Source: Aurantiochytrium sp. KH105
Lineage: Eukaryota; Sar; Bigyra; Thraustochytrida; Thraustochytriidae
Reading direction: 5' to 3'
Assembly (NCBI GenBank): GCA_003116975.1
Contig: BGKB01000009.1
Coordinates: 125,126 to 189,125 of the forward strand
Length of the DNA: 64,000 nt
The position numbers and the translations under genes are program-made. The notes beneath the pieces are model-generated. The model worked only from the letters and a program-made list of their open reading frames with translations. It did no database searches and was not told where the DNA came from. Below, piece after piece: positions 1 through 64,000 of this stretch. How positions within the stretch are numbered: position 1 is the stretch's first letter; every line of letters starts with the position of its first letter.

Positions 1-71
1 CCGCCTTCTTGCCTCCAATCCAAAGTCTTGCCTCCAATCAAACGCAGGGCAACACAATCGAACCAACTTAC

Positions 72-1315
72 TCCAAAGCCCAAAGCGAGCTGTTCTTGCC
101 CAAGCCTTTCCCGAGCCCAACGGCGCCATCTGGGCCGATCTTGTTCCACACAAGGCTGTGCATGATGATTGAGGTGTGGCATGGCATTCATTGCAATCAT
201 TGCATTCATTGATGAGCGCGAAATGACCGTCAGTGTCCACCCTCATGTCGCCATCGAAGTCGCGCAGTCCCGCCTTTCTGCTCTCCGCCACGAACGCCCA
301 CCTGCCTTCCTTCACGCAGAAATCCACGCATGACGCCTTCTTGCCTCCAATCAAACGCAGGACAACACAAGGAACCAACTTACTTCAAAGACTTAAGCGA
401 GCTGTTGTTGCCCAAGCCTTTCCCGAGCCGAACGGCGCCCGAGTCGCCGATGCCATTGGCAGCAAGGCTGTGCATGATGATTGAGGTGTGGCACGGCATT
501 CATTGCATTCATTGCGAAATGGCTGTTAGTGTCCACCCTCATGTTGCCGTCACCGTCGTCTTGGTGCAGTCCCACCTTTCTGCTCTCCGCCACGGACGCT
601 CACCTGCCTTCCTTCACGCAGAAATCCACGCATACCGCCTTCTTGCCTCCAATCAAACGCAGGACAACACAACCGAACCAACTTACTTCAAAGACATAAG
701 CGAGCTGTTCTTGCCCAAGCCTTTCCCGAGCCGAACGGCGCCCGAGTCGCCGATGCCATTGACAGCAAGGCTGTGCATGAGATGATTGAGGTGTGGCACG
801 GCGTTCATTGCATTCATTGATGAGCGCGAAATGACTGTCAGTGTCCACCCTCATGTCGCCGTCGCCGTCGTCTTGGCCCAGTCCCGCCTCTCTGCTGTCC
901 GCCACAAACGCCCACCTGCCTTCCTGAACGCAGAAATCCACGCATGCCGCCTTCTTGCCTCCAGTCCAAAGTCTTGCCTCCAATCAAACGCAGGACAACA
1001 CAACCGAACCAACTTACTTCAGTTCCTTAAGCGAGCTGTTCTTGCTCATGCCTTCTCCGAGCCCAATGGCGCCCGAGTCGCCGATGCCATTACCAGCAAG
1101 ACTGTGCATGATGATTGTGGTGTGGCATGGCATTCATTGCAATCAGTGATGAGCGCGAAATAGCTGTCAGTGTTCACTCTCATGTCGCTGTCGCCATCGT
1201 CTTGGCGCAGTCCCGCCCTTCTGCTCTCTATCACGAAGGCCTACCTGCCTTCCTTCACGCAGAAAGACATGCATGTTGCCTCGTTGACCATTGTGAAGAT
1301 ACGATCAGAACTTAC
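72..1315 (-). repeat. Four tandem exon-plus-intron units of the LRR gene
   Basis: Four consecutive units of about 300-330 bases (starting near 72, 384, 687 and 1018) repeat both the 84-nt LRR exon and the intron beside it. Intron stretches such as GAGGTGTGGCATGGCATTCA and CCTGCCTTCCTTCACGCAG recur almost unchanged. Because non-coding parts are as alike as exons, the copies look recent. Units further right (1316-2341) keep exon length and phase but have diverged introns. Confidence 0.8.
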
Positions 1316-2922
1316 CTGAGAATTTGCAGCGTCGTGTTCGTGGAGAGCAAGCCTGCGATTACTTTGCCGCCAACATCGCTGATGCCGTTGAAGCTGAGAC
1401 TGTGTGTTGTCAGTGAAAACAACTTAAGATGTCAGTCTTGTAATTTTGATATCTGGCGCAGGAGTGTCGTCACAAGTCCTCTGCAACTATCTCAAGCCGT
1501 CAACTTACTCCAAGGACGTGAGTATTGTATTCTCGCTCAGAGCATCGACGAGCGCCAATACCCCATCGTCTCCAATGTTATTGCTCTGCTCGTTCCACTC
1601 GCTTCCAAGACTGTTGACGTCGTAACCATGAACGAGCCATGTAAGCCTTCGATTCATCGTTTCCAAGAGTCCCTCTCTTTGCTTGATGATACCTTGACAT
1701 CGAAAATATGGCACCAGAGCTGAGTGCTCGACCAAGGGATCCTGGCGATGATTGCTCGAGTCCTTTCTTTTGTTACTACGACAGATCAATGCTCAACTTA
1801 CTTGAGCGAGCAGAGCGTGACATTCACGCTCAATACGTAAGAAAAAGCAACCGCGCCATCGACACCAATGCTGTTGCATTTGAGACTGCATCAATTGAAA
1901 GTATGTGGGTGTCAGTCTCTTGCGTGTTATATAACGGCGTCGTTACGACGCTAATATTCAACTGCCTTAACCAGAGTCTCTCCTGTTGGTACTGTACCCA
2001 AATCAACTCCGCGACAGGCTTTGACTTACGAAAGCGTGGAAAGCGAGGAGTTCTGGTGCAGGGCTTCGGCCAGAGCAACGCCGCCCTCTCCATGAATCCC
2101 ATTCTTTTCGAGACTTGAGTGGTAGAGACAAGCACATAAAGTCAGTGTCCTCCTGGCATTGTGCAACAATGCATTTGATTTCGACCACTTTGGTTATCGC
2201 TTCCGCAAATGTGTGCGCGCTTTCATCGAACAAAATCCCGCTCAAACGCAAACTTACTTCAACGAAACGAGTGAGGTGTTCGTATCAAGCTCTTCTCCCA
2301 GCGCTATGGTTCCTTCGTCGCCGACTTCACGATCGGTAAGACTGTGCATAATTTTGAAAATTATGTCAATAGGTCGGATCGCATGAAGGTCATTCTTCCT
2401 TGCGAGAGGGCTTTCAACGTACTCGATCGTTTTAACGCCGTTTCGCATCAGTTCGATCGCCTTCTCGACCGCACGTTGCCCGCTGAGACCTTCCATGAGG
2501 CCTTTTTCCTCGACGTCTTCTTTCTCGGGCGACTCCTCCTCGCTCCCGCCACTGGCACGATCTTCGTCGTCGTTGTCCTCTTCTTCATGCCCGCCTTCAC
2601 CGCGATCGCCGCCGCCGCCGCCATGATTATCGTAATAATTTCCGTCCTCATCTTCCTCATCGTCATCGCTCTCTCTTTTATCTCTCCCTCTGTACGCGTC
2701 ATCGGCCTTGCTTCCGTTGTACGTCTCGTCCGCTTCTTCGTCCCCGTGAATGTCAAGATGCTCATCGACGATCTCGTTGACGTCTTCGTCATTGGCCGAA
2801 AGGTAACCGAGGGACGCGTCATCTTGATTGGCCGCATCATGCGCGTGAGAAGGCGCATGGTCATCACCCTGGGCCCGAGGCGCCCGCTTCATGCGGGCAG
2901 TGAGCTTCTTGACGGTATTCAT
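72..2922 (-). CDS. Multi-exon leucine-rich-repeat protein (3' end outside window)
   Basis: Minus-strand gene read from ATG at 2922. Proposed exons: 2423-2922, 2258-2341, 2030-2113, 1802-1885, 1509-1610, 1316-1399, 1018-1101, 687-770, 384-467 and 72-155, continuing past the left edge. Exon 1 encodes a basic start and a long Asp/Glu-rich stretch with Gly runs, then enters the first repeat at MRNGVKTI. Every later exon is 84 nt (one is 102) and encodes one 28-residue ribonuclease-inhibitor-type LRR, for example NLAANGIGDSGAVRLG. Each donor is GTAAGT (GTACGT for exon 1), each acceptor ends in AG, and all junctions are phase 2, so the split codon usually becomes the Asn opening the next repeat. 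Introns are 81-247 bases. Such LRRs usually bind proteins; the partner is unknown. The exon model rests on the repeated splice signals and reading frame, not on transcripts. The 102-nt exon is the least certain boundary. Confidence 0.8.
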
Positions 2923-5900
2923 CTTCTCGTCTTGAGTACCCGTGCACACGCTTGTCCTTTCTCCCCCCTCTCTCTCAGTAATCGCTCTCCCTTTTTGCAC
3001 CGCGCTGCGATCGCTCGTGCCGCCGCGTCGCTCCTCCTTCCCCCCTTCCCCCCGCGCGCTACGCCCCCGCTCCGCTCGCTGCTGCCTCCGCTGCGCACGT
3101 GCTCCTGGACGCTCGTGTTCGCTTCGGTCGCCTGTCTCGCTTCGTTTGCGCTCTGCTGCCGGCCGACTACTGCACAATACTACTTCGCCGTGCACCTTCC
3201 TTCTCGCCTTGCGTCCCTACTCGCACCTACACTCGCGCAGCACACTCGCGCAGCATGCGATGCCTTGCTACTACGTTACCGCGAGAGGTGCCTTTCCCCC
3301 CCTTCTTCATCGCGTGCGCCGCGACGGTCCTGCCGCACGCAGCCGCCTGCGCGCGACTCCCGCGCGCGTGCGACCCTGGTCTCTTCGCAACTCTTCGCGC
3401 CTCTTCTGCACGCGCTGCGAGGAGAAGCGGCGAGGGCGGTCCGGCCGTCGCAGTCTTCAAGTCGAGGTGGCCGGCTCATTCAAGCGCAACCGACGCTGCT
3501 GTCGCAAAGGAATGACACGCGAGGGCTCAAACGGGATGTGCGTGGCAGAGGCAGCAGAAGGCGCATGCCCAGACCAGGCGGAGATGCAAAGGGCCACGGA
3601 CGGAAGTCGGTGGCGGGCGACATGCTTGGTGGACCTTGTGCTCCGTTGTTGAAGCACGCAAGCGGTCCACGACGACTTCTGCCTCCGCACCCATGTCAAG
3701 ATCAAGTAGCTTCTTGGCTCAACTTGGTTCCACCAGCGGAGAGATTGTACAATCACATTTTTAAAATCAGGATAATGTCTCGCACCCGGCGATGGGCAAG
3801 ACGGGCATTGTTAATGGTTGAGCCTGCAAGATCACCATAAGCGGATTGGATTGGGCAGGTTCAGGTTGATGACGTTCCTTCTATTATTGGAAGACCAGAA
3901 GGTTGCGTTTGTGAGTCAGCGCATAGTTTGTGTCTCTTTGTGTTTGCTCAGAATACTGTGAAATACGCAACCAAATGACCTTTGTCTTGTCTGCGGCGCG
4001 GTTCGTCTCAGAAAATGCGGATGCGACGTGCGAAAAATGCTCGTCCAAAGTCACATGAGGCATACGAATTCTAACTCTGAGTATGTACACCTGTGGTCGA
4101 GCGGCTGCGTGAACGTTGTAACGACTAAGTACACGTGAGAAAAATACCGAGGCAGGCGTCATGCTCGTCAGGTCATCATCAACAACAACGGAAAAAAGGT
4201 CGACACAAGCCATAAAGATGACCTTCCTCTTGGCCGTCACGTCCTGAACCGACTGACTTTCGCTTTGCTTGTACAGGGAGTAACACTGAGGTTGGTGGGT
4301 TCAAGGCCATAGCTAGGCCCAGCTCATAAGTAGTTGTTCATCGATATTCATCGTTATGGTCATTGAGTCGTCTGCACGCAACGGTGGATCTCTTCAAGCT
4401 CATGAAGACCAACTACGATAATCTCGAAGCTGCTCTCGCAGATGCGATTGGCACGCCCGATAATCTTGAGAATGCTCTTCCACCTGCTGCACCCACCAGC
4501 GTTCTCGATACCTTAAGGGCCTCTACTTCCACTTCTTCATTTGGATTAATTCCACAATCAGCGACCCCGACTGTCAACGATTCTGCTCGTGATGCGCGGA
4601 AAGCTCAAGGTTAGCAACAGCAACAACAGCAAGAGGTCAATGTTGTCGTGCAGGAAGTCCTGCACAGGCTTCCAGGAAATACAGTGCAAACCGTCGGAGC
4701 TATCACGTGCGGAATTCGTGGGAGCTCAGCTTAATGTCACAAGAGGATCTCATGCCGCTCATCATGCGCTGTCAAGCTCTACAAGTCCTTCAATCAGGAC
4801 CCTGACGAGACATAGTAGTTGTCGCTGTGCGCGGCAGGCACAAGATCAAGCGCACCTAGAAGAAAAGTCCCCTAAATGTCTTTGCAGCAATGATGAAAGA
4901 TAGTGTACACATCTTTCATCGATTTCACAGTCAGGTAGGCCTATTGGTATACAATCTAACGGCCGTGGCCGCGCCGGCGATGCCATTGAGGGGGTTGCGA
5001 CTACGCCACAGGTAGCGCCGAGGAGGTCCTCTTGCGCGAAAGAAATGTGGAGAGACGCAAAGACGGGCGACGGAGCTCGTGCGTGCTGAGCTGCGACTTG
5101 AAGTCAGCGTTGATCGTCGTAGACTGCAACAGCGCACAGAGGAACTCGCGAACGAAGTCGTCGCGAGAAGAGACTGCGTATGAGTGCTGGCAAAGCATGG
5201 CCTCTTTGCCAAGGTCGTAGGCAGAAAAAGCAGAGAGAGCGTCGCGACCCTGCGAAGACGCATTGATCTCGAGCGCGACGCTCGCGTCCTTGAGCCCGCA
5301 TCGCCTGAGGCTCTCGATGTGAACCGACGTGCGGCCTGAAGGCGGCGCCTGTCCTTGATGACATCGTGGAAATGCCGTCTCTGAGAGTGCGGGCCATTTT
5401 GCATGCGGTGACTCAGTTTCGATCGAAAGGGGCGGTCCAACCACCACCACTCAACCTGGCTGGCAAGCTGTAGCCAGCAACCAACTGAAACTGACTGGAG
5501 AATGCCAGACAGCCAGCGAGTCAAACCGGCTGCGGACCCTATCCGTCAGAATGGCTCTTGGGAGCCGGCAAGAAGGTCGAACGTTTGCATTTGCTTGCAT
5601 GCAGCATGTCTGCGTTGAAAGGGGAGTCTAGGTAAGCCTGGACGAAACCTCGCAACCTCCAGACTATATTCGCGACAACATAGCCTTCTTAAGTATCCCC
5701 ATGTTCAGATCCTGCAAATACTTTCTCTGTGCGGTCTGCGCAAGCCCGGTGATCGTCGAGGCAAAATTGAAGCACCGCACTTCCAGATGGCCTTACTGCC
5801 ACACAAATCTTAAGTTCGAAAACGCTGTTCTTCACTTAGACAAGCTCACCAACTCCGTTCGCCAGCTTCACGCTTTCATCGAGCAAATTTTGTGCATCCT

Positions 5901-6483
5901 GTTAAAGTTTGACCTATGGCCTACTTAGTGGACATGCCTCGATCTGTGCGACGCGACGCGATAGGCGTTTGCTTCTGGTCTAGACATATGCGGGGACCCT
6001 GAGAACCAATGCCCATAAAGTTTCCTCTCTCAGCAGAAGCGATTACTTTTCAGCTTTTCTCTTCGGAACGATCACTTACAGTTCTTGAATTTGTAGTAGA
6101 AACGCCCGAGGAACATGGCGCTGCGTAGGGCTCGGCTGGGAAAGAGATAAGATTTGAGAAATGCCCCCACCTGCTATCGTAGCGATGTCGCATTTACTGT
6201 TTATTAGGTGATACTTCGTCCATGCAGGCACTGCCTGTGTGTGCCACATGCGCAGACCGAGTCCACTTTCAAGCAAACAAAATCCCCACTGTGAATGACT
6301 ATCTTCGTTTGTTTTTCTTCCTTTTGGGTTGAAACCAAAAAGAAAACGCGCAAACAGAGCAAACCAAAGCAAATAAATCACAAATTTCTAACGATGCAGG
6401 CTACTGCTTCCTAGTACGGTCTTGTGCAAGAGGTCAAGTCCTTGCACACATGAGAGCGACTGACGCAATGCAAAAGCAGTCCA
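2923..6483. other. Gene-poor interval with no firm gene
   Basis: About 3.5 kb without a gene I can defend. 2923-3500 is C/T-rich on the plus strand and is the probable 5' region of the LRR gene. Beyond that the base composition is more AT-rich than elsewhere. A minus-strand open frame at 5001-5450 (149 codons) has a protein-like mixed composition between 5010 and 5340 but no recognisable domain and no clear start. A plus-strand frame at 5701-5928 (75 codons) is likewise unassignable. A possible broken gene at 4363-4733 is listed separately. Confidence 0.5.
4363..4733 (+). pseudogene. Possible decayed coding fragment
   Basis: An open frame of 83 codons contains a plausible helical stretch (LFKLMKTNYDNLEAALADAI) followed by a Pro/Ser/Thr-rich segment, then a TAG near 4612. 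The same frame continues after the stop with a Gln run and a further protein-like segment (VVVQEVLHRLPGNTVQTVGA) to a second stop near 4733. This looks like a gene remnant with an in-frame stop, or an exon whose splicing I cannot see. No family was recognised, and chance open reading is possible. Confidence 0.25.
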
Positions 6484-7338
6484 TCAGAGCAGAAAGAAGA
6501 GAGCCGTGAGACCCATACACATTGCCGCAGCAGGCCAATCACGAGCAGCTTGGGCCCATGCCCCATTCGCGGCATTCACAACCATCGCTCCAGGTCCTGT
6601 ACTTGAGTTGCTGAGCAAAGCCTGGTTTTGCGTTGCCTTCTCGAATGGGTCGATACGTTGGCTTGGAGCTTCGATTGCAGGCGTCGACTCTTGGTGCTCT
6701 CGAGATGGGAGACCTCGTCCTTGCGCAATGTCATCCAGTTTTTCTTCAAGACGAGACTCTACATTACGTAGCTCACGCAATGTCAAGTCCTTGTTCATGT
6801 CAATGACGCGCTGCGCAATGGCTTCGCGCTTACCAGGCTCGATCACAGTCACAGAGAGCAGAAAGATGGCACTGTTGAAGAGAATGAGTCCTAGCGTGCC
6901 ATAGGTAGAGATGCGTCGGCCCTTTTCTGCCCATACCTGCTCCTCGTGATAGTGCTCCCGTATTGAGGCGAGATAACGCGACTGGCGCTGTTCAACTTCT
7001 TCTTCGAGATTTGCAAGAGAGCGTTTGGCCCCCTGGGCAGCCAGGTTAACCTCGTGTTCGACTTTGCACATTTCTGTAAACTGCGAGAGCTCCTGGGACG
7101 TCCAGTTTGGTTTGCGGTGAAGCAGCGCGTTCATTTCCTGCTGGTGTTTACGCTCGCGCTCCGAGACGGCCTCGAAGGCCTCTTTGGCCTCTCTAAACCG
7201 CTTGCGAGCCCCGGACAAGCGCGCGTCCGCCTCCACGACGGCCTGCCGCGCGACCTCGACATGATCGTACTGCGAGACGCGGTTCACCACGCGCAGCGCC
7301 GCGTCGATGCGCCGCCACAGCCACGACTCGGCCACCAT
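6484..7338 (-). CDS. She9/Mdm33-family mitochondrial inner-membrane protein
   Basis: A 284-residue protein. The segment around residues 115-165 carries the family hallmarks: NWTSQELSQFTEM, then YHEEQVWAEKGRRISTYGT, then a hydrophobic segment ending in VIEPGKR. Before this lies a predicted coiled coil rich in Glu, Arg and Ala. A second hydrophobic stretch (AAMCMGLTALFFLL) ends the protein. In fungi the family sits in the mitochondrial inner membrane and affects cristae and mitochondrial shape. The open frame extends 162 bases upstream, but its first codon is GTG. The ATG at 7338 is preferred, and the following WLWRRIDAALRVVNRV could form an Arg-rich amphipathic targeting helix. An upstream exon is not excluded. 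Family assignment is firm; the exact role here is inferred. Confidence 0.85.
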   Translation of the reverse strand: MVAESWLWRRIDAALRVVNRVSQYDHVEVARQAVVEADARLSGARKRFREAKEAFEAVSERERKHQQEMNALLHRKPNWTSQELSQFTEMCKVEHEVNLAAQGAKRSLANLEEEVEQRQSRYLASIREHYHEEQVWAEKGRRISTYGTLGLILFNSAIFLLSVTVIEPGKREAIAQRVIDMNKDLTLRELRNVESRLEEKLDDIAQGRGLPSREHQESTPAIEAPSQRIDPFEKATQNQALLSNSSTGPGAMVVNAANGAWAQAARDWPAAAMCMGLTALFFLL

Positions 7339-9374
7339 GGTCAGCCAGCCGCTCGCTGGCTCGCTCGCTTCGGTGTGCGGGCTGGCGGCTTGGCTCTGCG
7401 CTTGCGCTCCACGGCGTGCATGTACGCGCCGCCTTTGTCGGATCCGCCCTCCAGTGCGCGCTCGGCGCCCGCTCGCGCGCGCAGACCAGCGAGCGCACAC
7501 CCCGCGCGGGGAGGGGTCCCCGCGGTGTCCCCGCGCGAGGCTCTGGCGCCATGCTCCTCCTTATCACTCACAGTCAATCAGTGGATACAATCGATCGATC
7601 AGCGCTGCGCACAGCAGATTCGGAGGCCGCTGGGGCGGGAGGCTCGTCCTGTGAGGCGCGCCGGATCGCCCTCGTCGTGGCGGGCAGAGGGCCGCGGGAC
7701 ATACTTCATGGGCTGCAGGAAGTTGCGCCTGCGCTGCCACAACACGTGCATGGATGGGGTGGATCTGTCTCCGCCAGCCATCTCACGGCCGTTGCCGTAC
7801 GCGACGACCCGCGAAGGACGCCACGCTGAAGCGACGGTCCTTCCTTCGTTATACAGTTCTTTTTTTCAATTTGTCTGCCGCGCATAGCCTAGCATGGTCG
7901 GCGGGCACCGGCCACGGCGGGTTTTTCGCTTTCACGGCCGGGACGACCTGGCCGGCATCTAGATGGATGCCGGGGGCCACTGGTGCGCGCGAGCGAGCCG
8001 TGGGCGCTCGCTCGGCGGCGCACCGCCTTTTTTGGCCTCGACCGTGACTACTTTCCGCAGCCTCGCTTCGCTGTCTGCGGCCAGCTGCGTGACTCTCGGC
8101 TCGTGCTTCCGCGGGGAGGTCCGCGGCGGCGGTGACGGAACGCGCTGGGGCGGGACCGTCTCTCCCGCGCTGCTGCCTTCTCGCCGGCGGCTGGGCCGGA
8201 CGGTCTGGTCTGGCTGGTCTGCGTGCAAGGAGACAGACAGAAAGGAAATAGAGAAAACACGGCGCCCGCGCAAGGACCAGCTTGGTGGGTGAATCAACAA
8301 TGGCGCGCTTGAATAGCGAGCTACGTTTGCCGCAGTGTGGAGGCCGCCATACTGCAGTGGCGGCGCGGCCATTCTTGAGTGGGAGGTTCCTGCTGTGGCA
8401 AGCAAATAGAGACGGAGAGAGACAGAGAGAGACGGAGAGACAGAGAGAGAGAGTGCTGTGCAGAGCAGAGCAGAGCAGCGCAGAGAGCAGCGCAGTGCAG
8501 CGCGGCAGACCCGCTTGGACCACGAGAGGCGGCTGACCCGGTGCGCGCAGGAGAGGGAGACAGACAGGCAGGCAGGCGGGCGGGCTGCAGCAGCGCGCGG
8601 CGCGTCGAGCTTAGCTGTGCTCTGCGCTCCGCCGCGCCTGCGCCTCTGCGCTGCGCGGCGAGTCTGTCTGCGCCGCGCTTCTCTCCTTCTCTCTCTGTCT
8701 CCTTTTGCTGTTCTTTCTTTCTTTCTTTCTTTCTTTCTTTCAAAGTTTCTTTCTCAGACTGAGGCTCCTTTCTCTCGTTCGCGTTCTTTCCCGGCCCCGT
8801 TCTCCCGTTCTTCTCTTTCTCTCTTTCTCTCTTCCCTTCCTGCCTTCTCTGCTCTGGCCGATTGCTCTCATCGACTGCCGCCGAGGGAGGACGACCCAAA
8901 AGCTGAGCGCCAACGCCGTGCACGCCGCGCAGCAGAGCCCGGCGAGGCCGCCCAGCAGAACCGCAGCCCAGCAGAACCGCAGCCCGCCAGACAGACAGCC
9001 CGACAGCCAGCCGCGCAGAACGGCCAGCCGCAGGGAGCCCGCGGCCGCGAAGAAGCGACGCGCGCAGGGCCCAAGACGCGCGGGCGAGGTAGCCTAGTGA
9101 GCGCAAGCCAGGCAAAGTCCCAGACAGGAAAAGGGCGCGCGTGCGGCCGAGCGAACGTGCGAGCGTGCGTGCGTGCGTGCGTGCGGGCGGGCGGGCGGGC
9201 CACCGTGCCTGCGCATTCGCATCCGTGTCCGTGAGACGGGAGAAGAGAGGGCTGGCGCTGTCGCGTCGTGGTGACTGGCAACTGTCACCACCACCAGCAG
9301 CAGCAGCGCCGTACACCGTGAAAAGATAGAGTACGACCTGGGCTCGGCCTCGCTGTAAAAGTAAAACAAGCGGC
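7339..9374. promoter_or_regulatory. 2-kb divergent 5' region rich in simple repeats
   Basis: Lies between the starts of the She9-like gene (minus) and the kinase gene (plus). It is strongly GC-rich. It holds a GAGA/GACA purine tract near 8400-8455, AGAGC/GCAGC-type repeats near 8456-8510, a TTTC run near 8722-8757, CAGC/GCCC-rich sequence near 8930-9020, and GCGT then GCGG tetranucleotide runs at about 9163-9200. Many long open frames cross it on both strands, but all have low-complexity translations and are not accepted as genes. Confidence 0.5.
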
Positions 9375-12182
9375 ATGGGCCACGCGCATTCGCACGGCCA
9401 TCATGGCCACCACGGACGGCTCGGACACCACGGGAGTCATGGAGGCACCGACGGACACCACGGGAAGCATGAACAGCTGCCCGCGTCCCTTTCCAAAAAG
9501 TTCTCCCACGCAGAACTCGACATGCTTCGCATGTGCTACAAGGATCTGGCACAACGTTCGCCCGGACGCACAATCGACAAGGACACCTTTCTCAAATTCT
9601 TTCCCTTACCAGGTCTGCACGGAGAACGCCTCTTTTACGTGTTCGACCACAAACACACGGGCGCCGTTGACTTTGAGGAGTTTGTTTCGGGCCTCGCGCT
9701 CTGTCTGCGTGGAACCTTTGAAGAAAAGGTGCGCGTCATCTTTCGCATCTACGACATCGACAACAACGACACAGTTAGCAAGGCCGAGCTACGCACGATG
9801 CTGCACCAGGTGCCACGCGACTCGCTCTACCAACTTAGTGCCAAGGTCGGCAACGAAAACTTGCGCAAGCGTCTCGTTGTGCACAGAACCTCGCCCAGCG
9901 GCGACAACATCGCAAACATCGCATCTTGCGCCGCGACCGCGGACAGCGAAGTCGCAGCCAAGCTTGTCAACAAGCTCGTAGAAAGCGCCTTCTCCACCTT
10001 TGATCTCAACAAGGACGACTGTCTCAGCTCGGAGCAATTCAGTGAATGGGTGCGCAGTACGCCCGAGGTCCTCGATTTCCTCAGCTCTGTCTTCCCGCTC
10101 GAGGAAGTGACGCACATGCACGTGAGCATGCACAAGCATGCCAATGCAGACACCGACGACGGCGCTCTCGAGCTCGTCGAGGAGGCGCCATATCCGCGAC
10201 GCACATCGAGTCCGTTCGGAGGCCGACGGACACCTTCTCCTGGCCCGGGTCTCCTTCAGGGCGCAGGCGCTTCGCGAGGAGAACCGCGCGGCCCGCGCAG
10301 CCGCCGCTCCATCTTTGGTTTGGCTCGCCAGACGCACTCCTCGTCGCCTGCAGTACCTCGTTCCTCGAGCGCGCTCTCCGATGGCGGCCAAGAGTCTGAC
10401 GCCGAGTGGGAGCAGTCGATGCGCAAAGCCAAGTCCCAAATGGCCGGGCACCCCCACGAGTACTCGGGTGTTCTTTACAAGGCTGGGCGCCGCATGCGCG
10501 GTCTACGTGGTCGCATGTTCATCCTCCGCGGTTCGGTCCTGTATTACTATTACATGAATCGCTTCGACCAGCCTGCCGGCCTCATCTTTTTGCAGGGGTG
10601 CTATGTAGCGGCGCGCGACACCCACACCCACTCTGCGCCCACGTCTCCGCGCGGAAACCGCAAACACGATGCTGGCTTCGCCTCTGCCGATTCAGCCTTT
10701 TCCAACCAGCAACGCAGCCAACACCAGCACGACGGCGATTCGACGCACTCGCACCACGTCGCAGGCGATTTACAGCGTGTGCTGCGATCCAAGTTCTCCG
10801 AGGTGAGCATCAAGACGCGACGCACGCTTCCGGCCGATATGGAAATTCACAGTCCGCCCGTCGTGGGCGCCGGCGCGCACATGTTCCCCTTTGAGATCAT
10901 CACGAGCCAAGGTGGCGAGCGGGACTCGCGCGTCTTTTACGCAAAGACTGCCGCCGAGCGCGATGCCTGGGTCGAGGCCATTCAAAAGGCAAGTAATGTG
11001 GTGCCCTTTAGCGCTCGCTACACCCAGCTCGAAAAGATTGGCCGCGGAAAATTCGCCATTGTCTACAAGTGCGAGCGCATCGGTGTCAACGACAACAAAC
11101 CAGAAAATGAAAAGGAGTACCGCGCCGTCAAGGTGATCGACAAGGCCGCGCTCAACGAAAAGGAACGAGAGCTCCTCCGCACGGAGATTGCCGTTCTCAA
11201 GCTCGTCAACCACCCGAATATTATCCAGCTCTACGACACCTTTGAGTCCTTGAACCACATTTACCTCGTGCTCGAGTTCGTGCGGGGTGGCGAGCTCTTC
11301 GACCGCATCGTGGGTCGTGCGCGCCTCAAGGAGCACGAGGTGTACCCAATTTTGTACCAGCTTGCCGAGGCTGTGCGCTACTTGCACATGCTCGGCGTCG
11401 CGCATCGCGACATTAAACCGGAGAACATTCTTTGTTCTGGAAGCAAAGACGATCCCATCACATCGGCCACCCTCAAGATTTGCGACTTTGGACTCAGCAA
11501 GCTCATCTCGCCGCTCGGCGTCATGAAGCTTGCCTGTGGAACGCTCTCGTACGTTGCACCAGAGGTCCTCACGGCGCAGGGCTACGGCAAGGCCGCTGAT
11601 ATTTGGAACATCGGCGTCATCATTTACCTCGTACGCCGGGGTCGACTTCCCTTTGACGGCGAGAGCAAGGATGACATTATTTACAACACCATCCACACTG
11701 AGCTCGATTTTGCGCACGATCCCGTTTTCTCAAAGTGCTCTGCGGATCACGTCGATCTCATCAAGGGGCTTTTGCGCAAGAACCCGGACCACCGCCTCAC
11801 CGCCGAGCAAGTTTTGCAGCATCCCTGGATGAAACGCATGGCTCATGTCTGGGAGGAAGAAAAGAAGAAGCTTGAGCCCATTGTCGGGCCCGATGGTTTC
11901 CCTCCCGTGCCCATCGAGTCGAGCGCTCTGGCATCTGGCGATTCGTCTGTGCAGCTGGAGACTTCGGAGCAGCCTTCGAGGTTGTCTGCGCCAATCCCGA
12001 CAAAACCAGACTCGACCAGCAGTGATGACACATGTTCAACGCCCTTGAGAGCAGAAGCACGGCCGTTTGTTCCACCCACTGTACGTGAGGAACCTAGTAT
12101 CGATAGCAAGGCCGCATCTCCTTCTGAGGATGGCGAAACGAGCGACGAGCGAAAGTGCAGTAGTGCTTTGTCAGTACCATAA
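9375..12182 (+). CDS. EF-hand / PH-domain / CAMK-type serine-threonine kinase
   Basis: A 935-residue single-exon protein with an unusual domain order. Residues 2-33 are a His/Gly-rich tail. EF-hand loops follow near 89 (DHKHTGAVDFEE), 127 (DIDNNDTVSKAE) and 211 (DLNKDDCLSSEQ), the last two with good calcium-ligand spacing. A PH domain spans about 362-540, from YSGVLYKAG to DAWVEAIQKA, interrupted by a Ser/His-rich insert. The kinase domain covers about 548-821: GRGKFAIVYK loop, AVKVIDK lysine, HRDIKPEN, DFGLSK and APEVL, so it should be active. The glycine loop has Ala where Gly is usual. The tail is Ser/Pro/Glu-rich. The likely role is calcium- and phosphoinositide-responsive phosphorylation; substrates are unknown. 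It resembles CDPK in parts but has EF-hands before the kinase rather than after. Confidence 0.85.
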   Translation: MGHAHSHGHHGHHGRLGHHGSHGGTDGHHGKHEQLPASLSKKFSHAELDMLRMCYKDLAQRSPGRTIDKDTFLKFFPLPGLHGERLFYVFDHKHTGAVDFEEFVSGLALCLRGTFEEKVRVIFRIYDIDNNDTVSKAELRTMLHQVPRDSLYQLSAKVGNENLRKRLVVHRTSPSGDNIANIASCAATADSEVAAKLVNKLVESAFSTFDLNKDDCLSSEQFSEWVRSTPEVLDFLSSVFPLEEVTHMHVSMHKHANADTDDGALELVEEAPYPRRTSSPFGGRRTPSPGPGLLQGAGASRGEPRGPRSRRSIFGLARQTHSSSPAVPRSSSALSDGGQESDAEWEQSMRKAKSQMAGHPHEYSGVLYKAGRRMRGLRGRMFILRGSVLYYYYMNRFDQPAGLIFLQGCYVAARDTHTHSAPTSPRGNRKHDAGFASADSAFSNQQRSQHQHDGDSTHSHHVAGDLQRVLRSKFSEVSIKTRRTLPADMEIHSPPVVGAGAHMFPFEIITSQGGERDSRVFYAKTAAERDAWVEAIQKASNVVPFSARYTQLEKIGRGKFAIVYKCERIGVNDNKPENEKEYRAVKVIDKAALNEKERELLRTEIAVLKLVNHPNIIQLYDTFESLNHIYLVLEFVRGGELFDRIVGRARLKEHEVYPILYQLAEAVRYLHMLGVAHRDIKPENILCSGSKDDPITSATLKICDFGLSKLISPLGVMKLACGTLSYVAPEVLTAQGYGKAADIWNIGVIIYLVRRGRLPFDGESKDDIIYNTIHTELDFAHDPVFSKCSADHVDLIKGLLRKNPDHRLTAEQVLQHPWMKRMAHVWEEEKKKLEPIVGPDGFPPVPIESSALASGDSSVQLETSEQPSRLSAPIPTKPDSTSSDDTCSTPLRAEARPFVPPTVREEPSIDSKAASPSEDGETSDERKCSSALSVP

Positions 12183-12667
12183 ATGTCACGGTCATTCTCA
12201 AAGATGACCGTGGCGCAGCGATTGAAAGTCTATGCCTTGCCATAACGCTGCTGCTCTTCTCCTCGCGTGGCAACATCTCACATCCCTACTTTTCGTTGTT
12301 GTGGTTTGACAAAACTCCTTTTTGTTTGAATAATGGACTCCATTTATATATTTGCCTTCGCGTCGCCTGACAGAGTGCACGCGTCATCGAAGCCGACTTT
12401 ATCTTATCAAAATGTTATGCAATATTTACTTACTTTATTGGCGGGTCCACGATGAATTTCAATGTGTCTTTTCCTTTCCTTTTGCAAACTCTTTGCAATC
12501 TTTGGAATGCATGCCATTCAAATCGCGATCTTCAATCGCATTGGACAACCTTGTTGACGATAGATACTCTTTTCAGCAGCAACTCGATGAAGCCTAGTTC
12601 TTCGGATGCCCAGACTCGTAAAACGCTTAGTTTTTCAGTTCTTCGGATGCCCAGACTCGTAAAACGC
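12183..12667. other. Convergent 3' spacer
   Basis: About 485 AT-richer bases between the convergent ends of the kinase and TPR genes. Apart from one copy of a 41-base direct repeat at its right end nothing was recognised. Confidence 0.6.
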
Positions 12668-12681
12668 TTAGTTTTTCAGTT
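12600..12681. repeat. 41-base perfect direct repeat at the TPR gene stop
   Basis: Two adjacent 41-base copies, 12600-12640 and 12641-12681, each beginning CTTCGGATGCCCAGACTCG. The right copy includes the last codons and TAA of the TPR gene (stop at 12668-12670). The left copy is therefore a duplicated stop region in the 3' untranslated part. Confidence 0.9.
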
Positions 12682-14134
12682 TGGCAACCTTGTCGACGAT
12701 ACGTTTAAAGTTACTCTTGTCAGCATCAGTAAAGTTGCTCGCGAATTTCCCATGAACCGCCGCAAGACATTCTGTCAGTTTGTCTTCAAACATGCTTGCA
12801 AGCTGTCCTTTGTCTTCCTGCTCGAGGAAATAATCCACAATCACCTCGAGGGACTCAAGCGTCTCGTGGCACTTTGACTGAAGCATGTTGGCTTGGGTAA
12901 TGTAAAGCAGTGAGGTCGCTTGCAGAATTGGATCCTCCGATTTGGCCACGATGCCGAGAAAAACTTCGATTGCGGCCTCGAATTGCTTGTCGTGCATGAG
13001 CGCCGAGCCCAAGGCGTGCAAAAGCATCTCAAGGGATCCTTGCGCTGGATGCGGGTACTTTATCATCATTTGATGCGCCTGCGTCAACAGCGTGAGCGAT
13101 TTGTCCACATTGCCTCGTCCGAGCTCGAGCGTTCCGAGCGATGTCAGCATGTAGGCGACGCTAGGGTACTTTTGAAATTCCTTGTCGCCGAGCGCGCGAT
13201 GAAAACTCTGCAGTGCCGCCTTGTACGAATCGGTGGCAGCCTCTTTATCTCCGCTTGCCGTCTGCACGTGACCAAGAAGCTCCTCGCACCGTGCAATGTA
13301 GAACTGGACATTCGAAAGACTCTGGTCGAGTTTGCTCAGTTGGCTTCGCGCCCTTTCCGCCATGAGAGTGGCTGCGTCAAAGCGCTCCTTTTGAAAGTGG
13401 GCTCTGCCGGATGCGTATTGCGCCATCACCAACTCAAATTTGAAGTCAACGAAGTCGTCTTGCTCAAGAAGATTGATAATTTCCTGCTGAATGTCGATGA
13501 CTCCCTCCAGGTCCTGTTTGGCTTCCAAAGTATCAGACAGGAGTTTCTTCACGTTTACCACGGGCATGCTCTTCTCGCCATAACACGTGACGAATGCCCG
13601 CGTTGCTTCGCGGAAAAAGGCATCGGCACGATTGTAGTCTTGAATGCCGTGAAAACCAAGCGCCACGCTTTCCAGGGTGAAGGCCCACACGGGGTTGTCG
13701 ACTTGCATTGCATCGTTGCTCGCGCAAATCTCACTTGCCGCGGTAAAGGCGCCCATGGCCTCGGTCGTCTTGCCGCGTTCCAGGTACAAACGACCTAGAT
13801 GGGCGTGGACCGCGGCAAGCTCTGTGCATGCATTTTTCTCGCCTTGAGATTCTTTCTTGATGCATTCTTCAAGGCACGAGGCTGCCTCCTCGAGCTTGTT
13901 CTCACTTTTGAGGCTCGTGAAGTCGGCGAGGCTGTGCTCGATGCGAGCAATTCGCTCGTCGGACGCCGTCGACGCGAAATGCCGCGCTCGCGGTACGAGT
14001 CTGCATTCCTGGCGAGGCAGGGTCCACAAGGTGCGCGCAGGCGCCGCTACCAGCTTGTGCGCGAGTCTCTGCTGCAGTCGCGGAGGTTGTCGTCGCACAG
14101 CCGCCGCCGCCGTCGCCGCCAGAAGCCGCTGCAT
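12668..14134 (-). CDS. Mitochondrial-type tetratricopeptide-repeat protein
   Basis: A 488-residue protein. Residues 1-55 are rich in Arg, Ala and Leu without acidic residues (MQRLLAATAAAAVRRQPPRL), typical of a mitochondrial presequence. From about 65 on it is almost wholly alpha-helical with TPR-like pairs, for example LAAVHAHLGRLYLERGKTTE, VAYMLTSLGTLELGRGNVDK and LLHALGSALMHDKQFEAAIE. These resemble the kinesin-light-chain style of TPR. No catalytic domain is visible, so it is probably a scaffold or assembly factor inside mitochondria. The frame is open 303 bases upstream, but that part translates to Arg/Ser-rich low-complexity sequence, so the ATG at 14134 directly before the presequence is chosen. 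It shares a 0.5-kb divergent promoter region with the PqiA-like gene. Confidence 0.8.
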   Translation of the reverse strand: MQRLLAATAAAAVRRQPPRLQQRLAHKLVAAPARTLWTLPRQECRLVPRARHFASTASDERIARIEHSLADFTSLKSENKLEEAASCLEECIKKESQGEKNACTELAAVHAHLGRLYLERGKTTEAMGAFTAASEICASNDAMQVDNPVWAFTLESVALGFHGIQDYNRADAFFREATRAFVTCYGEKSMPVVNVKKLLSDTLEAKQDLEGVIDIQQEIINLLEQDDFVDFKFELVMAQYASGRAHFQKERFDAATLMAERARSQLSKLDQSLSNVQFYIARCEELLGHVQTASGDKEAATDSYKAALQSFHRALGDKEFQKYPSVAYMLTSLGTLELGRGNVDKSLTLLTQAHQMMIKYPHPAQGSLEMLLHALGSALMHDKQFEAAIEVFLGIVAKSEDPILQATSLLYITQANMLQSKCHETLESLEVIVDYFLEQEDKGQLASMFEDKLTECLAAVHGKFASNFTDADKSNFKRIVDKVAKLKN

Positions 14135-14676
14135 CTTTCGAGAGGGCAAGCAAGTCCCGCGTTGCTTCTTTATGCCTATCTCCTCTGCTCGATTCTGCTT
14201 TCCTCTTCTCAAGCCCGGGCGGGCTCCGCGTCGCCTCGGGCTTCGTCTCGCGCGTCTGCTGCTGGGCCCCGCGCGAGATCTTCGTTCAAGTTTGCGATCT
14301 GATTCCCAGAGCCCTTCCTTCTGGAGCAGCAGAATCCAATTTGTGCGGCCTCGCTCGCGGGAGTGCGAGAGACCGCCGCGCTCGCAGCGAGCGCGGACGA
14401 GGCCGGCGCCCCGCGCCAGCCGTCCCATCGCTCGCACCTCGCATTCGCTCGCTCTCGACGCAGCGGAGTGGCGGGTCGCGCTCGACCCGGGGCGCTAGCG
14501 CTCTCTGCGAGGAAAGGCGCGCGACCCGGCGACTTTCCGCGACGCGGCGTCATCCGTCGCGACGGAGGCCTCGGCAAGGGCGCTGCAGACCTTTTCTCGT
14601 CTCGTCTTATTGCGGCTCGACTTGACTCGGCTCGTCTTGGCTCAACGAGAGCGCGAGAAGCCGAGAGCTCCTGGAG
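14135..14676. promoter_or_regulatory. Divergent promoter region, TPR / PqiA-like genes
   Basis: A 542-base GC-rich interval between two diverging ATGs. It shows CTCG and GCGC-rich stretches but no TATA-like box that I would defend. The plus-strand 5' flank has GCTCGACTTGACTCGGCTCG near 14612-14635, a loose CTCG/CTTG repeat. Confidence 0.5.
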
Positions 14677-17600
14677 ATGATGACGGTCTTCGCGCTCGCG
14701 CGGGCGGTCATCGCAGCGACGATCGTATTGCTAGCAACGTCCTCGCTCGCTGTAGTTGCGGAAACGGAAAGTGCAGGCCGCGGCTCGACGCTGCTCAATT
14801 GGCTGCTCGAGGACGCGGAGATTGGCCTTCCTGCCTTGAACTTTGCGATTCCTCTGCTTGTGGGCCAGCAGAAGATCAACTGCACCATTAAACTTTCCTG
14901 CGCAGGAATCCATCTGGGGCCAATGAAAATGAATGTTGACGACGGGGAAAGCGCGTACGAGGTCGACTTTGAAATCCAGGACCTCTCGCACACTTGCAGC
15001 GGAGATCTGTGGATTGAGCCCCCACCCTTGGCGCATTTACCGGGAAATGATCAGCTCGTTGGTAAGCGCCATCGTCTTGGCATTCAGATTTTCACGCCCA
15101 CAAGCCAAATGACCGTACGTTGGAGATTTGACTGGAAGGGGGCGAAGCGCCACCCTGAGCAACGGACCGGTCGATTGCCATCCAGCATTAGCGTCAAGAG
15201 CTGCAAAGCACGCGTGCATTACACGGACGAGTCGTTTCGCCTCATCAACGACGATTTGCACGTCATTACGGCGCTCGACCAAGAAGTTCTCAATGCGCTT
15301 GCTCCATGGTTCGGACCTTTGGTCATGGACCCATTGCTCTGCCTTGGCATACGCTCCGCCACTGTGACGACAAGTTTTTGGACTAATATCCTCCGCCTCA
15401 ACACGGATTGGTTCATTCGTGAAGAGCTCCCGCATCGTCCAGATTCCATTGGCAAGCTGGAGGAGACGGTCACGCCGCGACTCGCGCAGTATGGCCCGCA
15501 AGATACGGTGCTTCCTTCCAACAACGCTGCAACCCATTATGCGGCCGCGCTTTCCCGCGACCTCTTGGCCGCGGAGACGCTGTCGGGCCAGCTTCTCATC
15601 AATGAAGCAATTCGCAAGTCCATGTTAGAAGGTGGGCCGGGATCTCGCATGATTCTGGCTCGAAACGCCTCGCTTCTCGTGAGCTCGGGCACTCTTTTCG
15701 ACGTAGACTTGTCCCTCTTTTTGCAAGATCTCTGGATTCAAGGTCTCGATTCCTTTCGTCGACTGACGCTTCTCGAGCCTGTCGGCAACTATTCACTGCG
15801 AAATAAGGTCAAGCTCGCGGACAGTCTCATTGTAAATGCCACCTTTCATGTGCGCGAGTCGTATTCTGGGTCTTCGGAGCACGTCGAACTGGATGAGACG
15901 TTCTCAGTGGAGCTATCCGTGGACCCAATGGATGTTGAGATTGTCCTTCTTGCGGCCCTTGATCGAATGGCGCTCGAGAATCTCACCATCGGAAGTCTTG
16001 CGGACGCCCCTCTTTCATGCGTACTTGGAGCCTTTGCCAACCTTAGCCTGGCCGAGCTACGCATCAAAGATGACTTCGCATTGCCTTCGCTCCGGATCAA
16101 GGGCGCAGACGATCTTTTTGGAGTTTCAGACGCTGCGATCCAGGTTGGACGTCAGCTCATTGCCTCGCCTTTATGGGCGCTCGTGCAGTCGCACGGTGAT
16201 GCTGTGGCTCAAACCTTGAGTCGCTACGCTTTCGAACCAAGACTTTCAAACCTCGAGTGCCCTCGCCGCGTATGGCCTCCACAGCCGCACCGGCCGCGCC
16301 TTTTTTCATGGAACACTTCGACTGCAGTCGAGACCATGAGCTGGTTTGTAGAAGATTTTATTGGGGTGACTGGGGCGCTCAATATTGGCCAAGTCGCTCG
16401 CTGGACGCTTGGATATGTCTTTGGCAACGCTTGGGATGCTGAGACTGACATTCTTGACCTAGCCGATGTCTCGTTGCTTCTCGGCCCCTTTGATTTGCGG
16501 GGCTTCTTTCCATCATTGCCGCCACCTGCGCTCGCAGAGGTCAAGGTGGAAAAAATCAGGCTCCAGGGCCTTTCGCACATTGCTGCAATTATGCTGCATC
16601 CAGATCCTACTGCTCTGACAGATGTCTCTGTCGGTTGCATGGCGCGTGACCTCGAAGCGCAAGTTCAGCTTTCGTGGCGCATTTCAGGTGTGGCCGCATC
16701 GGGGAAAACCATTGCGGATCAGATTGTCGTTACGATGGGTGCTGACACGGCAGGAGCGCTCGCGACAAGTCGGCTTCTTGTTGACGTCATCTCGTTGGAG
16801 GCCTTTCAGCTGAGTCGCCTTCTGTCCACCTGCGTCGCTTTGATTTTTCCTGAACCTGTGGGTTTGACGCGTGATCACCGAGAAAAGTTTACAACCTTGC
16901 CAGCGCCCTTGGGCATTGACAGCCTCGGTCTTTCGTTCGAGAATGTTAGCTTGACAGCTCGCTGCATTAACTGCTCCTCACCGTACCTTGAAGAGGCTCT
17001 TGCGTTTACGTCCAGGAATACGTCTCAGATCCTTCTCAACAAATTCCTCGTGCAAGCTCTTCCAGCGCTTGCGGGAATTCTCACCAACGCAACAAAGTTT
17101 GATTTGATGCGCGGAGCCAATGTAAATTATGCGACGAACAATCTCCTATCCTCTCTACAAGAAAAGTGTTTCTCGGGACCATCTTTCAACGAAAAAGGCT
17201 GGCACCCGCACACGTATGTCAAGCCGTGGTGGTTGCCTCCTATCAAGGCTATGATGATCGCTATGACACTTTTAATGCTCGTCGGCTTCGCATTTGCGGT
17301 GTTTGTGGCGCGTCGAAAGTCTTCGGTGTTGCGTGATCATCAAAGCGTGCGCATTGCCACAACCCTTTTACGCACGGACTTCCTCAACACGGGTGGATCC
17401 TCGGCAACCCATGGTGGTGGTCGCGGTGCTGACGGCACACCGATGTCTTTCGGAAACGAAGGCGCCTTCAAAGCGAGACAAGGAGCAACCGAGGAGGAGA
17501 GTCTCGAGAGGGAGTCTGACGCTGGCTGTGAGGCTGTTGACCAAGATGAGGACGAAGATGCTCTCGCTCTGGAGCGCAGCACGCATCGCGACAGTTCTGC

Positions 17601-19515
17601 ACTGAGGCACGACAATAAACAGCATGAGCGTTTGGTGACGCCGAGGTTCTCGAGTGATTTGCTCGACCGTGAGTCAAACGTCGTCGACTCGAGAACAGCG
17701 ACAATGGGGAGCTCGCAACGAGGAAGGGGAGGGAGTGGCGGTGGGGAAGGTCTGGGGGAAACGCCCAAAAGCCTCGATCACAGAGAACTTGTGCAAGACT
17801 TTCGACGGCAAGTCTCGCAATGCGAATCGTCGCGCAACTCGTTGCTGCAGTCTCCTCGTGAGGTTGTGTCCGAGTCAGACAGACTCTACCTATTAGGCCA
17901 TGACAGACCGATGATTTCGCACCCTTCGATTGGCCGTTTCACCGGCGTCGTCATTGCCGCTTTGCTGGGCGCAAATTTTGCGCTCTTTGTTTCCGGCAAC
18001 TTTTTCACCTTGGGTCGAGTGACGATCTTTGCGAATTTTGCCGGGGACTCTTTCCGTGAGATCCCCATGATCACGCTGACGCTGGACTATTGCATCGACC
18101 TTTTGGCAGAAGGTCATGCATTTTTATTCTTTTTATTTATCGGGTTCTGCTCCGGGGTGCTTCCATGGCTGCGCGTGGCAATGCTCGCATATGCTTGGGT
18201 TGCGCCTGCAAATGTGCTCACCGTAGAGCACCGGGGCTACCTTTTGCGAACGATGGAGTCCATGGGAAAATGGATTATGGCCATCATTTACGTATTTATG
18301 ATCATGACGGCTTCGATGCGCACGAGCATTGTGGCGCCAGCCAAGTACATGCCGTTTCTCGACGAAAATCTTGCCGTGGCGTACTTTGAATGCGTTCCAA
18401 TGTGGGGTTTCATTTCGTTTCTTCTCTCTGCAGCGCTCTCGACCTTCATGAATCACCTCATTCTCTTTTATCATGATCGTATCGTCATGCACAATTTGCG
18501 TGCAATTCAAGTGAAGCAGTCGCAGCGCCTCGAGGCCACGGGACTAAGCGCGACGCTTTCTGCGCTTGATCCACGCAGTCGCAATTCGCTGCACGCTGTT
18601 CCAGATTATCCGATGGATGAAGCGCTCGAAGAAGCTGCCCTCGAGCGTTTTCTCCTTCGTGACGGCACAATGGAAAGCGGAGACAATTTGCTCGTGCCGG
18701 GTGCACATTATGATGATGTTGTCCAGGAGCACGAGGACATGACACGTGTTGATGGCGAGCTAGTCCCGACGCGAGACGCGATGGTGGACTTTAGTCTGAA
18801 TACCTCTGCGGACCCCGACCCTGCCATTGCTTGGATGAATCAGCTGGTGCGCGCCCTCGTGGGTCTAGCGGTGCTTATGTGGCCGATAGCCTTTGTGCTT
18901 AGCTTTTCGCAGCCCGTGTATGAGTTCGAGTTTATGGGACTTGCTGGCATTGGTGCGGATCTCTTTGGCGTTGACGAGGACTCGGGTAAAATCCGTCGGA
19001 TGTCCTTGACCTCGCTCATGATGGCATTGCCGCACGCAGATCCTGCCGGCGAGGCCAACCTGTTTGCCGAGCTTTTGCTCCTGGCGGTCTATGTGCTCTT
19101 GATTGTCATTGCCCCAGCGCTCGGCATTCTCGTAGCCTTGGTGCTTTGGTTTGTCCCCGTTTCGAGCATCCGCAAGCACCAACTTCTCATGATGTTCCGG
19201 ATCTCCAATGCCTGGAACTCGACAAATGTGATTTGCGCCACGCTTCTCGTCATGTCTTTGGAAGTGTTCAAATTCTTTGACGTGGTTGCGTCTGGCCTCA
19301 CATTCTGTCCGCAGATTTTAGGTCGTGCCTTGTATGAAGTGGGCGTTCCGCTCGAGGAGAGCGTTTGTTTTGGCGTCACCTCACGCATCGATCATGGCTG
19401 GTATATTTTGCTCGGTTTTGTGGCGTATAGTTTTTTTCTCACCCGCGCGGTCTTTTACTATGTTGCTGACGACATGAACCATGATTTTGATCGCTGTACG
19501 GTCTTTCTCATGTAG
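14677..19515 (+). CDS. Large secreted-domain plus PqiA-like multipass membrane protein
   Basis: A 1612-residue protein. A signal peptide (residues 1-29) is followed by a large ectodomain to about 850 with many N-glycosylation sequons and beta-rich text (INCTIKLSCAGIHLGPMKMN), possibly a lipid-binding TULIP/BPI-like fold. One transmembrane helix lies near 856-880, then a Ser/Gly/Asp-rich cytosolic linker to about 1075. Two blocks of about four helices follow (about 1080-1270 and 1385-1600). The first holds FCSGVLPWLRVAML and a following charged loop ending MGKWIMAIIYVFMI, the pattern of paraquat-inducible protein A domains. The second holds PALGILVALVLWFVP. Bacterial PqiA works with MCE proteins in lipid traffic between membranes. 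A similar lipid-transfer role here is inference. The PqiA match is good; the ectodomain assignment is weak. Confidence 0.7.
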   Translation: MMTVFALARAVIAATIVLLATSSLAVVAETESAGRGSTLLNWLLEDAEIGLPALNFAIPLLVGQQKINCTIKLSCAGIHLGPMKMNVDDGESAYEVDFEIQDLSHTCSGDLWIEPPPLAHLPGNDQLVGKRHRLGIQIFTPTSQMTVRWRFDWKGAKRHPEQRTGRLPSSISVKSCKARVHYTDESFRLINDDLHVITALDQEVLNALAPWFGPLVMDPLLCLGIRSATVTTSFWTNILRLNTDWFIREELPHRPDSIGKLEETVTPRLAQYGPQDTVLPSNNAATHYAAALSRDLLAAETLSGQLLINEAIRKSMLEGGPGSRMILARNASLLVSSGTLFDVDLSLFLQDLWIQGLDSFRRLTLLEPVGNYSLRNKVKLADSLIVNATFHVRESYSGSSEHVELDETFSVELSVDPMDVEIVLLAALDRMALENLTIGSLADAPLSCVLGAFANLSLAELRIKDDFALPSLRIKGADDLFGVSDAAIQVGRQLIASPLWALVQSHGDAVAQTLSRYAFEPRLSNLECPRRVWPPQPHRPRLFSWNTSTAVETMSWFVEDFIGVTGALNIGQVARWTLGYVFGNAWDAETDILDLADVSLLLGPFDLRGFFPSLPPPALAEVKVEKIRLQGLSHIAAIMLHPDPTALTDVSVGCMARDLEAQVQLSWRISGVAASGKTIADQIVVTMGADTAGALATSRLLVDVISLEAFQLSRLLSTCVALIFPEPVGLTRDHREKFTTLPAPLGIDSLGLSFENVSLTARCINCSSPYLEEALAFTSRNTSQILLNKFLVQALPALAGILTNATKFDLMRGANVNYATNNLLSSLQEKCFSGPSFNEKGWHPHTYVKPWWLPPIKAMMIAMTLLMLVGFAFAVFVARRKSSVLRDHQSVRIATTLLRTDFLNTGGSSATHGGGRGADGTPMSFGNEGAFKARQGATEEESLERESDAGCEAVDQDEDEDALALERSTHRDSSALRHDNKQHERLVTPRFSSDLLDRESNVVDSRTATMGSSQRGRGGSGGGEGLGETPKSLDHRELVQDFRRQVSQCESSRNSLLQSPREVVSESDRLYLLGHDRPMISHPSIGRFTGVVIAALLGANFALFVSGNFFTLGRVTIFANFAGDSFREIPMITLTLDYCIDLLAEGHAFLFFLFIGFCSGVLPWLRVAMLAYAWVAPANVLTVEHRGYLLRTMESMGKWIMAIIYVFMIMTASMRTSIVAPAKYMPFLDENLAVAYFECVPMWGFISFLLSAALSTFMNHLILFYHDRIVMHNLRAIQVKQSQRLEATGLSATLSALDPRSRNSLHAVPDYPMDEALEEAALERFLLRDGTMESGDNLLVPGAHYDDVVQEHEDMTRVDGELVPTRDAMVDFSLNTSADPDPAIAWMNQLVRALVGLAVLMWPIAFVLSFSQPVYEFEFMGLAGIGADLFGVDEDSGKIRRMSLTSLMMALPHADPAGEANLFAELLLLAVYVLLIVIAPALGILVALVLWFVPVSSIRKHQLLMMFRISNAWNSTNVICATLLVMSLEVFKFFDVVASGLTFCPQILGRALYEVGVPLEESVCFGVTSRIDHGWYILLGFVAYSFFLTRAVFYYVADDMNHDFDRCTVFLM

Positions 19516-19864
19516 TGAAGTGGGCATCTTCCACCAGATGTCGAGAAACCAAGGAAGCAAGGAAGATAACTTTCGCCAGGCCTTGCAAAGAATCTCTCTC
19601 TCTCCCTCTCCCTCAAAAAACTATATATATATATATTTCTCTTCTCAATTNCTTACCCGCGCGGTCTTTTACTATGTTGCTGACGACATGAACCATGATT
19701 TTGATCGCTGTACGGTCTTTCTCATGTAGTGAAGTGGGCATCTTCCACCAGATGTCGAGAAACCAAGGAAGCAAGGAAGATAACTTTCGCCAGGCCTTGC
19801 AAAGAATCTCTCTCTCTCCCTCTCCCTCAAAAAACTATATATATATATATTTCTCTTCTCAATT
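19441..19864. repeat. 214-base tandem duplication with an ambiguous base
   Basis: 19441-19650 and 19655-19864 are identical by eye over 210 bases, including a CTCTCTC tract and a TATATATA run. They are joined by NCTT, with n at 19651. The first copy carries the last 25 codons and stop of the PqiA-like gene. The second repeats those codons (TRAVFYYVADDMNHDFDRC) without a gene in front. The ambiguous base at the junction suggests an assembly join rather than biology. Confidence 0.9.
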
Positions 19865-19927
19865 CAATGGTACAGCAAAAGAGCGAGAGCGAAATTTCTC
19901 ATTTCTACTTGCGGTCTTTTCGTCTTC

Positions 19928-21844
19928 TCAATTGTCCAAGTCGTCGTCAGACTCGTCCTTGGTAGCGACCTCGAGACCGTATGCCGGAGCAATGTTGTTG
20001 TCAAGATCTTCTCGCATCGCTGTCAGCTCGTCATTGCCAAGGCCTGCTGCGCCCTTGGCAAACTCAAGTTGCAGCGCAAGTCCCGGCGTTCGAATTGAAG
20101 CCTGAGCTGCAGCAACGTTGGTTGCGAGTCGCGTCGACGAGGCAAGGCTCACAAGTGATGGCATGGTCACTGGAGGCGCGGATCGGCCCACAGCAATTTC
20201 GCCTGCAGATCCGAGGACTTGATTCCTAAAAATGTCGGGATGTGCAAGCGTGATGGGATATGGAGTTGCTGCAGCGCAAAAGAGAGGCATAGGCGTGAGC
20301 GTGAAGCGCGTCCTGCCAAGATAGGCGCCGAGCGAGTCGGTAAGATTACGGCGGTGCACAGCGTCATGGCGCGAAGGAGTGTTGCCTCGGAGCACCACGC
20401 TTGCGCCATGAACCTTGTGAGTCTGCTGTTTAGGATGCGCAGCATCGAGGACGGAAGAGAGATCGACGCCGAAAGGGTTCTTGGCTTCGTGAAGGGCGCC
20501 TGCATTTGTGAGAAGCTCCTTGAGCTCATCGGGCGAAATGTTCGGATGGGGAAAGGGCAGTGCCATTTGCAAACCGGCAATGCGCGAATCTTCGCTGGGA
20601 CCAACGCGAGCGCACATTTCTGCCAAGGTAGCCGCCCCATTCGGCCCGTTCGGAGTCTCAACGAGCCGATATGGTGTGGACGCCACATCGAGCGCAGCAC
20701 CCACGAGCGCTGATGTGTGAAACAGCGAGTCTGCATGGAAGCGGTCCTTGGCCAGGTATGGAAGTGCCAGCCGTGCGGCATCCGCTTTCAAGTTGTAGAG
20801 AGGGACGGGTGTGTAGAGATGACAGAGACGCGAAAAGGTGGCAAGTGCCACGGCCTCGTTCATGGCGCGCTTGCGCATGGCCGAGGCGTACTTTTCGTGC
20901 GAGGGAGAAGGATGTGGGTTCGGTCCGACAATGCCAAGACACCAAATGGCCGCACTGCGTGCTTCCTCTCTAATTTCTTGCAAAACCGTTTGACCAATGG
21001 AGCCAAAGCCGGTGTTAATATCTACCAAGGCGTGCACGCCCTGAAGACGGTCGCACTCTTCGAGGTAGAAACGCACAGACTCGATGATATCATCGAGTTG
21101 ATCACCCTGCAAGGCGGTGTCGTGGCCAGAGGTGAAGGCCTCAAAATCAGCATCGCCCTGACGGTGCAAGAGCTGGATGCTCTTTTCATGAACTTGCGCT
21201 TTGAGAAAGTCTCCCCACGAGGTCACGTCGCTGTCGCGGATTCGCTTTGACTCGTATAGGTCCTGTTCTGCGTCCTCGTCGGCACCGTCATGACCGACCT
21301 TGGCTGAAGACGGAGCCGATGGTGGCGGCACAGCACCAAGTGCGACGCCTTCCACGGCAGAAGCGCCTTGCTCGAGCCAGTCGAGAAACGCATTCTGGCG
21401 TGTTGGTGCCTCGCGACTCACTTGGACGGGGCCATCCCAGACGTCTGCAGATTGTTGTGCCAAGGACTCGTCGCTGAGCTCGAAGATGTCTTTTGCAGCG
21501 CTGCTTGTGAGCGCGCTGAGAGGTTTGAGTGCTCCGACGCGGCGTCGAAAGTCGATGGCCACGAGACGTGGCGTGGCCGCGTGTTCGCTGACTCTAAAGA
21601 GACGCTCAGGCCTCATTTCGCGCGAGACTTGTGCTGCAGCGCGGCCGCCTCCCGCTGCGTCCTCGACGGACTCGACCCACCCGGCGGCCCCGTCCTGTGT
21701 CGTGCCATCCTCGGCGCGGTCCACTTCGAGAAGCTCGTCTTGCGCGTTCCAGAAGTGGGCTCCGACATAGTTGCTCGCGCGGCCCAGCTGCAGGGTCAGC
21801 AGCTCGCCGCCGCCGCCCCCGCTCGACCAACCCAAGCCCGCCAT
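19928..21844 (-). CDS. DML1: Misato/DML1-family tubulin-like protein
   Basis: A 638-residue protein beginning with the Misato signature: LLTLQLGRASNYVGAHFWNAQDE at about residues 15-37, where Misato proteins have a near-identical N-terminal segment. A segment around 75-115 (RLVAIDFRRRVGALKPL) and a tubulin-like core from about 190 follow (VTSWGDFLKAQVHEKSIQLL, then LVDINTGFGSIGQTVLQEI). Misato/DML1 proteins combine a tubulin-like fold with a myosin-like segment. They act in mitochondrial distribution and, in animals, in tubulin folding or spindle function. The C-terminus is acidic (KDESDDDLDN). The ATG is immediately preceded in the sense direction by an AAGC tetranucleotide run. It is single-exon and near the usual family length of 500-600 residues, slightly longer because of acidic inserts. 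Confidence 0.88.
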   Translation of the reverse strand: MAGLGWSSGGGGGELLTLQLGRASNYVGAHFWNAQDELLEVDRAEDGTTQDGAAGWVESVEDAAGGGRAAAQVSREMRPERLFRVSEHAATPRLVAIDFRRRVGALKPLSALTSSAAKDIFELSDESLAQQSADVWDGPVQVSREAPTRQNAFLDWLEQGASAVEGVALGAVPPPSAPSSAKVGHDGADEDAEQDLYESKRIRDSDVTSWGDFLKAQVHEKSIQLLHRQGDADFEAFTSGHDTALQGDQLDDIIESVRFYLEECDRLQGVHALVDINTGFGSIGQTVLQEIREEARSAAIWCLGIVGPNPHPSPSHEKYASAMRKRAMNEAVALATFSRLCHLYTPVPLYNLKADAARLALPYLAKDRFHADSLFHTSALVGAALDVASTPYRLVETPNGPNGAATLAEMCARVGPSEDSRIAGLQMALPFPHPNISPDELKELLTNAGALHEAKNPFGVDLSSVLDAAHPKQQTHKVHGASVVLRGNTPSRHDAVHRRNLTDSLGAYLGRTRFTLTPMPLFCAAATPYPITLAHPDIFRNQVLGSAGEIAVGRSAPPVTMPSLVSLASSTRLATNVAAAQASIRTPGLALQLEFAKGAAGLGNDELTAMREDLDNNIAPAYGLEVATKDESDDDLDN

Positions 21845-22731
21845 GCTTGCTTGCTTGCTTCAATGACTTGCTTGGCGAAGATCTTCAAGCTTTGGATTCT
21901 TTGGGCCAAGAGATGGCCGGCCACCATCCAACCAACCAACCTTCTCCTTCTGATGAACTAGCACGTTGCACATTGGCAGGCAGCATGAGCTGCCAATCAA
22001 GTTCAAGAAAAGGTAGCGGTGCTACTACAAGCAAGCCTCAGCGAGGGCGATCTCGTCGAGGTCGCCAAACACCATGATGAAGGTCGTGGACGCGCACCTC
22101 CAATACCAAAGTGGTCTCCAAATCTGCAACGACTTCCCAACACGGCCCCCCTTGCGCCTTGTCGGGCTGATTGATTCTCTGCAAGCGTCGTGTGCACGCC
22201 GGGGTCTTCCAGCCGTCCCCATAACCACTGCAAACCATCCTCGATCGACCGCCCTTACATGCCAACCAATGGTCGAAGTTGAAGTCACGGGCTTCATGCT
22301 TGATTGACAGTGGTTGACTGCCAGTGCCGTGATCAACACTGTCAGTTAGTTGCGAAGAAGCAAGCAAGTGCAAAGAAGGAGGCGCAAGCGCAAACAAGAA
22401 GCAAAGGCAAAAGGACGAAGAAAGGAGAAGAAATTGTGCACGTGCCGCGTGCCGCTGGCAGCAAAGAGCAAACAGCGGAGCGAGGCTCGCGGCGGCAGAC
22501 CGGCCTGCGCGCGAGGGCGGACGGCCACGCGCCCGCGCGGGACGCGCTCCCCTCGCCCCGCGCGCCTCCACTCCACTCCACTCCGCCCGCGTGCGTGCGT
22601 GCGTGCGTGCTTGCGTGCGTGCGCGAGGCTCGGGAGAGGGCACGCGCAAATCGAGCGTGCGGCCCAGGCAAGACCGGGCCAGGACTTCGAGTTTACGAGG
22701 CGCACGCGACACAGCGACGCGCGCGGAGACA
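21845..22731. promoter_or_regulatory. Divergent promoter region, Misato / CH-domain genes
   Basis: 887 bases between two diverging ATGs. The left edge is an AAGC run (sense of Misato). The right half has AAGCAAGC near 22359-22370 and a GTGC run at about 22589-22622, roughly 110 bases before the CH gene ATG. No coding sequence was recognised. Confidence 0.5.
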
Positions 22732-24633
22732 ATGACGGCGGCCGTGGCGGACGCCGCGGCGTGGGTGGAAGCGTGCTCCGGGACACGGCTGGAGGGGGAC
22801 TTCACGGAGGCGCTGCGCGACGGCACGATCCTCTGCGACGTGGTCAACAAGTGCTGGCCCGACTCCGTGCGCAAAGTGTACCGCGGAACGGTTGCCTTCC
22901 GCCAGATGGAGAACGTGACGATGTTTATCAAGGCTGCACGGAAGCTCGGCGTCCCTAGCCGCCATCTGTTTGAGACGGTCGACCTCTTCGAACTTCAAGA
23001 TGCAAAGAGCGTCGCGGACACCGTTCTCTACCTGCGGGAACTCGCCATTGAAGATGGAGTCTACACGGAAGAAGAGGCTTGTGCAAAACGCAACAGGATT
23101 CACAAGAGCGGCAATGCAGGTGTACAGCGCGGCGCCCCGCCCCCCCTCCCTCCTCCCCGCGTAGAGCCCAACCGGGGTTTCTCCATTCTGAACATGGGTG
23201 GCTATGGCATGGAGGGCTTTACGCATCTCAGTATCATTGGCCGGTCGAAACCCAAGTATCGCAGAAGCTCCCGGATTAACTTTAGGCGCATGGTCAGCCG
23301 GCCTTATCCCATTTATGAGTCTCAAGCGGCCTCTTCTTCTTCTTCTTCTTCGTCGTCGTCTACATTTGCAGCAGCAGCAGCAGCAGCATCATCTGCGCCG
23401 AAGATGCCTTCCATTGCCGAGAAGGAGGACAATCTTGACCAGCACGAGGTTATCCATGCGCATGATGAAGTTGAGGACGATGAGGAGCTTGCTTTTTCGC
23501 ATGAAGATGACAACATGGACATGGTGGAGGAGGAAGAAGAGGAGGTGGAGCAGGGATCAACACACGACCATGTTGAGCAGCAGGAGGAAGAGGAAGAAGC
23601 TGTCGCTGCAACACTGTCCATGGCCAAGTCTTTTGGACGCAGAGTATCTGGTGTCACGGCTGCTGCCGCAAAGCGCTTCAGCTTTGCTCGAAGCATTTCT
23701 CGGGACGCTGAAAATTCTGACAGAGGTATCATCGACGATAAGACGGATATCCTCGGCAACAACATCTTTCAAGATGAAATCGTTCAAGCATACCATTCTG
23801 ATGCGGAAGGTGAGGACCGCCATGAGGACGATCTCGAGGACGAGAGAGACCTTTATGGAAGCCAGGATTGGGGAAGTGACGATGAAGACGAAGATGAGAA
23901 GGACAGCGCTGAGGAGGAGGAGGACGACGACGACGAGGAAACGCAACGTGAACTTCGTGAGGAGATTATGGGCCTTGACGATGCCGAGGATGCCGACGCT
24001 GATGCGGACGCAGCGTTCTGGCAAGATGAAAAAGAAGATGCTGATGCAGATGCAGAAAGCGAAGCTGATAATGAAGACGCTGATGAAAACGAAACAGACG
24101 CTCGCGTCGCGGAAGATGAGGATGTCGAGCGCGAATATAATGATGAAGAAGAGGAGGATGAAGAAGGAGGTTCCAACGAGGACGACTCCATGGCCGATGA
24201 CGCCGATAGCCGCGTCGTCGATGACAATAACGATGAAGTCGACGGCATCGAGTCAAAGTCGATTCGACCCGAAGTGATTCCTTTTACCTCTGCAAGAAGT
24301 TCCCATGATCGGTCGCGAACTCAAAGCCAGGCTTCCGATGCCGACTTGCCTGATTTGGCTGTTTACACCGAATCCGGCCTACCTCTTCGTCGCGTGCACA
24401 AAAAGCTCGAGTCCATGTACGAGGAAGATACTCGGCGGGAACGGCGAGAGACACACGACGAGGAAATGGTCTTGGCCGAAAAAGAGCAGGAAAAGGAAGA
24501 GAGAGCAAAACGCGAGCGTGCGCGGTCCAAGTACAATGGCTCCTCACCAACTTCACGGGTCCTTTCTCGGAGTTCTATGACCAAATTCCTCAGCCAAAGA
24601 TTCCCACGTGGGCAGAATGGGTCCTCGAAATAA
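22732..24633 (+). CDS. Single calponin-homology-domain protein with acidic tail
   Basis: A 633-residue protein. Residues 3-105 form a calponin/transgelin-type CH domain: AWVEACSGTRLEGDFTEALR, DGTILCDVVNKCWPDSV, FRQMENVTMFIKAARKLGV and DLFELQDAKSVADTVLYLREL. These are the usual actin-binding CH landmarks. Residues 105-195 are linker with a calponin-like NMGGYGMEGFTHL stretch. After a Ser run and an Ala run (about 200-222) the chain becomes very rich in Asp and Glu to about 540, then turns charged and helical to the end. A single CH domain often regulates or signals rather than crosslinks actin. The upstream in-frame extension to 22591 translates GTGC repeats and is excluded; the ATG at 22732 is used. 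The stop overlaps an AATAAA at 24629. Confidence 0.82.
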   Translation: MTAAVADAAAWVEACSGTRLEGDFTEALRDGTILCDVVNKCWPDSVRKVYRGTVAFRQMENVTMFIKAARKLGVPSRHLFETVDLFELQDAKSVADTVLYLRELAIEDGVYTEEEACAKRNRIHKSGNAGVQRGAPPPLPPPRVEPNRGFSILNMGGYGMEGFTHLSIIGRSKPKYRRSSRINFRRMVSRPYPIYESQAASSSSSSSSSSTFAAAAAAASSAPKMPSIAEKEDNLDQHEVIHAHDEVEDDEELAFSHEDDNMDMVEEEEEEVEQGSTHDHVEQQEEEEEAVAATLSMAKSFGRRVSGVTAAAAKRFSFARSISRDAENSDRGIIDDKTDILGNNIFQDEIVQAYHSDAEGEDRHEDDLEDERDLYGSQDWGSDDEDEDEKDSAEEEEDDDDEETQRELREEIMGLDDAEDADADADAAFWQDEKEDADADAESEADNEDADENETDARVAEDEDVEREYNDEEEEDEEGGSNEDDSMADDADSRVVDDNNDEVDGIESKSIRPEVIPFTSARSSHDRSRTQSQASDADLPDLAVYTESGLPLRRVHKKLESMYEEDTRRERRETHDEEMVLAEKEQEKEERAKRERARSKYNGSSPTSRVLSRSSMTKFLSQRFPRGQNGSSK

Positions 24634-24734
24634 ATGAATACATGAATGAATGATATGATATGATAGATTCTTTTGCGCGCATGGAAACAGGGAAGGCAAG
24701 ATTCCCTCAAAAATTGGACGAACGTGAAACTGTC

Positions 24735-25660
24735 TCAGCTCGACGTGATGAGCTTGCGAGCGACTTCCGCGATTTCCTCCTTGGTCGTCAAGAGCAGTGC
24801 CGTGGACAGCGTGGACTTGCCAATCTGTTCCCGCAATCCCTTGTAGAGTCCGAACACCCCCTCGTGGTCAAGAATCTCAGAAAAGGCATGACCAACACTT
24901 ATTTGATCCTTGCCAGACTTGCCTCGATTCGCGGCCTGCATGAAAATTTTCGCCCGAATGAGCGGGTAAATGATCGTCAACGTGAAGGCTTTGGTAACCA
25001 TACCAAGCAAGAACAGTTGACGAGCTGTAAGAGCCTCTTGGTTCCACCGACGCTGAAGGAACTCCTTGGCACGATCAAAGAGAGTAAACTGCAGCGCAGG
25101 ATTCAAAGAAAGAAGCATCGAGGCTCGGTAGCCCTTCCACAGACTCGACAGCCCGCCTTCATTCACGGCAGATTGCAAGTGCTTCAGGGCGCTCGTCTTG
25201 GTCTCGCTGTGGTCTGTCATGATGCGTGTTGTGACCGTGTCGATGGGATGCGCCACGAGCTGCGTAATGCATGCCGATACAAAGCCGCTCGCAATAGCTT
25301 CCAAGGTGGAAAGCTGTCTGCCGAGCAACTTTTGCAGGCGTCGCGATACATTGAAAGAAACGAAAAAGTACAGCGCGTCCGTGACGACCGACCTGAGCAG
25401 GACAGGTTGCACGCCTCGAAAGAGACCCATCACGCCCTCCGCTTCCACGAGGTGCCGCACAACGTCGACAGCGTTTCCATAAGCCACGGGCTGGCCGCGT
25501 TCGCCAGTCTCTGCTGCACGGTCCCCAGTGTCATCGTCGCGACGCACCACCTGGGCCTGCAGTCTTTTACTTTGACAAGTTCCAGCGGGTAAAAGGTCAA
25601 CGTCGAGGCCGCTGCACCGAGTCCCGCGCCCGCCATCTGCACGAGCGCCTCCTCCTCCAT
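24735..25660 (-). CDS. Mitochondrial-carrier-family protein with a frame break (peroxisomal-type)
   Basis: A three-module carrier of about 308 residues. Module 1 starts MEEEALVQMAGAGLGAAAST and contains the P-x-E motif FYPLELVK. Module 2 has HPIDTVTTRIM and WKGYRASMLLSLNPALQF. Module 3 has IYPLIRAKIFMQAA and GLYKGLREQIGKS. The NPALQF text and weak third motif resemble the peroxisomal nucleotide-carrier group (PMP34/ANT1), so adenine-nucleotide or CoA-type exchange is possible. The span is 926 bases, not a multiple of three. Codons up to PLELVK (about 25572) lie in one frame and RLQAQVV onward in another, so two extra bases or one missing base sit near 25565-25577. The split falls exactly within the conserved signature, which argues for a sequence error or recent frameshift rather than two genes. 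The ATG at 25660 was chosen because the frame's upstream start is not ATG. Confidence 0.8.
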
Positions 25661-26477
25661 CTTCTTGTCTCGCAAGTTCCTCGCTCTGTGTGATGGACCA
25701 CCTCGGGCAAGCGTTGCTGGTTTGAGTTTCGTGTTTTCCGTTCATCTATCTCTCTCTCACTGTAGTGCCAGCGCTGATGCAAGTGGAGCAAAGCAGGCAA
25801 AGACAACTCAAAATCACTGAACGCAGAATTCATGCGATGCGGCCGGGTCATGGATTTAGCCGACCAAGCAGACAACTAGTAGCCTAATGGCCGCAGTACT
25901 AAAAGTGGAGCTTGATCATCTCGTGCGCAATCAAGGCGTGTGTGTGCAGGCAAGTTCCAACGCTCTCTATGCCCCCCTGCCTCTCGATAGCAAAGCAAGT
26001 TTCTGCGTATGTGGTAGGCTAGAGTAGGACTCTGCGAGAGAGCGAACACCAGCGAGCTGCGTCTGCGACTGTATCACATCGTCTTCTTGAGTTGGACGTC
26101 GCTCTGAAAGTTTCTCTTCAGGCTTTTCTTCATCGGCGGTGGACTGATGTTGCGAAGAAAGGGAAAGAACGAAATCGGGTGGGTCGAGTGGAGTAAAGTG
26201 AGAAGTGCGATGTTGCACGCTGTCTCTCGATGAGACTCCGTGAGCGAGGACCTTCATCATTTCGACACATTGAAAGGAGAATATCTGATCGATACAAGCA
26301 TTCGATCAAGAGCGACAGAAAAGTAGAAGATGTCGAGGAAAATCGTGAAACGGAGGCAGACCAAAATCAAAGAATAGCAAGAAACTCGACATTGACAACA
26401 TGGGTCTGGGAGTGAGAAGACGTCAAATTTACAAAATGTATGTATCTCAAAGTAGCCATTCTAGTTTGGCTCAAGGC
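25661..26477. other. Intergenic, no gene recognised
   Basis: About 817 bases upstream of the carrier gene and downstream of the first ketopantoate-reductase-like gene. The composition is mixed. Short open frames have no protein-like text. It should include the carrier promoter. Confidence 0.5.
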
Positions 26478-27548
26478 TCAGAGCTTCGTTTGGGCGCCGC
26501 GCACGCGATGAAGAAGGTCTTCTCCAGTGAAGTGAGGTGATCCGTTGCCTTCGGCGGCCTTGACGAGGGCAATGAGTTCAGAGTTAACCTTGGGCTCATC
26601 GATTCCGTGAGCTTTGGCAACGCGGGTAATCTCGCCGTTGAGAAGGTCGATCTCGGTAAGACGACCACGCTCGAGGTCTTGCAGCATGCTTGTCTTTGCC
26701 GTGGGATTGATCTTGAGAATGTAAGGAAAAACAAACTTGAAGACGAGTTGCGGCAAGGCGAAAATGACAGGCAGCAGACGAATGTAGCCGCCCTTGGATG
26801 GGCTCTGCACAGAAATTCCAGCCTTGTCAAAGACCGCGAGCGCTTCGTTCATGCTGAGGACAGCGACCTTGCGGAATTCAGGATTCATGAGTGTCTCAAG
26901 AGTCGGCACACCTGCAAGAGCGTTGATGGCGTTGCTCATGTTCAGGAGAAGCTTGCCGTACTGACGCGGAGTGATATCTTCCTCAACCTCGACTTCAACG
27001 CCGCCTCGCGCGCACATGCGAGCAAAAAGTGCGGCATGGGGACCATCCTGCAAGAAGGTTTCACCTGTAGAAGTCTGCGTAAATGTGGCGTCGTTCCAAA
27101 TAATGTTGAAGACGAGCATACCTGCGAGCACCGAGACGCCGTCGAGAGGGATGTTGTCACGAAGGGTTTGCGCATTGCAGACTCCGTTTTGAAGGGAGAC
27201 CAGGGTCCTGGGCTTGGGGTTTTCGCGGAGGATAACGGCGAGTTCCCGGGCAACGGGCTCGGTCTGACCGCCCTTGACCGCAACGATGATAATGTCACAG
27301 TCGGAAAGCTCCTCCATCTTATCCGTGACGACGAGGTCTTTGCCCACGCGCAGCACATTCGTCTCTCCGTGCACCGTGGCCGTCGTGAGCGTGCCGCCGG
27401 CCTCTTCGACTGCCTTGAGCAGCGAGCTGCGGCCCACGAGCGTGACCTTGAGGTCCTCGACCGCTCCCTCGCCCTCATTGCCCGCCAGGATCCTGCCTCC
27501 AAAGAAGGCTCCCACCGCGCCTGCCCCGAGCACGCCCACGTGCACCAT
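26478..27548 (-). CDS. 2-dehydropantoate 2-reductase-like protein, copy 1
   Basis: A 356-residue ApbA/PanE-family protein. It opens with a Rossmann fold (VGVLGAGAVGAFFGG, residues 3-17) for NADPH, then DIIIVAVKGGQTEPV and LVSLQNGVCNA. The C-terminal helical domain contains QYGKLLLNMSNAINALAG, matching the catalytic-Lys region of PanE, and TSMLQDLERGRLTEIDLLNG, the substrate-side Glu region. The family reduces ketopantoate to pantoate in pantothenate/CoA synthesis, though many eukaryotic members are unassigned 2-oxoacid reductases. The upstream extension to 27719 has no ATG-supported or conserved sequence. The ATG at 27548 follows an AGCAG and AAGC repeat leader. It is paralogous to the next gene upstream on the same strand, and both keep the catalytic landmarks. 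Confidence 0.85.
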   Translation of the reverse strand: MVHVGVLGAGAVGAFFGGRILAGNEGEGAVEDLKVTLVGRSSLLKAVEEAGGTLTTATVHGETNVLRVGKDLVVTDKMEELSDCDIIIVAVKGGQTEPVARELAVILRENPKPRTLVSLQNGVCNAQTLRDNIPLDGVSVLAGMLVFNIIWNDATFTQTSTGETFLQDGPHAALFARMCARGGVEVEVEEDITPRQYGKLLLNMSNAINALAGVPTLETLMNPEFRKVAVLSMNEALAVFDKAGISVQSPSKGGYIRLLPVIFALPQLVFKFVFPYILKINPTAKTSMLQDLERGRLTEIDLLNGEITRVAKAHGIDEPKVNSELIALVKAAEGNGSPHFTGEDLLHRVRGAQTKL

Positions 27549-28402
27549 TTTGCTCGCTTGCTTGCTTGCTTCTGCTCTGCTCTGCTCTTGTGGTCTGCTG
27601 TGCTCGCGCTTGTTTGCTTCGCTCGCTATCTCGGGGATCGTTGCGGGATTGCTCTGCTCGCGGATCTTGATGACGCACCGGTGACGCTTCTCGGAGGGGG
27701 GGGGCGTGTCATTCACCATGGCAACGTGGTCACCCTTGCCTGCGCCATGAGAAAAAGTGCAACAATCTCATCCGAGTTCATCCGTCCCGCGCCGGGCTCC
27801 AGCCAGGTCCGCGCCGCGGCGGCGTCGCCTGGCTGCACGGGTGGCCGAGGTCGGCCGCCGGGTGGGTGGAGCGGAGTGGGGAGGAGCGGAGCGGGGCGCC
27901 AGCAGCAGCAGCAGCACGGTCGGCGGCCGGGGCCGTCGAACGGGCCGTGGCGACGCCCGGTTCGTCGCAAGCGGCTCCGAACAAGCATTTTGTGGCGCAG
28001 CAGCAGAGCAGGGCCAGACAGACTTTACCGCGAATGCGAGCGCGCGCAATGTGGGCGTTCGCTCGGCCCGGTTGTGAGGCCGTGCGGAAAAGAAGGTCAC
28101 GCTGCAATAGCTGCAGCTGCAGCAGCTGCTGCCATCGCAAGCAAGGACCGTGTGAGAGAAGTCGAGAATGTTTTGTGACAAGAATCTTGAAGTGTAGACA
28201 TGCGAGCAAGCAAGGAAGCAAATGCGAGAGCAACAAGAGAGGAGGGCCCATCGTTTTGTGGCCGGTCACAACGGCGGCTCCACCCATATGAGGGGCTGCA
28301 AGTGTCCCTTTTTCCGGCCGCTTCTCTTGTCGCTACTGCAGCTGCCGCTGCTGGTGACAGCAGCGAAAAGAAAAAAACGAGATGATGGGAAGTGAAATAA
28401 AA
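27549..28402. other. Spacer between the two reductase genes
   Basis: 854 bases. Next to copy 1 it holds AAGC and AGAGC repeats (about 27550-27600), then GC-rich low-complexity DNA with a CAGCAGCAG run near 27900-27915 (GCTG on the minus strand) and GCAGCTGCAG near 28110-28130. Long open frames on both strands have low-complexity translations and were not accepted. Confidence 0.5.
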
Positions 28403-29485
28403 TCAGTGCTTAGCTTTTGGGGCCGGAGAGAGAAGCGAGAGTAATTGCTCACCGTCCATTTTGGGAGATCCGCGGGACTCAGCCTCCTTGACGAGACGGA
28501 CGAGCGTGGCGTTGACAAAAGGCTCCTCGAGGTTGTGCTCCTTGGCGACGCGGACGATTTCGCCATTGAGAAGGTCGATTTCAGTCGTGCGCCCTCTCTC
28601 GAGGTCTTGGAGCATGCTCGTCTTTGCCTTGGGATGGATTTTAATGACAAATGGCATGACGATGCGGAAAAGGCAGTCGGGAAGACTAAAGAGGCGCGGA
28701 AGCATGTAAATGGATGACTTGTTGGGGCTCTTGATTGGGATTCCTGCGCGCGAAAGGACGTCAATGGCTTCATAGATGCTGAGCGCAATCGACCTGCGCA
28801 GGCCCGGATCCTTGAAGCAGTCAAGAATGGGAATACCCGCAAGGGCATTAACGGCATTGTTCAGATTGATGAGCAACTTGCCATACTGCAGCGCGGTGAT
28901 GTCCGGCTGTACGACGACGGGAATGCCTCCGCGCGTGGAGAGGCGCCCAAAGAGCGATGCCTGGGGCCCATCCTGAACAACGATATCGCCCGAAGTCGTC
29001 TGCGAAAAGTCGGCGCCCGCCCAGACGACGTTGAAGACGACGCTACCGGCGAGGACGGCGACCTTTTCGTCGTTGATGATCTCGCGCAGGATACGCGCAT
29101 TGGTCACGCCATTTTGCAAAGAGATGATCGTGCGTTGGGGGCCGGCTGCGCCAGGCGAGGCGGCAAAGAGATCGCGGAGCTGCTTGGCCACGCCCTCCGT
29201 GTGCGACGCTTTGACGGCGACCAGAATGATCTCTGCGTCCGCGAGCGCGCCAACGTCCTTGGTGACGACAAAATGATCGTCTTGCACGTGGTCGGCGCGC
29301 TCGCCCGCAATGGTGTGCGTGACCAGTACACCCCCGTTCGCCTCGACGGCGTCCAGCAGCGACTCGCGCCCCACCAGCGTCACCTTCAGGTCCGATACAG
29401 CCCCTTCGCCCACGTTCCCGGCGAGCAGCCGCGCGCCCACGTAGGCGCCCACCGCGCCGGCGCCCAGCACCCCGACGTGCGGCAT
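28403..29485 (-). CDS. 2-dehydropantoate 2-reductase-like protein, copy 2
   Basis: A 360-residue paralogue of the gene at 26478-27548, same strand. It has the same architecture: VGVLGAGAVGAYVGARLLAG Rossmann loop, EIILVAVKASHTEGV, IISLQNGVTNARIL, QYGKLLINLNNAVNALAG, then KTSMLQDLERGRTTEIDLL. Spacing between these motifs is nearly the same in the two copies, so they are a tandem duplication that has diverged substantially. Differences cluster between the Rossmann core and the helical domain and at the C-terminus. One copy may have taken a new 2-oxoacid substrate. The ATG at 29485 is used; the frame continues upstream as Arg-rich low-complexity text. The sense leader contains several AGAGC pentanucleotide repeats. 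Confidence 0.85.
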   Translation of the reverse strand: MPHVGVLGAGAVGAYVGARLLAGNVGEGAVSDLKVTLVGRESLLDAVEANGGVLVTHTIAGERADHVQDDHFVVTKDVGALADAEIILVAVKASHTEGVAKQLRDLFAASPGAAGPQRTIISLQNGVTNARILREIINDEKVAVLAGSVVFNVVWAGADFSQTTSGDIVVQDGPQASLFGRLSTRGGIPVVVQPDITALQYGKLLINLNNAVNALAGIPILDCFKDPGLRRSIALSIYEAIDVLSRAGIPIKSPNKSSIYMLPRLFSLPDCLFRIVMPFVIKIHPKAKTSMLQDLERGRTTEIDLLNGEIVRVAKEHNLEEPFVNATLVRLVKEAESRGSPKMDGEQLLSLLSPAPKAKH

Positions 29486-30087
29486 CTTCTCCGCTGCAGT
29501 CCCAGGCCAGCCGGCCGTCCCGCCCTTCCCTGCTCTCTGCTCTGCTCTGCTCTGCTCCGCTCCGAGTCCGCTCCGCTCGATCCCGTTCTGCAGCTGCACG
29601 TGGCCGCGGACGGCGGGTTTAGGATCGCCTTCTGCGGCCCTTGCGGCGCTTCGTTTTCTCGTCTCCTCTCGTCTCCTCTTCGACGCCCCCCTGCTTGGTC
29701 CGTCCCTCCTCACTCTTCGTCCGGCCGCCGCACCTTTGCACGCGCCGCGACCACGGTCCAGCCTAACCGACCTGCGCCCGCGCCTCGACGAGGGTCCAGC
29801 CTGACCAACCTGGCCTTCCCTCCCTCCCTCCCGACCCGGACGAGCGAGCCCACGCAGCGGCAGCCGCACGCAGCAGCAGCAGCAGCTGCAGAAGACAGTC
29901 GAGCGAACGGCCGCGGCCGGCCTCCAAGCCGGGCTCGCTCGCGTACCTGTCGAAGGTCGAGGCGCCGCGGCAGGCGTCGAAGCGCACCGTGCGCTGCGGA
30001 GAGCCGAGCGCTCTCGGGTTTGGGGCGATCGAGTACTAGGTTACTCGCGATGCAGTCTGGGATAAACAGGGGAGAGTGGCCGGCAGG
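29486..30087. promoter_or_regulatory. Divergent promoter region, reductase 2 / pseudo-enolase
   Basis: About 600 GC-rich bases between diverging ATGs. It has CTCTG pentanucleotide repeats at 29535-29560 (AGAGC in the sense of the reductase) and a short CAGCAG run near 29875. No gene was recognised. Confidence 0.5.
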
Positions 30088-31233
30088 ATGATGCTGGGCG
30101 CGAGGCTTGCGCGCACGGGGGGCCGCGGGGCGACGCTGCTGGCGGCGGCGGAGAAGGCGGCGGAGGGCCGCGGGCCGCGGGGAGCGCGCGCGTTCTCGGT
30201 GCGGCTCCTCGGCGCGCGCGGCCGCGAGACTGGACGCGATGGCGAGATCGAGGTCGCGGTGGAGACCTCGGCTGGCGACCACACGGTGACCGTGCGCGAG
30301 GCCAACCCGGCGCGGGCCGCGGAGGCCCTCGAGGGCGAGATCTCGAGGCTCATCAATGGCCTCGATCCCACGGACCAGCGCGGGGTGGACTCGCTCCTGT
30401 GCCAGATGGATGGTACCGCGGATCGGTCCGAGTTCACGCCCGGCGCCATCCTCGGCGTCTCGGTAGCCACAGCCATTGCTGGCGCACATGCAGCAGACCT
30501 TAAGCTATTTGTTCACCTTGCCAAGCTCGCGGGAAAGTCCACACTGCGAATGCCCATGCCCATCTCGACATTGCCTTCGCTGCCCATGGTGTCCATGATC
30601 CCCTTTGGTGATACCTGTCTGCGCGACGCCATTGATCGTTTCCGTGTCATCTTGCAGGATGTCAAGGTTGCCGCAGATGGCCCCGAGTTGAGTCCAAAAG
30701 CTCAGCTTCGGGCGCTCATGCGGCCACTCAAGAGCAGGGACATGCTGGGCGAGGTCGCGCTTGGCCTTCACGTTGACGCCGACACGGACCGCGAAAAGGT
30801 TGCCGAGTTCATGAATAAATTCCCACTCGCAATGTTACAGCTCAAGGACACTGAGGAGACGGAGGCTGAATCCCTTACGGCGGCGCTTGGCGAGGAGCTC
30901 CAGATTTTTGGTGGTCTCGAGCTCTATCAGTCTTTGGACGCAATTACCTATGCCTTGCAGAAAGAGATCGTCAACAGTGTGATTGTCGATCCGGACTCTC
31001 TTGGCACCGTCTCTGCCGTCATTGACGCTGGTAATCTTGTCGAGCAGGCGCCTGGTGTTGCGACCTTGCTTTGGGACACGCACTTGCAGGCAGACTCCAT
31101 GCAGGAGTTCCTTGCACATTTGGCCCTCTCGCAGTGCATCGCCGCGGTTTCCGTGGCCGACATTGACGGACCTTTTGCAAAGGAGCTTTGCTCGCTCGAA
31201 GCCTTGCTCAACCCAACATCCCCACCAGAGTAG
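30088..31233 (+). CDS. Degenerate enolase with mitochondrial presequence
   Basis: A 381-residue protein. Residues 1-40 are Arg/Ala/Gly-rich without acids apart from a short KAAEG segment, a likely mitochondrial presequence. The next part follows the enolase N-domain: LDPTDQRGVDSLLCQMDGT and AILGVSVATAIAGAHAADL, then KLAGKSTLRMPMP. The C-terminal part follows the barrel end, with IVDPDSLGTVSAVIDAGNLV where enolase has its LLLKVNQIGT signature. Every active-site position I can align is lost: the Gly-Asp-Glu-Gly-Gly loop is absent, the metal Asp/Glu/Asp become His/Lys/Gly, the catalytic Lys in LLLKVN is Asp, and the His-Arg-Ser-Gly loop and last Lys are gone. It is about 50 residues shorter than enolase. 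It is probably a non-catalytic, regulatory or structural protein. The upstream codon at 30076 is GTG; the ATG at 30088 is used. Confidence 0.8.
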   Translation: MMLGARLARTGGRGATLLAAAEKAAEGRGPRGARAFSVRLLGARGRETGRDGEIEVAVETSAGDHTVTVREANPARAAEALEGEISRLINGLDPTDQRGVDSLLCQMDGTADRSEFTPGAILGVSVATAIAGAHAADLKLFVHLAKLAGKSTLRMPMPISTLPSLPMVSMIPFGDTCLRDAIDRFRVILQDVKVAADGPELSPKAQLRALMRPLKSRDMLGEVALGLHVDADTDREKVAEFMNKFPLAMLQLKDTEETEAESLTAALGEELQIFGGLELYQSLDAITYALQKEIVNSVIVDPDSLGTVSAVIDAGNLVEQAPGVATLLWDTHLQADSMQEFLAHLALSQCIAAVSVADIDGPFAKELCSLEALLNPTSPPE

Positions 31234-31526
31234 ATTCTCGAGAGAAAAAGACTTGGCTTCCTTCTCCGTTATTGTTTGATGTGTAGTTGAAGCTTGGGAC
31301 ATTTTTTTTCGCAAATGGTCCTTCCGAAAGCATTGTTGCATATTCTCGATTGGGATTGTGGAGCGACAAGGGACAGTGCTCGACTACTAATCGTCAAAAA
31401 CCAAGGACAGTGTGTTTTTCATTCACACAAATTCGAAGAGGCATGCAAATAACAAAAATCGATCCTTTTTCTTTGTAAATGACAATCAATTTTCTTGGGG
31501 GGGGGGGGGGGCGGCGTGAAGGAATT
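31234..31526. other. Convergent 3' spacer with a G15 run
   Basis: About 290 bases between the pseudo-enolase and thioesterase stops. AT-rich except for an uninterrupted run of 15 G at 31497-31511, just beyond the thioesterase stop. No gene was seen. Confidence 0.7.
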
Positions 31527-32171
31527 TTAAAGACGAGCTTGCTGAGTCGAGGTGTCAGGACTCTTCCCGTCCGCAGCGAGCCGCTGTTCCTCGATTAAGT
31601 CGTATGCCTCAAGCGCCTTGTCGATTGCTTCTTGATGTTTTGGCAAGTTTTTGCGCACATTATTTTCCATGGTCGGGCTGCCCCGCGAAAGGACAACCTG
31701 GTGGCGTGCCTTGTACAAAAGAACACCCTCTGAAGGGTGGCCGTGATAAAAGTCTGCATCCGTGAAGGCCACGTTCTTTCCGACACGATTAATGTGAATT
31801 TCCACAAAGACCGTTTCGCCCAAGCTGACGCCATCGAGGAAGTCCACATCAAGCGAGGTGCTCATGGAAGGCACCCAAGTCCGCTCGGTCCGCAGATTGC
31901 ATGAGAACAACAAGACCGTCGTCATGGAGTCTGTTAGCGACGGGACGTAGCCGCCAAACAAGTTGCCCCCTGCGTTGAGCATCTCCTTTTCCACCACAAA
32001 GCTCATAAGTCCCGTGCCGCTCTTCAGTCTTCCGCGCGAGTCCAGCACGATATCGCACGCCACCGTCTCATGCGGTACGTAGCTCGACCGATGTTTCGTC
32101 AGCTCGCGCATGACGTCGGCCACGCTGCTAAACAGCGCGAGGTCCTCTTCCGGCGTCTCAGACGTCGCCAT
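31527..32171 (-). CDS. Hotdog-fold acyl-CoA thioesterase (4HBT family)
   Basis: A 214-residue protein. The central segment LNAGGNLFGGYVPSLTDSMT (about residues 67-86) is the hotdog thioesterase signature, with Asn, the Gly-Gly turn and a conserved Asp at the start of the long helix, as in ACOT13/THEM2. A second strand cluster follows: MSTSLDVDFLDGVSLGETVF and VGKNVAFTDADFYHG. The family hydrolyses acyl-CoA thioesters to free acid and CoA, working as dimers or tetramers. There is no obvious targeting sequence, so cytosol or peroxisome is possible. The C-terminal 50 residues are charged and helical, with a polar tail. The upstream continuation of the frame is low-complexity Arg/Ser text with no conserved content, so the ATG at 32171 is used. 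It shares a 0.9-kb divergent region with the next gene. Confidence 0.85.
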   Translation of the reverse strand: MATSETPEEDLALFSSVADVMRELTKHRSSYVPHETVACDIVLDSRGRLKSGTGLMSFVVEKEMLNAGGNLFGGYVPSLTDSMTTVLLFSCNLRTERTWVPSMSTSLDVDFLDGVSLGETVFVEIHINRVGKNVAFTDADFYHGHPSEGVLLYKARHQVVLSRGSPTMENNVRKNLPKHQEAIDKALEAYDLIEEQRLAADGKSPDTSTQQARL

Positions 32172-33079
32172 GCTTCCTCGCGGCCTCCAACTATGCCTCC
32201 GCCAACTGCTATACTTTATTGAAATCCTCGAGCTGCCCGCGCAGGATAAAGAACCTAGCTCTCCTCCTCCTCCTGCCGCTGCTGCTGCACGTGCCGCTAC
32301 CGTCGTCGCCGTCGTTCGAGGTCTGCGAGCCTCAGCATGCGTGTCGCCGCCGTGCGCATCGCCCTCCTCATCCCGCGCGTCATGAGTCCGACTCCGCCTT
32401 CTCCTTCTCCATCCCCATCTCCTCGTCCTTCTCCCGCCGTCAGTCCTCGCCCAAGCCAGCCAGCCAGCCAGCAAGCAAGCAAGCGAGCGAGGATCCCGGG
32501 GCGGCACAGGCGACGGGTTGGACGAGCTGGATAAAGATGGAAAGCGACGGAAAGCGACGGAAAGGAGATGATGATTGATGTTGGACCAGGTTGACCTCGA
32601 TTGATGTTGGACCAAATTGACCTCGATGATGAGGACGGAGACCCCGAGAAAGAGAGCGCGTACGGCGGGCACGTGCAGACGGAGCGCAGCGCAGAGACGC
32701 AGGGCAGAGCAGGGCAGGGCAGGGCAGAGCAGAGCAGCGCAGAGCGAACGGAGACGAGAGCGCGCCGCGGCAGGCCGAAGGGAAGGGAAGGACTCTGTCG
32801 CCTGTCTGACACAGCGAGCGACGGAGACTGCGCTCACGAGGAGGTGACGCAGAGACCTACTGCCTGGGCGCAGACGACGGAGCGCGCGCGGCGCCAGGGT
32901 TGGACGCGGGCGGGACGCGCCCCTGGCTGGGACGGGCGCAGCGTGGCGAGCGGTACCAACGACACGGGAGCGACCGCGTGCAAGCCGGTGGTATACTACA
33001 AGTGCAAAAAGTTATCGGCTGGGCTGGTTAGGGCGTGCGCGGTGACGTCTCGTAGAAGGTATTCATTCTCAGGCTGAGC
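32172..33079. promoter_or_regulatory. Divergent promoter region, thioesterase / unknown protein
   Basis: 908 bases. It contains AGCC then AAGC then GAGC tetranucleotide repeats at about 32455-32492, a duplicated short segment around TGATGTTGGACCA (32576-32592 and 32603-32613), and GCAGGGCAGAGC-type repeats at about 32700-32745. No gene was recognised. Confidence 0.5.
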
Positions 33080-34687
33080 ATGACAGAAAGCAAACCCGCA
33101 ATGGCGTCCGCACCGCCTTCAGCGCCATCGATGACAGCACCAATGTCCGGAAAACAATCCCCTTCAAATGGTCTTCGAACCGATGATGATGACGAAGTCC
33201 AAGCCATGGTGGACCGTGTGCTGATGGAAATCGCGCGCGTGGGCATCGCTGCTCCTGTAGGCACCATGTTCTCCGGTCTCGGCGCCAACGTAGGGACCTT
33301 GGCTGTCAATAAAGAGGAACTCCAAGAGGTACTCACGCCATTCTTCTTTGGAAGCGGGCGTCAGGCCTTTGACATGGCTGTCTCCGCCCAAGGCGGTCTC
33401 GATGTCAGTCGTGGAGCAAAGTTATCCACTCTCGGGGCCGGCGACATGTACGCAAACGTCGTCTTTGAAGAGGATACCGCGTCCATAGGTAGGTCCAAGC
33501 GTGTGCGCGCGCACAAACTCGAAGGCGCCTTCCGGTTCGGAGACTTTGTAGACATTCGCTCCATTGAAACGGTTGCAAGGGCCGTCATTCGACAAATTGG
33601 TCTGCCACAAGCGCCGAGTATCACATCTGAAACCTTTGCTGCCTGTCTCAGGCAAGGCCTTCCTGCAGTTCACGCGATGCTCTCGCAAATTCTTTTCATG
33701 GAAGAGTCTGACGTCCACGTCGCCTACGTGCCTTCCTCTGCAACGGTCAGCGAAGGATCCTCGCGTGCGATCCGTCTCGAGTTCACGGGAGTTCTCAGCA
33801 TCAAAAAACTCAAACACGTGTACTATTCGCTCGACAACATTGTCCAGCACCTGAATCGTCTCAACTTAGCATTGCTACCTGCACAAGCAGGGTCAATGAG
33901 CGAGAGCGAGATGGAGGCCTATGCTGCCGAGGCCCCGGCTTTTGTCAAAGTGCATCTCGAACATCGCAGCGGGAACAGATGCAACATCTCTTTGGTTCTC
34001 TGCCTACTTGAAGGCAGCAATTCGCTTCTTTTCATGGATCAAGAGACTCTCGCACCCTGCAAAGATGCCAGTGGAAAGTTCCGCGTCGTTCCGTTCGACA
34101 TGAGCCAGGCGCAGTCTTTTTATCTCCGACTTCGCATCCAGGCGCGCGTTGCTGAACTCGGATGCGCGACTTTCAATCTTCCAGAGCTCGTCTTCAAGCT
34201 TGCCAACCGTGTTCCAGCGCCAGGTGCGATTCCAGAGGAGATCTTTGAGCTCACGCTTGCATACATGTCGGGCCACCATCGACTTGCCTCAATCGCTCTT
34301 CGCCCATTTATCAACATTGACAATTTCCGCGCAGTCTTGACACAGGACTTGCATATTGAAATTGGCTGGAAGCCCAAAGCCGGCGAGGAGCCGCCCGAAG
34401 CGCTTCCCAAAGTGCCTGCTGATACCGAAAACGCCAGCGAGGCCCAGTCATCGACCACAGCCGTGAGCGAAGGCGAAGCCGAGAAGAATCGTATTCGTCT
34501 CGGTACCTTTGATCTCGATTTCCGCTTCAAGCTCGTGCCGCCCCGAAGTGCTGTGACGCACTGTCTTTCGTTCTTCATCAAGACGCAGCTCGGTCGCTTT
34601 GATGTGCTTGACTTTGTTCGGGATTTATGCACGGCAATTGGCGCCGATATTTCCGCCCTCGCGCACAAATTAGATGCAACAAAGTGA
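33080..34687 (+). CDS. Unrecognised protein, 535 residues
   Basis: A single open frame from ATG at 33080 with normal codon bias and mixed, folded-type composition. Residues 1-40 are Ser/Pro/Asp-rich and probably disordered. Residues 40-420 look globular, with alternating helical and strand text such as LSIKKLKHVYYSLDNIVQHL, VHLEHRSGNRCNISLVLCLL and FYLRLRIQARVAELGC. A Glu/Ala/Ser-rich linker lies near 445-475, and the end is again hydrophobic-helical (HCLSFFIKTQLGRFDVLDFV). No signal peptide, membrane helix, zinc motif or known catalytic motif is seen, and I do not recognise the family. It starts 908 bases from the thioesterase ATG in a divergent pair. An AATAAA at 34851 could serve as its poly(A) signal. 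Confidence 0.75.
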   Translation: MTESKPAMASAPPSAPSMTAPMSGKQSPSNGLRTDDDDEVQAMVDRVLMEIARVGIAAPVGTMFSGLGANVGTLAVNKEELQEVLTPFFFGSGRQAFDMAVSAQGGLDVSRGAKLSTLGAGDMYANVVFEEDTASIGRSKRVRAHKLEGAFRFGDFVDIRSIETVARAVIRQIGLPQAPSITSETFAACLRQGLPAVHAMLSQILFMEESDVHVAYVPSSATVSEGSSRAIRLEFTGVLSIKKLKHVYYSLDNIVQHLNRLNLALLPAQAGSMSESEMEAYAAEAPAFVKVHLEHRSGNRCNISLVLCLLEGSNSLLFMDQETLAPCKDASGKFRVVPFDMSQAQSFYLRLRIQARVAELGCATFNLPELVFKLANRVPAPGAIPEEIFELTLAYMSGHHRLASIALRPFINIDNFRAVLTQDLHIEIGWKPKAGEEPPEALPKVPADTENASEAQSSTTAVSEGEAEKNRIRLGTFDLDFRFKLVPPRSAVTHCLSFFIKTQLGRFDVLDFVRDLCTAIGADISALAHKLDATK

Positions 34688-34850
34688 GTCTTGCAGGCCT
34701 AGTAAGGACTGTTCTCAGTCTTTGCTTTTGGCCCAATGCAGCCTTGGCTCGCTCGATATCGCTCATGTTGTTTTGAAAAAGGCGACCATTTTTCCAAAGA
34801 AATGATCGCAACTTAGTTCAGTGTAGATTGCCATTTGTTTTCAAAAGAGG

Positions 34851-34856
34851 AATAAA
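34851..34856 (+). promoter_or_regulatory. Possible poly(A) signal
   Basis: AATAAA 164 bases after the stop of the gene at 33080-34687, in AT-rich 3' DNA. It is assigned on position and sequence only. Confidence 0.35.
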
Positions 34857-35012
34857 GTACGTTTGTTCGCGTTAGCATACTGTTTCTTTCTTGCCAGACT
34901 TCGCCAAAGAAAAGTCAGTCAGTAGTTCCAGCCAGACATTTTGGAAAATTTGGTCAATGGCTGCATGGGTTTTGATTTCCGCCAGGCTGTCAGCGTTTTT
35001 TTCTTCTTCGCG

Positions 35013-36806
35013 CTACGAGGCCGTCTCCAATAACTGGTTAACTACAGCTTGAGCTTGTCGCAACTTGCTCCGTAGCTCAGTTGGGAGCACAGGGAGATTG
35101 GTTGTCGCAAGACCCGGCAGTAGTGCATAGGAGCGGTCAGCGCACGTCAATACGCTCGCTGAGCGATCAAGAGTAAGATCCGTCCCGTCCTCCAAGTGCA
35201 CATTGACATGGCCTTGGGCTGTTCGCATCCCCGTGCCGACGCCTGGCAAGGTGACCTGATCGTCGTTGACAATGACAGGATAGTACACAGGGGTCTTGGA
35301 TCCGGCCTGTTTTCGGTAAATGTCCATCTCGATCTGCAAGCACCGCAAGGCTGCCTGCTGAACCAAGAAAGGGAGGTCTGCATGCTCGCTCTTTCCTGCA
35401 CTTCCGCCCAATTTGCTCACGACTGGATATGAGCGGTCTCCGATGCGGACCGTTGGTGTGCTGACGTCCGTGGAAAGGTCATAGGTTGCATGTGTTTGTC
35501 GGTCTTGAAGCCAAACGCGTGCCACGCCGCCAATCACAGCAGCCAGCATGGTCTCTGGATGCGAGAGCTTGAGCACCACTTTCGGCGTCGTGCTCGCCAA
35601 GATGCTCACGGCTTTCGCAGCAAATTGCTGCAGCTTACTGTATCGCGCTGGCATCCATTCCGACACGACAATCTCTCGTGGTGTACGAGACGCCTTGTTG
35701 ACAACTGTGACGACCACCGCGCCATCACGACGGATTTGCACGAGATGTGAGCCGAAAACATGCTGCACCCCGCGAACGTCGCCCGTGTGTATCCGCACAT
35801 ATGAACGCCGATCTTCTTGGTGAGGGTTGCGCGAATTCTCTTTGTTATCTCCAGACGCCTGTACGAGCGCGACACGCGGTGATGCTGCGCCTGCTGTCCC
35901 TGCTGCAGTTGCTTTGCTGTTGCGTGATCGTAATGGGGTTGTGTTTCCGCCAAAGGATCCGCCACGCGACGGGCTCGATGCAAAGGCGGCCTGTGCAGCT
36001 CGCTCGTAGGCCTCAGTGCCCTTGAGGTACGGATGCAAGAGGATCTCTGCAGCGGTCGAACGATCTTCCTTGTAATTGAGTAAAATTGTCAACAGATCGT
36101 GCGCCACGTCTTGTCGAATCTTTTCCGTGCGCTGATATCGCTGTTTGGGTTCGAGGTGCTTGCCGTCGTTCAACATTGTATACAAAAGGCAGCCCAATGA
36201 CCACAGATCAGCCTGAACCGGGTCGTACGAGAGGCCGGATCGGCGATTGTGATGCCGGACTTCAGGAGCCATGTAGCAGGGTGTGCCGCAAATGGTATGA
36301 TGCTCCCGGTCTTCAATTCGCGCAGCGAGACCAAAGTCGCTAATTTTCACATGCAGCTCATTCGTCACGAGAATGTTGCTAAGTTTGAGATCGCGATGTA
36401 CAATGTCATTCTCGTGCAAATGGGCCACGGCCGAGACGATTTCGCCAAACCAGCGACGAACCACCTCGCGATCGAGGGGTTTGTGTTTTTTCAGAAAGTG
36501 AAAGAGGTTTCCTTTCTCGCAAAGTTCGAGTACAAGAAACAAGTGTGCTTTATTCTCGAAAAAGGAGTGCATGCGCACAATGTGAGGGTGTCGTTTGAGC
36601 GAGAGCTGCAACTTGATCTCTTCGGCAACGCGGGCGAGGAGACCTTTATCCTTGAGCCATCGTTTTGACATGACTTTGATGGCGAACGTTCGTCGCGCGT
36701 CTGACTCGTCTTTGCCATCTCCTTCGCGCAGCACGGCGCGGTACACCTTGCCGAAGCCGCCTTTGCCGATGAGCTCGCCCACGCTAAAGTCCTTGATGCT
36801 CTTCAT
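35013..36806 (-). CDS. PLK4: Polo-like kinase 4 (SAK/PLK4-type)
   Basis: A 597-residue protein. The kinase domain lies at residues 1-270: FSVGELIGKGGFGKVYRAV, FAIKVMSKRWLKDKGL, VHRDLKLSNILV, DFGLAARIEDREHHTICGTP and YMAPEV. The DFGLA-plus-TICGTPNY-like T-loop and the linker style match PLK4 rather than PLK1. A low-complexity Ser/Ala region (about 275-340) is followed by a C-terminal region (about 345-590) with strand-rich text compatible with cryptic polo boxes and a final helical polo box. PLK4 starts centriole and basal-body duplication, so its presence supports a flagellated life stage. All catalytic residues are present. The upstream frame extension to 37046 is not conserved; the ATG at 36806 immediately precedes the KSIKDFSVGE kinase start. 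It pairs divergently with the propeller-like gene. Confidence 0.85.
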   Translation of the reverse strand: MKSIKDFSVGELIGKGGFGKVYRAVLREGDGKDESDARRTFAIKVMSKRWLKDKGLLARVAEEIKLQLSLKRHPHIVRMHSFFENKAHLFLVLELCEKGNLFHFLKKHKPLDREVVRRWFGEIVSAVAHLHENDIVHRDLKLSNILVTNELHVKISDFGLAARIEDREHHTICGTPCYMAPEVRHHNRRSGLSYDPVQADLWSLGCLLYTMLNDGKHLEPKQRYQRTEKIRQDVAHDLLTILLNYKEDRSTAAEILLHPYLKGTEAYERAAQAAFASSPSRGGSFGGNTTPLRSRNSKATAAGTAGAASPRVALVQASGDNKENSRNPHQEDRRSYVRIHTGDVRGVQHVFGSHLVQIRRDGAVVVTVVNKASRTPREIVVSEWMPARYSKLQQFAAKAVSILASTTPKVVLKLSHPETMLAAVIGGVARVWLQDRQTHATYDLSTDVSTPTVRIGDRSYPVVSKLGGSAGKSEHADLPFLVQQAALRCLQIEMDIYRKQAGSKTPVYYPVIVNDDQVTLPGVGTGMRTAQGHVNVHLEDGTDLTLDRSASVLTCADRSYALLPGLATTNLPVLPTELRSKLRQAQAVVNQLLETAS

Positions 36807-37352
36807 CGCGCCTGCCCTCAACCGTTCGTGTGCGGCGCTGCACAAGCCGGTGCCTGGCGAGGTTGAGAAAGACGCTACCACCGCGGAGCACCAAGAGAGA
36901 GGGGTTGGGAGAGAGGGCGGGGAGCGCGCGCGGTCGCTCGCCGCGCCACCACGTCGCAAGACTTTGTCCCTTGCTTGATCATCTGCTCTTTCTTCTTCCC
37001 CCGAAAGCGCCCAAAAGTGACAGTTAGGTGCGCTGCGACATTGCAAAAAACAGACTCCGCGTTTGTCCGGTTAAAATGGAGCAAGCCTTGCTTGCAATCG
37101 ACGACACGTAAAGTCCCAAGCTTTGATGATCGGGCGAGGGAAAAGGGCCGCGCCAGCGGCACGCGCGAAGTCAAGTCATCGAGCTTGGCGAGCACGACGT
37201 TGATCGGCGCGACGTTTGCGGGCACCAGTTCGTCTCGCCGTTGCCGGGCGTCTTGCCAGGTCGGTAACGTTCGGGACAGCCGCCAGCCAGCTAAAGAAGG
37301 ACGTAGACTCCGAGGACCACGACCGGTACATGCACGCACGCAAGCGAACACG
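36807..37352. promoter_or_regulatory. Divergent promoter region, PLK4 / propeller protein
   Basis: 546 bases between diverging ATGs. It is GC-mixed with GAGAGAG and CGCG-rich stretches near 36896-36960 and an ACGCACGCAAGC run near 37333-37344 before the plus-strand ATG. Open frames pass through both strands; the minus-strand one (37350-36990) has some protein-like text but overlaps both promoters and is not accepted. Confidence 0.45.
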
Positions 37353-38915
37353 ATGACCATGGCACGCACGCCCAAACTGGCGGCAGCGGAGCGTTTCGTT
37401 GTTATGGTAGGCAAAGAAGATGGAGCGAGACAAGAGGCCAAACAAGGAGAGACCGACGCCGCAAGCCTCGTGCTCTGGGACTGGGACTCGGGTCGAATAC
37501 GAAGTCTTCGTGTACCAGCAACGGCAGACGTTGCCCCTGCACACTTTCTACATGCCTTCGTACTTCGAGAGGGCGTCGAAGGACGCTGCGATGCCATAGC
37601 AGGGCTTTACATGGACCCCGCATCAAATGCTGCAAAGTGGCACGTATGGCGTGAGCCCGAAGCTGGTCGTTTCACGTATTGCGACGAGGATCTTCACGAT
37701 GAACGCTTGATTCAATTCGCCCAGCTCGTCGCCCCAAACGCTATTGCGCCAGAATCTACTCCAGCCCAAATCCCGCCCAATCTTGTGGACATTTGTTGGG
37801 TATCAGCATGGCTTGCTGTCGGCGCCACAAGTTCAGATGTGGTTTGGGTGAAAAATGGATCAATCATGTGTCGCTTTGATCCCTGGCCGCCAGATGAAGA
37901 CGGACCTCGTGCGGATCCGGTATCGGGCAACAAGGAATCGCTCGTTTGCATTGCTGCCAATGCAGAATTTGTTTGCATTGCAACGTCTTTTGGCCGCCTT
38001 CACGTGTTGTGCCGACAAGATATGGCATGGCGACTCACGCTGCCGCTTGGCGAGCTCATCGTCTCCATGGCGGCGACACGATGGAGAGGCCAGCTCGTGG
38101 CCACGCGCACTGCAGATGGGTCAATTCGCGTCATAAATCTAGAGACCGCACTTGCCGTTGGATTCCTCGACAAAAGTCAACTTGAGTTGCACCAACGAAA
38201 GGGCGATATAGGCGACGCAAGTTTCCACGCTGCACCTTGCAAGTGCTGCGCGCAAACAGAAGCCTGCTTTGCTGTTTCGAATCAAGACTTTATTGTTTGC
38301 CGCGATCTTTTGAGCGGCAAGACGCGTGCTGTCTCAAGGGCATCTCTTCGACCGGGCGTGGAATGCAGACGATGGTGTCTAATTCAAGCAAGCGACAAAG
38401 AGACCTCCCTACCGGGAGGCAACCACGTTGCCTTGCTTCTGAACAACTTTGTCATTGCCACTTCGAACGCTTTGCCAAATGAGCTCTTGATCTTCGCGCT
38501 CACGCCTCACAAAGCCGCAAAAGTTGGGCGTCTTTTGCTCTCGGCGGCTTGTATCGGCTTTGACATTGATGTCCACAAGCGAAATCGTATTGTTGCGCTG
38601 GATGTCGCAGGGGCCCTTTCAATATTCCCGCTTCGCCTTGGGGACCAATTCGAACCCGCTGTGCGCATCAAATTTCGGGACGAGCCGAAGCCAGTGCTAG
38701 TCGCAGCTCACGCAGGCCGCATTGCTGTAGCAAATCGTTCCACACTTGTCGTACTACTTCGACCTGGGCAATCTGCTGAAGAGTTCCGCATTGATAAGAC
38801 CTTTCGCCATTTGCGAATTTCGTCGCTGCATTGGCATGGCCCAAACAGCGTCGTACTCAATGATGTCGAACATTTTTCAGTCCCTGATTCCGTCTCATCT
38901 CGCCAAGCTACATAA
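37353..38915 (+). CDS. Probable beta-propeller protein of unknown function
   Basis: A 520-residue protein starting MTMARTPKLAAAERFVVMVG. It has repeated short beta-strand text with blade-like spacing, for example LVLWDWDSGRIRSL, FVCIATSFGRLHVLC, GQLVATRTADGSIRVINLET, AVSNQDFIVCRDLLSGKT, IVALDVAGALSIFPLRLGD and RIAVANRSTLVVLLRPGQ. These resemble divergent WD40 blades with G-x-I/L-x-V-W-like ends. A CKCC cysteine cluster lies near 302. No F-box or catalytic domain was recognised. The upstream open frame from 36975 is not conserved-looking, so the ATG at 37353 is used, though an upstream exon is possible. An AATAAA occurs 15 bases after the stop (38931). It is likely a scaffold protein. Confidence 0.65.
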   Translation: MTMARTPKLAAAERFVVMVGKEDGARQEAKQGETDAASLVLWDWDSGRIRSLRVPATADVAPAHFLHAFVLREGVEGRCDAIAGLYMDPASNAAKWHVWREPEAGRFTYCDEDLHDERLIQFAQLVAPNAIAPESTPAQIPPNLVDICWVSAWLAVGATSSDVVWVKNGSIMCRFDPWPPDEDGPRADPVSGNKESLVCIAANAEFVCIATSFGRLHVLCRQDMAWRLTLPLGELIVSMAATRWRGQLVATRTADGSIRVINLETALAVGFLDKSQLELHQRKGDIGDASFHAAPCKCCAQTEACFAVSNQDFIVCRDLLSGKTRAVSRASLRPGVECRRWCLIQASDKETSLPGGNHVALLLNNFVIATSNALPNELLIFALTPHKAAKVGRLLLSAACIGFDIDVHKRNRIVALDVAGALSIFPLRLGDQFEPAVRIKFRDEPKPVLVAAHAGRIAVANRSTLVVLLRPGQSAEEFRIDKTFRHLRISSLHWHGPNSVVLNDVEHFSVPDSVSSRQAT

Positions 38916-39645
38916 CGGATTGGTTGTAGCAATAAAGCGTCGCCAATAGCCTCCACGTAGTCGACGACGACGATGATAGGAAGCCGCGGAATCTTCATTG
39001 TCGTAGCCAAGCAAAGGAGTTGACTTCTGCAGTAAAGATGAGAACAAACGAGGCGATGCCGGACAAGACATTGCGGTTGCAGAATGCTCGGGACATAGAT
39101 GGATGGATGGATGGATGAATGGATGGGTAGAAGGATGGAGAAGCCAAGACTGTACGACATCTACATTTGGACGCGAAGTGAAAATGCTGAAAAGTAAAGT
39201 TGATGATTGTTGGAGCAAGTGCGTAAGCCCAAAAAGAAAAGATTTTTTTTTGGAAAGGGTGGAACGCGAGCGACAGGAAAGGGTAAGCAATTGTTGAGAT
39301 GAATTTTTATCGGGCTTGTCAATGTTGCTCTCACCAACCTTTTCCTTTACATTCTCTTTCGATTTTTTCCTTTTTACTCTCCCTTTCTTGTTTCTCTCGC
39401 GTAAAAAAAAAAAAAGGCCTTGGTTTAGTAAAAGCAAAAACAAAACGAGACCAACGTCGATCTATCCGCAGCAGCGAGATCGCAGCAGCGGCTGCGAAAG
39501 CAGTGCCCCCGCAGGCAGGCTCTTGCTCGCTCGCTCGCTCACGCGGCCGCCCGCTCGCTTGGTTAGTTGGTTGCGTGCGTGCGTGCGTGCGTTCTTTCGT
39601 GCCCAAGTTTCTTTCGAGCGGTCGAGGCGAAGCGCCGTCGCCACC
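38916..39645. other. Spacer and LSM2 promoter/leader with simple repeats
   Basis: 730 bases. It contains AATAAA at 38931, an ATGG tetranucleotide run at about 39097-39118, T- and A-rich tracts near 39240-39260 and 39400-39416, then the LSM2 leader with CGCT repeats (39528-39541) and a GCGT run (39571-39592) ending about 54 bases before the LSM2 ATG. No gene was recognised. Confidence 0.55.
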
Positions 39646-39939
39646 ATGCTCTTCTACACGGTGTTCAAGACGCTGGAGGGCAAGCCTGTCACAGTAGAGA
39701 TGAAGAACGGCGTGGAGGTCCAAGGTGAGCTGCACTCAGTCGACCAGTACCTTAACGTCAAGCTCATCAATGTTTCTCCCGTTGACGAGGCCAAATACCC
39801 TCAGCTCGCCGTACTCAAGACGTGCTTTATTCGTGGCTCCGTGGTACGCTATATTTCGCTCCGCAAACAAGACATGGACATTCCACTCTTGCAGGACGCC
39901 GCTCGTCGCGAGCTCTCCAAGGATAGTACCGCACCATGA
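39646..39939 (+). CDS. LSM2: U6 snRNA-associated Sm-like protein LSm2
   Basis: A 97-residue protein matching LSm2 end to end: MLFYTVFKTLEGKPVTVEMK, the Sm1 motif with NGVEVQGELHSVDQYLNVKL, and the Sm2 motif FIRGSVVRYISL followed by the conserved VDIPLLQDAARRE-like tail (here MDIPLLQDAARRE). LSm2 sits in the LSm2-8 ring binding the U6 snRNA 3' end in the nucleus and in LSm1-7 in cytoplasmic mRNA decay. The ATG at 39646 lies in GTCGCCACCATGC, an excellent Kozak context, so the open frame upstream is leader. The length equals the family norm. Its presence is consistent with spliceosomal introns, which this window shows in the LRR and ArfGAP genes. Confidence 0.95.
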   Translation: MLFYTVFKTLEGKPVTVEMKNGVEVQGELHSVDQYLNVKLINVSPVDEAKYPQLAVLKTCFIRGSVVRYISLRKQDMDIPLLQDAARRELSKDSTAP

Positions 39940-40134
39940 TAGCGTAGCACCAACAATGTAAGAATGTGAGAGGACCGTGCAGTTGCATTATCTTTGATAT
40001 TATAAAATTGGCCTTGGCCACAAGCGGCGTTGACCATTCCAGCTCAGATACCAACAGATGGCGAAATTGATGCTCGCCACGTTGCACATCGCTGAGCCGA
40101 GAAAAGAGCCTCTGCCTGTTTTGCTTCCATTTGA

Positions 40135-41591
40135 TCAAATACCAAAGTTGGAGAAAAAGTCTTCCGAAGTGGGCGGCTTTTGCGGCTTTGCGGCAGCAGC
40201 AGGAGCGGCAGCGGGAGCGGCAGCGGGAACGGATGCAGGAGTAGGAGACGGGGTTTTACGGAGACTGAGACCCTTGCCGGGTCCAGCTGCAGCTGGCTGC
40301 GCCGCTGCGGCGCTCGAGGAGGATGACGAGCCCGAGCCCGAACCCGAGGATCCCATGCCCTGCATGCCATTGTCGCCAAATTTTTGACGTAACCTCTCTG
40401 CAGCCTCTGCGCGCTTGCGCTCTTCAGCTTCTTGATATGCGCGAACATCCCCGACCTGGCTCGAAATGGCGTTCGATTTGAGACCCTGGTCGCCAAACTT
40501 TTCGCGAAGACGCTTTTGGGCAGCCTCACGCTCCGCAATTTCTTCCGGGGTCTCTTGTGGCACACTGCTGCGCGATGCCTGGCCCTGGCCTTGGCCATCC
40601 GCCCCGAGGTATGAGTTGGCCTGGCTCCACCACGAAGATGCTGCCGAGGACAAGACAGAGAAGCCCTCGGCCGTCTTGTTTTTGAGGTCACTGAGCGCCT
40701 CGTTGTTATCAGCATTGCGAGAAACCTCGCTAAAGCGTTCTGAAGCCACGGTGCTCATCATGGAAAAGGCGCTGCTCATCGCGTTCAACGCCTCGCCGCC
40801 TTTCCTCTTGAGCTCGTCGGCGTCAATGTTCACAGGAAGTCCGGCATTGCCAGCGCGAGGATGATCATCGTACATGTTCGGAGGCAGCGGCTGGCTCGAG
40901 ACGGCGTTGCCGCGGAGTCCACCGTTGCCAAACTTGCTGCGCAAACGCTCCTCGGCTTCGCGGCGCAAGCGCAGTTCGCGTTCCATGGGGGTCTCCCCGG
41001 ACGATGCAGGTTTGTATGAACTGGACAACGAGCCCTCGGGGAGCTTGGTGGGCGGCTCTTTACCGTCGCGCAGCGCTTGCAGACGAAGTCGATAGAGCTC
41101 GGCCGCCGGCGAGTTGTACTTGTCCTTGATGGATGCATCGTTTGAGACACCGTTGGCATCAAACCAGTCGCGCAGCTTCTGATTTCCACCCAACCGCATC
41201 GACTGGATTTGCGGCTCTGTCCATGAATCCATTGTTACGGATCGCACAAAGCTGATGTGCACGCCCAGACCACGGTGCACGCCGGAGCAGTCGAGGCAAA
41301 AAAGAGTGCCATACGATACGGATGCCCATTGCGGGTTTTTGGCGCCACAATCAACGCAAAACTGTGCAAGCAAACACGTCAAGAAGAGGAAGATGATGAT
41401 GCAGATTTGTGAGGTATGCACGTCATGTTTCGCGTGGACGCTCTTTTGTTAGCTTCGGCTGCATTACATTGGCTTTCTCACCCTACCCTTCGATCGATAT
41501 GAGCGTGTGCACAAGTGCAACTTCAACGTACCGCGTTGCCATCCATTGCGCGGATTTCCGCCTGCACGGCGGTCGGCATTTGCATACTCAT
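40135..41591 (-). CDS. ArfGAP1-type Arf GTPase-activating protein, two exons
   Basis: Exon 1 is 41532-41591 ([20 protein letters not shown]) and exon 2 is 40135-41361, a total of 428 residues. The intron (41362-41531, 170 bases) runs from GTACGT to TTGCACAG and is phase 0. Splicing gives [17 protein letters not shown], exactly the ArfGAP start. Read unspliced, exon 2 has a hydrophobic false N-terminus. Zinc ligands are Cys22, 25, 42 and 45 (C-x2-C-x16-C-x2-C), and Arg50 is the arginine finger. Residues about 210-272 ([39 protein letters not shown]) resemble the curvature-sensing ALPS helices of ArfGAP1. Three copies of an RLRxKFGxxG motif occur near 159, 304 and 342, and the tail is Ala/Pro-rich. 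It acts at Golgi membranes, stimulating GTP hydrolysis by Arf1 during COPI traffic. Confidence 0.9.
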
Positions 41592-42231
41592 CGTGGCTTA
41601 GCGGGAGCACGTCAAAAGCGTCTCCGGTAGCGTCGCGCGCGTCCTTCGCGCCGACGTGCTCAAGCGTTAGCCGAGCGGGGAGCCTCGTCGGTCAGTCGGT
41701 CGGTCAGTCGGTCGGCCGGCCGGCCGCGGACGCACGGCTTCTGGTTTGTGCGCCGCACGAGGGCGAGCGAAGCGAGAGGGGGGAGCCTGGTCGTAGCACG
41801 CGGACGTGCCAAGGCCGCCGCTGTTGGCTTTCCTTGCGCTCCCCAGACCAGCGAGCACACGGACTGGCGCGCGGGGTCAGCACAACAAGCTTTTGCTTAG
41901 CTTTGCTTTGCTGAGCAGCATCGCCTCTCTCTTTCGGGTTGCGCAAGTTCAAGCTTGAAGCTGATCGATGTTTGTGTGCGCCAGACTGTTCGTCACGGTG
42001 TGACAAGAGAATGTGAAGACGGCGATGTCAATCAGACACCCAAGAGAAAGCGAAAGAGGGCTCATGACGCGATCGATAAACTTTCTATTTTTATAAATTC
42101 CATGCCTTGCATCCGGGCCAATAAACAAACGCGGGCTTCTTCAAGCTTTGCTTGCTTTCCTGTTGAGGTGTGAGAGGCTCTTTTCCTATAAATTGATCAA
42201 GACTCTGTTTTTGTGTTTTCGCTTTCCTTGT
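41592..42231. other. ArfGAP 5' region and pyruvate carboxylase 3' spacer
   Basis: 640 bases. Next to the ArfGAP start it has a GGTC/GGTCA tetranucleotide repeat at about 41690-41718. Then comes low-complexity GC-rich DNA, and from about 42000 AT-richer sequence near the carboxylase stop. No gene was recognised. Confidence 0.5.
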
Positions 42232-45200
42232 CTAAGCCTCGTCGTTGCCAGTCTCGTCGATCTCAACGAGAAGATCGCCACCGAGCATGTTGTCGCCAAC
42301 ATTGGTGTGGATGGCCTTGACCCGGCCGGAGACCGGGGCGGCAACGACAGTCTCCATCTTCATGGCACTCAAAACGAGGAGAGGCGTACCAGCCTTGACA
42401 ATCTCACCCTGCTTGACGCGGACATCAAGAACCACACCAGGCATGGGGGCGCCAACCGAACCGGGAACCGAAGCGACAGCCTTGGGCCGCTCCGCCAGAG
42501 AGACACCAGCCTGCTGGTCGGCCACGCGAATGACACGCTGACGACCGTTCATCTCAAAGATGATGTCGCGCTTGCCATCCTTTTGGCTGACGCCGCCGAC
42601 GGCAATGAGCTTGACAAAGACAGTCTTGCCGTGCTCGAGCTCAATGGCGACCTCCTGGTCGACCTCGAGACCCGTGAGGAAGGTGTGGGTGTCAAAGACG
42701 CGCATGCTGCCAAACTCCGACTTGAACTTCATAAAGTCATCAAAGACATCCGGGTAAAGAGCGTGCGACATGACGTCGAGCTCGTTGATCTTGTCAGCGC
42801 CGTACTTTTCCTCGAGCTGGGCCTGGGCAGCCTCAAAATCGTAAGGCTCCATCTCAGCGCCGGGGCGGCCCTCAAAGACAGACTTGCCGTTAGGGAGAAC
42901 CTTGCCCTTGAGCACGCGCGAGCGGAGCGGCTCAGGGAAGCCGTGGTGCGGGATGCCAAGGTAACCCTGGAAGTACTCGACGACGGACTTGGGAAAGGAG
43001 AGCGTTTCTGCCTTTTCGACGATCTGCTCAGCGGTGAGCTTGTTCTGCACAATAAACTGGGCAAAATCACCAACCACCTTGGAGGAAGGAGTGACCTTGA
43101 TGATGTCGCCAAGCAAATGGTTGGCCGTGGCGTAGGCCTTCTTGATGGCAGGCCACTCCTCGGCGAGACCGAGCTGCTTCGATTGGTACATGAGGTTAGT
43201 GTACTGGCCGCCGGGCATCTCGTGCATGTACACATCGGCGGAGCCAGACATTTGGCCAGACTCAAACGGCGCGTAGACGCCGCGAGTAGTCTCCCAGTAC
43301 TCGTCAATCGGGACGATCTCGTCAACGGAAACGCCAGTGTCCAGCTCCGTGCCCTTGAGTGAGTTCACAATGGCTCCCATGGACGGCTGCGAGGTGGTGC
43401 CCGACATGGCATCAGTGGCACAGTCGACGGCATCAGCGCCGGCGTAAGCGCACTCGAGCATCGAGGAGACGCCCGTGCCGGCAGTGTCATGCGTGTGGAC
43501 GTGGATCGGGAGGTCGGGGAACTCCTTGCGGATCGCGCCCACGAGCATCTTGGCGGCCTGCGGCTTGAGGAGACCGGCCATGTCCTTGATGCACAGGACA
43601 TGAATACCCTGTGCCACGAGCTGACGCGTAAAGTCGAGGTAGTAGTCGAGGTTGTACTGGCCCCGAGTCGGGTCCGAGACGTCGCCCGTGTAGCAGACGA
43701 CCGCCTCGATGATGCCTCCAGCGGAACCGACGGCGTCAATGCCGAGGCGCATGTTCTCGAGGTAGTTGAGCGAGTCGAAGACGCGAAAGACGTCCATGCC
43801 GGTCTGCTGGGCCTGTTCGCAGAACTTGTAGACGACGTTGTCCGGGTAGCTCGTGTATCCCACCGCGTTGGCGCCGCGGAGAAGCATTTGAAACGGGATG
43901 TCGGGCACCTTTTCGCGCAAAAGGGCGAGACGCTCCCAGGGATCTTCGCGCAAGAAGCGCATGGAGACGTCAAAGGTGGCGCCGCCCCACATTTCAATCG
44001 AGTACGCGTTGCGGAGGGCAATGCTCGTGGCGGGCGCGATGGTCTCGAGGTCCTTGGTGCGCACGCGCGTGGCGAGGAGCGACTGGTGAGCATCGCGCCA
44101 CGTGGTGTCGGTGAGAAGCAGACCCTTGTGCTCGCGGACGGCCTTGGCAAAGGCGCCAGCGCCATCCTCCTTGTAAATTTGGCGGAGCGAGCGCTTACCC
44201 GAGGGCTCGGGCGTGGGCAGGTGGGGCACGATGGGGACCACCGAGGACGGGGCCGGGCCGGTGGCGCCGAGAGACTTTTCAGGACCGTTCACAATGGTGT
44301 TGCCAATGTACTTGAGCAGACGCTGGCCGCGGTTGTCAGAGCGACGCGGCTTGACGAGGTTCGGGTTCTCGGCAATGAAGCTCGTGTCAATGTTGCCCGC
44401 AATGAAGTCGGGATGGTTGAGCACGTTGGACAGGAAGCTCTTGTTCGTGGTCACGCCGCGCACGCGGAACTCTTCGAGGGCGCGCTTGAGCTTGAAGGCG
44501 CAATCGTCGCGGTTGAGCGCGCGCGCGGTAAGCTTGACGAGGAGCGAATCGTAGTGTGGGGTAATGTGGGCGTTGACGAAGCCGGGGCCGTCGTCGACAC
44601 GAATGCCCATGCCGCCAGGGCTGCGGAAGACCTCGATGACGCCCGAGTCCGGCTGAAAGCCCGTGGCCGGGTCCTCAGTCGTGACGCGGCACTGCATGGC
44701 ATGTCCGCGGATGGAGATTTTGTCCTGCGTTAGGCCAAGGTCCGCAAGAGACTCGCCCTGGGCAATGCGGATCTGGCTCTGCACGAGGTCGATACCGGTA
44801 ATCTCCTCGGTGATGGTGTGCTCGACCTGAATGCGCGGGTTGACCTCGATAAAGTAGTGGCGGCCCTGCTTGTCGACAAGAAATTCGACAGTACCGGCGT
44901 TCTTGTACTTGGCGGCGGCGGTGAGGCGAACGGCGTCGTCGATCATGGCCTTTTCGACTGCGGGGTCAAGGCCGATGGCGGGGGCGGTCTCGAGGACCTT
45001 TTGATGGCGGCGCTGCACGGAGCAGTCGCGATGGTACAGGTGGACGACGTTGCCTTGGCCATCACCGAGGATCTGCACCTCGATGTGGCGAGGACGGTCG
45101 ACGTAGCGCTCGATGAAGACGGTGCCGTCGCCAAAGGCGGAAAGGGCCTCGGAGCTGGCGCGCTTAAAGTTCTCCTCGAGATCCTCGGCGCGCTCAACAA

Positions 45201-45807
45201 CGCGCATGCCGCGGCCACCACCGCCCATGCTGGCCTTGATAATGATGGGGTAGCCCACACCGTTGTCAACAAAGGCCTTGGCCTCTTCGTAGGTGGAGAC
45301 AGGGCCCGGGGTGCCGGGGACCACAGGGACGTTGTTCTCGATGGCGATTTCGCGCGCCGCGGTCTTGTCGCCGAAGCGGGCCAGGTTCTCGGGGGTGGGG
45401 CCGACAAATATAATATCGTTGGCGGCGCACTCCTTGGCGAAGCCAACGTTCTCGGATAGGAAGCCGTAGCCTGGGTGAATGGCGTCAATCTTGTTTTCCT
45501 TGGCAATTTGGATGATGGATGGGATGTCGAGGTAGGCGCCAACAGGAGTCTTGCCTTCGCCGACCTGGTAGGACTCGTCGGCCTTGTAGCGGTGCTGCGT
45601 GAATCGATCTTCGCGGGAGAAGATGCCCACGGCGCGAATTCCGAGCTCGTTGGTGGCGCGCATGATACGCGTGGCGATCTCGCCACGGTTGGCAGCCATC
45701 AGCTTTCTAAAGGTGCTGGCATCGCGGATGGCGAAGAGCTGCACAGCGGTGCTGCGCAGGCCTTGCCGGGCCTGATGCCTGCCCGAGGCGACTTGCGCGC
45801 GAAACAT
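42232..45807 (-). CDS. PYC: Pyruvate carboxylase, full length
   Basis: A 1191-residue protein in one exon. A presequence (MFRAQVASGRHQARQGLRST) suggests the mitochondrial matrix. The biotin carboxylase domain occupies about 35-490, with the ATP-grasp Gly loop KASMGGGGRGMRVV, RDCSVQRRHQKVLE and FIEVNPRIQVEHT. The carboxyltransferase barrel is at about 570-880 (TTWRDAHQSLLATRVRTKDL, GGATFDVSMRFLREDPWERL). The biotinyl domain ends the protein, with the AMKM lysine near residue 1150. It makes oxaloacetate from pyruvate and bicarbonate with ATP, feeding the citric-acid cycle and citrate export for lipid synthesis. The size matches single-chain eukaryotic enzymes (1150-1190). The frame's first codon upstream is TTG; the ATG at 45807 starts the presequence. 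All hallmark residues are intact. Confidence 0.96.
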   Translation of the reverse strand: MFRAQVASGRHQARQGLRSTAVQLFAIRDASTFRKLMAANRGEIATRIMRATNELGIRAVGIFSREDRFTQHRYKADESYQVGEGKTPVGAYLDIPSIIQIAKENKIDAIHPGYGFLSENVGFAKECAANDIIFVGPTPENLARFGDKTAAREIAIENNVPVVPGTPGPVSTYEEAKAFVDNGVGYPIIIKASMGGGGRGMRVVERAEDLEENFKRASSEALSAFGDGTVFIERYVDRPRHIEVQILGDGQGNVVHLYHRDCSVQRRHQKVLETAPAIGLDPAVEKAMIDDAVRLTAAAKYKNAGTVEFLVDKQGRHYFIEVNPRIQVEHTITEEITGIDLVQSQIRIAQGESLADLGLTQDKISIRGHAMQCRVTTEDPATGFQPDSGVIEVFRSPGGMGIRVDDGPGFVNAHITPHYDSLLVKLTARALNRDDCAFKLKRALEEFRVRGVTTNKSFLSNVLNHPDFIAGNIDTSFIAENPNLVKPRRSDNRGQRLLKYIGNTIVNGPEKSLGATGPAPSSVVPIVPHLPTPEPSGKRSLRQIYKEDGAGAFAKAVREHKGLLLTDTTWRDAHQSLLATRVRTKDLETIAPATSIALRNAYSIEMWGGATFDVSMRFLREDPWERLALLREKVPDIPFQMLLRGANAVGYTSYPDNVVYKFCEQAQQTGMDVFRVFDSLNYLENMRLGIDAVGSAGGIIEAVVCYTGDVSDPTRGQYNLDYYLDFTRQLVAQGIHVLCIKDMAGLLKPQAAKMLVGAIRKEFPDLPIHVHTHDTAGTGVSSMLECAYAGADAVDCATDAMSGTTSQPSMGAIVNSLKGTELDTGVSVDEIVPIDEYWETTRGVYAPFESGQMSGSADVYMHEMPGGQYTNLMYQSKQLGLAEEWPAIKKAYATANHLLGDIIKVTPSSKVVGDFAQFIVQNKLTAEQIVEKAETLSFPKSVVEYFQGYLGIPHHGFPEPLRSRVLKGKVLPNGKSVFEGRPGAEMEPYDFEAAQAQLEEKYGADKINELDVMSHALYPDVFDDFMKFKSEFGSMRVFDTHTFLTGLEVDQEVAIELEHGKTVFVKLIAVGGVSQKDGKRDIIFEMNGRQRVIRVADQQAGVSLAERPKAVASVPGSVGAPMPGVVLDVRVKQGEIVKAGTPLLVLSAMKMETVVAAPVSGRVKAIHTNVGDNMLGGDLLVEIDETGNDEA

Positions 45808-47931
45808 GCTCAGCTCCGGACCGATGTCAATCGAGGGCAATTCTTGTCGATCAAAAGAGAGAGAAAGAGGACTGCTGCAGTCGTCGAAAGGCCCGAGCGA
45901 TCAAGCGACCCTGCTATTGGGCCGCCGGCTTTACCTTTCCCTACGGTCACCTTTTGCAGTCAGGATGGCCTATTGTTCTGCAAATAGTTGTTGACTTTCC
46001 AAGGCAGACTGACTGTGCGCATCGAAAAAGCATTCCGTTTCACTCGATCCTCTGGCCTCGTTTCAACTTCTTCCATTGCACTTCCATCATTTCCACATTC
46101 CCGTTCGCTCATCAGGTCGTAAAGGGCCGCGGCGCGAGCCTGGCCTTGCGGCCTTGATTTGGATCGTGCTCACCTCACATCCAGCTTGTGTCTGCACTGC
46201 AGTAAAAAAAAAAGGCAAGCTTCCTCGATCCTCGAAGCCGACCCGAGCCACGCCACCGTCTTGAAACCCGCCCGGCTTGGCTTCTTTCTCCCGCTGAGCT
46301 CGCTCGCTCGCCTCGCGTTGCTTCATCGCGCGAATACCACCCACAAGCACCCTCTCCTCGCTCCCGCCGTGCCCTCTCTCCGGCGCATCCATCGCCTTGC
46401 CGCCTCGGATCGCGCAGTAAGTTCTGGTCCCAGAGCAAGGCGTTCCCGGCGCGCAAAATGAAGTAAAGCCCGCCCGCCGCGCCGGTCCTGGCCGGCGGCG
46501 GCCAATGAAATCCTGCGCGGCGGGCCCGTCTCCGCCGCGCCATGCGTGCAAGCAGGCGCGGCCGCGTCCCACCCTCCCTCCCGGGAGCGCCGCCGGCCTG
46601 GACCTCCGTCGCCGGCGCCTGAAGTTCGCCGTGCGAGAGCGAGCGCGTGCACGCCGCCTGCGCCTACGCTAAGCGAGAACGCAAGAAGGCGAGCGAGCGG
46701 GAAAGCAAGAAAGCGAGCGAGCGAGCGAGAGAGAGCCGCGTCTTCTCGGCCTGAAGACGGGGACGCGCGGCGCCGCCGCACCTTTTCTGCTTCGCGCATT
46801 GATGTGCTCTTAGCGTTGGTGTTGTGCTTTGCTGGGCTGTGCTTTGCTGTGCTGCGCTGTGCTTTGCTGGGCTGCGCTTTTGCTTCTCTTCTCTGCAGTT
46901 CACGCGTGACTCTCTGGGCCTGCGCGGCGCGGCTCGTGGCCTCCGCGCCGAGCGCCTTGGCCAACTTCTCCGGGTCCTCCTCGCGCCCGCCGAGCGAGGC
47001 GCAGACGAGCTTGCACCGGGCCGGGTTCCTGGCGGTGCCGGGAAGGGAGTGCGGGCGTCCCAGCCCAGCGATCAAGGAGGAGAAGAAGGAGAGGGACGCT
47101 CTATCCATCGCAGAAACTGCCGCGAGCGGGCGCACGACTGCAGAGCATTGCAGAGCATTGCAGAGCAGAGCAGCGGAGGGCAGGGCAGAGCAGAGCGGGG
47201 CAGAACCGCCGTCATCGCGCACTGCACGGTTACGCCCGCGCGCACCGATGGCGAGTTAGGGAAGCGAGCGGAGAGAGAAAAAAAGAGAGGCGAGGACGAA
47301 CTAACCACCCAGGGCAAGGGAGCGAGCGACGCCGCGCGACGCCTGCCGCCCTACGTGCAACTCGCAGCGTATCGCAGCGCATCGCAGCGCATCGCCGCGC
47401 AGCCCTGCGCGGGTCGGGATCTCGGCGCGCAAGGAGCCACGGACCTCGGGCGAGCGAGCGAGCGGGTGCGGCGGGCGTGAAGTTCGCTCAAAGCTTGCGC
47501 ATGTGGAAGAACCCACAGGGACCATGCCACTCACCGCTGGGACTGGCGGATCTCTTCACTTCATCTTGGCTTATGCGCCGCCTGCCTGCCTGTCTGCCTG
47601 CCTAGTGGGCTCTGCAAAGGGCAGGCAGGAAGGAGGTCAAGGGAAAGGCGGCAGGCGTTGGGCTTGCCATTGGCGGGGAACGACGCGAGGTGTTCATGTT
47701 TACTTGCGACTTGGGAATCTCGATTTCGAGCAGCGTTTGGAAACGTTGTAGCGGTGGGTGGTGGAAAAGGATCAGGACCTACTTCTACAAAAAAACAAAT
47801 TTCTACAAAACAATGTCTACAGAGCTATGACGCAACGACTTCTTTCTACGACGAGACGAAGAATGAGTAAAGAAAAAACAAGAGAAACAATAAACGGTTC
47901 AAGCCCTCCTCGACGAAGGGATCGAAAAAAA
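45808..47931. promoter_or_regulatory. 2.1-kb GC-rich spacer upstream of pyruvate carboxylase
   Basis: Between the carboxylase start and the stop of the GH67-like gene, both minus strand. It has GAGC/GCGA repeats near 46685-46735, alternating TGCTTTGCTG and TGCTGCGCTG repeats at about 46820-46880, GCAGAGCATT and AGAGC repeats at 47136-47200, and GCATCGCAGC repeats near 47370-47395. One minus-strand frame is listed separately as a doubtful gene. The rest appears non-coding. Confidence 0.45.
46323..47108 (-). CDS. Doubtful small gene or first exon
   Basis: A 261-codon open frame. Only the first 75 or so codons (47108 to about 46885) read like a protein, with C/G-ending codons: MDRASLSFFSSLIAGLGRPH at the start, which could be a targeting segment, then a charged helix (EEDPEKLAKALGAEATSRAA, RVTRELQRREA). 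After that the translation becomes a Lys/Ala/Gln repeat from AGCAAAGC-type DNA and Arg-rich low-complexity text. It could be a short gene whose later exons are spliced out of view, or chance reading in GC-rich DNA. No family was recognised. It lies upstream of the carboxylase on the same strand. Confidence 0.22.
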   Translation of the reverse strand: MDRASLSFFSSLIAGLGRPHSLPGTARNPARCKLVCASLGGREEDPEKLAKALGAEATSRAAQAQRVTRELQRREAKAQPSKAQRSTAKHSPAKHNTNAKSTSMREAEKVRRRRASPSSGREDAALSRSLARFLAFPLARLLAFSLSVGAGGVHALALARRTSGAGDGGPGRRRSREGGWDAAAPACTHGAAETGPPRRISLAAAGQDRRGGRALLHFARRERLALGPELTARSEAARRWMRRREGTAGARRGCLWVVFAR

Positions 47932-50871
47932 TTAGAGCTTGGACGAAGAAGACGCGGCAAAAACGTGCTCGCGTGGCTTGAGAATCCAAAGCTCTGCGAT
48001 GGGAAGCGGAACATAGCGAAAGGTGGTCTTGTGCGCGACGCGCGGCTCCCACGTGAGAATGAGAGCACCGTGCCGCAGCGAACGCTCGAGCACAGCCTGA
48101 GGGATCTCAATCTCTAGCGTTTTAGTATATGGCATCGAAGCCAAAAACCCATGCAAGCGAATCCCGTTCGCAAAGAGACGCGTCGGCTGCGCTTCGCGCT
48201 CGAGCTCCTCCCAGTCGCCACCGTGGCGATTCAGGTCCTCGCCCAAGTAAGTGATTCGCAGCGTAAGAGGCGGTAAACCCGCGGCAAGCGTCGCAAGCGG
48301 GACCTGAAAGAGGCGCTCGAGGTCAAAGCGCATCGAAAAGCGCGCCGTGCGAGGCCAGATCGGAACAAGGTACGACCGCCAGCAACGTGGAATGAGACCA
48401 TCGTGCAAATCACGAATGACGTCATCGTTGCTCGCATCCAGGTACTCGACCATGGGTCGCGCAAAGTACATGGGATCCTGACCAAAGTCGACGGCGTGGT
48501 GCGGCGGGAGCACCTGGTCCACCGGAATGGGTCGCGTAGGCGGCTCGAGACAACCTGGCATTTCGTGTGCCGCTTCGTCGCCAAAGCTCGCATACCAAAC
48601 AACAGAGAGCGGGGCGTCGCCCATGTGCTCATGCAAGGCTTGCTTGAAGCGATGCACAAGATTGCCGTCGCGCGTCTCCTTGCCAGAGGCCTCGACAGAT
48701 CCAGCGGGCGCATTGCCGAGCATGTTCTGCAGGGCGCGGTTCATCGAGACCACATCGCCCAGAGGAGCCCATACGAGATCAAAGTAGGCGCCGCGCTGGC
48801 GATGCTGGCCGCCATACCCTGTAGAAAGCTGCATTCCAATCTGGTGGTACAGGGTGGCGGCAAGGGCCATGAGTTGACCGTAAAGGTGCGTGCATGAAGC
48901 AGAAGACTCGTCGAGCTGGGTCACAATGAGCGGGTTGGGCGTGGACGGTGAGTTGAAACTGCTCATGGTGATGGGCGGCTCGTAGTAAGGAACGGCAAGG
49001 CGAGTTGACGCCTTTTCCAGATCTTCGTTCGAGCACGAGCCACTTTCCTCCAACGCGAGCAGAGCAGCGCTTTCGGCGCTACGTTCCTGGCACAGTCGCG
49101 TGTACATAAATGCGTCATGGTGCGCACGAAAGAGCAGCATGTTGAGTCGCCAATTGCGACGGTGGCGCGGCGCGAGACTGTTTTGCACCTGCGTAAAGAT
49201 TGCCTGCGAACGTACGATGGATTCGCTCGTGTACAAGTCGCCGAGCCAATTGCTCTCGAGGGTGTAAATGCCCTCCTTGATCTTTTCGACGTTGCGCTGC
49301 TGCTCCATGAGCAAGGCGACGTATTGACCAAGCATGACATCCAGCTGGTCTTCGGGGGTAGACCCGTGGAGCGGGCCGACAAGGTCATCTCCCCAGTGCA
49401 GCGTAGTCCATACATACTTGTTAACGTCGTCGTTGACGCCCTCCGAGTAGCAACCACATCCAATCGTGTACGGCGCCTGCTCAGCAATGATGGCTGCCAT
49501 TTCGCGCGGGCGCGGGTTAATGCTCTCACGGCCGTTGGTGACCGCGAAGCTGAGATCCCAACCAAAGCAAGGCATTTGCGCAGTCTGTACGTGACAAAGA
49601 TCTGGGTAGTTACGAAGCGGAAGCTGACTGGGAATCTGAGCTCGAAACTCATCAATGGGAACGCAGCTCCAAGGGCCGTAGACGACACCATTGAGGAAAG
49701 CCTGGACCGTCGACGTGTGCAGCATTTCCATCCAGAGCTGCTCTTGCACAAGTGGAACCCAGGGCTCGGTGAGTCCAAGATCCACGCTCGTGGACAGACC
49801 ATATTGCGAGGAAACCCAGACTTCGACGTTCGGAAAGTAGTTGGACCTCACAAAGTGTGCCTGAAGCTCGACAGCACGGAAGAATTCTTGCGCGGGTCGG
49901 CCGCCCGGGTCACCACCCGGCACGAAAAGAACGTCCAGACGAGCAAGGTTGCTCATGATGGCGGCCCAGTGCTCGCGTGCCTGCGCCAAGAGGTCTGCGT
50001 CCTCGTAGTTTTTAAAGAACGCGGGGTACCACATGGAAACGTTAATGTCGAGGTCATTGCAAAAGGTGGAGACGATGCGTAGCATGGTAAGCCAATCCAC
50101 GCTAAAGGAAGGACTTTGGAGCGCATCGTCGATTCCGGGCGGAATCATTTCGATGCCGTTGGTACCAAAGAGAGCGAGGTCAAGAATCTCTTGGCGCATC
50201 ATTTCCGGCGTGAAGGCATCGTAACTATTTGTTTTGGGTCTGTAGGCCACCTGGTGCTGTCGCATGCCATAGGTTGGTACAGAGACGATTTCGAGCTGCG
50301 TCGGGCACGCACAGAGGCTCTGAAGCGGCTTGGCGTAGGAGATGTGATAATCCATGCGCATTTCGCGCAAGAGCCGACCGATGCCAAAGAGAAGTCCGCG
50401 ATCACGGTTGGCACGAATCACAATGGACCTAGCGTCCTCGCTGGTTCGAATCATGTAGCCCTCATCGCTGCCCGATGCGTCGGGGTGGAGCACCAGGTCT
50501 TCAATGACTTGGAGATGTACTTCGGTGCCCGTTTCTGACGCCTCGGTGGAAAGGTTTATAGAAGCCCTTGTCGCTTCCGCTGCGGCTGCTGCTGTGGCGG
50601 CGAGGTCATCTTCCGAGGAGAGCTCTTCACTGGTCTCGGTTTCCTCTATGTCTTTTGGGGGGCCTGAATCCTCGTCGCTCGCGGGTAAGATGGTCCACTT
50701 GACGCGCGAGCGTTTCTTGACCTCTGCACAAAGAATCTCGGCAAATTTGCGATGGCGCTGGCGCGTCGCAGTGTACCGGACGACAACTTTGCTTCCTGCG
50801 CAGTCTTTGAATCCGGGCGGGACCTCGAGCACGGTGGCGTCGAGTTTTTTCCAATTCTCCAGCCACCCCAT
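47932..50871 (-). CDS. Putative GH67-like glycoside hydrolase, 979 residues
   Basis: The N-terminal part (about 1-185, with an Asp/Glu/Ser-rich insert at 65-115) ends in GYMIRTSEDARSIVIRAN and GLLFGIGRLLREMRM. This is the small alpha/beta domain that precedes the barrel in alpha-glucuronidases and hexosaminidases. A barrel-like part follows: YGMRQHQVAYRPKTNSYDAF, LALFGTNGIEMIPPGIDDAL, LDVLFVPGGDPGGRPAQEFF and WLGDLYTSESIVRSQAIFTQ. The text resembles GH67/GH115-type proteins acting on glucuronic-acid-containing polysaccharides. I cannot place the catalytic acids with certainty. It has no signal peptide, so it is either intracellular or missing an exon. The C-terminal 250 residues look beta-rich. 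A truncated relative lies 1.3 kb upstream on the same strand. The fold assignment is moderate and the substrate unknown. Confidence 0.6.
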   Translation of the reverse strand: MGWLENWKKLDATVLEVPPGFKDCAGSKVVVRYTATRQRHRKFAEILCAEVKKRSRVKWTILPASDEDSGPPKDIEETETSEELSSEDDLAATAAAAAEATRASINLSTEASETGTEVHLQVIEDLVLHPDASGSDEGYMIRTSEDARSIVIRANRDRGLLFGIGRLLREMRMDYHISYAKPLQSLCACPTQLEIVSVPTYGMRQHQVAYRPKTNSYDAFTPEMMRQEILDLALFGTNGIEMIPPGIDDALQSPSFSVDWLTMLRIVSTFCNDLDINVSMWYPAFFKNYEDADLLAQAREHWAAIMSNLARLDVLFVPGGDPGGRPAQEFFRAVELQAHFVRSNYFPNVEVWVSSQYGLSTSVDLGLTEPWVPLVQEQLWMEMLHTSTVQAFLNGVVYGPWSCVPIDEFRAQIPSQLPLRNYPDLCHVQTAQMPCFGWDLSFAVTNGRESINPRPREMAAIIAEQAPYTIGCGCYSEGVNDDVNKYVWTTLHWGDDLVGPLHGSTPEDQLDVMLGQYVALLMEQQRNVEKIKEGIYTLESNWLGDLYTSESIVRSQAIFTQVQNSLAPRHRRNWRLNMLLFRAHHDAFMYTRLCQERSAESAALLALEESGSCSNEDLEKASTRLAVPYYEPPITMSSFNSPSTPNPLIVTQLDESSASCTHLYGQLMALAATLYHQIGMQLSTGYGGQHRQRGAYFDLVWAPLGDVVSMNRALQNMLGNAPAGSVEASGKETRDGNLVHRFKQALHEHMGDAPLSVVWYASFGDEAAHEMPGCLEPPTRPIPVDQVLPPHHAVDFGQDPMYFARPMVEYLDASNDDVIRDLHDGLIPRCWRSYLVPIWPRTARFSMRFDLERLFQVPLATLAAGLPPLTLRITYLGEDLNRHGGDWEELEREAQPTRLFANGIRLHGFLASMPYTKTLEIEIPQAVLERSLRHGALILTWEPRVAHKTTFRYVPLPIAELWILKPREHVFAASSSSKL

Positions 50872-52160
50872 TATTTATTCCAGGATGTCCTCTTCTTGTT
50901 GTGGACCACTCTGAACCAGTTGCAGTAGTTCTTGGCTTGCCTTTCTTTCTTTTTCCCGCGTGGACGGTCTGTCTCACGGTGGTTGGTCGGCTTGTTGCCT
51001 TGCTCCTTGTGATTTCTAATCTCCCTTCACTTTGACGCGCGAGGTTCGACTCACGCCGCTCGCAGCAAGCAAAGGGTCGTCGACCGCGATACCGTCTGCG
51101 CGCCGCCGTCTGCGCGCAACAAGCGGCCCGACGGAGTGTTGGTCCCCGCGTCGCTCGCCCAACGGCGAGCCGCTCTGCTTGGTCTGGTCTGCCTTGTCAC
51201 AAGCTCGTACCCCTGGCCAAGCCGAGCCAAAAGCGCAACCAATCCAACAGCGCAAGCCAAGCCTTAGCCAAGCGGATGCCTTTTGGCGCACTGCGCAGAC
51301 ACCTCGGACGGACGACGAACTATCCCGAAATGCTCGTGCTCCCTTCGCAGAGCTCGATTTTCATGCCAGCAGCCTGGCTAATTCAAGGTCTGCGTAACGT
51401 CGCGCCGCACGAAGTGTTTTTGGCCGCCCGAACAAGTCCCGCCCGATTGCTTTGTCAACATTGTCGACGGACGGCTCAATCGACGCGACTTCGAGCACCC
51501 GCAACGCTAAAAACTGTCACACACGAGGCCAAGATCAAGGCGAAGACCCGCTTTGAATCGCGCACGAACTCGCGTCGGGGCTATTGATAATGCGGCCTGC
51601 ATGCACGCGATCGATGGCGATTGGCCCACCCCTCTGTTCGAGCCTGCCTTGGGCCTGGCCTTGAACTTGCCTTGCGCTTGCCATGCCATGGATCGATCGC
51701 CCGAATGACTGACGACGAGTCCAAGCGCTGTATAATGTTGCGGTTGCTGCACCGCTGGCGGAGATTGTGCATCAGAATGTGCCCCGCCGGTGCAAAAGTG
51801 GCGGCGAAACAGCCGTTGCTAATCGATCATACAAACAGACAAACCAGTCCCAGACCTGGAACTCGTCGTCCCCGAAACCCGCACCGCCGGCCAAGTGTAC
51901 GGGCGGGTGAGTTCTACATTCGCAAGAGAAGTCACTGGCACGGTGGTCATGAAACGGGCAAATTCATTGTTTCTAAAAAGTCAAAAATTGGAGACACAGA
52001 GAGTCCTTCACATGGTCAAAAAAGGTGAATCGTACAGCCACGAGCGCTGCCACTGGCAAGCAGACTTGCATGCATCCTACCGGCTAGTAGTGGCAGCCAG
52101 CATCCTGGCGATCGGGAAATTATACAGAACACGGCGGACGAGCGGCACATATTTCTTTCC
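50872..52160. other. Intergenic between the two GH67-like sequences
   Basis: 1.29 kb with no recognisable gene. The first 400 bases are the probable promoter of the GH67-like gene. I looked here for a missing barrel region of the truncated upstream copy and found none: minus-strand frames are short and show no similarity to the full protein. Confidence 0.55.
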
Positions 52161-52658
52161 TCAGAGCTCGAGGGGCGGAGGCAGAGGCCAGGCCCGATGG
52201 CGGTCCCGACTCCATCGGCGCGCCGTGTTCACAGACGAAACAGTAATACTCCGCGACTCGGAGGGGAAACAGACCTGGCCCTGGATGAAGCGCAGGTCGC
52301 GAATAAAGCGGTAGATGGCCGTGAGCATGGCCGTCTCTGACCCCGCGCTCAGCACGATGGACACCGTGCCCGCGCTCTCATCCTCCGGGTCGAAAGGACA
52401 CGGTTGGTTCTTGACCTGCAGAACAAAGCCGTCGTGGCCGTACTTGCCCTCCCGGTCGATGCGCAGCTCGACGTGCGACCGCGCCGCGGCCACGCGCTCC
52501 TCGACGGCCCAGCGCGTCCCGTACCGCTGCTCGATCTCGCGCTGCAGAATGTTCGCAAACATGAGCAGGCGGTCTCCGTGGCCCGGCGACCACGCCGTCG
52601 CGGACTCGAGGCCGTCGCGGACGACGATGTCCGCGTGCAGCGCGCGCAGCTTGCTCAT
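52161..52658 (-). pseudogene. Truncated paralogue of the GH67-like protein (N-domain only)
   Basis: A 165-codon frame from ATG at 52658. It matches the N-terminal domain of the neighbour at 47932-50871 in order: LLMFANILQREIEQRYGTRW with FAEILCAEVKKRSRVKW, then DGFVLQVKNQ with EGYMIRTSED, then SIVLSAGSETAMLTAIYRFI with SIVIRANRDRGLLFGIGRLL. It stops at about residue 135 where the barrel should begin, and the last 30 codons are unrelated Arg/Pro-rich text. There is no Asp/Glu insert. It is either a partial tandem duplication now decaying or a stand-alone domain. A weak splice donor (CAGGTCTGT, near 52275) exists, but no downstream barrel exon was found before the complete gene. Confidence 0.55.
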
Positions 52659-53926
52659 CGCGCCCCGCCTCCTCCCAGGACGCCCAATTCCGTTGCGAGT
52701 TTACCTCCCGCTCCCGCTCTCGCTCTCGCTCTTGCTCTTGCTCTTGCTCTTGCTCTTGCCGCTCCTGCTCCTCGCGGACGGCCTCGAAGACGTCTCCGAT
52801 CTGGTACTTGGGACGCGCCGCCAGGACCTCGGCGCGTCGACGCCGCTGCTCTTCGCCTTCGCCGCCGAGCCGAGCCGAGCCGAGCCGAGCCGGGACGCGA
52901 GGAGACGAGGCCTGCCGCCGCTGCCGCTCTGCGCCGCGCGAGACCTCCGTGCGCGGTCGAGCGCGGTCGAGCGTCGAGATCGGGATACGTCTGTCTGTCT
53001 GTCTGTCTGTCTGCCTGTATGCGAGACGAGATATGCGAGAGGCGCGAGGCGAGGCGATGCGATGCGATGCCGGCCGGGACGATCGACCGACCGACCGCGC
53101 GTCGATCGATATGCGCGGCGGCGATATGCGCGCTGCGACGATATGCGCGCCGCGCCAATGCGCCGCTGCGCTGCAGGTCCCGTGCCGCGTCGTGTCGCGC
53201 CGGGTCGGGTCGTGTCTTCGCGCGCGGGTTCGCGAGAGAGGCGCCGGTCAATGGTGAGTGGATGAATGAATGAATGAATGAAGCCGCAGACGCTGTCGAG
53301 GATGGCGGAATCCGAGCTCGGGAATGCGCAAGCCTTTGGACTTGCGTTCCGGTTCTGCCGATGACCTCGACGAGCACGGGGACGGAGACGGCCGGGACGG
53401 AGACGGCGAGGGTCGCGCGGAGGGAGAACTGGGAGAGGGAGGACCCGCGCCCGGCGCTAGCTAGCGCTGCTGCTGGGCGCTTGCTGCGCGAAGCGAGCGA
53501 GGTCCTAGCAAGCGAGGTCCGCCCGACCTCGGGCCGACCCACCTCCTGCGCCACGGGACCCGCGCAGGACTCGGCCTCGCGAGGCGAGCAACAACGACTG
53601 CAAGCAAGGCAAGACTCGCCGAGCTGCTCGCAGAGCTCAACCGCCGCGCCTCGGGCGAGGTCAGTCCAGCCGCCGAAGAGCAGCGACACTGGTCTCTGCC
53701 TCGAGCGCAATGTCGATTCGTTGCTTGCAGCCCTGGCAGATGGCTGTCGAGGTATAGAATGTATGTATTCGTTCGTTGGGTGGCCCTGAACTCCTGCAAA
53801 CGCTCGTCGACGAACCCGTCGTTATGATGACAGACGCGACTCTTCTTCGTTGTCGTCGCATACGTGAGCTGAGCCACCGCGTCGTCACCGACCTCGAACA
53901 CGGAATCGTCCGACCAGCCATCCATG

Positions 53927-53958
<32 letters not shown>

Positions 53959-54661
53959 TACATTCACCATGGCCATAAACTTGGTTTGGCTTTGCTGCTG
54001 GCATCATCATAGCTGGCTGGTTGTCTTCGATAGATGATGAATGAGATGACCCCGCTGACCAAGCAACCAAATGACCCCAAGTTATCGATCGCACACATCG
54101 ATGATCCGCCCGAGCACTTACCACCAGCCACAATGGGTGCTAGTTCTGTGCTGTGCTATGCTGTGCTGTGCATCGCCGGGACCTCGCTGGACTTACAGTT
54201 CTCGTTCGTGTGCGCCACGTTCTTCAACTGGCAAGCCGAGCTGGCGCACAACGTAGCGCACACACGTTCGAGGTGGTTTTGTCTTGTGCCGTGGTATTGT
54301 GTCTTATCGTCGAGGTCGCGCGTGGCGATGGCCAGCCAGCCAGCCAGCCAGCAGAGACCGAGATGGTTTATGCGTCGGCACAGGTCAAGTTACCGCGTCC
54401 CGACATGATGAATTCTGCGCGTGTGGCAGCGGCATGGCGGCGAGCGACCTCGTCACCCAACTAACCTGCCGTGGCTCCTGGCCTGTGACGCGCGCGTTGC
54501 CAAAAAATCTTGGTCGCGCTCGGAGCTTAGCCGGGACACCCGATTTGACCGCGGCGATAGCGCACTTGGGCGTGACGGCGCAAGTGAAAATTCGCCCTTG
54601 CGCAAGTCGGGCTTTCGCTGCCAAGTGCTCTACGTAGCAGTGACGCAGAGACTTGGGCAAG

Positions 54662-54692
<31 letters not shown>

Positions 54693-54884
54693 GGAGAGAG
54701 ATACAGTGTGGCTGCTGCCCGTGCCGCGACGAGCAGCAGCTAGCAATCACAAAAGCGGAGGCCGGAGGCGACCAGCGACAGCAGCAGCGACAGCGGCAGC
54801 GGCAGCGGCAGCGGCAGCAACAGACAGCCCAGCGGTCCGTCAGTCGCAGAAAGAAGCAAAAGGAGAAGCGAGCGCGAGGTCAAG
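52659..54884. other. 2.2-kb repeat-rich intergenic region
   Basis: Contains a CTCTTG/CTCTCG hexanucleotide array at about 52705-52760, GAGCC pentanucleotides near 52866-52893, a CTGT run near 52990-53013, GATATGCGCG-type repeats near 53108-53145, TGAATGAA near 53260-53280, an AAGC run just right of 53925, TGTGCTGTGC near 54150-54170, and a GA-rich tract at 54660-54700 upstream of the phosphoglycerate mutase gene. One candidate minus-strand gene start (53925) is listed separately. Confidence 0.5.
53661..53925 (-). CDS. Candidate first exons of an unrecognised spliced gene
   Basis: The ATG at 53925 directly follows a GCTT run in the sense direction, as at several firm genes here. It opens a protein-like frame: MDGWSDDSVFEVGDDAVAQL, TYATTTKKSRVCHH, DGFVDERLQEF, with good codon bias to about 53785. 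The frame then degrades, but a second protein-like segment lies just downstream in another frame (AICQGCKQRIDIALEAETSV, about 53735-53665, with a C-x2-C pair), preceded by a CGACAG acceptor-like site. An intron between them would join the two, but I could not fix the donor or the remaining exons. No family was identified. Confidence 0.3.
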
Positions 54885-56552
54885 ATGATGCTGGCTGGAG
54901 CGAGGCGCACAACGTGGGCAGCCGCCGTGCGCGGCGCACGCGCGCTGAGCGGGTCCGCCAAGGGGCCCGAGCACAAGCAGGCCATCCTGTGCATCCTGGA
55001 CGGATGGGGCTACAACGAGCGCATGCAGTACAACGCCGTGCTCCAGGCCAACACGCCCAACTTTGACAAAATGTGGGCACGTGCAGGACAGTGCGGACAA
55101 CAGGCCTTTCTGCAGGCTTGCGAGGAGAACGTCGGCCTGCCTCCCGGCCAGATTGGTAACTCCGAGGTCGGCCACATGAACCTCGGCGCCGGCCGCGTCG
55201 TCTGGCAGGACATCATGACCATCAACAACGCCATTCGCGATGGCGAGCTCAGCAAGAAGAAGGCCCTCCAGGACCATATTGCCGCCCTCAAGGAGTCCGG
55301 CGGCACCTCGCACGTCATGGGCCTCGTGTCGCCCGGTGGTGTCCACGCGCTCGACACGCACGTCGCTGCTCTCGCCAACGAAGTTAACAAGGCCGGCGTC
55401 CCCGTCGTGGTTCACATCTGGACCGACGGCCGCGACTGCGGCCCCCGTGACGCCGCCAACGACCTGCCCAAGTTCCTCGAGTCTCTCGACGAGGGCATCA
55501 CCATCGCCACCGTGACTGGTCGCTTCTTCAGCATGGATCGCGACCGCCGCTGGGAGCGCGTCGGCGCCGCCTACGATGTCATCGCTTGCGGCAAGGGCAC
55601 GGCCGACCCGGTCGACTCCCCGGAGGCCGCCATCAAGCAGGCGCACGGCCAGGACGTTGGCGATGAATTTATCGAGGCCACCGTGGTCGGCGACTACCAG
55701 GGTATGAAGGACGGTGATGGCATTCTCTGCGCCAACTTCCGCGCTGATCGCGCCCGCGAGATCCTCACTGCCCTCGCGGACCCGGAGCCCCCTAGCGAGC
55801 TCGGCTTTGGCTCCGAACGTCCGGAGCGCGTCAAGCTCGCCAACATGACCGGCATGGTCGAGTACTCGACGCGCCACTCGGAGTTCATGAGCAACATCAT
55901 CGAGGAGAAGGAGATCGACCTTCCCATGGGAGAGGTCATTGCCGAGAATGGTCTTCGCCAGATGCGCATCGCCGAGAGCGAGAAGCGTCCCCACGTCACC
56001 TTTTTCTTCAACGGCGGCCGCGAGGAACCCTTTGACAATGAGGACCGCATCGAGATCCCGTCCCCCAAGGTCAAGACCTACGATCTCCAGCCCACCATGG
56101 GCACTCGTGAGATTGGCGAGGCCGTCTGCGAGGCCATTGAGAAGAAGGATGGCGACAAGCCCTACTACTCGTTTGTGCTGTGCAACTTTGCCGCCCCGGA
56201 CATGGTTGGCCACACCGGCTCGCTTGAGGCCGCCGTCACCGCCGTAGAGACCTGCGACGAGGCCCTCGGCAAGATCCTCGAATCTGTGAAGAAGTCCAAG
56301 GGCACCATCATCGTCACTGCTGATCACGGCAACTGCGAGACCATGGTCGACCCGGAGACCGGCGGCCCGCACACCGCCCACACGCTCAACAAGGTTCCTG
56401 TCTTTATCAACGATTACACTGGCGAGGAGCGCCAGTACAAGATCCACAGCGGCGCGCTCTGCGACGTGTCGCCGACCCTGCTCGAGATTCTTGGCATCGA
56501 GCAGCCGGGCCCCATGACCGGCAAGTCCCTCATTGACTCCACCAAGGTCTAA
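54885..56552 (+). CDS. Cofactor-independent phosphoglycerate mutase with mitochondrial presequence
   Basis: A 555-residue alkaline-phosphatase-superfamily enzyme interconverting 3- and 2-phosphoglycerate (EC 5.4.2.12). Residues 1-27 (MMLAGARRTTWAAAVRGARA) form a typical mitochondrial presequence. The mature part starts KQAILCILDGWGYNE with the first metal Asp. The phosphoserine is in GNSEVGHMNLGAGRV near residue 91. Other hallmarks are VHIWTDGRDCGPRDA, LCANFRADRAREI, FNGGREEPF, NFAAPDMVGHTG and TADHGNCETM, supplying substrate arginines and both Mn sites. All appear intact. The enzyme is near the usual 510-560 residues. Mitochondrial targeting of lower glycolysis is known from diatoms and other stramenopiles, and this gene fits. 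The ATG at 54885 is followed by a second in-frame ATG. Targeting is inferred from sequence only. Confidence 0.95.
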   Translation: MMLAGARRTTWAAAVRGARALSGSAKGPEHKQAILCILDGWGYNERMQYNAVLQANTPNFDKMWARAGQCGQQAFLQACEENVGLPPGQIGNSEVGHMNLGAGRVVWQDIMTINNAIRDGELSKKKALQDHIAALKESGGTSHVMGLVSPGGVHALDTHVAALANEVNKAGVPVVVHIWTDGRDCGPRDAANDLPKFLESLDEGITIATVTGRFFSMDRDRRWERVGAAYDVIACGKGTADPVDSPEAAIKQAHGQDVGDEFIEATVVGDYQGMKDGDGILCANFRADRAREILTALADPEPPSELGFGSERPERVKLANMTGMVEYSTRHSEFMSNIIEEKEIDLPMGEVIAENGLRQMRIAESEKRPHVTFFFNGGREEPFDNEDRIEIPSPKVKTYDLQPTMGTREIGEAVCEAIEKKDGDKPYYSFVLCNFAAPDMVGHTGSLEAAVTAVETCDEALGKILESVKKSKGTIIVTADHGNCETMVDPETGGPHTAHTLNKVPVFINDYTGEERQYKIHSGALCDVSPTLLEILGIEQPGPMTGKSLIDSTKV

Positions 56553-56860
56553 AAGACTCATAAATTATATCATTGATGCCTGTCAGTCTCTTTTGCCCAA
56601 CCATTTCCATCTCTATCCGTCTTTCCTGTTATGCCCATGGTATCGCATTCGTCCTACTGCTTCGAGATTTCTTCGACCGCGGCAACAGAGCGCCCAAGAC
56701 CCTCATGGACTCCACCAAGGTCGAAAGGATGACTGTCAAATTATTTGCCCAACCGTCCTTCTTTCCTGTCATACTTAGGCTCATGGCATTCATTCGTCCT
56801 TCTGCTTCGAGTCTTCCTCGACCGACCGCCACAAGCGCAGAGCCTCCGTCCATCCACCAC
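56520..56860 (+). repeat. Diverged tandem duplication of the mutase 3' end
   Basis: The gene end from about 56520 to 56690 recurs at about 56693-56860. Both contain CTCAT(T/G)GACTCCACCAAGGTC, then TTTGCCCAACC, TTTCCTGT, GCATTCGTCCT or ATTCGTCCT, and CTTCGA. The second copy has substitutions and indels and reads GTCGAAAGG where the gene has its stop (GTCTAAAAG). It is a duplicated tail, not part of the protein. Confidence 0.8.
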
Positions 56861-57157
56861 AGTCCACCAACGTCGATGCGACGGCGACGATTGTGCGCGC
56901 TGTCACGATGTCGTGCACGGTATCGTCGCGACGTCACCACAACGTGACGTCGAAGGCGAGAACGGCGAGAACCACCGACCCGACCACTCCCTCACATCGC
57001 AGTCAGTCGGGCCACTGCTTATACACTACCAGGAGCGTCACGATGCCAGGGCGAGACTCGAGACCACGGCGCTCCGTCGGGCGCAGCTGCAGCAGAACCA
57101 CTCCACGCCGGGGCGAGGCTGCGCGCGCTCGACGGGCCCGCGTCTCCCGCGAGTGAG

Positions 57158-57189
<32 letters not shown>

Positions 57190-57224
57190 TGAGAGAGCGA
57201 AAGGAGATCTGCAGGGAGAGAAAG

Positions 57225-58247
57225 ATGACCATGCTCGCGCCGTGGCAGGCGCTGGAGGCCGGCGTCTGGGAGCAGCTGGCGAGCTTGCTGGTGGTGGCCT
57301 TCTACTTTGCGCTGGGAAGCTGGTGGGAGGCCGCGGGCTATGGCTTGCGGACACGCTCTGTGGCCAAGCGTTTAACGAATCGCGCTGCCAGCGCGATGCG
57401 TCGCCTGCCGTTCGCAAGGACGAGAACAACACAGCAACAGCAGCAGCTGCACCAAGAACAAAGTACCGCGCGCTGCAGACTGGTGGGCGCGGGCCCAGGT
57501 GATGCGGCGCTTCTCACGATGGCTGCACGACGTGCCATCGCAGAAGCTGACCTTGTCATTGCCGATCTCCTCGTGCCACAAGAGATCTTGGCGCTCGTAA
57601 ATGGACGTCTTGTTCTCTCGCGCAAGTACAAGGGCTGCGCCAACAAGGCGCAAGATGAGCTGCATGAGTGGACCCTCGCGGCTCTCGCCCAGGGACTCGA
57701 TGTGGTCCGGCTCAAGGGCGGTGATCCATTTCTCTATGGCAGGGGTGCCGAGGAGATTGCAGTCTTTCGTCGCGCGGGCTTTGCCGTCGAAGTCATTCCT
57801 GGCATTTCGAGCTGCCTGAGCGCTCCATTGGCAGCCGGCATCCCCGTCACGACCCGCGGCGTTGCAGATCAGATTATTGTCGCAACCGGGCACGGCATGA
57901 ATGACACCGTGCCGCGAGATGTGGCTCCCTATTACGCCGGCCGCACGTCAGTTTTCCTCATGTCCGTCAGCCGCATGACCCAGCTCATGGAACGTCTGGC
58001 ATCGCCACAGCTTGGCTACCCATCTAGCACACCTGTTGCCGTCATCGAAAAGGCGACCACGAGTAAACAGCGCACCGTGCGAGGCACTGTAGAGTCCATC
58101 GCGCGTATTTGCGAGGCCGAGGCCGTCGAGTCCCCCGCCACGATTGTTGTCGGCCGGGCCGTTGATGCGCTCGGCGACGCGTCCAGCGCATATTCTGCTG
58201 GTGCCGGATGCGTTCGCTTTGAGCCGCTCAACCAATGGACTGCATAG
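57225..58247 (+). CDS. Uroporphyrinogen-III C-methyltransferase (membrane-anchored)
   Basis: A 340-residue protein. Residues 1-50 contain a hydrophobic segment (LASLLVVAFYFALGSWW) that could anchor it or act in targeting. A short Gln run follows. The catalytic domain (about 83-325) has all SUMT landmarks: RLVGAGPGDAALLTMAARRA, VRLKGGDPFLYGRGAEEI, VIPGISSCLSAPLAAGIPVT and STPVAVIEKATTSKQRTVRG. It transfers two methyl groups from S-adenosylmethionine to make precorrin-2, the first step of siroheme synthesis for sulfite and nitrite reductases. No dehydrogenase/ferrochelatase domain (as in CysG or Met8) is attached. The ATG at 57225 is about 35 bases after a GTGC repeat. The longer upstream frame is repeat translation and is excluded. 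Confidence 0.92.
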   Translation: MTMLAPWQALEAGVWEQLASLLVVAFYFALGSWWEAAGYGLRTRSVAKRLTNRAASAMRRLPFARTRTTQQQQQLHQEQSTARCRLVGAGPGDAALLTMAARRAIAEADLVIADLLVPQEILALVNGRLVLSRKYKGCANKAQDELHEWTLAALAQGLDVVRLKGGDPFLYGRGAEEIAVFRRAGFAVEVIPGISSCLSAPLAAGIPVTTRGVADQIIVATGHGMNDTVPRDVAPYYAGRTSVFLMSVSRMTQLMERLASPQLGYPSSTPVAVIEKATTSKQRTVRGTVESIARICEAEAVESPATIVVGRAVDALGDASSAYSAGAGCVRFEPLNQWTA

Positions 58248-58674
58248 ATTACTGATAGCTTGTATACTCTTGATCGTCATGTTTTAGAAAAACCAACCCA
58301 TTATATTTTGTTCCTATCCGATTATACACCTCAGATCACCACCATGCACCTGTTGAGGAGGAGGAAAACCCATGAGCACATGTTTTATTCAATCAAGTCT
58401 TGGTCGCGAGAGTTCAACTCGGTCGGTCTACTTCTTCTCGAGGGACTCTGATGACGCAAAAAGAGAGCCTTTCTTTGACATCGCTCCCACACGTTGGCAA
58501 CAGAAAGAATTGTTCTTGGCGTCATCCATGGCGCGTCGCGAGTCGTAGTAGCCCTGTTCTTCTCTCCAGGCACACGTAGGTGAATTTGGCAGTGTCTCAT
58601 GTATACGAATCAGGCGAAGAAGATGCTCGGTGCGATTTCTCGCTCGTACAAGCAAGGCATCGTCGCTCTTGCAC
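58248..58674. other. Convergent 3' spacer
   Basis: 427 bases between the methyltransferase and pseudouridine-synthase stops. AT-richer, with no gene or repeat of note. Confidence 0.65.
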
Positions 58675-59871
58675 TTATGACTCTTGCTGGTTCGCAGTTT
58701 TCGTTGCTCTTTTCTTCTTGCTCCTCTTGTTCGCCCTCTTCTTTACATCGTTAGAGCCTCGCTCCTCAGCCTTTGCCAGTAAATCTCTGCGCCGCACACG
58801 AAGGACGTCGCCACGCTGGAGCCTGCCAAGCGCATAAGGACCGTATTCAATTCGAATCAGACGATCCACATGGAGACCCATAGAAGCCAGCGCCTGACGG
58901 ACCTCTCTGTACTTGCCCTCCGTTACAAGAACGTCAAGCCATTGATGGCGAATTTCCTCGACGGGCTTGGACTTGTTCTTTTTCAACTTTTCTTCCTTTT
59001 TGATTTGCTGTCGGTGCTTGCGTTCCGTGTGACGCGTCACTGCGACAATGGGCCTATACTCGGTACCGTTTTCCACCGTGACGCCTTGAATGAGTCGATC
59101 CTGGTGCTTTTCCGTAAAAACACCGCGGCTCACCCGCGCGCGATATTTTCGCACAATGTTGTTTTGCGGAAGCTCCATGTAGCGCGCAAAGGCCCCGTTC
59201 GTCGTCAAGAGAATAAGACCCTCACTTTCGAAATCGAGACGACCCACGGAAATGAGATTTGGTGGCAGACCCATCGACTCGAGTCGCGAAAACAGCGTGG
59301 GCCGACCTTTAGGATCCCGGTATGTGACGAGCTCGCCGCGTAGCTTGTAGCACAAGAACACGTCGCCACTGAATTTTTCGGCTGCAGCCTTGGTCACGAC
59401 TTCTCCGTCAACCGTGATGACATCCTTGTCCGTGACGAAGCTCGTCACGCTGCCGACGCCGCCATTCACCAAAACCTTACCCTCCTCAATGAGACGCTCC
59501 CCTTCGCGTCGCGAGCACACGCGGGCGTCCGCAAGATATTTGGCAAGCCGAACGCTCGTCTTCGGTGTCTCCACCGTCGCAGCATTGCCCTGGTTCTCCT
59601 CGGAGTGTTCATTCTCGTCATTCAGAGACGAGGTTGGCGACGAACCTGATGTCGCTGTCGTCCCCGACGTGCTGCTGCTGCTGCTGTTGCTGAGGGATCG
59701 CAACGAGCTCGTCGGAATCCACGATGTCGAGATTTGCGAAGGCGGGACACGAAACGTCGAGATAAGAAAGCTACCTTGCCGCAAGCCAAGGTCCGAGCTC
59801 CGCTTCGGTGCAGCCGCCCACCTCGCTGCCGCCGTGCGGTGACTCCGCAAGAGCCCTCGAGCAGCCCGCAT
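58675..59871 (-). CDS. RsuA/RluB-type RNA pseudouridine synthase, probably mitochondrial
   Basis: A 398-residue protein. An N-terminal Arg/Ala-rich stretch (MRAARGLLRSHRTAAARWAA) is a likely mitochondrial presequence, followed by a Ser/Thr-rich linker to about 105. An S4 RNA-binding domain covers about 107-165 (VRLAKYLADARVCSRREGER, GKVLVNG). The catalytic domain has VGRLDFESEGLILLTTNGA, whose Asp is the nucleophile of the family, then VRKYRARVSRG and EGKYREVRQALASMGLHVDR, the equivalent of the EGKxRQVRRM motif. The C-terminus is Lys/Arg-rich (KKRANKRSKKKRATK). It should convert a uridine in organellar large- or small-subunit rRNA to pseudouridine. The basic insert between the two last motifs (about 285-310) is unusual for bacterial members. 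Confidence 0.9.
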   Translation of the reverse strand: MRAARGLLRSHRTAAARWAAAPKRSSDLGLRQGSFLISTFRVPPSQISTSWIPTSSLRSLSNSSSSSTSGTTATSGSSPTSSLNDENEHSEENQGNAATVETPKTSVRLAKYLADARVCSRREGERLIEEGKVLVNGGVGSVTSFVTDKDVITVDGEVVTKAAAEKFSGDVFLCYKLRGELVTYRDPKGRPTLFSRLESMGLPPNLISVGRLDFESEGLILLTTNGAFARYMELPQNNIVRKYRARVSRGVFTEKHQDRLIQGVTVENGTEYRPIVAVTRHTERKHRQQIKKEEKLKKNKSKPVEEIRHQWLDVLVTEGKYREVRQALASMGLHVDRLIRIEYGPYALGRLQRGDVLRVRRRDLLAKAEERGSNDVKKRANKRSKKKRATKTANQQES

Positions 59872-60788
59872 GGCTCACGCTTACTTGCTTGCGTACTTTG
59901 CCTGCTTGCTTTCGTTCGACGAACCTCTCCGCCGCCTGCTCCACCGAAACTCCTTGCTCGACCCCACAACGCCCGAGGACTTGCTCGCAGTCTGCGCGCC
60001 TTCTTCTCGCAGGACCGCAAACCCCCGTGCTCGCTCGCTCCACCAACCCCACCGAGCCCGCCAACTTCGACCACAGCACAGGAGGCGGTTCCACGATCGT
60101 TCCATGCTGGTTCTTCGCGCTGTTCTGTTCTCCGTTCCAAAGACGGCGGGGGCCTATGTGTGCGAGCAGTCACTCAAGAAGCAGCAGAGCGCGAACCCGG
60201 CCGGCCTTCTTCTCTCTTTCTGATTGACGCCCTGCTGGCTGCTGCCGGCGGCCGCTGCGCGGCGGAGAGCCCGGGCGACCGGCGACCGGCCCCGCGCCGC
60301 GGACAGAGACCCCGCGCGCCCCTGCCCCCACCCATCCCCCCGCGCGGACCGCGCACGCGCGCTCCCCGGTCTGGCGCCGGACCTTGCTCGTCTCGGGCTG
60401 CCGATCGTACGTCCAAGGGGACTCGGACCCACGAACTGATCTGGAGCGCGCGCGAGAGGCCGAGGCCCCGCGCAGCAGGCGCAGCAGCACCGGCGGCGAG
60501 AGCAGCGGACGCAGCGCGCTCGAACGCAGCGGCAGAGAGCAGCCGCGTCGGGCTCGTTTTGCGGGGCGGCTCGCGACGTGATCGAATCGACGGTGAGGGG
60601 GCGAACATTGTCCGCTGTATCTCTCTCTCGCTTTGGCGTCTTGTGAAGCAGAGGACCGGGCGAGGACGAGCGCGTCCGAGGACGGCCCTATTGCGATACC
60701 GCCTGGCTCACCTCACTCGGCGTCCTCGCCGCTGCACATTGCCGAAAAGGGTGCTGCGTCAGGGATTCCTTTTTCGGTCCCAGGAAGA
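59872..60788. promoter_or_regulatory. Divergent promoter region, pseudouridine synthase / acidic protein
   Basis: 917 bases between diverging ATGs. It has CTTG/CTTGC repeats near 59880-59925 (AAGC in the sense of the synthase) and very GC-rich DNA at 60230-60560. Several long open frames cross it on both strands; all translate to Arg/Pro/Ala low-complexity text. The in-frame extension of the acidic protein upstream of 60789 begins at a TTG and is not used. Confidence 0.45.
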
Positions 60789-61739
60789 ATGGCGGAAACA
60801 GCCAAGACAGCCACAGCTGTCGAACCGACGACGCCTTTCCCGAAGCCCCGCGACAAGATCCTCGTGGAGCCGAGCATGGATGAAAGCGCCCCGCTCTTAA
60901 TTCGATCCAATACGCTTGGCATGTTTCCTGCTCTTTCTGGCGACTGCGACGCCGAAGGCGAGAGCGGAGACAGCCTCGAGAAGCAGGCGAGCGCCAAACG
61001 AAAAGGCCGCAAGACACGAAGCGCGAAAAAGACCGATGCGGGCGAAACTCAAGACGATGAAGGCCAAGGCAGCTCCGAGGGTACGGCGTCGCGACCGCCC
61101 AAGATCTCGCGCAAGCATTCGCTCATGTTTCCAGTCTCCTCGATGCTCTTGCACACAACGTCGTCGCTTGATCTGGTGACCGAACCTGCCGACACCCACG
61201 TCTTTGATCAGGATGAAGAAGGCGATGGGCCCAATGACAGCAACAGCGAAAACGAGGCTGAACAGGAAGCGAGCAAAACGGACGACAACGCGAAAACAGG
61301 AGACGTCAACAAAGATGACGTCAACGACTGTGATGAGGAAGAGTACGAGGATGGTGACGATGCTGTTGGGCCTGAAGGGGTGCGTCACGCCAAGACGATG
61401 AGTGGTGGTGTGACGACAATCGAAGATAGCGCTACGGGCATCGGCGAGGAGGACGAAGAGGACCTCGAAGTGAAGGAGGAAGCCCCGGATGCCGTGGGCA
61501 GTGACGACGACGAGGAGGAGGAGGAGGAGGAGGAGGAAGAGGAGGACAATAGTCCAAACGAGAAAGGCGCGGCAGCCTCAGCATCGGCAACATCACCATC
61601 ATCAGGTGCAGCAGCAGTGGCAGCCTCCTCTGGTCAGTCGCGTATGGAACCAATGGTCCCGGCCCCGGCGAGACCTGGGCCCATCACAAGGCGTCAGTCT
61701 TTCAAAGATGCGTCGCACTCATCGTGGCGCGTCTTTTAA
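60789..61739 (+). CDS. Acidic, probably disordered protein
   Basis: A 316-residue protein without a recognisable fold. Residues 1-60 are mixed. A Lys/Arg-rich patch (about 70-90, KQASAKRKGRKTRSAKKTDA) could be a nuclear localisation signal. The middle is dominated by Asp and Glu with a run of Glu near 240-255, then Ala/Ser and Pro segments. It ends RRQSFKDASHSSWRVF, with a possible kinase site (RRQSF), and has a similar KISRKHSLMF site near 117. It shares composition, not domains, with the CH-protein tail at 22732-24633. The start at 60789 is the first in-frame ATG. It may be a nuclear or chromatin-associated or phospho-regulated protein, but no function can be assigned. Confidence 0.6.
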   Translation: MAETAKTATAVEPTTPFPKPRDKILVEPSMDESAPLLIRSNTLGMFPALSGDCDAEGESGDSLEKQASAKRKGRKTRSAKKTDAGETQDDEGQGSSEGTASRPPKISRKHSLMFPVSSMLLHTTSSLDLVTEPADTHVFDQDEEGDGPNDSNSENEAEQEASKTDDNAKTGDVNKDDVNDCDEEEYEDGDDAVGPEGVRHAKTMSGGVTTIEDSATGIGEEDEEDLEVKEEAPDAVGSDDDEEEEEEEEEEEDNSPNEKGAAASASATSPSSGAAAVAASSGQSRMEPMVPAPARPGPITRRQSFKDASHSSWRVF

Positions 61740-61947
61740 GAATAGCACGCACGAGTGTGCCATTTCTTATCTTTTCCACATTCACAGGACCACGTGGCAC
61801 CAATTCATCGCTGTTAAGATCAAGTGTCAAAAAAGAAGAAAGCAATACAGCAAAAGAAGGAAAGATCAAATGTCAAAACCAGAAAAAAGATATGAAATGA
61901 GATTGTAAGATGCAACAGCAGTAAACCCCCTCGAGGTAAACGAACAT
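61740..61947. other. Convergent 3' spacer
   Basis: About 208 A-rich bases between the acidic-protein and RFT1 stops, with AAAAGAAG repeats near 61828-61865. No gene. Confidence 0.7.
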
Positions 61948-63657
61948 TTATAATCCCTTGGACTTCGTGGAAGACGACATTTCGGCTCGAACAGCTTGCA
62001 CTTCGCGCACGAATGGCCGCTCCGCAAAGAGTCCCAGAAACGCGACAAGAGAGATCAGCGCAAAAGCGCCGACTCCAATGTGAGCCGCGGCCCGCGACCA
62101 CGACGCAAAATTGGCGTAGAGACTTCCGGCCGAGAGATGTGTGGCTATTGCTGCGAGGGCAAAAGCTGCAAGAGAGGTTGCGGCAGGGAAAAGTTCCGAC
62201 ACCGAGGATCCAGAAGACGCCACAATGTATCGCACACTAAAGACGATGCGCATGGCCATATTGATGGAGTTGGCAAGAATGAGGCCTGGCGCACGATACT
62301 GCACGAGAACCGCGGCACTGGCCAAGTAAACGACAGAAAAAACAAAGAGCCAACCATTGAAGCGGCGCAAGGTAGCGTCATTCGCCGTGGCGTGCACATA
62401 TGCCTCTGTCACGCCATTGACGGCAAGCACAAGAACGTAAACGCAATAGTACCCGAGAACTTGAGGCGCTGTCGTATGCTCGCTCCAACGCTCGCCATAG
62501 AGAAAGTGGATGAGAAAGTGAGCATAACCAGGACCGAAAGCGACGAACACCAGCCCAAGTAGCGTCATGGCGCGACACAATAGTGCGACGAGCACACGGG
62601 GCGAGATACGGGCCGTGGTCGATTGATGGGCATCAGCAAAGGTATCGCCGTGCTTGGCAAGATCATTGAGTTTGCCAAAGACGGCAAAAGCTGCCTCTTC
62701 GATGGGCAGAAAGACAAAGCGCGCCACAAGAGAGCCTAGATTGAAGACTAGTGCGTACACGGCTTGGTCCGAGGCGTCCGTGGCCAGCGTCACCATGACC
62801 ATTTTCTCGCCTTCTGCAAGTACAAGTTTCCATACTTGTTGCAGACTCATGCTGGCAGCTAACTGAAAGAGATCCGCGTCCCGCACGCGGAGCCAGTCCG
62901 TCGGCTTGAGATCCTCGAGACCGTGAAGTGCCCAAATGGGCGAGAGCTCCTGGTTCTGGCCCGTTGTTCTCGAGGCTTGGGCAAAATATGCCGTATACCC
63001 GAGGAGCAAGGTCGCTGCGTAGGCGACATAACCAAAGGCGAAGGCCTGGAGCCCCATCTTGGCAGCGAGAACCAAGCCAATGGTGACGAGACACCGCGCT
63101 GTGACAGCGAGGGCCTCAATAGCGGACCGCCGGCCATACGCGAGCTGTCCCTGGGCAGCAACAAACATTGGCTCGCTTAGCAGCTCGGTGACAATGGCAA
63201 GGCCCACGATCCAGATTGACTGCCGATAGTCCTGCATGCTAATTTTTTCCAGAGCAGCTGCGTCTGCAGACCAAATGAACCATTGGCACGCCAAGGGCGT
63301 CGCCGCCCAACCGGCCAAGACGGCGCACCAGGTGAGGTTGACGAGGTCGCGTCGCGTGGCAAGCGCCGCTCCTTGGCCGTGTGCTGCGACGGGGCCGTCT
63401 CCGCGAGCGGCGGCGGTACGCAGACAGGTCCGACGCACGCCTTCGCGCGCCAGCGTCAGCACGACCGTGTACAGCAGGTACAGCTGTACGGACGAAACGC
63501 CGAGCAGAGATGGGTCTTCAAGATGGCGTGTGAGGGCCACATTGAGCACAAAGGTCAGGGCGCGCGAGAGCAGCTGCACGGAGGCGAGCAGCGAGGCACC
63601 ACGTAGGGCCGACCCCACGATGCCGGCGCGCTGCGCGCCGTCTTCCTCCCCGCCCAT
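61948..63657 (-). CDS. RFT1: RFT1-family ER membrane protein (dolichol-oligosaccharide)
   Basis: A 569-residue multipass protein with about twelve hydrophobic helices in the MATE-like pattern of RFT1. Landmarks are LLASVQLLSRALTFVLNVAL, TRHLEDPSLLGVSSVQLYLL, REGVRRTCLR, ELLSEPMFVAAQ, KLVLAEGEKMVMV, VFLPIEEAAFAVFGKL and LGYYCVYVLVLAVNGVTEAY. The S-P-L/V-L-G-V segment, E-P-M-F and F-L-P-I-E-E are the strongest family signatures. RFT1 is needed for N-glycosylation at the stage where Man5GlcNAc2-PP-dolichol moves to the lumenal ER face, although whether it is the flippase itself is debated. The length agrees with the family (530-575). It starts at the ATG at 63657 with a short polar N-terminus. 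It converges with the acidic-protein gene. Confidence 0.93.
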   Translation of the reverse strand: MGGEEDGAQRAGIVGSALRGASLLASVQLLSRALTFVLNVALTRHLEDPSLLGVSSVQLYLLYTVVLTLAREGVRRTCLRTAAARGDGPVAAHGQGAALATRRDLVNLTWCAVLAGWAATPLACQWFIWSADAAALEKISMQDYRQSIWIVGLAIVTELLSEPMFVAAQGQLAYGRRSAIEALAVTARCLVTIGLVLAAKMGLQAFAFGYVAYAATLLLGYTAYFAQASRTTGQNQELSPIWALHGLEDLKPTDWLRVRDADLFQLAASMSLQQVWKLVLAEGEKMVMVTLATDASDQAVYALVFNLGSLVARFVFLPIEEAAFAVFGKLNDLAKHGDTFADAHQSTTARISPRVLVALLCRAMTLLGLVFVAFGPGYAHFLIHFLYGERWSEHTTAPQVLGYYCVYVLVLAVNGVTEAYVHATANDATLRRFNGWLFVFSVVYLASAAVLVQYRAPGLILANSINMAMRIVFSVRYIVASSGSSVSELFPAATSLAAFALAAIATHLSAGSLYANFASWSRAAAHIGVGAFALISLVAFLGLFAERPFVREVQAVRAEMSSSTKSKGL

Positions 63658-64000
63658 TCGGCCTCTCTCCGTTCATTAACGACTTTGGACAGAAACCCGC
63701 AGATCCTCGGGATCGATGTCCGCGGCTGTTTGGGTCTGCCAGAATCTTCATTTTTTCTTTTTGTTTTGCTTGATCAAACACCTCGAAAGTCGTGCCAAGT
63801 TCAAGCGATTTTGATCTCACAAAGGAAAATGATTTCTTTGTAGTGATGCATTGCATCAATTTCTGGTTGCTCAAGAACAATTTCTGGTTGCTCAAGAAGA
63901 CGCACATGGTTTTGATTGGGCATGTTAATGCGAAGACTTTTCACTTACAAAGACTGGTAGTAGGCTATACGTTTTTTGGAGCAGCGATAGATTCTCCTTT
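63658..64000. other. RFT1 5' flank with a 21-base tandem repeat
   Basis: 343 bases upstream of RFT1, AT-richer than most other 5' regions here. It contains two perfect adjacent 21-base copies (63857-63877 and 63878-63898) of a unit beginning CAATTTCTGGTTGCTCAAGA. No gene was recognised to the window edge. Confidence 0.7.

Follow-up and report, generated by a model that had tools for sequence, protein, structure and literature searches.

Arrays of single-repeat LRR exons joined to kinase and TIR domains in a candidate receptor gene family of Aurantiochytrium sp. KH105

Exon structure of the window gene

We analyzed a stretch of 64,000 nucleotides from Aurantiochytrium sp. KH105 (the window), which corresponds to positions 125126-189125 of contig C9 (BGKB01000009.1) in an assembly of 76 Mb and 367 contigs (GCA_003116975.1). 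An earlier note on this DNA had described nine exons on the minus strand, each encoding one leucine-rich repeat (LRR) and all bordered by GTAAGT donors and AG acceptors in the same phase. These exons were found where the note had put them, at 72-2341. Eight are 84 nt long and one is 102 nt long, and the GTAAGT donor, the AG acceptor and phase 2 are present in all nine. GTAAGT occurs 16 times in the window, nine of these being the donors of the LRR exons, and the only stretches of AG, 84 nt and GTAAGT in the whole window are the eight 84-nt exons, all of which are open.

The first five repeats form the head of the gene. LRR1 (LTDREVGDEGTIALGEELDTNTSLVSL) is encoded by exon 2 at 2258-2341, LRR2 by exon 3 at 2030-2113, which has a counterpart exon in other heads, LRR3 by exon 4 at 1802-1885 and LRR5 by exon 6 at 1316-1399. 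The 102-nt exon, exon 5 at 1610-1509, encodes LRR4 and carries the six additional residues mentioned in the note; nine other heads have a 102-nt exon in the corresponding position. The head is followed by variable LRR cassettes of 84 nt, which show the same splice borders and also fit the cassette pattern of the genome search described below: exon 7 at 1018-1101, exon 8 at 687-770, exon 9 at 384-467 and exon 10 at 72-155, from where the gene goes on to the left of the window. The four cassette introns (1315-1102, 1017-771, 686-468 and 383-156, spanning 156-1315 together with exons 7-9) share 80-84% mutual identity over their aligned parts in blastn comparisons.

A further coding exon, absent from the earlier note, precedes the nine. 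Exon 1 (2922-2423, minus strand, 500 nt) starts with the ATG at 2922, encodes an acidic low-complexity N-terminus and an LRR N-cap, and ends with GVKTI and two additional bases. It is separated from LRR1 by intron 1 (2342-2422, 81 nt, phase 2). Because this intron is open in the window copy, exon 1 was at first read straight through into LRR1. We dropped that reading in view of the stops or frame changes that interrupt the region in several paralogues and of the common donor: GA/GTACGT (slash at the exon border) is found in 14 of 15 heads, including that of the window gene, with an intron 1 of 81-90 nt, and the fifteenth head has GA/GTGCGT. Splicing out intron 1 restores the LxxLxL strand of LRR1, with GAT as the junction codon.

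Each LRR is one exon with phase-2 borders inside the LxxLxL strand, so duplication, loss or exchange of a unit leaves the frame intact. As the introns interrupt the beta-strand between LxxL and xLxxN, an exon swap also creates new strand combinations. We searched the fetched loci for units by their intron-end motifs alone, with no preset length, and obtained 79 units (one exon counted twice where the window and locus L031 overlap), of which 77 are exactly 84 nt long and open. The remaining two, of 21 and 82 nt, sit on 84-nt exons and arise from offset motif matches. The introns in this search measure 219-289 nt, and 43% of 27-codon frames inside them are open. The window exons and their paralogues thus support the modular phase-2 architecture read in the earlier note.

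The same note had stated that nearly all other genes in the window are intronless. In a sample of 17 other long open reading frames, 11 have Pfam matches, and several carry near-whole domains in a single frame (pyruvate carboxylase, Rft1 and an EF-hand/PH kinase). On the minus strand, the window also contains two adjacent ketopantoate-reductase-like (ApbA) genes at 26478-27719 and 28403-29869, probably a tandem pair.

The gene on contig C9

The nine LRR exons form the head of a gene extending past the left edge of the window, where a gap of N letters of 1.3 kb is located and beyond which the array continues. To follow it, the whole genome was searched with a DNA pattern of the cassette, allowing up to three mismatches, and with the reversed pattern as a control. 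The pattern gave 126 matches and the control none. Among the 100 matches listed of these 126, 48 fall within C9:107242-126216. In total the C9 gene has at least 57 LRR exons, namely the five head LRRs, three cassettes found in the window only, 26 in L031, 22 pattern matches in C9 106851-115499 (the DNA was read for one of them, in L052, and the others were taken from the pattern match) and one terminal exon of 87 nt. The N gap, together with a few intervals of double length, points to some further exons.

The array ends with the 87-nt terminal LRR exon, after which one long open exon encodes a linker, a protein kinase domain, a TIR domain and a conserved tail. Both domains lie in one open stretch and score above the Pfam cut-offs (Pkinase, 1.7e-23; TIR_2, 7.5e-8, with 33.3 bits for a cut-off of 28), and the tail has no Pfam match. 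The gene measures about 24 kb between its start codon and the end of the tail. Extension of the contig to the left, which the earlier note had proposed in order to count the units and find the downstream domain, therefore yielded a kinase followed by a TIR domain.

The head of the window gene matches LRR_6 at 8.5e-39 in the protein from the first exon 1 model. The best PDB match of the LRR part is a ribonuclease inhibitor-like protein (7.4e-33), and the others are ribonuclease inhibitors and NLRPs. Judged by these matches, the repeats belong to the ribonuclease-inhibitor type, a tandem class of 28-29 residues. The C-terminal part is predicted to carry a protein kinase domain with the Lys, HxD and Dx(D/G) motifs: VALK, HGDIKPRN and DLD, which we take to be these motifs, are present together with APE in all nine aligned paralogues. 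In the TIR domain, all eight paralogues compared have the glutamate of (C/S)LAEL (E90 of A1), which would be the catalytic residue of a putative TIR NADase. The TIR domain of this family is far from solved TIR domains by sequence, with a best TIR match at E 0.053. A scan of the head and of the C-terminal part (1001 residues) at E up to 1 found no NACHT, NB-ARC or ROC-COR domain. Two short peptide patterns from the TIR-tail region matched 126 stretches in prokaryote genomes and 20 in viral contigs, none of which was confirmed as a relative.

The gene family

The layout of the window gene, including the conserved head repeats with the 102-nt fourth repeat, recurs on many contigs. A search of the genome for the kinase gave at least 31 matches at at least 27 places, at least 25 of which also have a TIR match in the vicinity; none was found near the kinase matches of C96 and C182, and the kinase copy of C171 is broken by stops. 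The linker gave at least 24 matches. These counts are lower bounds, as scoring covered 112 of 144 kinase candidates and 150 of 290 head candidates. They may also include alleles, since near-equal matches on pairs of contigs suggest both haplotypes or old duplicates. Frame breaks are present in some copies (C225, C116 and C171) and speak against a reading of the family as receptors.

We read 84-nt cassettes at ten kinase-bearing places (C9, C57, C29, C225, C69, C300, C42, C5, C21 and C116). On C215 (L040, 4951-5910), the linker runs into the conserved tail, and both kinase and TIR are missing. Cassette numbers differ between paralogues, with two in C215 and about 50 in C9 as the extremes, which agrees with the proposal of the earlier note that this architecture lets the repeat number vary. 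The variation does not extend to every member, as C5 and C21, near-collinear divergent relatives with 91.4% identity over 9.9 kb, share the same set of ten LRR exons. The repeat numbers are to be read as lower bounds because runs of 1312, 100 and 886 N lie inside or beside the LRR arrays of L031, L034 and L049, and because the contigs C57, C66, C133, C143 and C300 begin or end inside arrays. The position of arrays at contig ends was set aside as a subtelomeric sign, since several contigs stop in the middle of an array, as they would if the assembly had broken at repeats.

On C53, C180 and C16, coordinates indicate that LRR, kinase and TIR matches lie in one frame. The open frames reported there are 1313, 1313 and 1570 amino acids long (the last possibly a minimum). 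This uninterrupted LRR-kinase-TIR order supports the predicted splicing of the cassette genes.

Several further observations concern the surroundings of this family. The genes on C53, C180 and C16 show no sign of introns. L032 (C303) and L035 (C101) are 95.6% identical (about 3 kb upstream of the arrays), and their first exon is unlike that of the window gene, possibly representing a second type of head. A separate array of twelve 84-nt phase-2 LRR exons was found in L047 (C149:16500-26400) at 3237-6231, with a different consensus (KALAGALKENSSLQ) and introns of 169-182 nt. The whole genome contains at least 116 TIR domain matches at E up to 1e-3. Thirty of them, at 29 places, have at least 45% identity, and the rest are mostly distant and often located in open reading frames of ~1200 amino acids. 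This is a large TIR repertoire, possibly with alleles counted twice.

Diversity within the LRR cassettes

The earlier note had proposed that the exon architecture could generate recognition diversity. We examined where the cassettes differ in a set of 78 from 14 contigs, which excludes head exons, exons deviating from 84 nt, the duplicate shared by the window and L031, and the divergent loci C5, C21 and C149. The positions expected to face a ligand (1, 2, 4, 24, 25 and the residue at the exon junction) were chosen by the LRR consensus ahead of the entropy comparison, an order of steps that went unrecorded. The five highest entropies among the 27 positions are those of positions 1, 2, 4, 24 and 25. 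The residue at the junction, for which the concave face was expected as well, is not among the top positions: it is mostly Asn and ranks ninth of 28 with 1.08 bits. Positions 7, 8 and 21, which lie outside the strand, are variable as well.

In 800 random pairs, dN was 0.79 in the five contact codons and 0.114 elsewhere in the exon; the corresponding value for the following introns was 0.112. The dS of the contact codons is raised too (0.56), so that their overall dN/dS is 1.41; within single loci it ranges from 0.96 to 4.66 and is thus not uniformly above 1. The rest of the exon has a dN/dS of 0.65. The bootstrap and per-base values that follow, and below the comparisons of introns within and between loci outside C9 and of variable codons with intron divergence, used the 64 of 78 cassettes whose following intron is 200-300 nt long. 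Relative to that intron, the per-base difference is 4.48-fold in the contact codons (bootstrap range 3.86-5.11) and 1.18-fold in the rest of the exon (1.04-1.35). Per-base diversity in the five contact codons is 0.15-0.71, compared with an intron mean of 0.109, and five intron columns reach 0.48-0.60 and are as variable as contact codons.

Among the head exons, the contact codons of LRR1 evolve fast (dN/dS 2.14) and those of LRR3 are conserved (0.13), while LRR2 and LRR5 have few changes there. The median dN/dS is 0.20 for the kinase (36 pairs from nine copies) and 0.17 for the TIR domain (23 usable of 28 pairs from eight copies). By these ratios the kinase and the TIR domain are conserved and under purifying selection. 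The diversity anticipated by the earlier note is thus apparently placed mainly at the expected ligand face of the LRR cassettes.

Comparison of cassettes between loci

The earlier note had also named recombination of repeat units as a possible source of variation, and the sequences carry signs of it both between units and between loci. Outside C9, cassette introns differ by 0.072 within a locus (66 pairs) and by 0.078 between loci (600 pairs), and 17 of 64 cassettes have their nearest relative in their own locus, compared with 13.2 expected. In the C9 array, cassette difference showed no rise with distance over lags of 1-8. A two-unit block of this array is repeated with nearly unchanged protein (L031, 7515/7853 and 8178/8516).

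In 15 pairs from six loci with both ends known, kinase dS is 0.21-0.98 and the mean difference of cassette introns 4-12% (pairs involving C300 or C29 rest on 1-27 intron comparisons each). For C42 and C57, kinase dS is 0.80 and the introns are on average 6.4% apart (20 comparisons); for C300 and C57, the values are 0.87 and 4.4% (4 comparisons). Since divergence is far greater in the kinases than in the cassette introns, the cassettes were most likely exchanged or homogenised between loci after the genes had separated. Constraint on the introns may explain part of their similarity instead, which we consider a weaker alternative.

One cassette pair, from C101 and C57, has introns identical at 256 of 257 positions, yet the exons differ at 8 of the 21 bases in seven variable codons (1, 2, 4, 7, 8, 24 and 25, picked after the per-base diversity was known) and at 3 of the 63 other bases. 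No kinase was seen for C101. The difference in variable codons is nearly independent of intron divergence (Spearman 0.04). It amounts to 0.34 per base when the introns are less than 2% apart and to about 0.5 beyond 6%. Two close pairs have identical exons, so that, together with the smaller difference of close pairs, recent copying is visible too. Linkage of variable codons is seen inside the blocks 1-2-4, 7-8 and 24-25 (z 4.4-7.3); across block borders there is hardly any, the highest z being 2.5 (codons 1 and 8). Such block linkage fits short conversion tracts.

Discussion

According to our analysis, the window contains the 5′ end of a gene whose product would be a very large receptor, probably located in the cytoplasm. 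The predicted protein would consist of an acidic N-terminus, five conserved head LRRs, a long LRR array, a linker, a kinase, a TIR domain and a conserved tail, if the array is spliced as the exon borders predict. We think it probable that these genes encode recognition receptors diversified by germline exchange of cassettes together with selection. Unequal crossing-over and gene conversion would move and homogenise cassettes within and between loci, as the comparisons above indirectly indicate, and selection would keep the contact codons different. A ligand bound on the concave face could then trigger the kinase, the TIR domain or both. In this case the germline would encode the repertoire, distributed over a family in which kinase and TIR lie together at about 25 places, possibly with alleles among them. 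Such receptors might act as immune, self/non-self or prey sensors.

Diversity could instead come mainly from alternative splicing, with many isoforms produced from each array by skipping of in-phase exons. All examined introns of the window gene are in phase 2 with near-identical donors, so skipping would keep the frame, and splice variants that differ in their LRR sets are known from two Ectocarpus ROCO genes (PMC11378527). However, skipping explains neither the excess of change in contact codons nor the sharing of cassettes between contigs, and germline change would be needed in addition; as the main source, splicing therefore seems to us possible and rather doubtful. Another conceivable source is somatic or programmed rearrangement of the cassettes, in a clonal or VLR-like system. 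The near independence of contact codons from intron divergence, and the linkage inside codon blocks with hardly any between them, are what short templated tracts would leave. Yet ordinary gene conversion and selection over generations yield the same pattern, and the closest cassettes are less different at their variable codons than distant ones, down to the two pairs with identical exons. We regard somatic rearrangement as highly improbable. In its most far-reaching form, this would be a VLR-like system outside animals and plants in which short templated conversion draws on LRR cassettes from all over the genome to rewrite the contact codons, perhaps while a clone grows, and in which kinase and TIR provide the output; we likewise hold this to be very unlikely.

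The arrays might also be functionless, a decaying or selfish tandem repeat that is open by chance. The frame breaks in the C225, C116 and C171 copies and the C215 copy with its missing kinase and TIR would suit such a reading; but 77 of 79 units are exactly 84 nt and open while intron length varies, and the kinase and the TIR domain are under purifying selection, which makes it hardly credible. For receptors diversified by cassette exchange and selection, the most likely use is the recognition of other organisms or viruses. The main rival is a role in mating, fusion, other self/non-self recognition or adhesion in place of defence against infection. The LRR-kinase-TIR order implies signalling and leaves the type of signal unspecified, and fungal allorecognition is served by receptor families that are selected and homogenised. 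On the other hand, the large number of TIR matches in the genome would suit a broad defence repertoire at least as well, and we consider the self/non-self role unlikely. The difference in contact codons exceeds that of the adjacent introns more than fourfold, while the cassettes of different genes stay alike; this makes receptor diversification by cassette exchange, or even somatically, directly testable in simple eukaryotes.

Arrays with one LRR per exon are known from other eukaryotes. Among them are the ROCO genes (LRR-ROC-COR) of brown algae. These genes have 72-bp phase-2 LRR exons and as many as 49 LRRs, and exon shuffling, splice variants and positively selected concave sites are described (PMC11378527). 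The Aurantiochytrium genes resemble them in one LRR per exon, phase 2, signs of exon shuffling, long arrays and variation on the concave face, and differ by 84-nt exons of the ribonuclease-inhibitor type and by a kinase and a TIR domain, with no ROC-COR in the parts scanned. Tetrahymena has thousands of LRR genes with 90-bp exons and an extreme phase-2 bias, for which ectopic recombination was proposed; some are fused to a protein kinase domain (PMC6564038). Arrays of equal-length single-LRR phase-2 exons in a large family are common to both, whereas the genes described here have 84 instead of 90 nt, a kinase plus a TIR domain, and tens of loci instead of thousands of genes.

In vertebrate NLRs such as NOD2, LRR exons measure 84 bp. 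The repeats analyzed here are likewise of the ribonuclease-inhibitor type, with NLRP chains among the PDB matches, and are encoded one per exon. For zebrafish NLRs, one study describes gene conversion and selection in the B30.2 domain (PMC4852459). Unlike vertebrate NLRs, the window gene has no NACHT in the parts scanned and its family carries a kinase and a TIR domain. Plant TIR-NB-LRR proteins and LRR receptor kinases join LRRs to a TIR or a kinase domain and have diversified contact residues. From these the present family differs by the lack of NB-ARC in the parts scanned, by the LRR-kinase-TIR order and by its cassette exons. The lamprey VLR combines LRR modules with variable concave residues in different ways; the variable modules and their differing combinations are shared with our cassettes, and somatic assembly is the lamprey feature. 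A search of open-licence literature, covering titles and the openings of abstracts, recognised no LRR-kinase-TIR cassette family. The window family thus adds a further case of one-LRR-per-exon phase-2 arrays, now tied to kinase and TIR outputs, and differs from the known arrays of this kind in exon length, repeat class and its kinase-TIR output.
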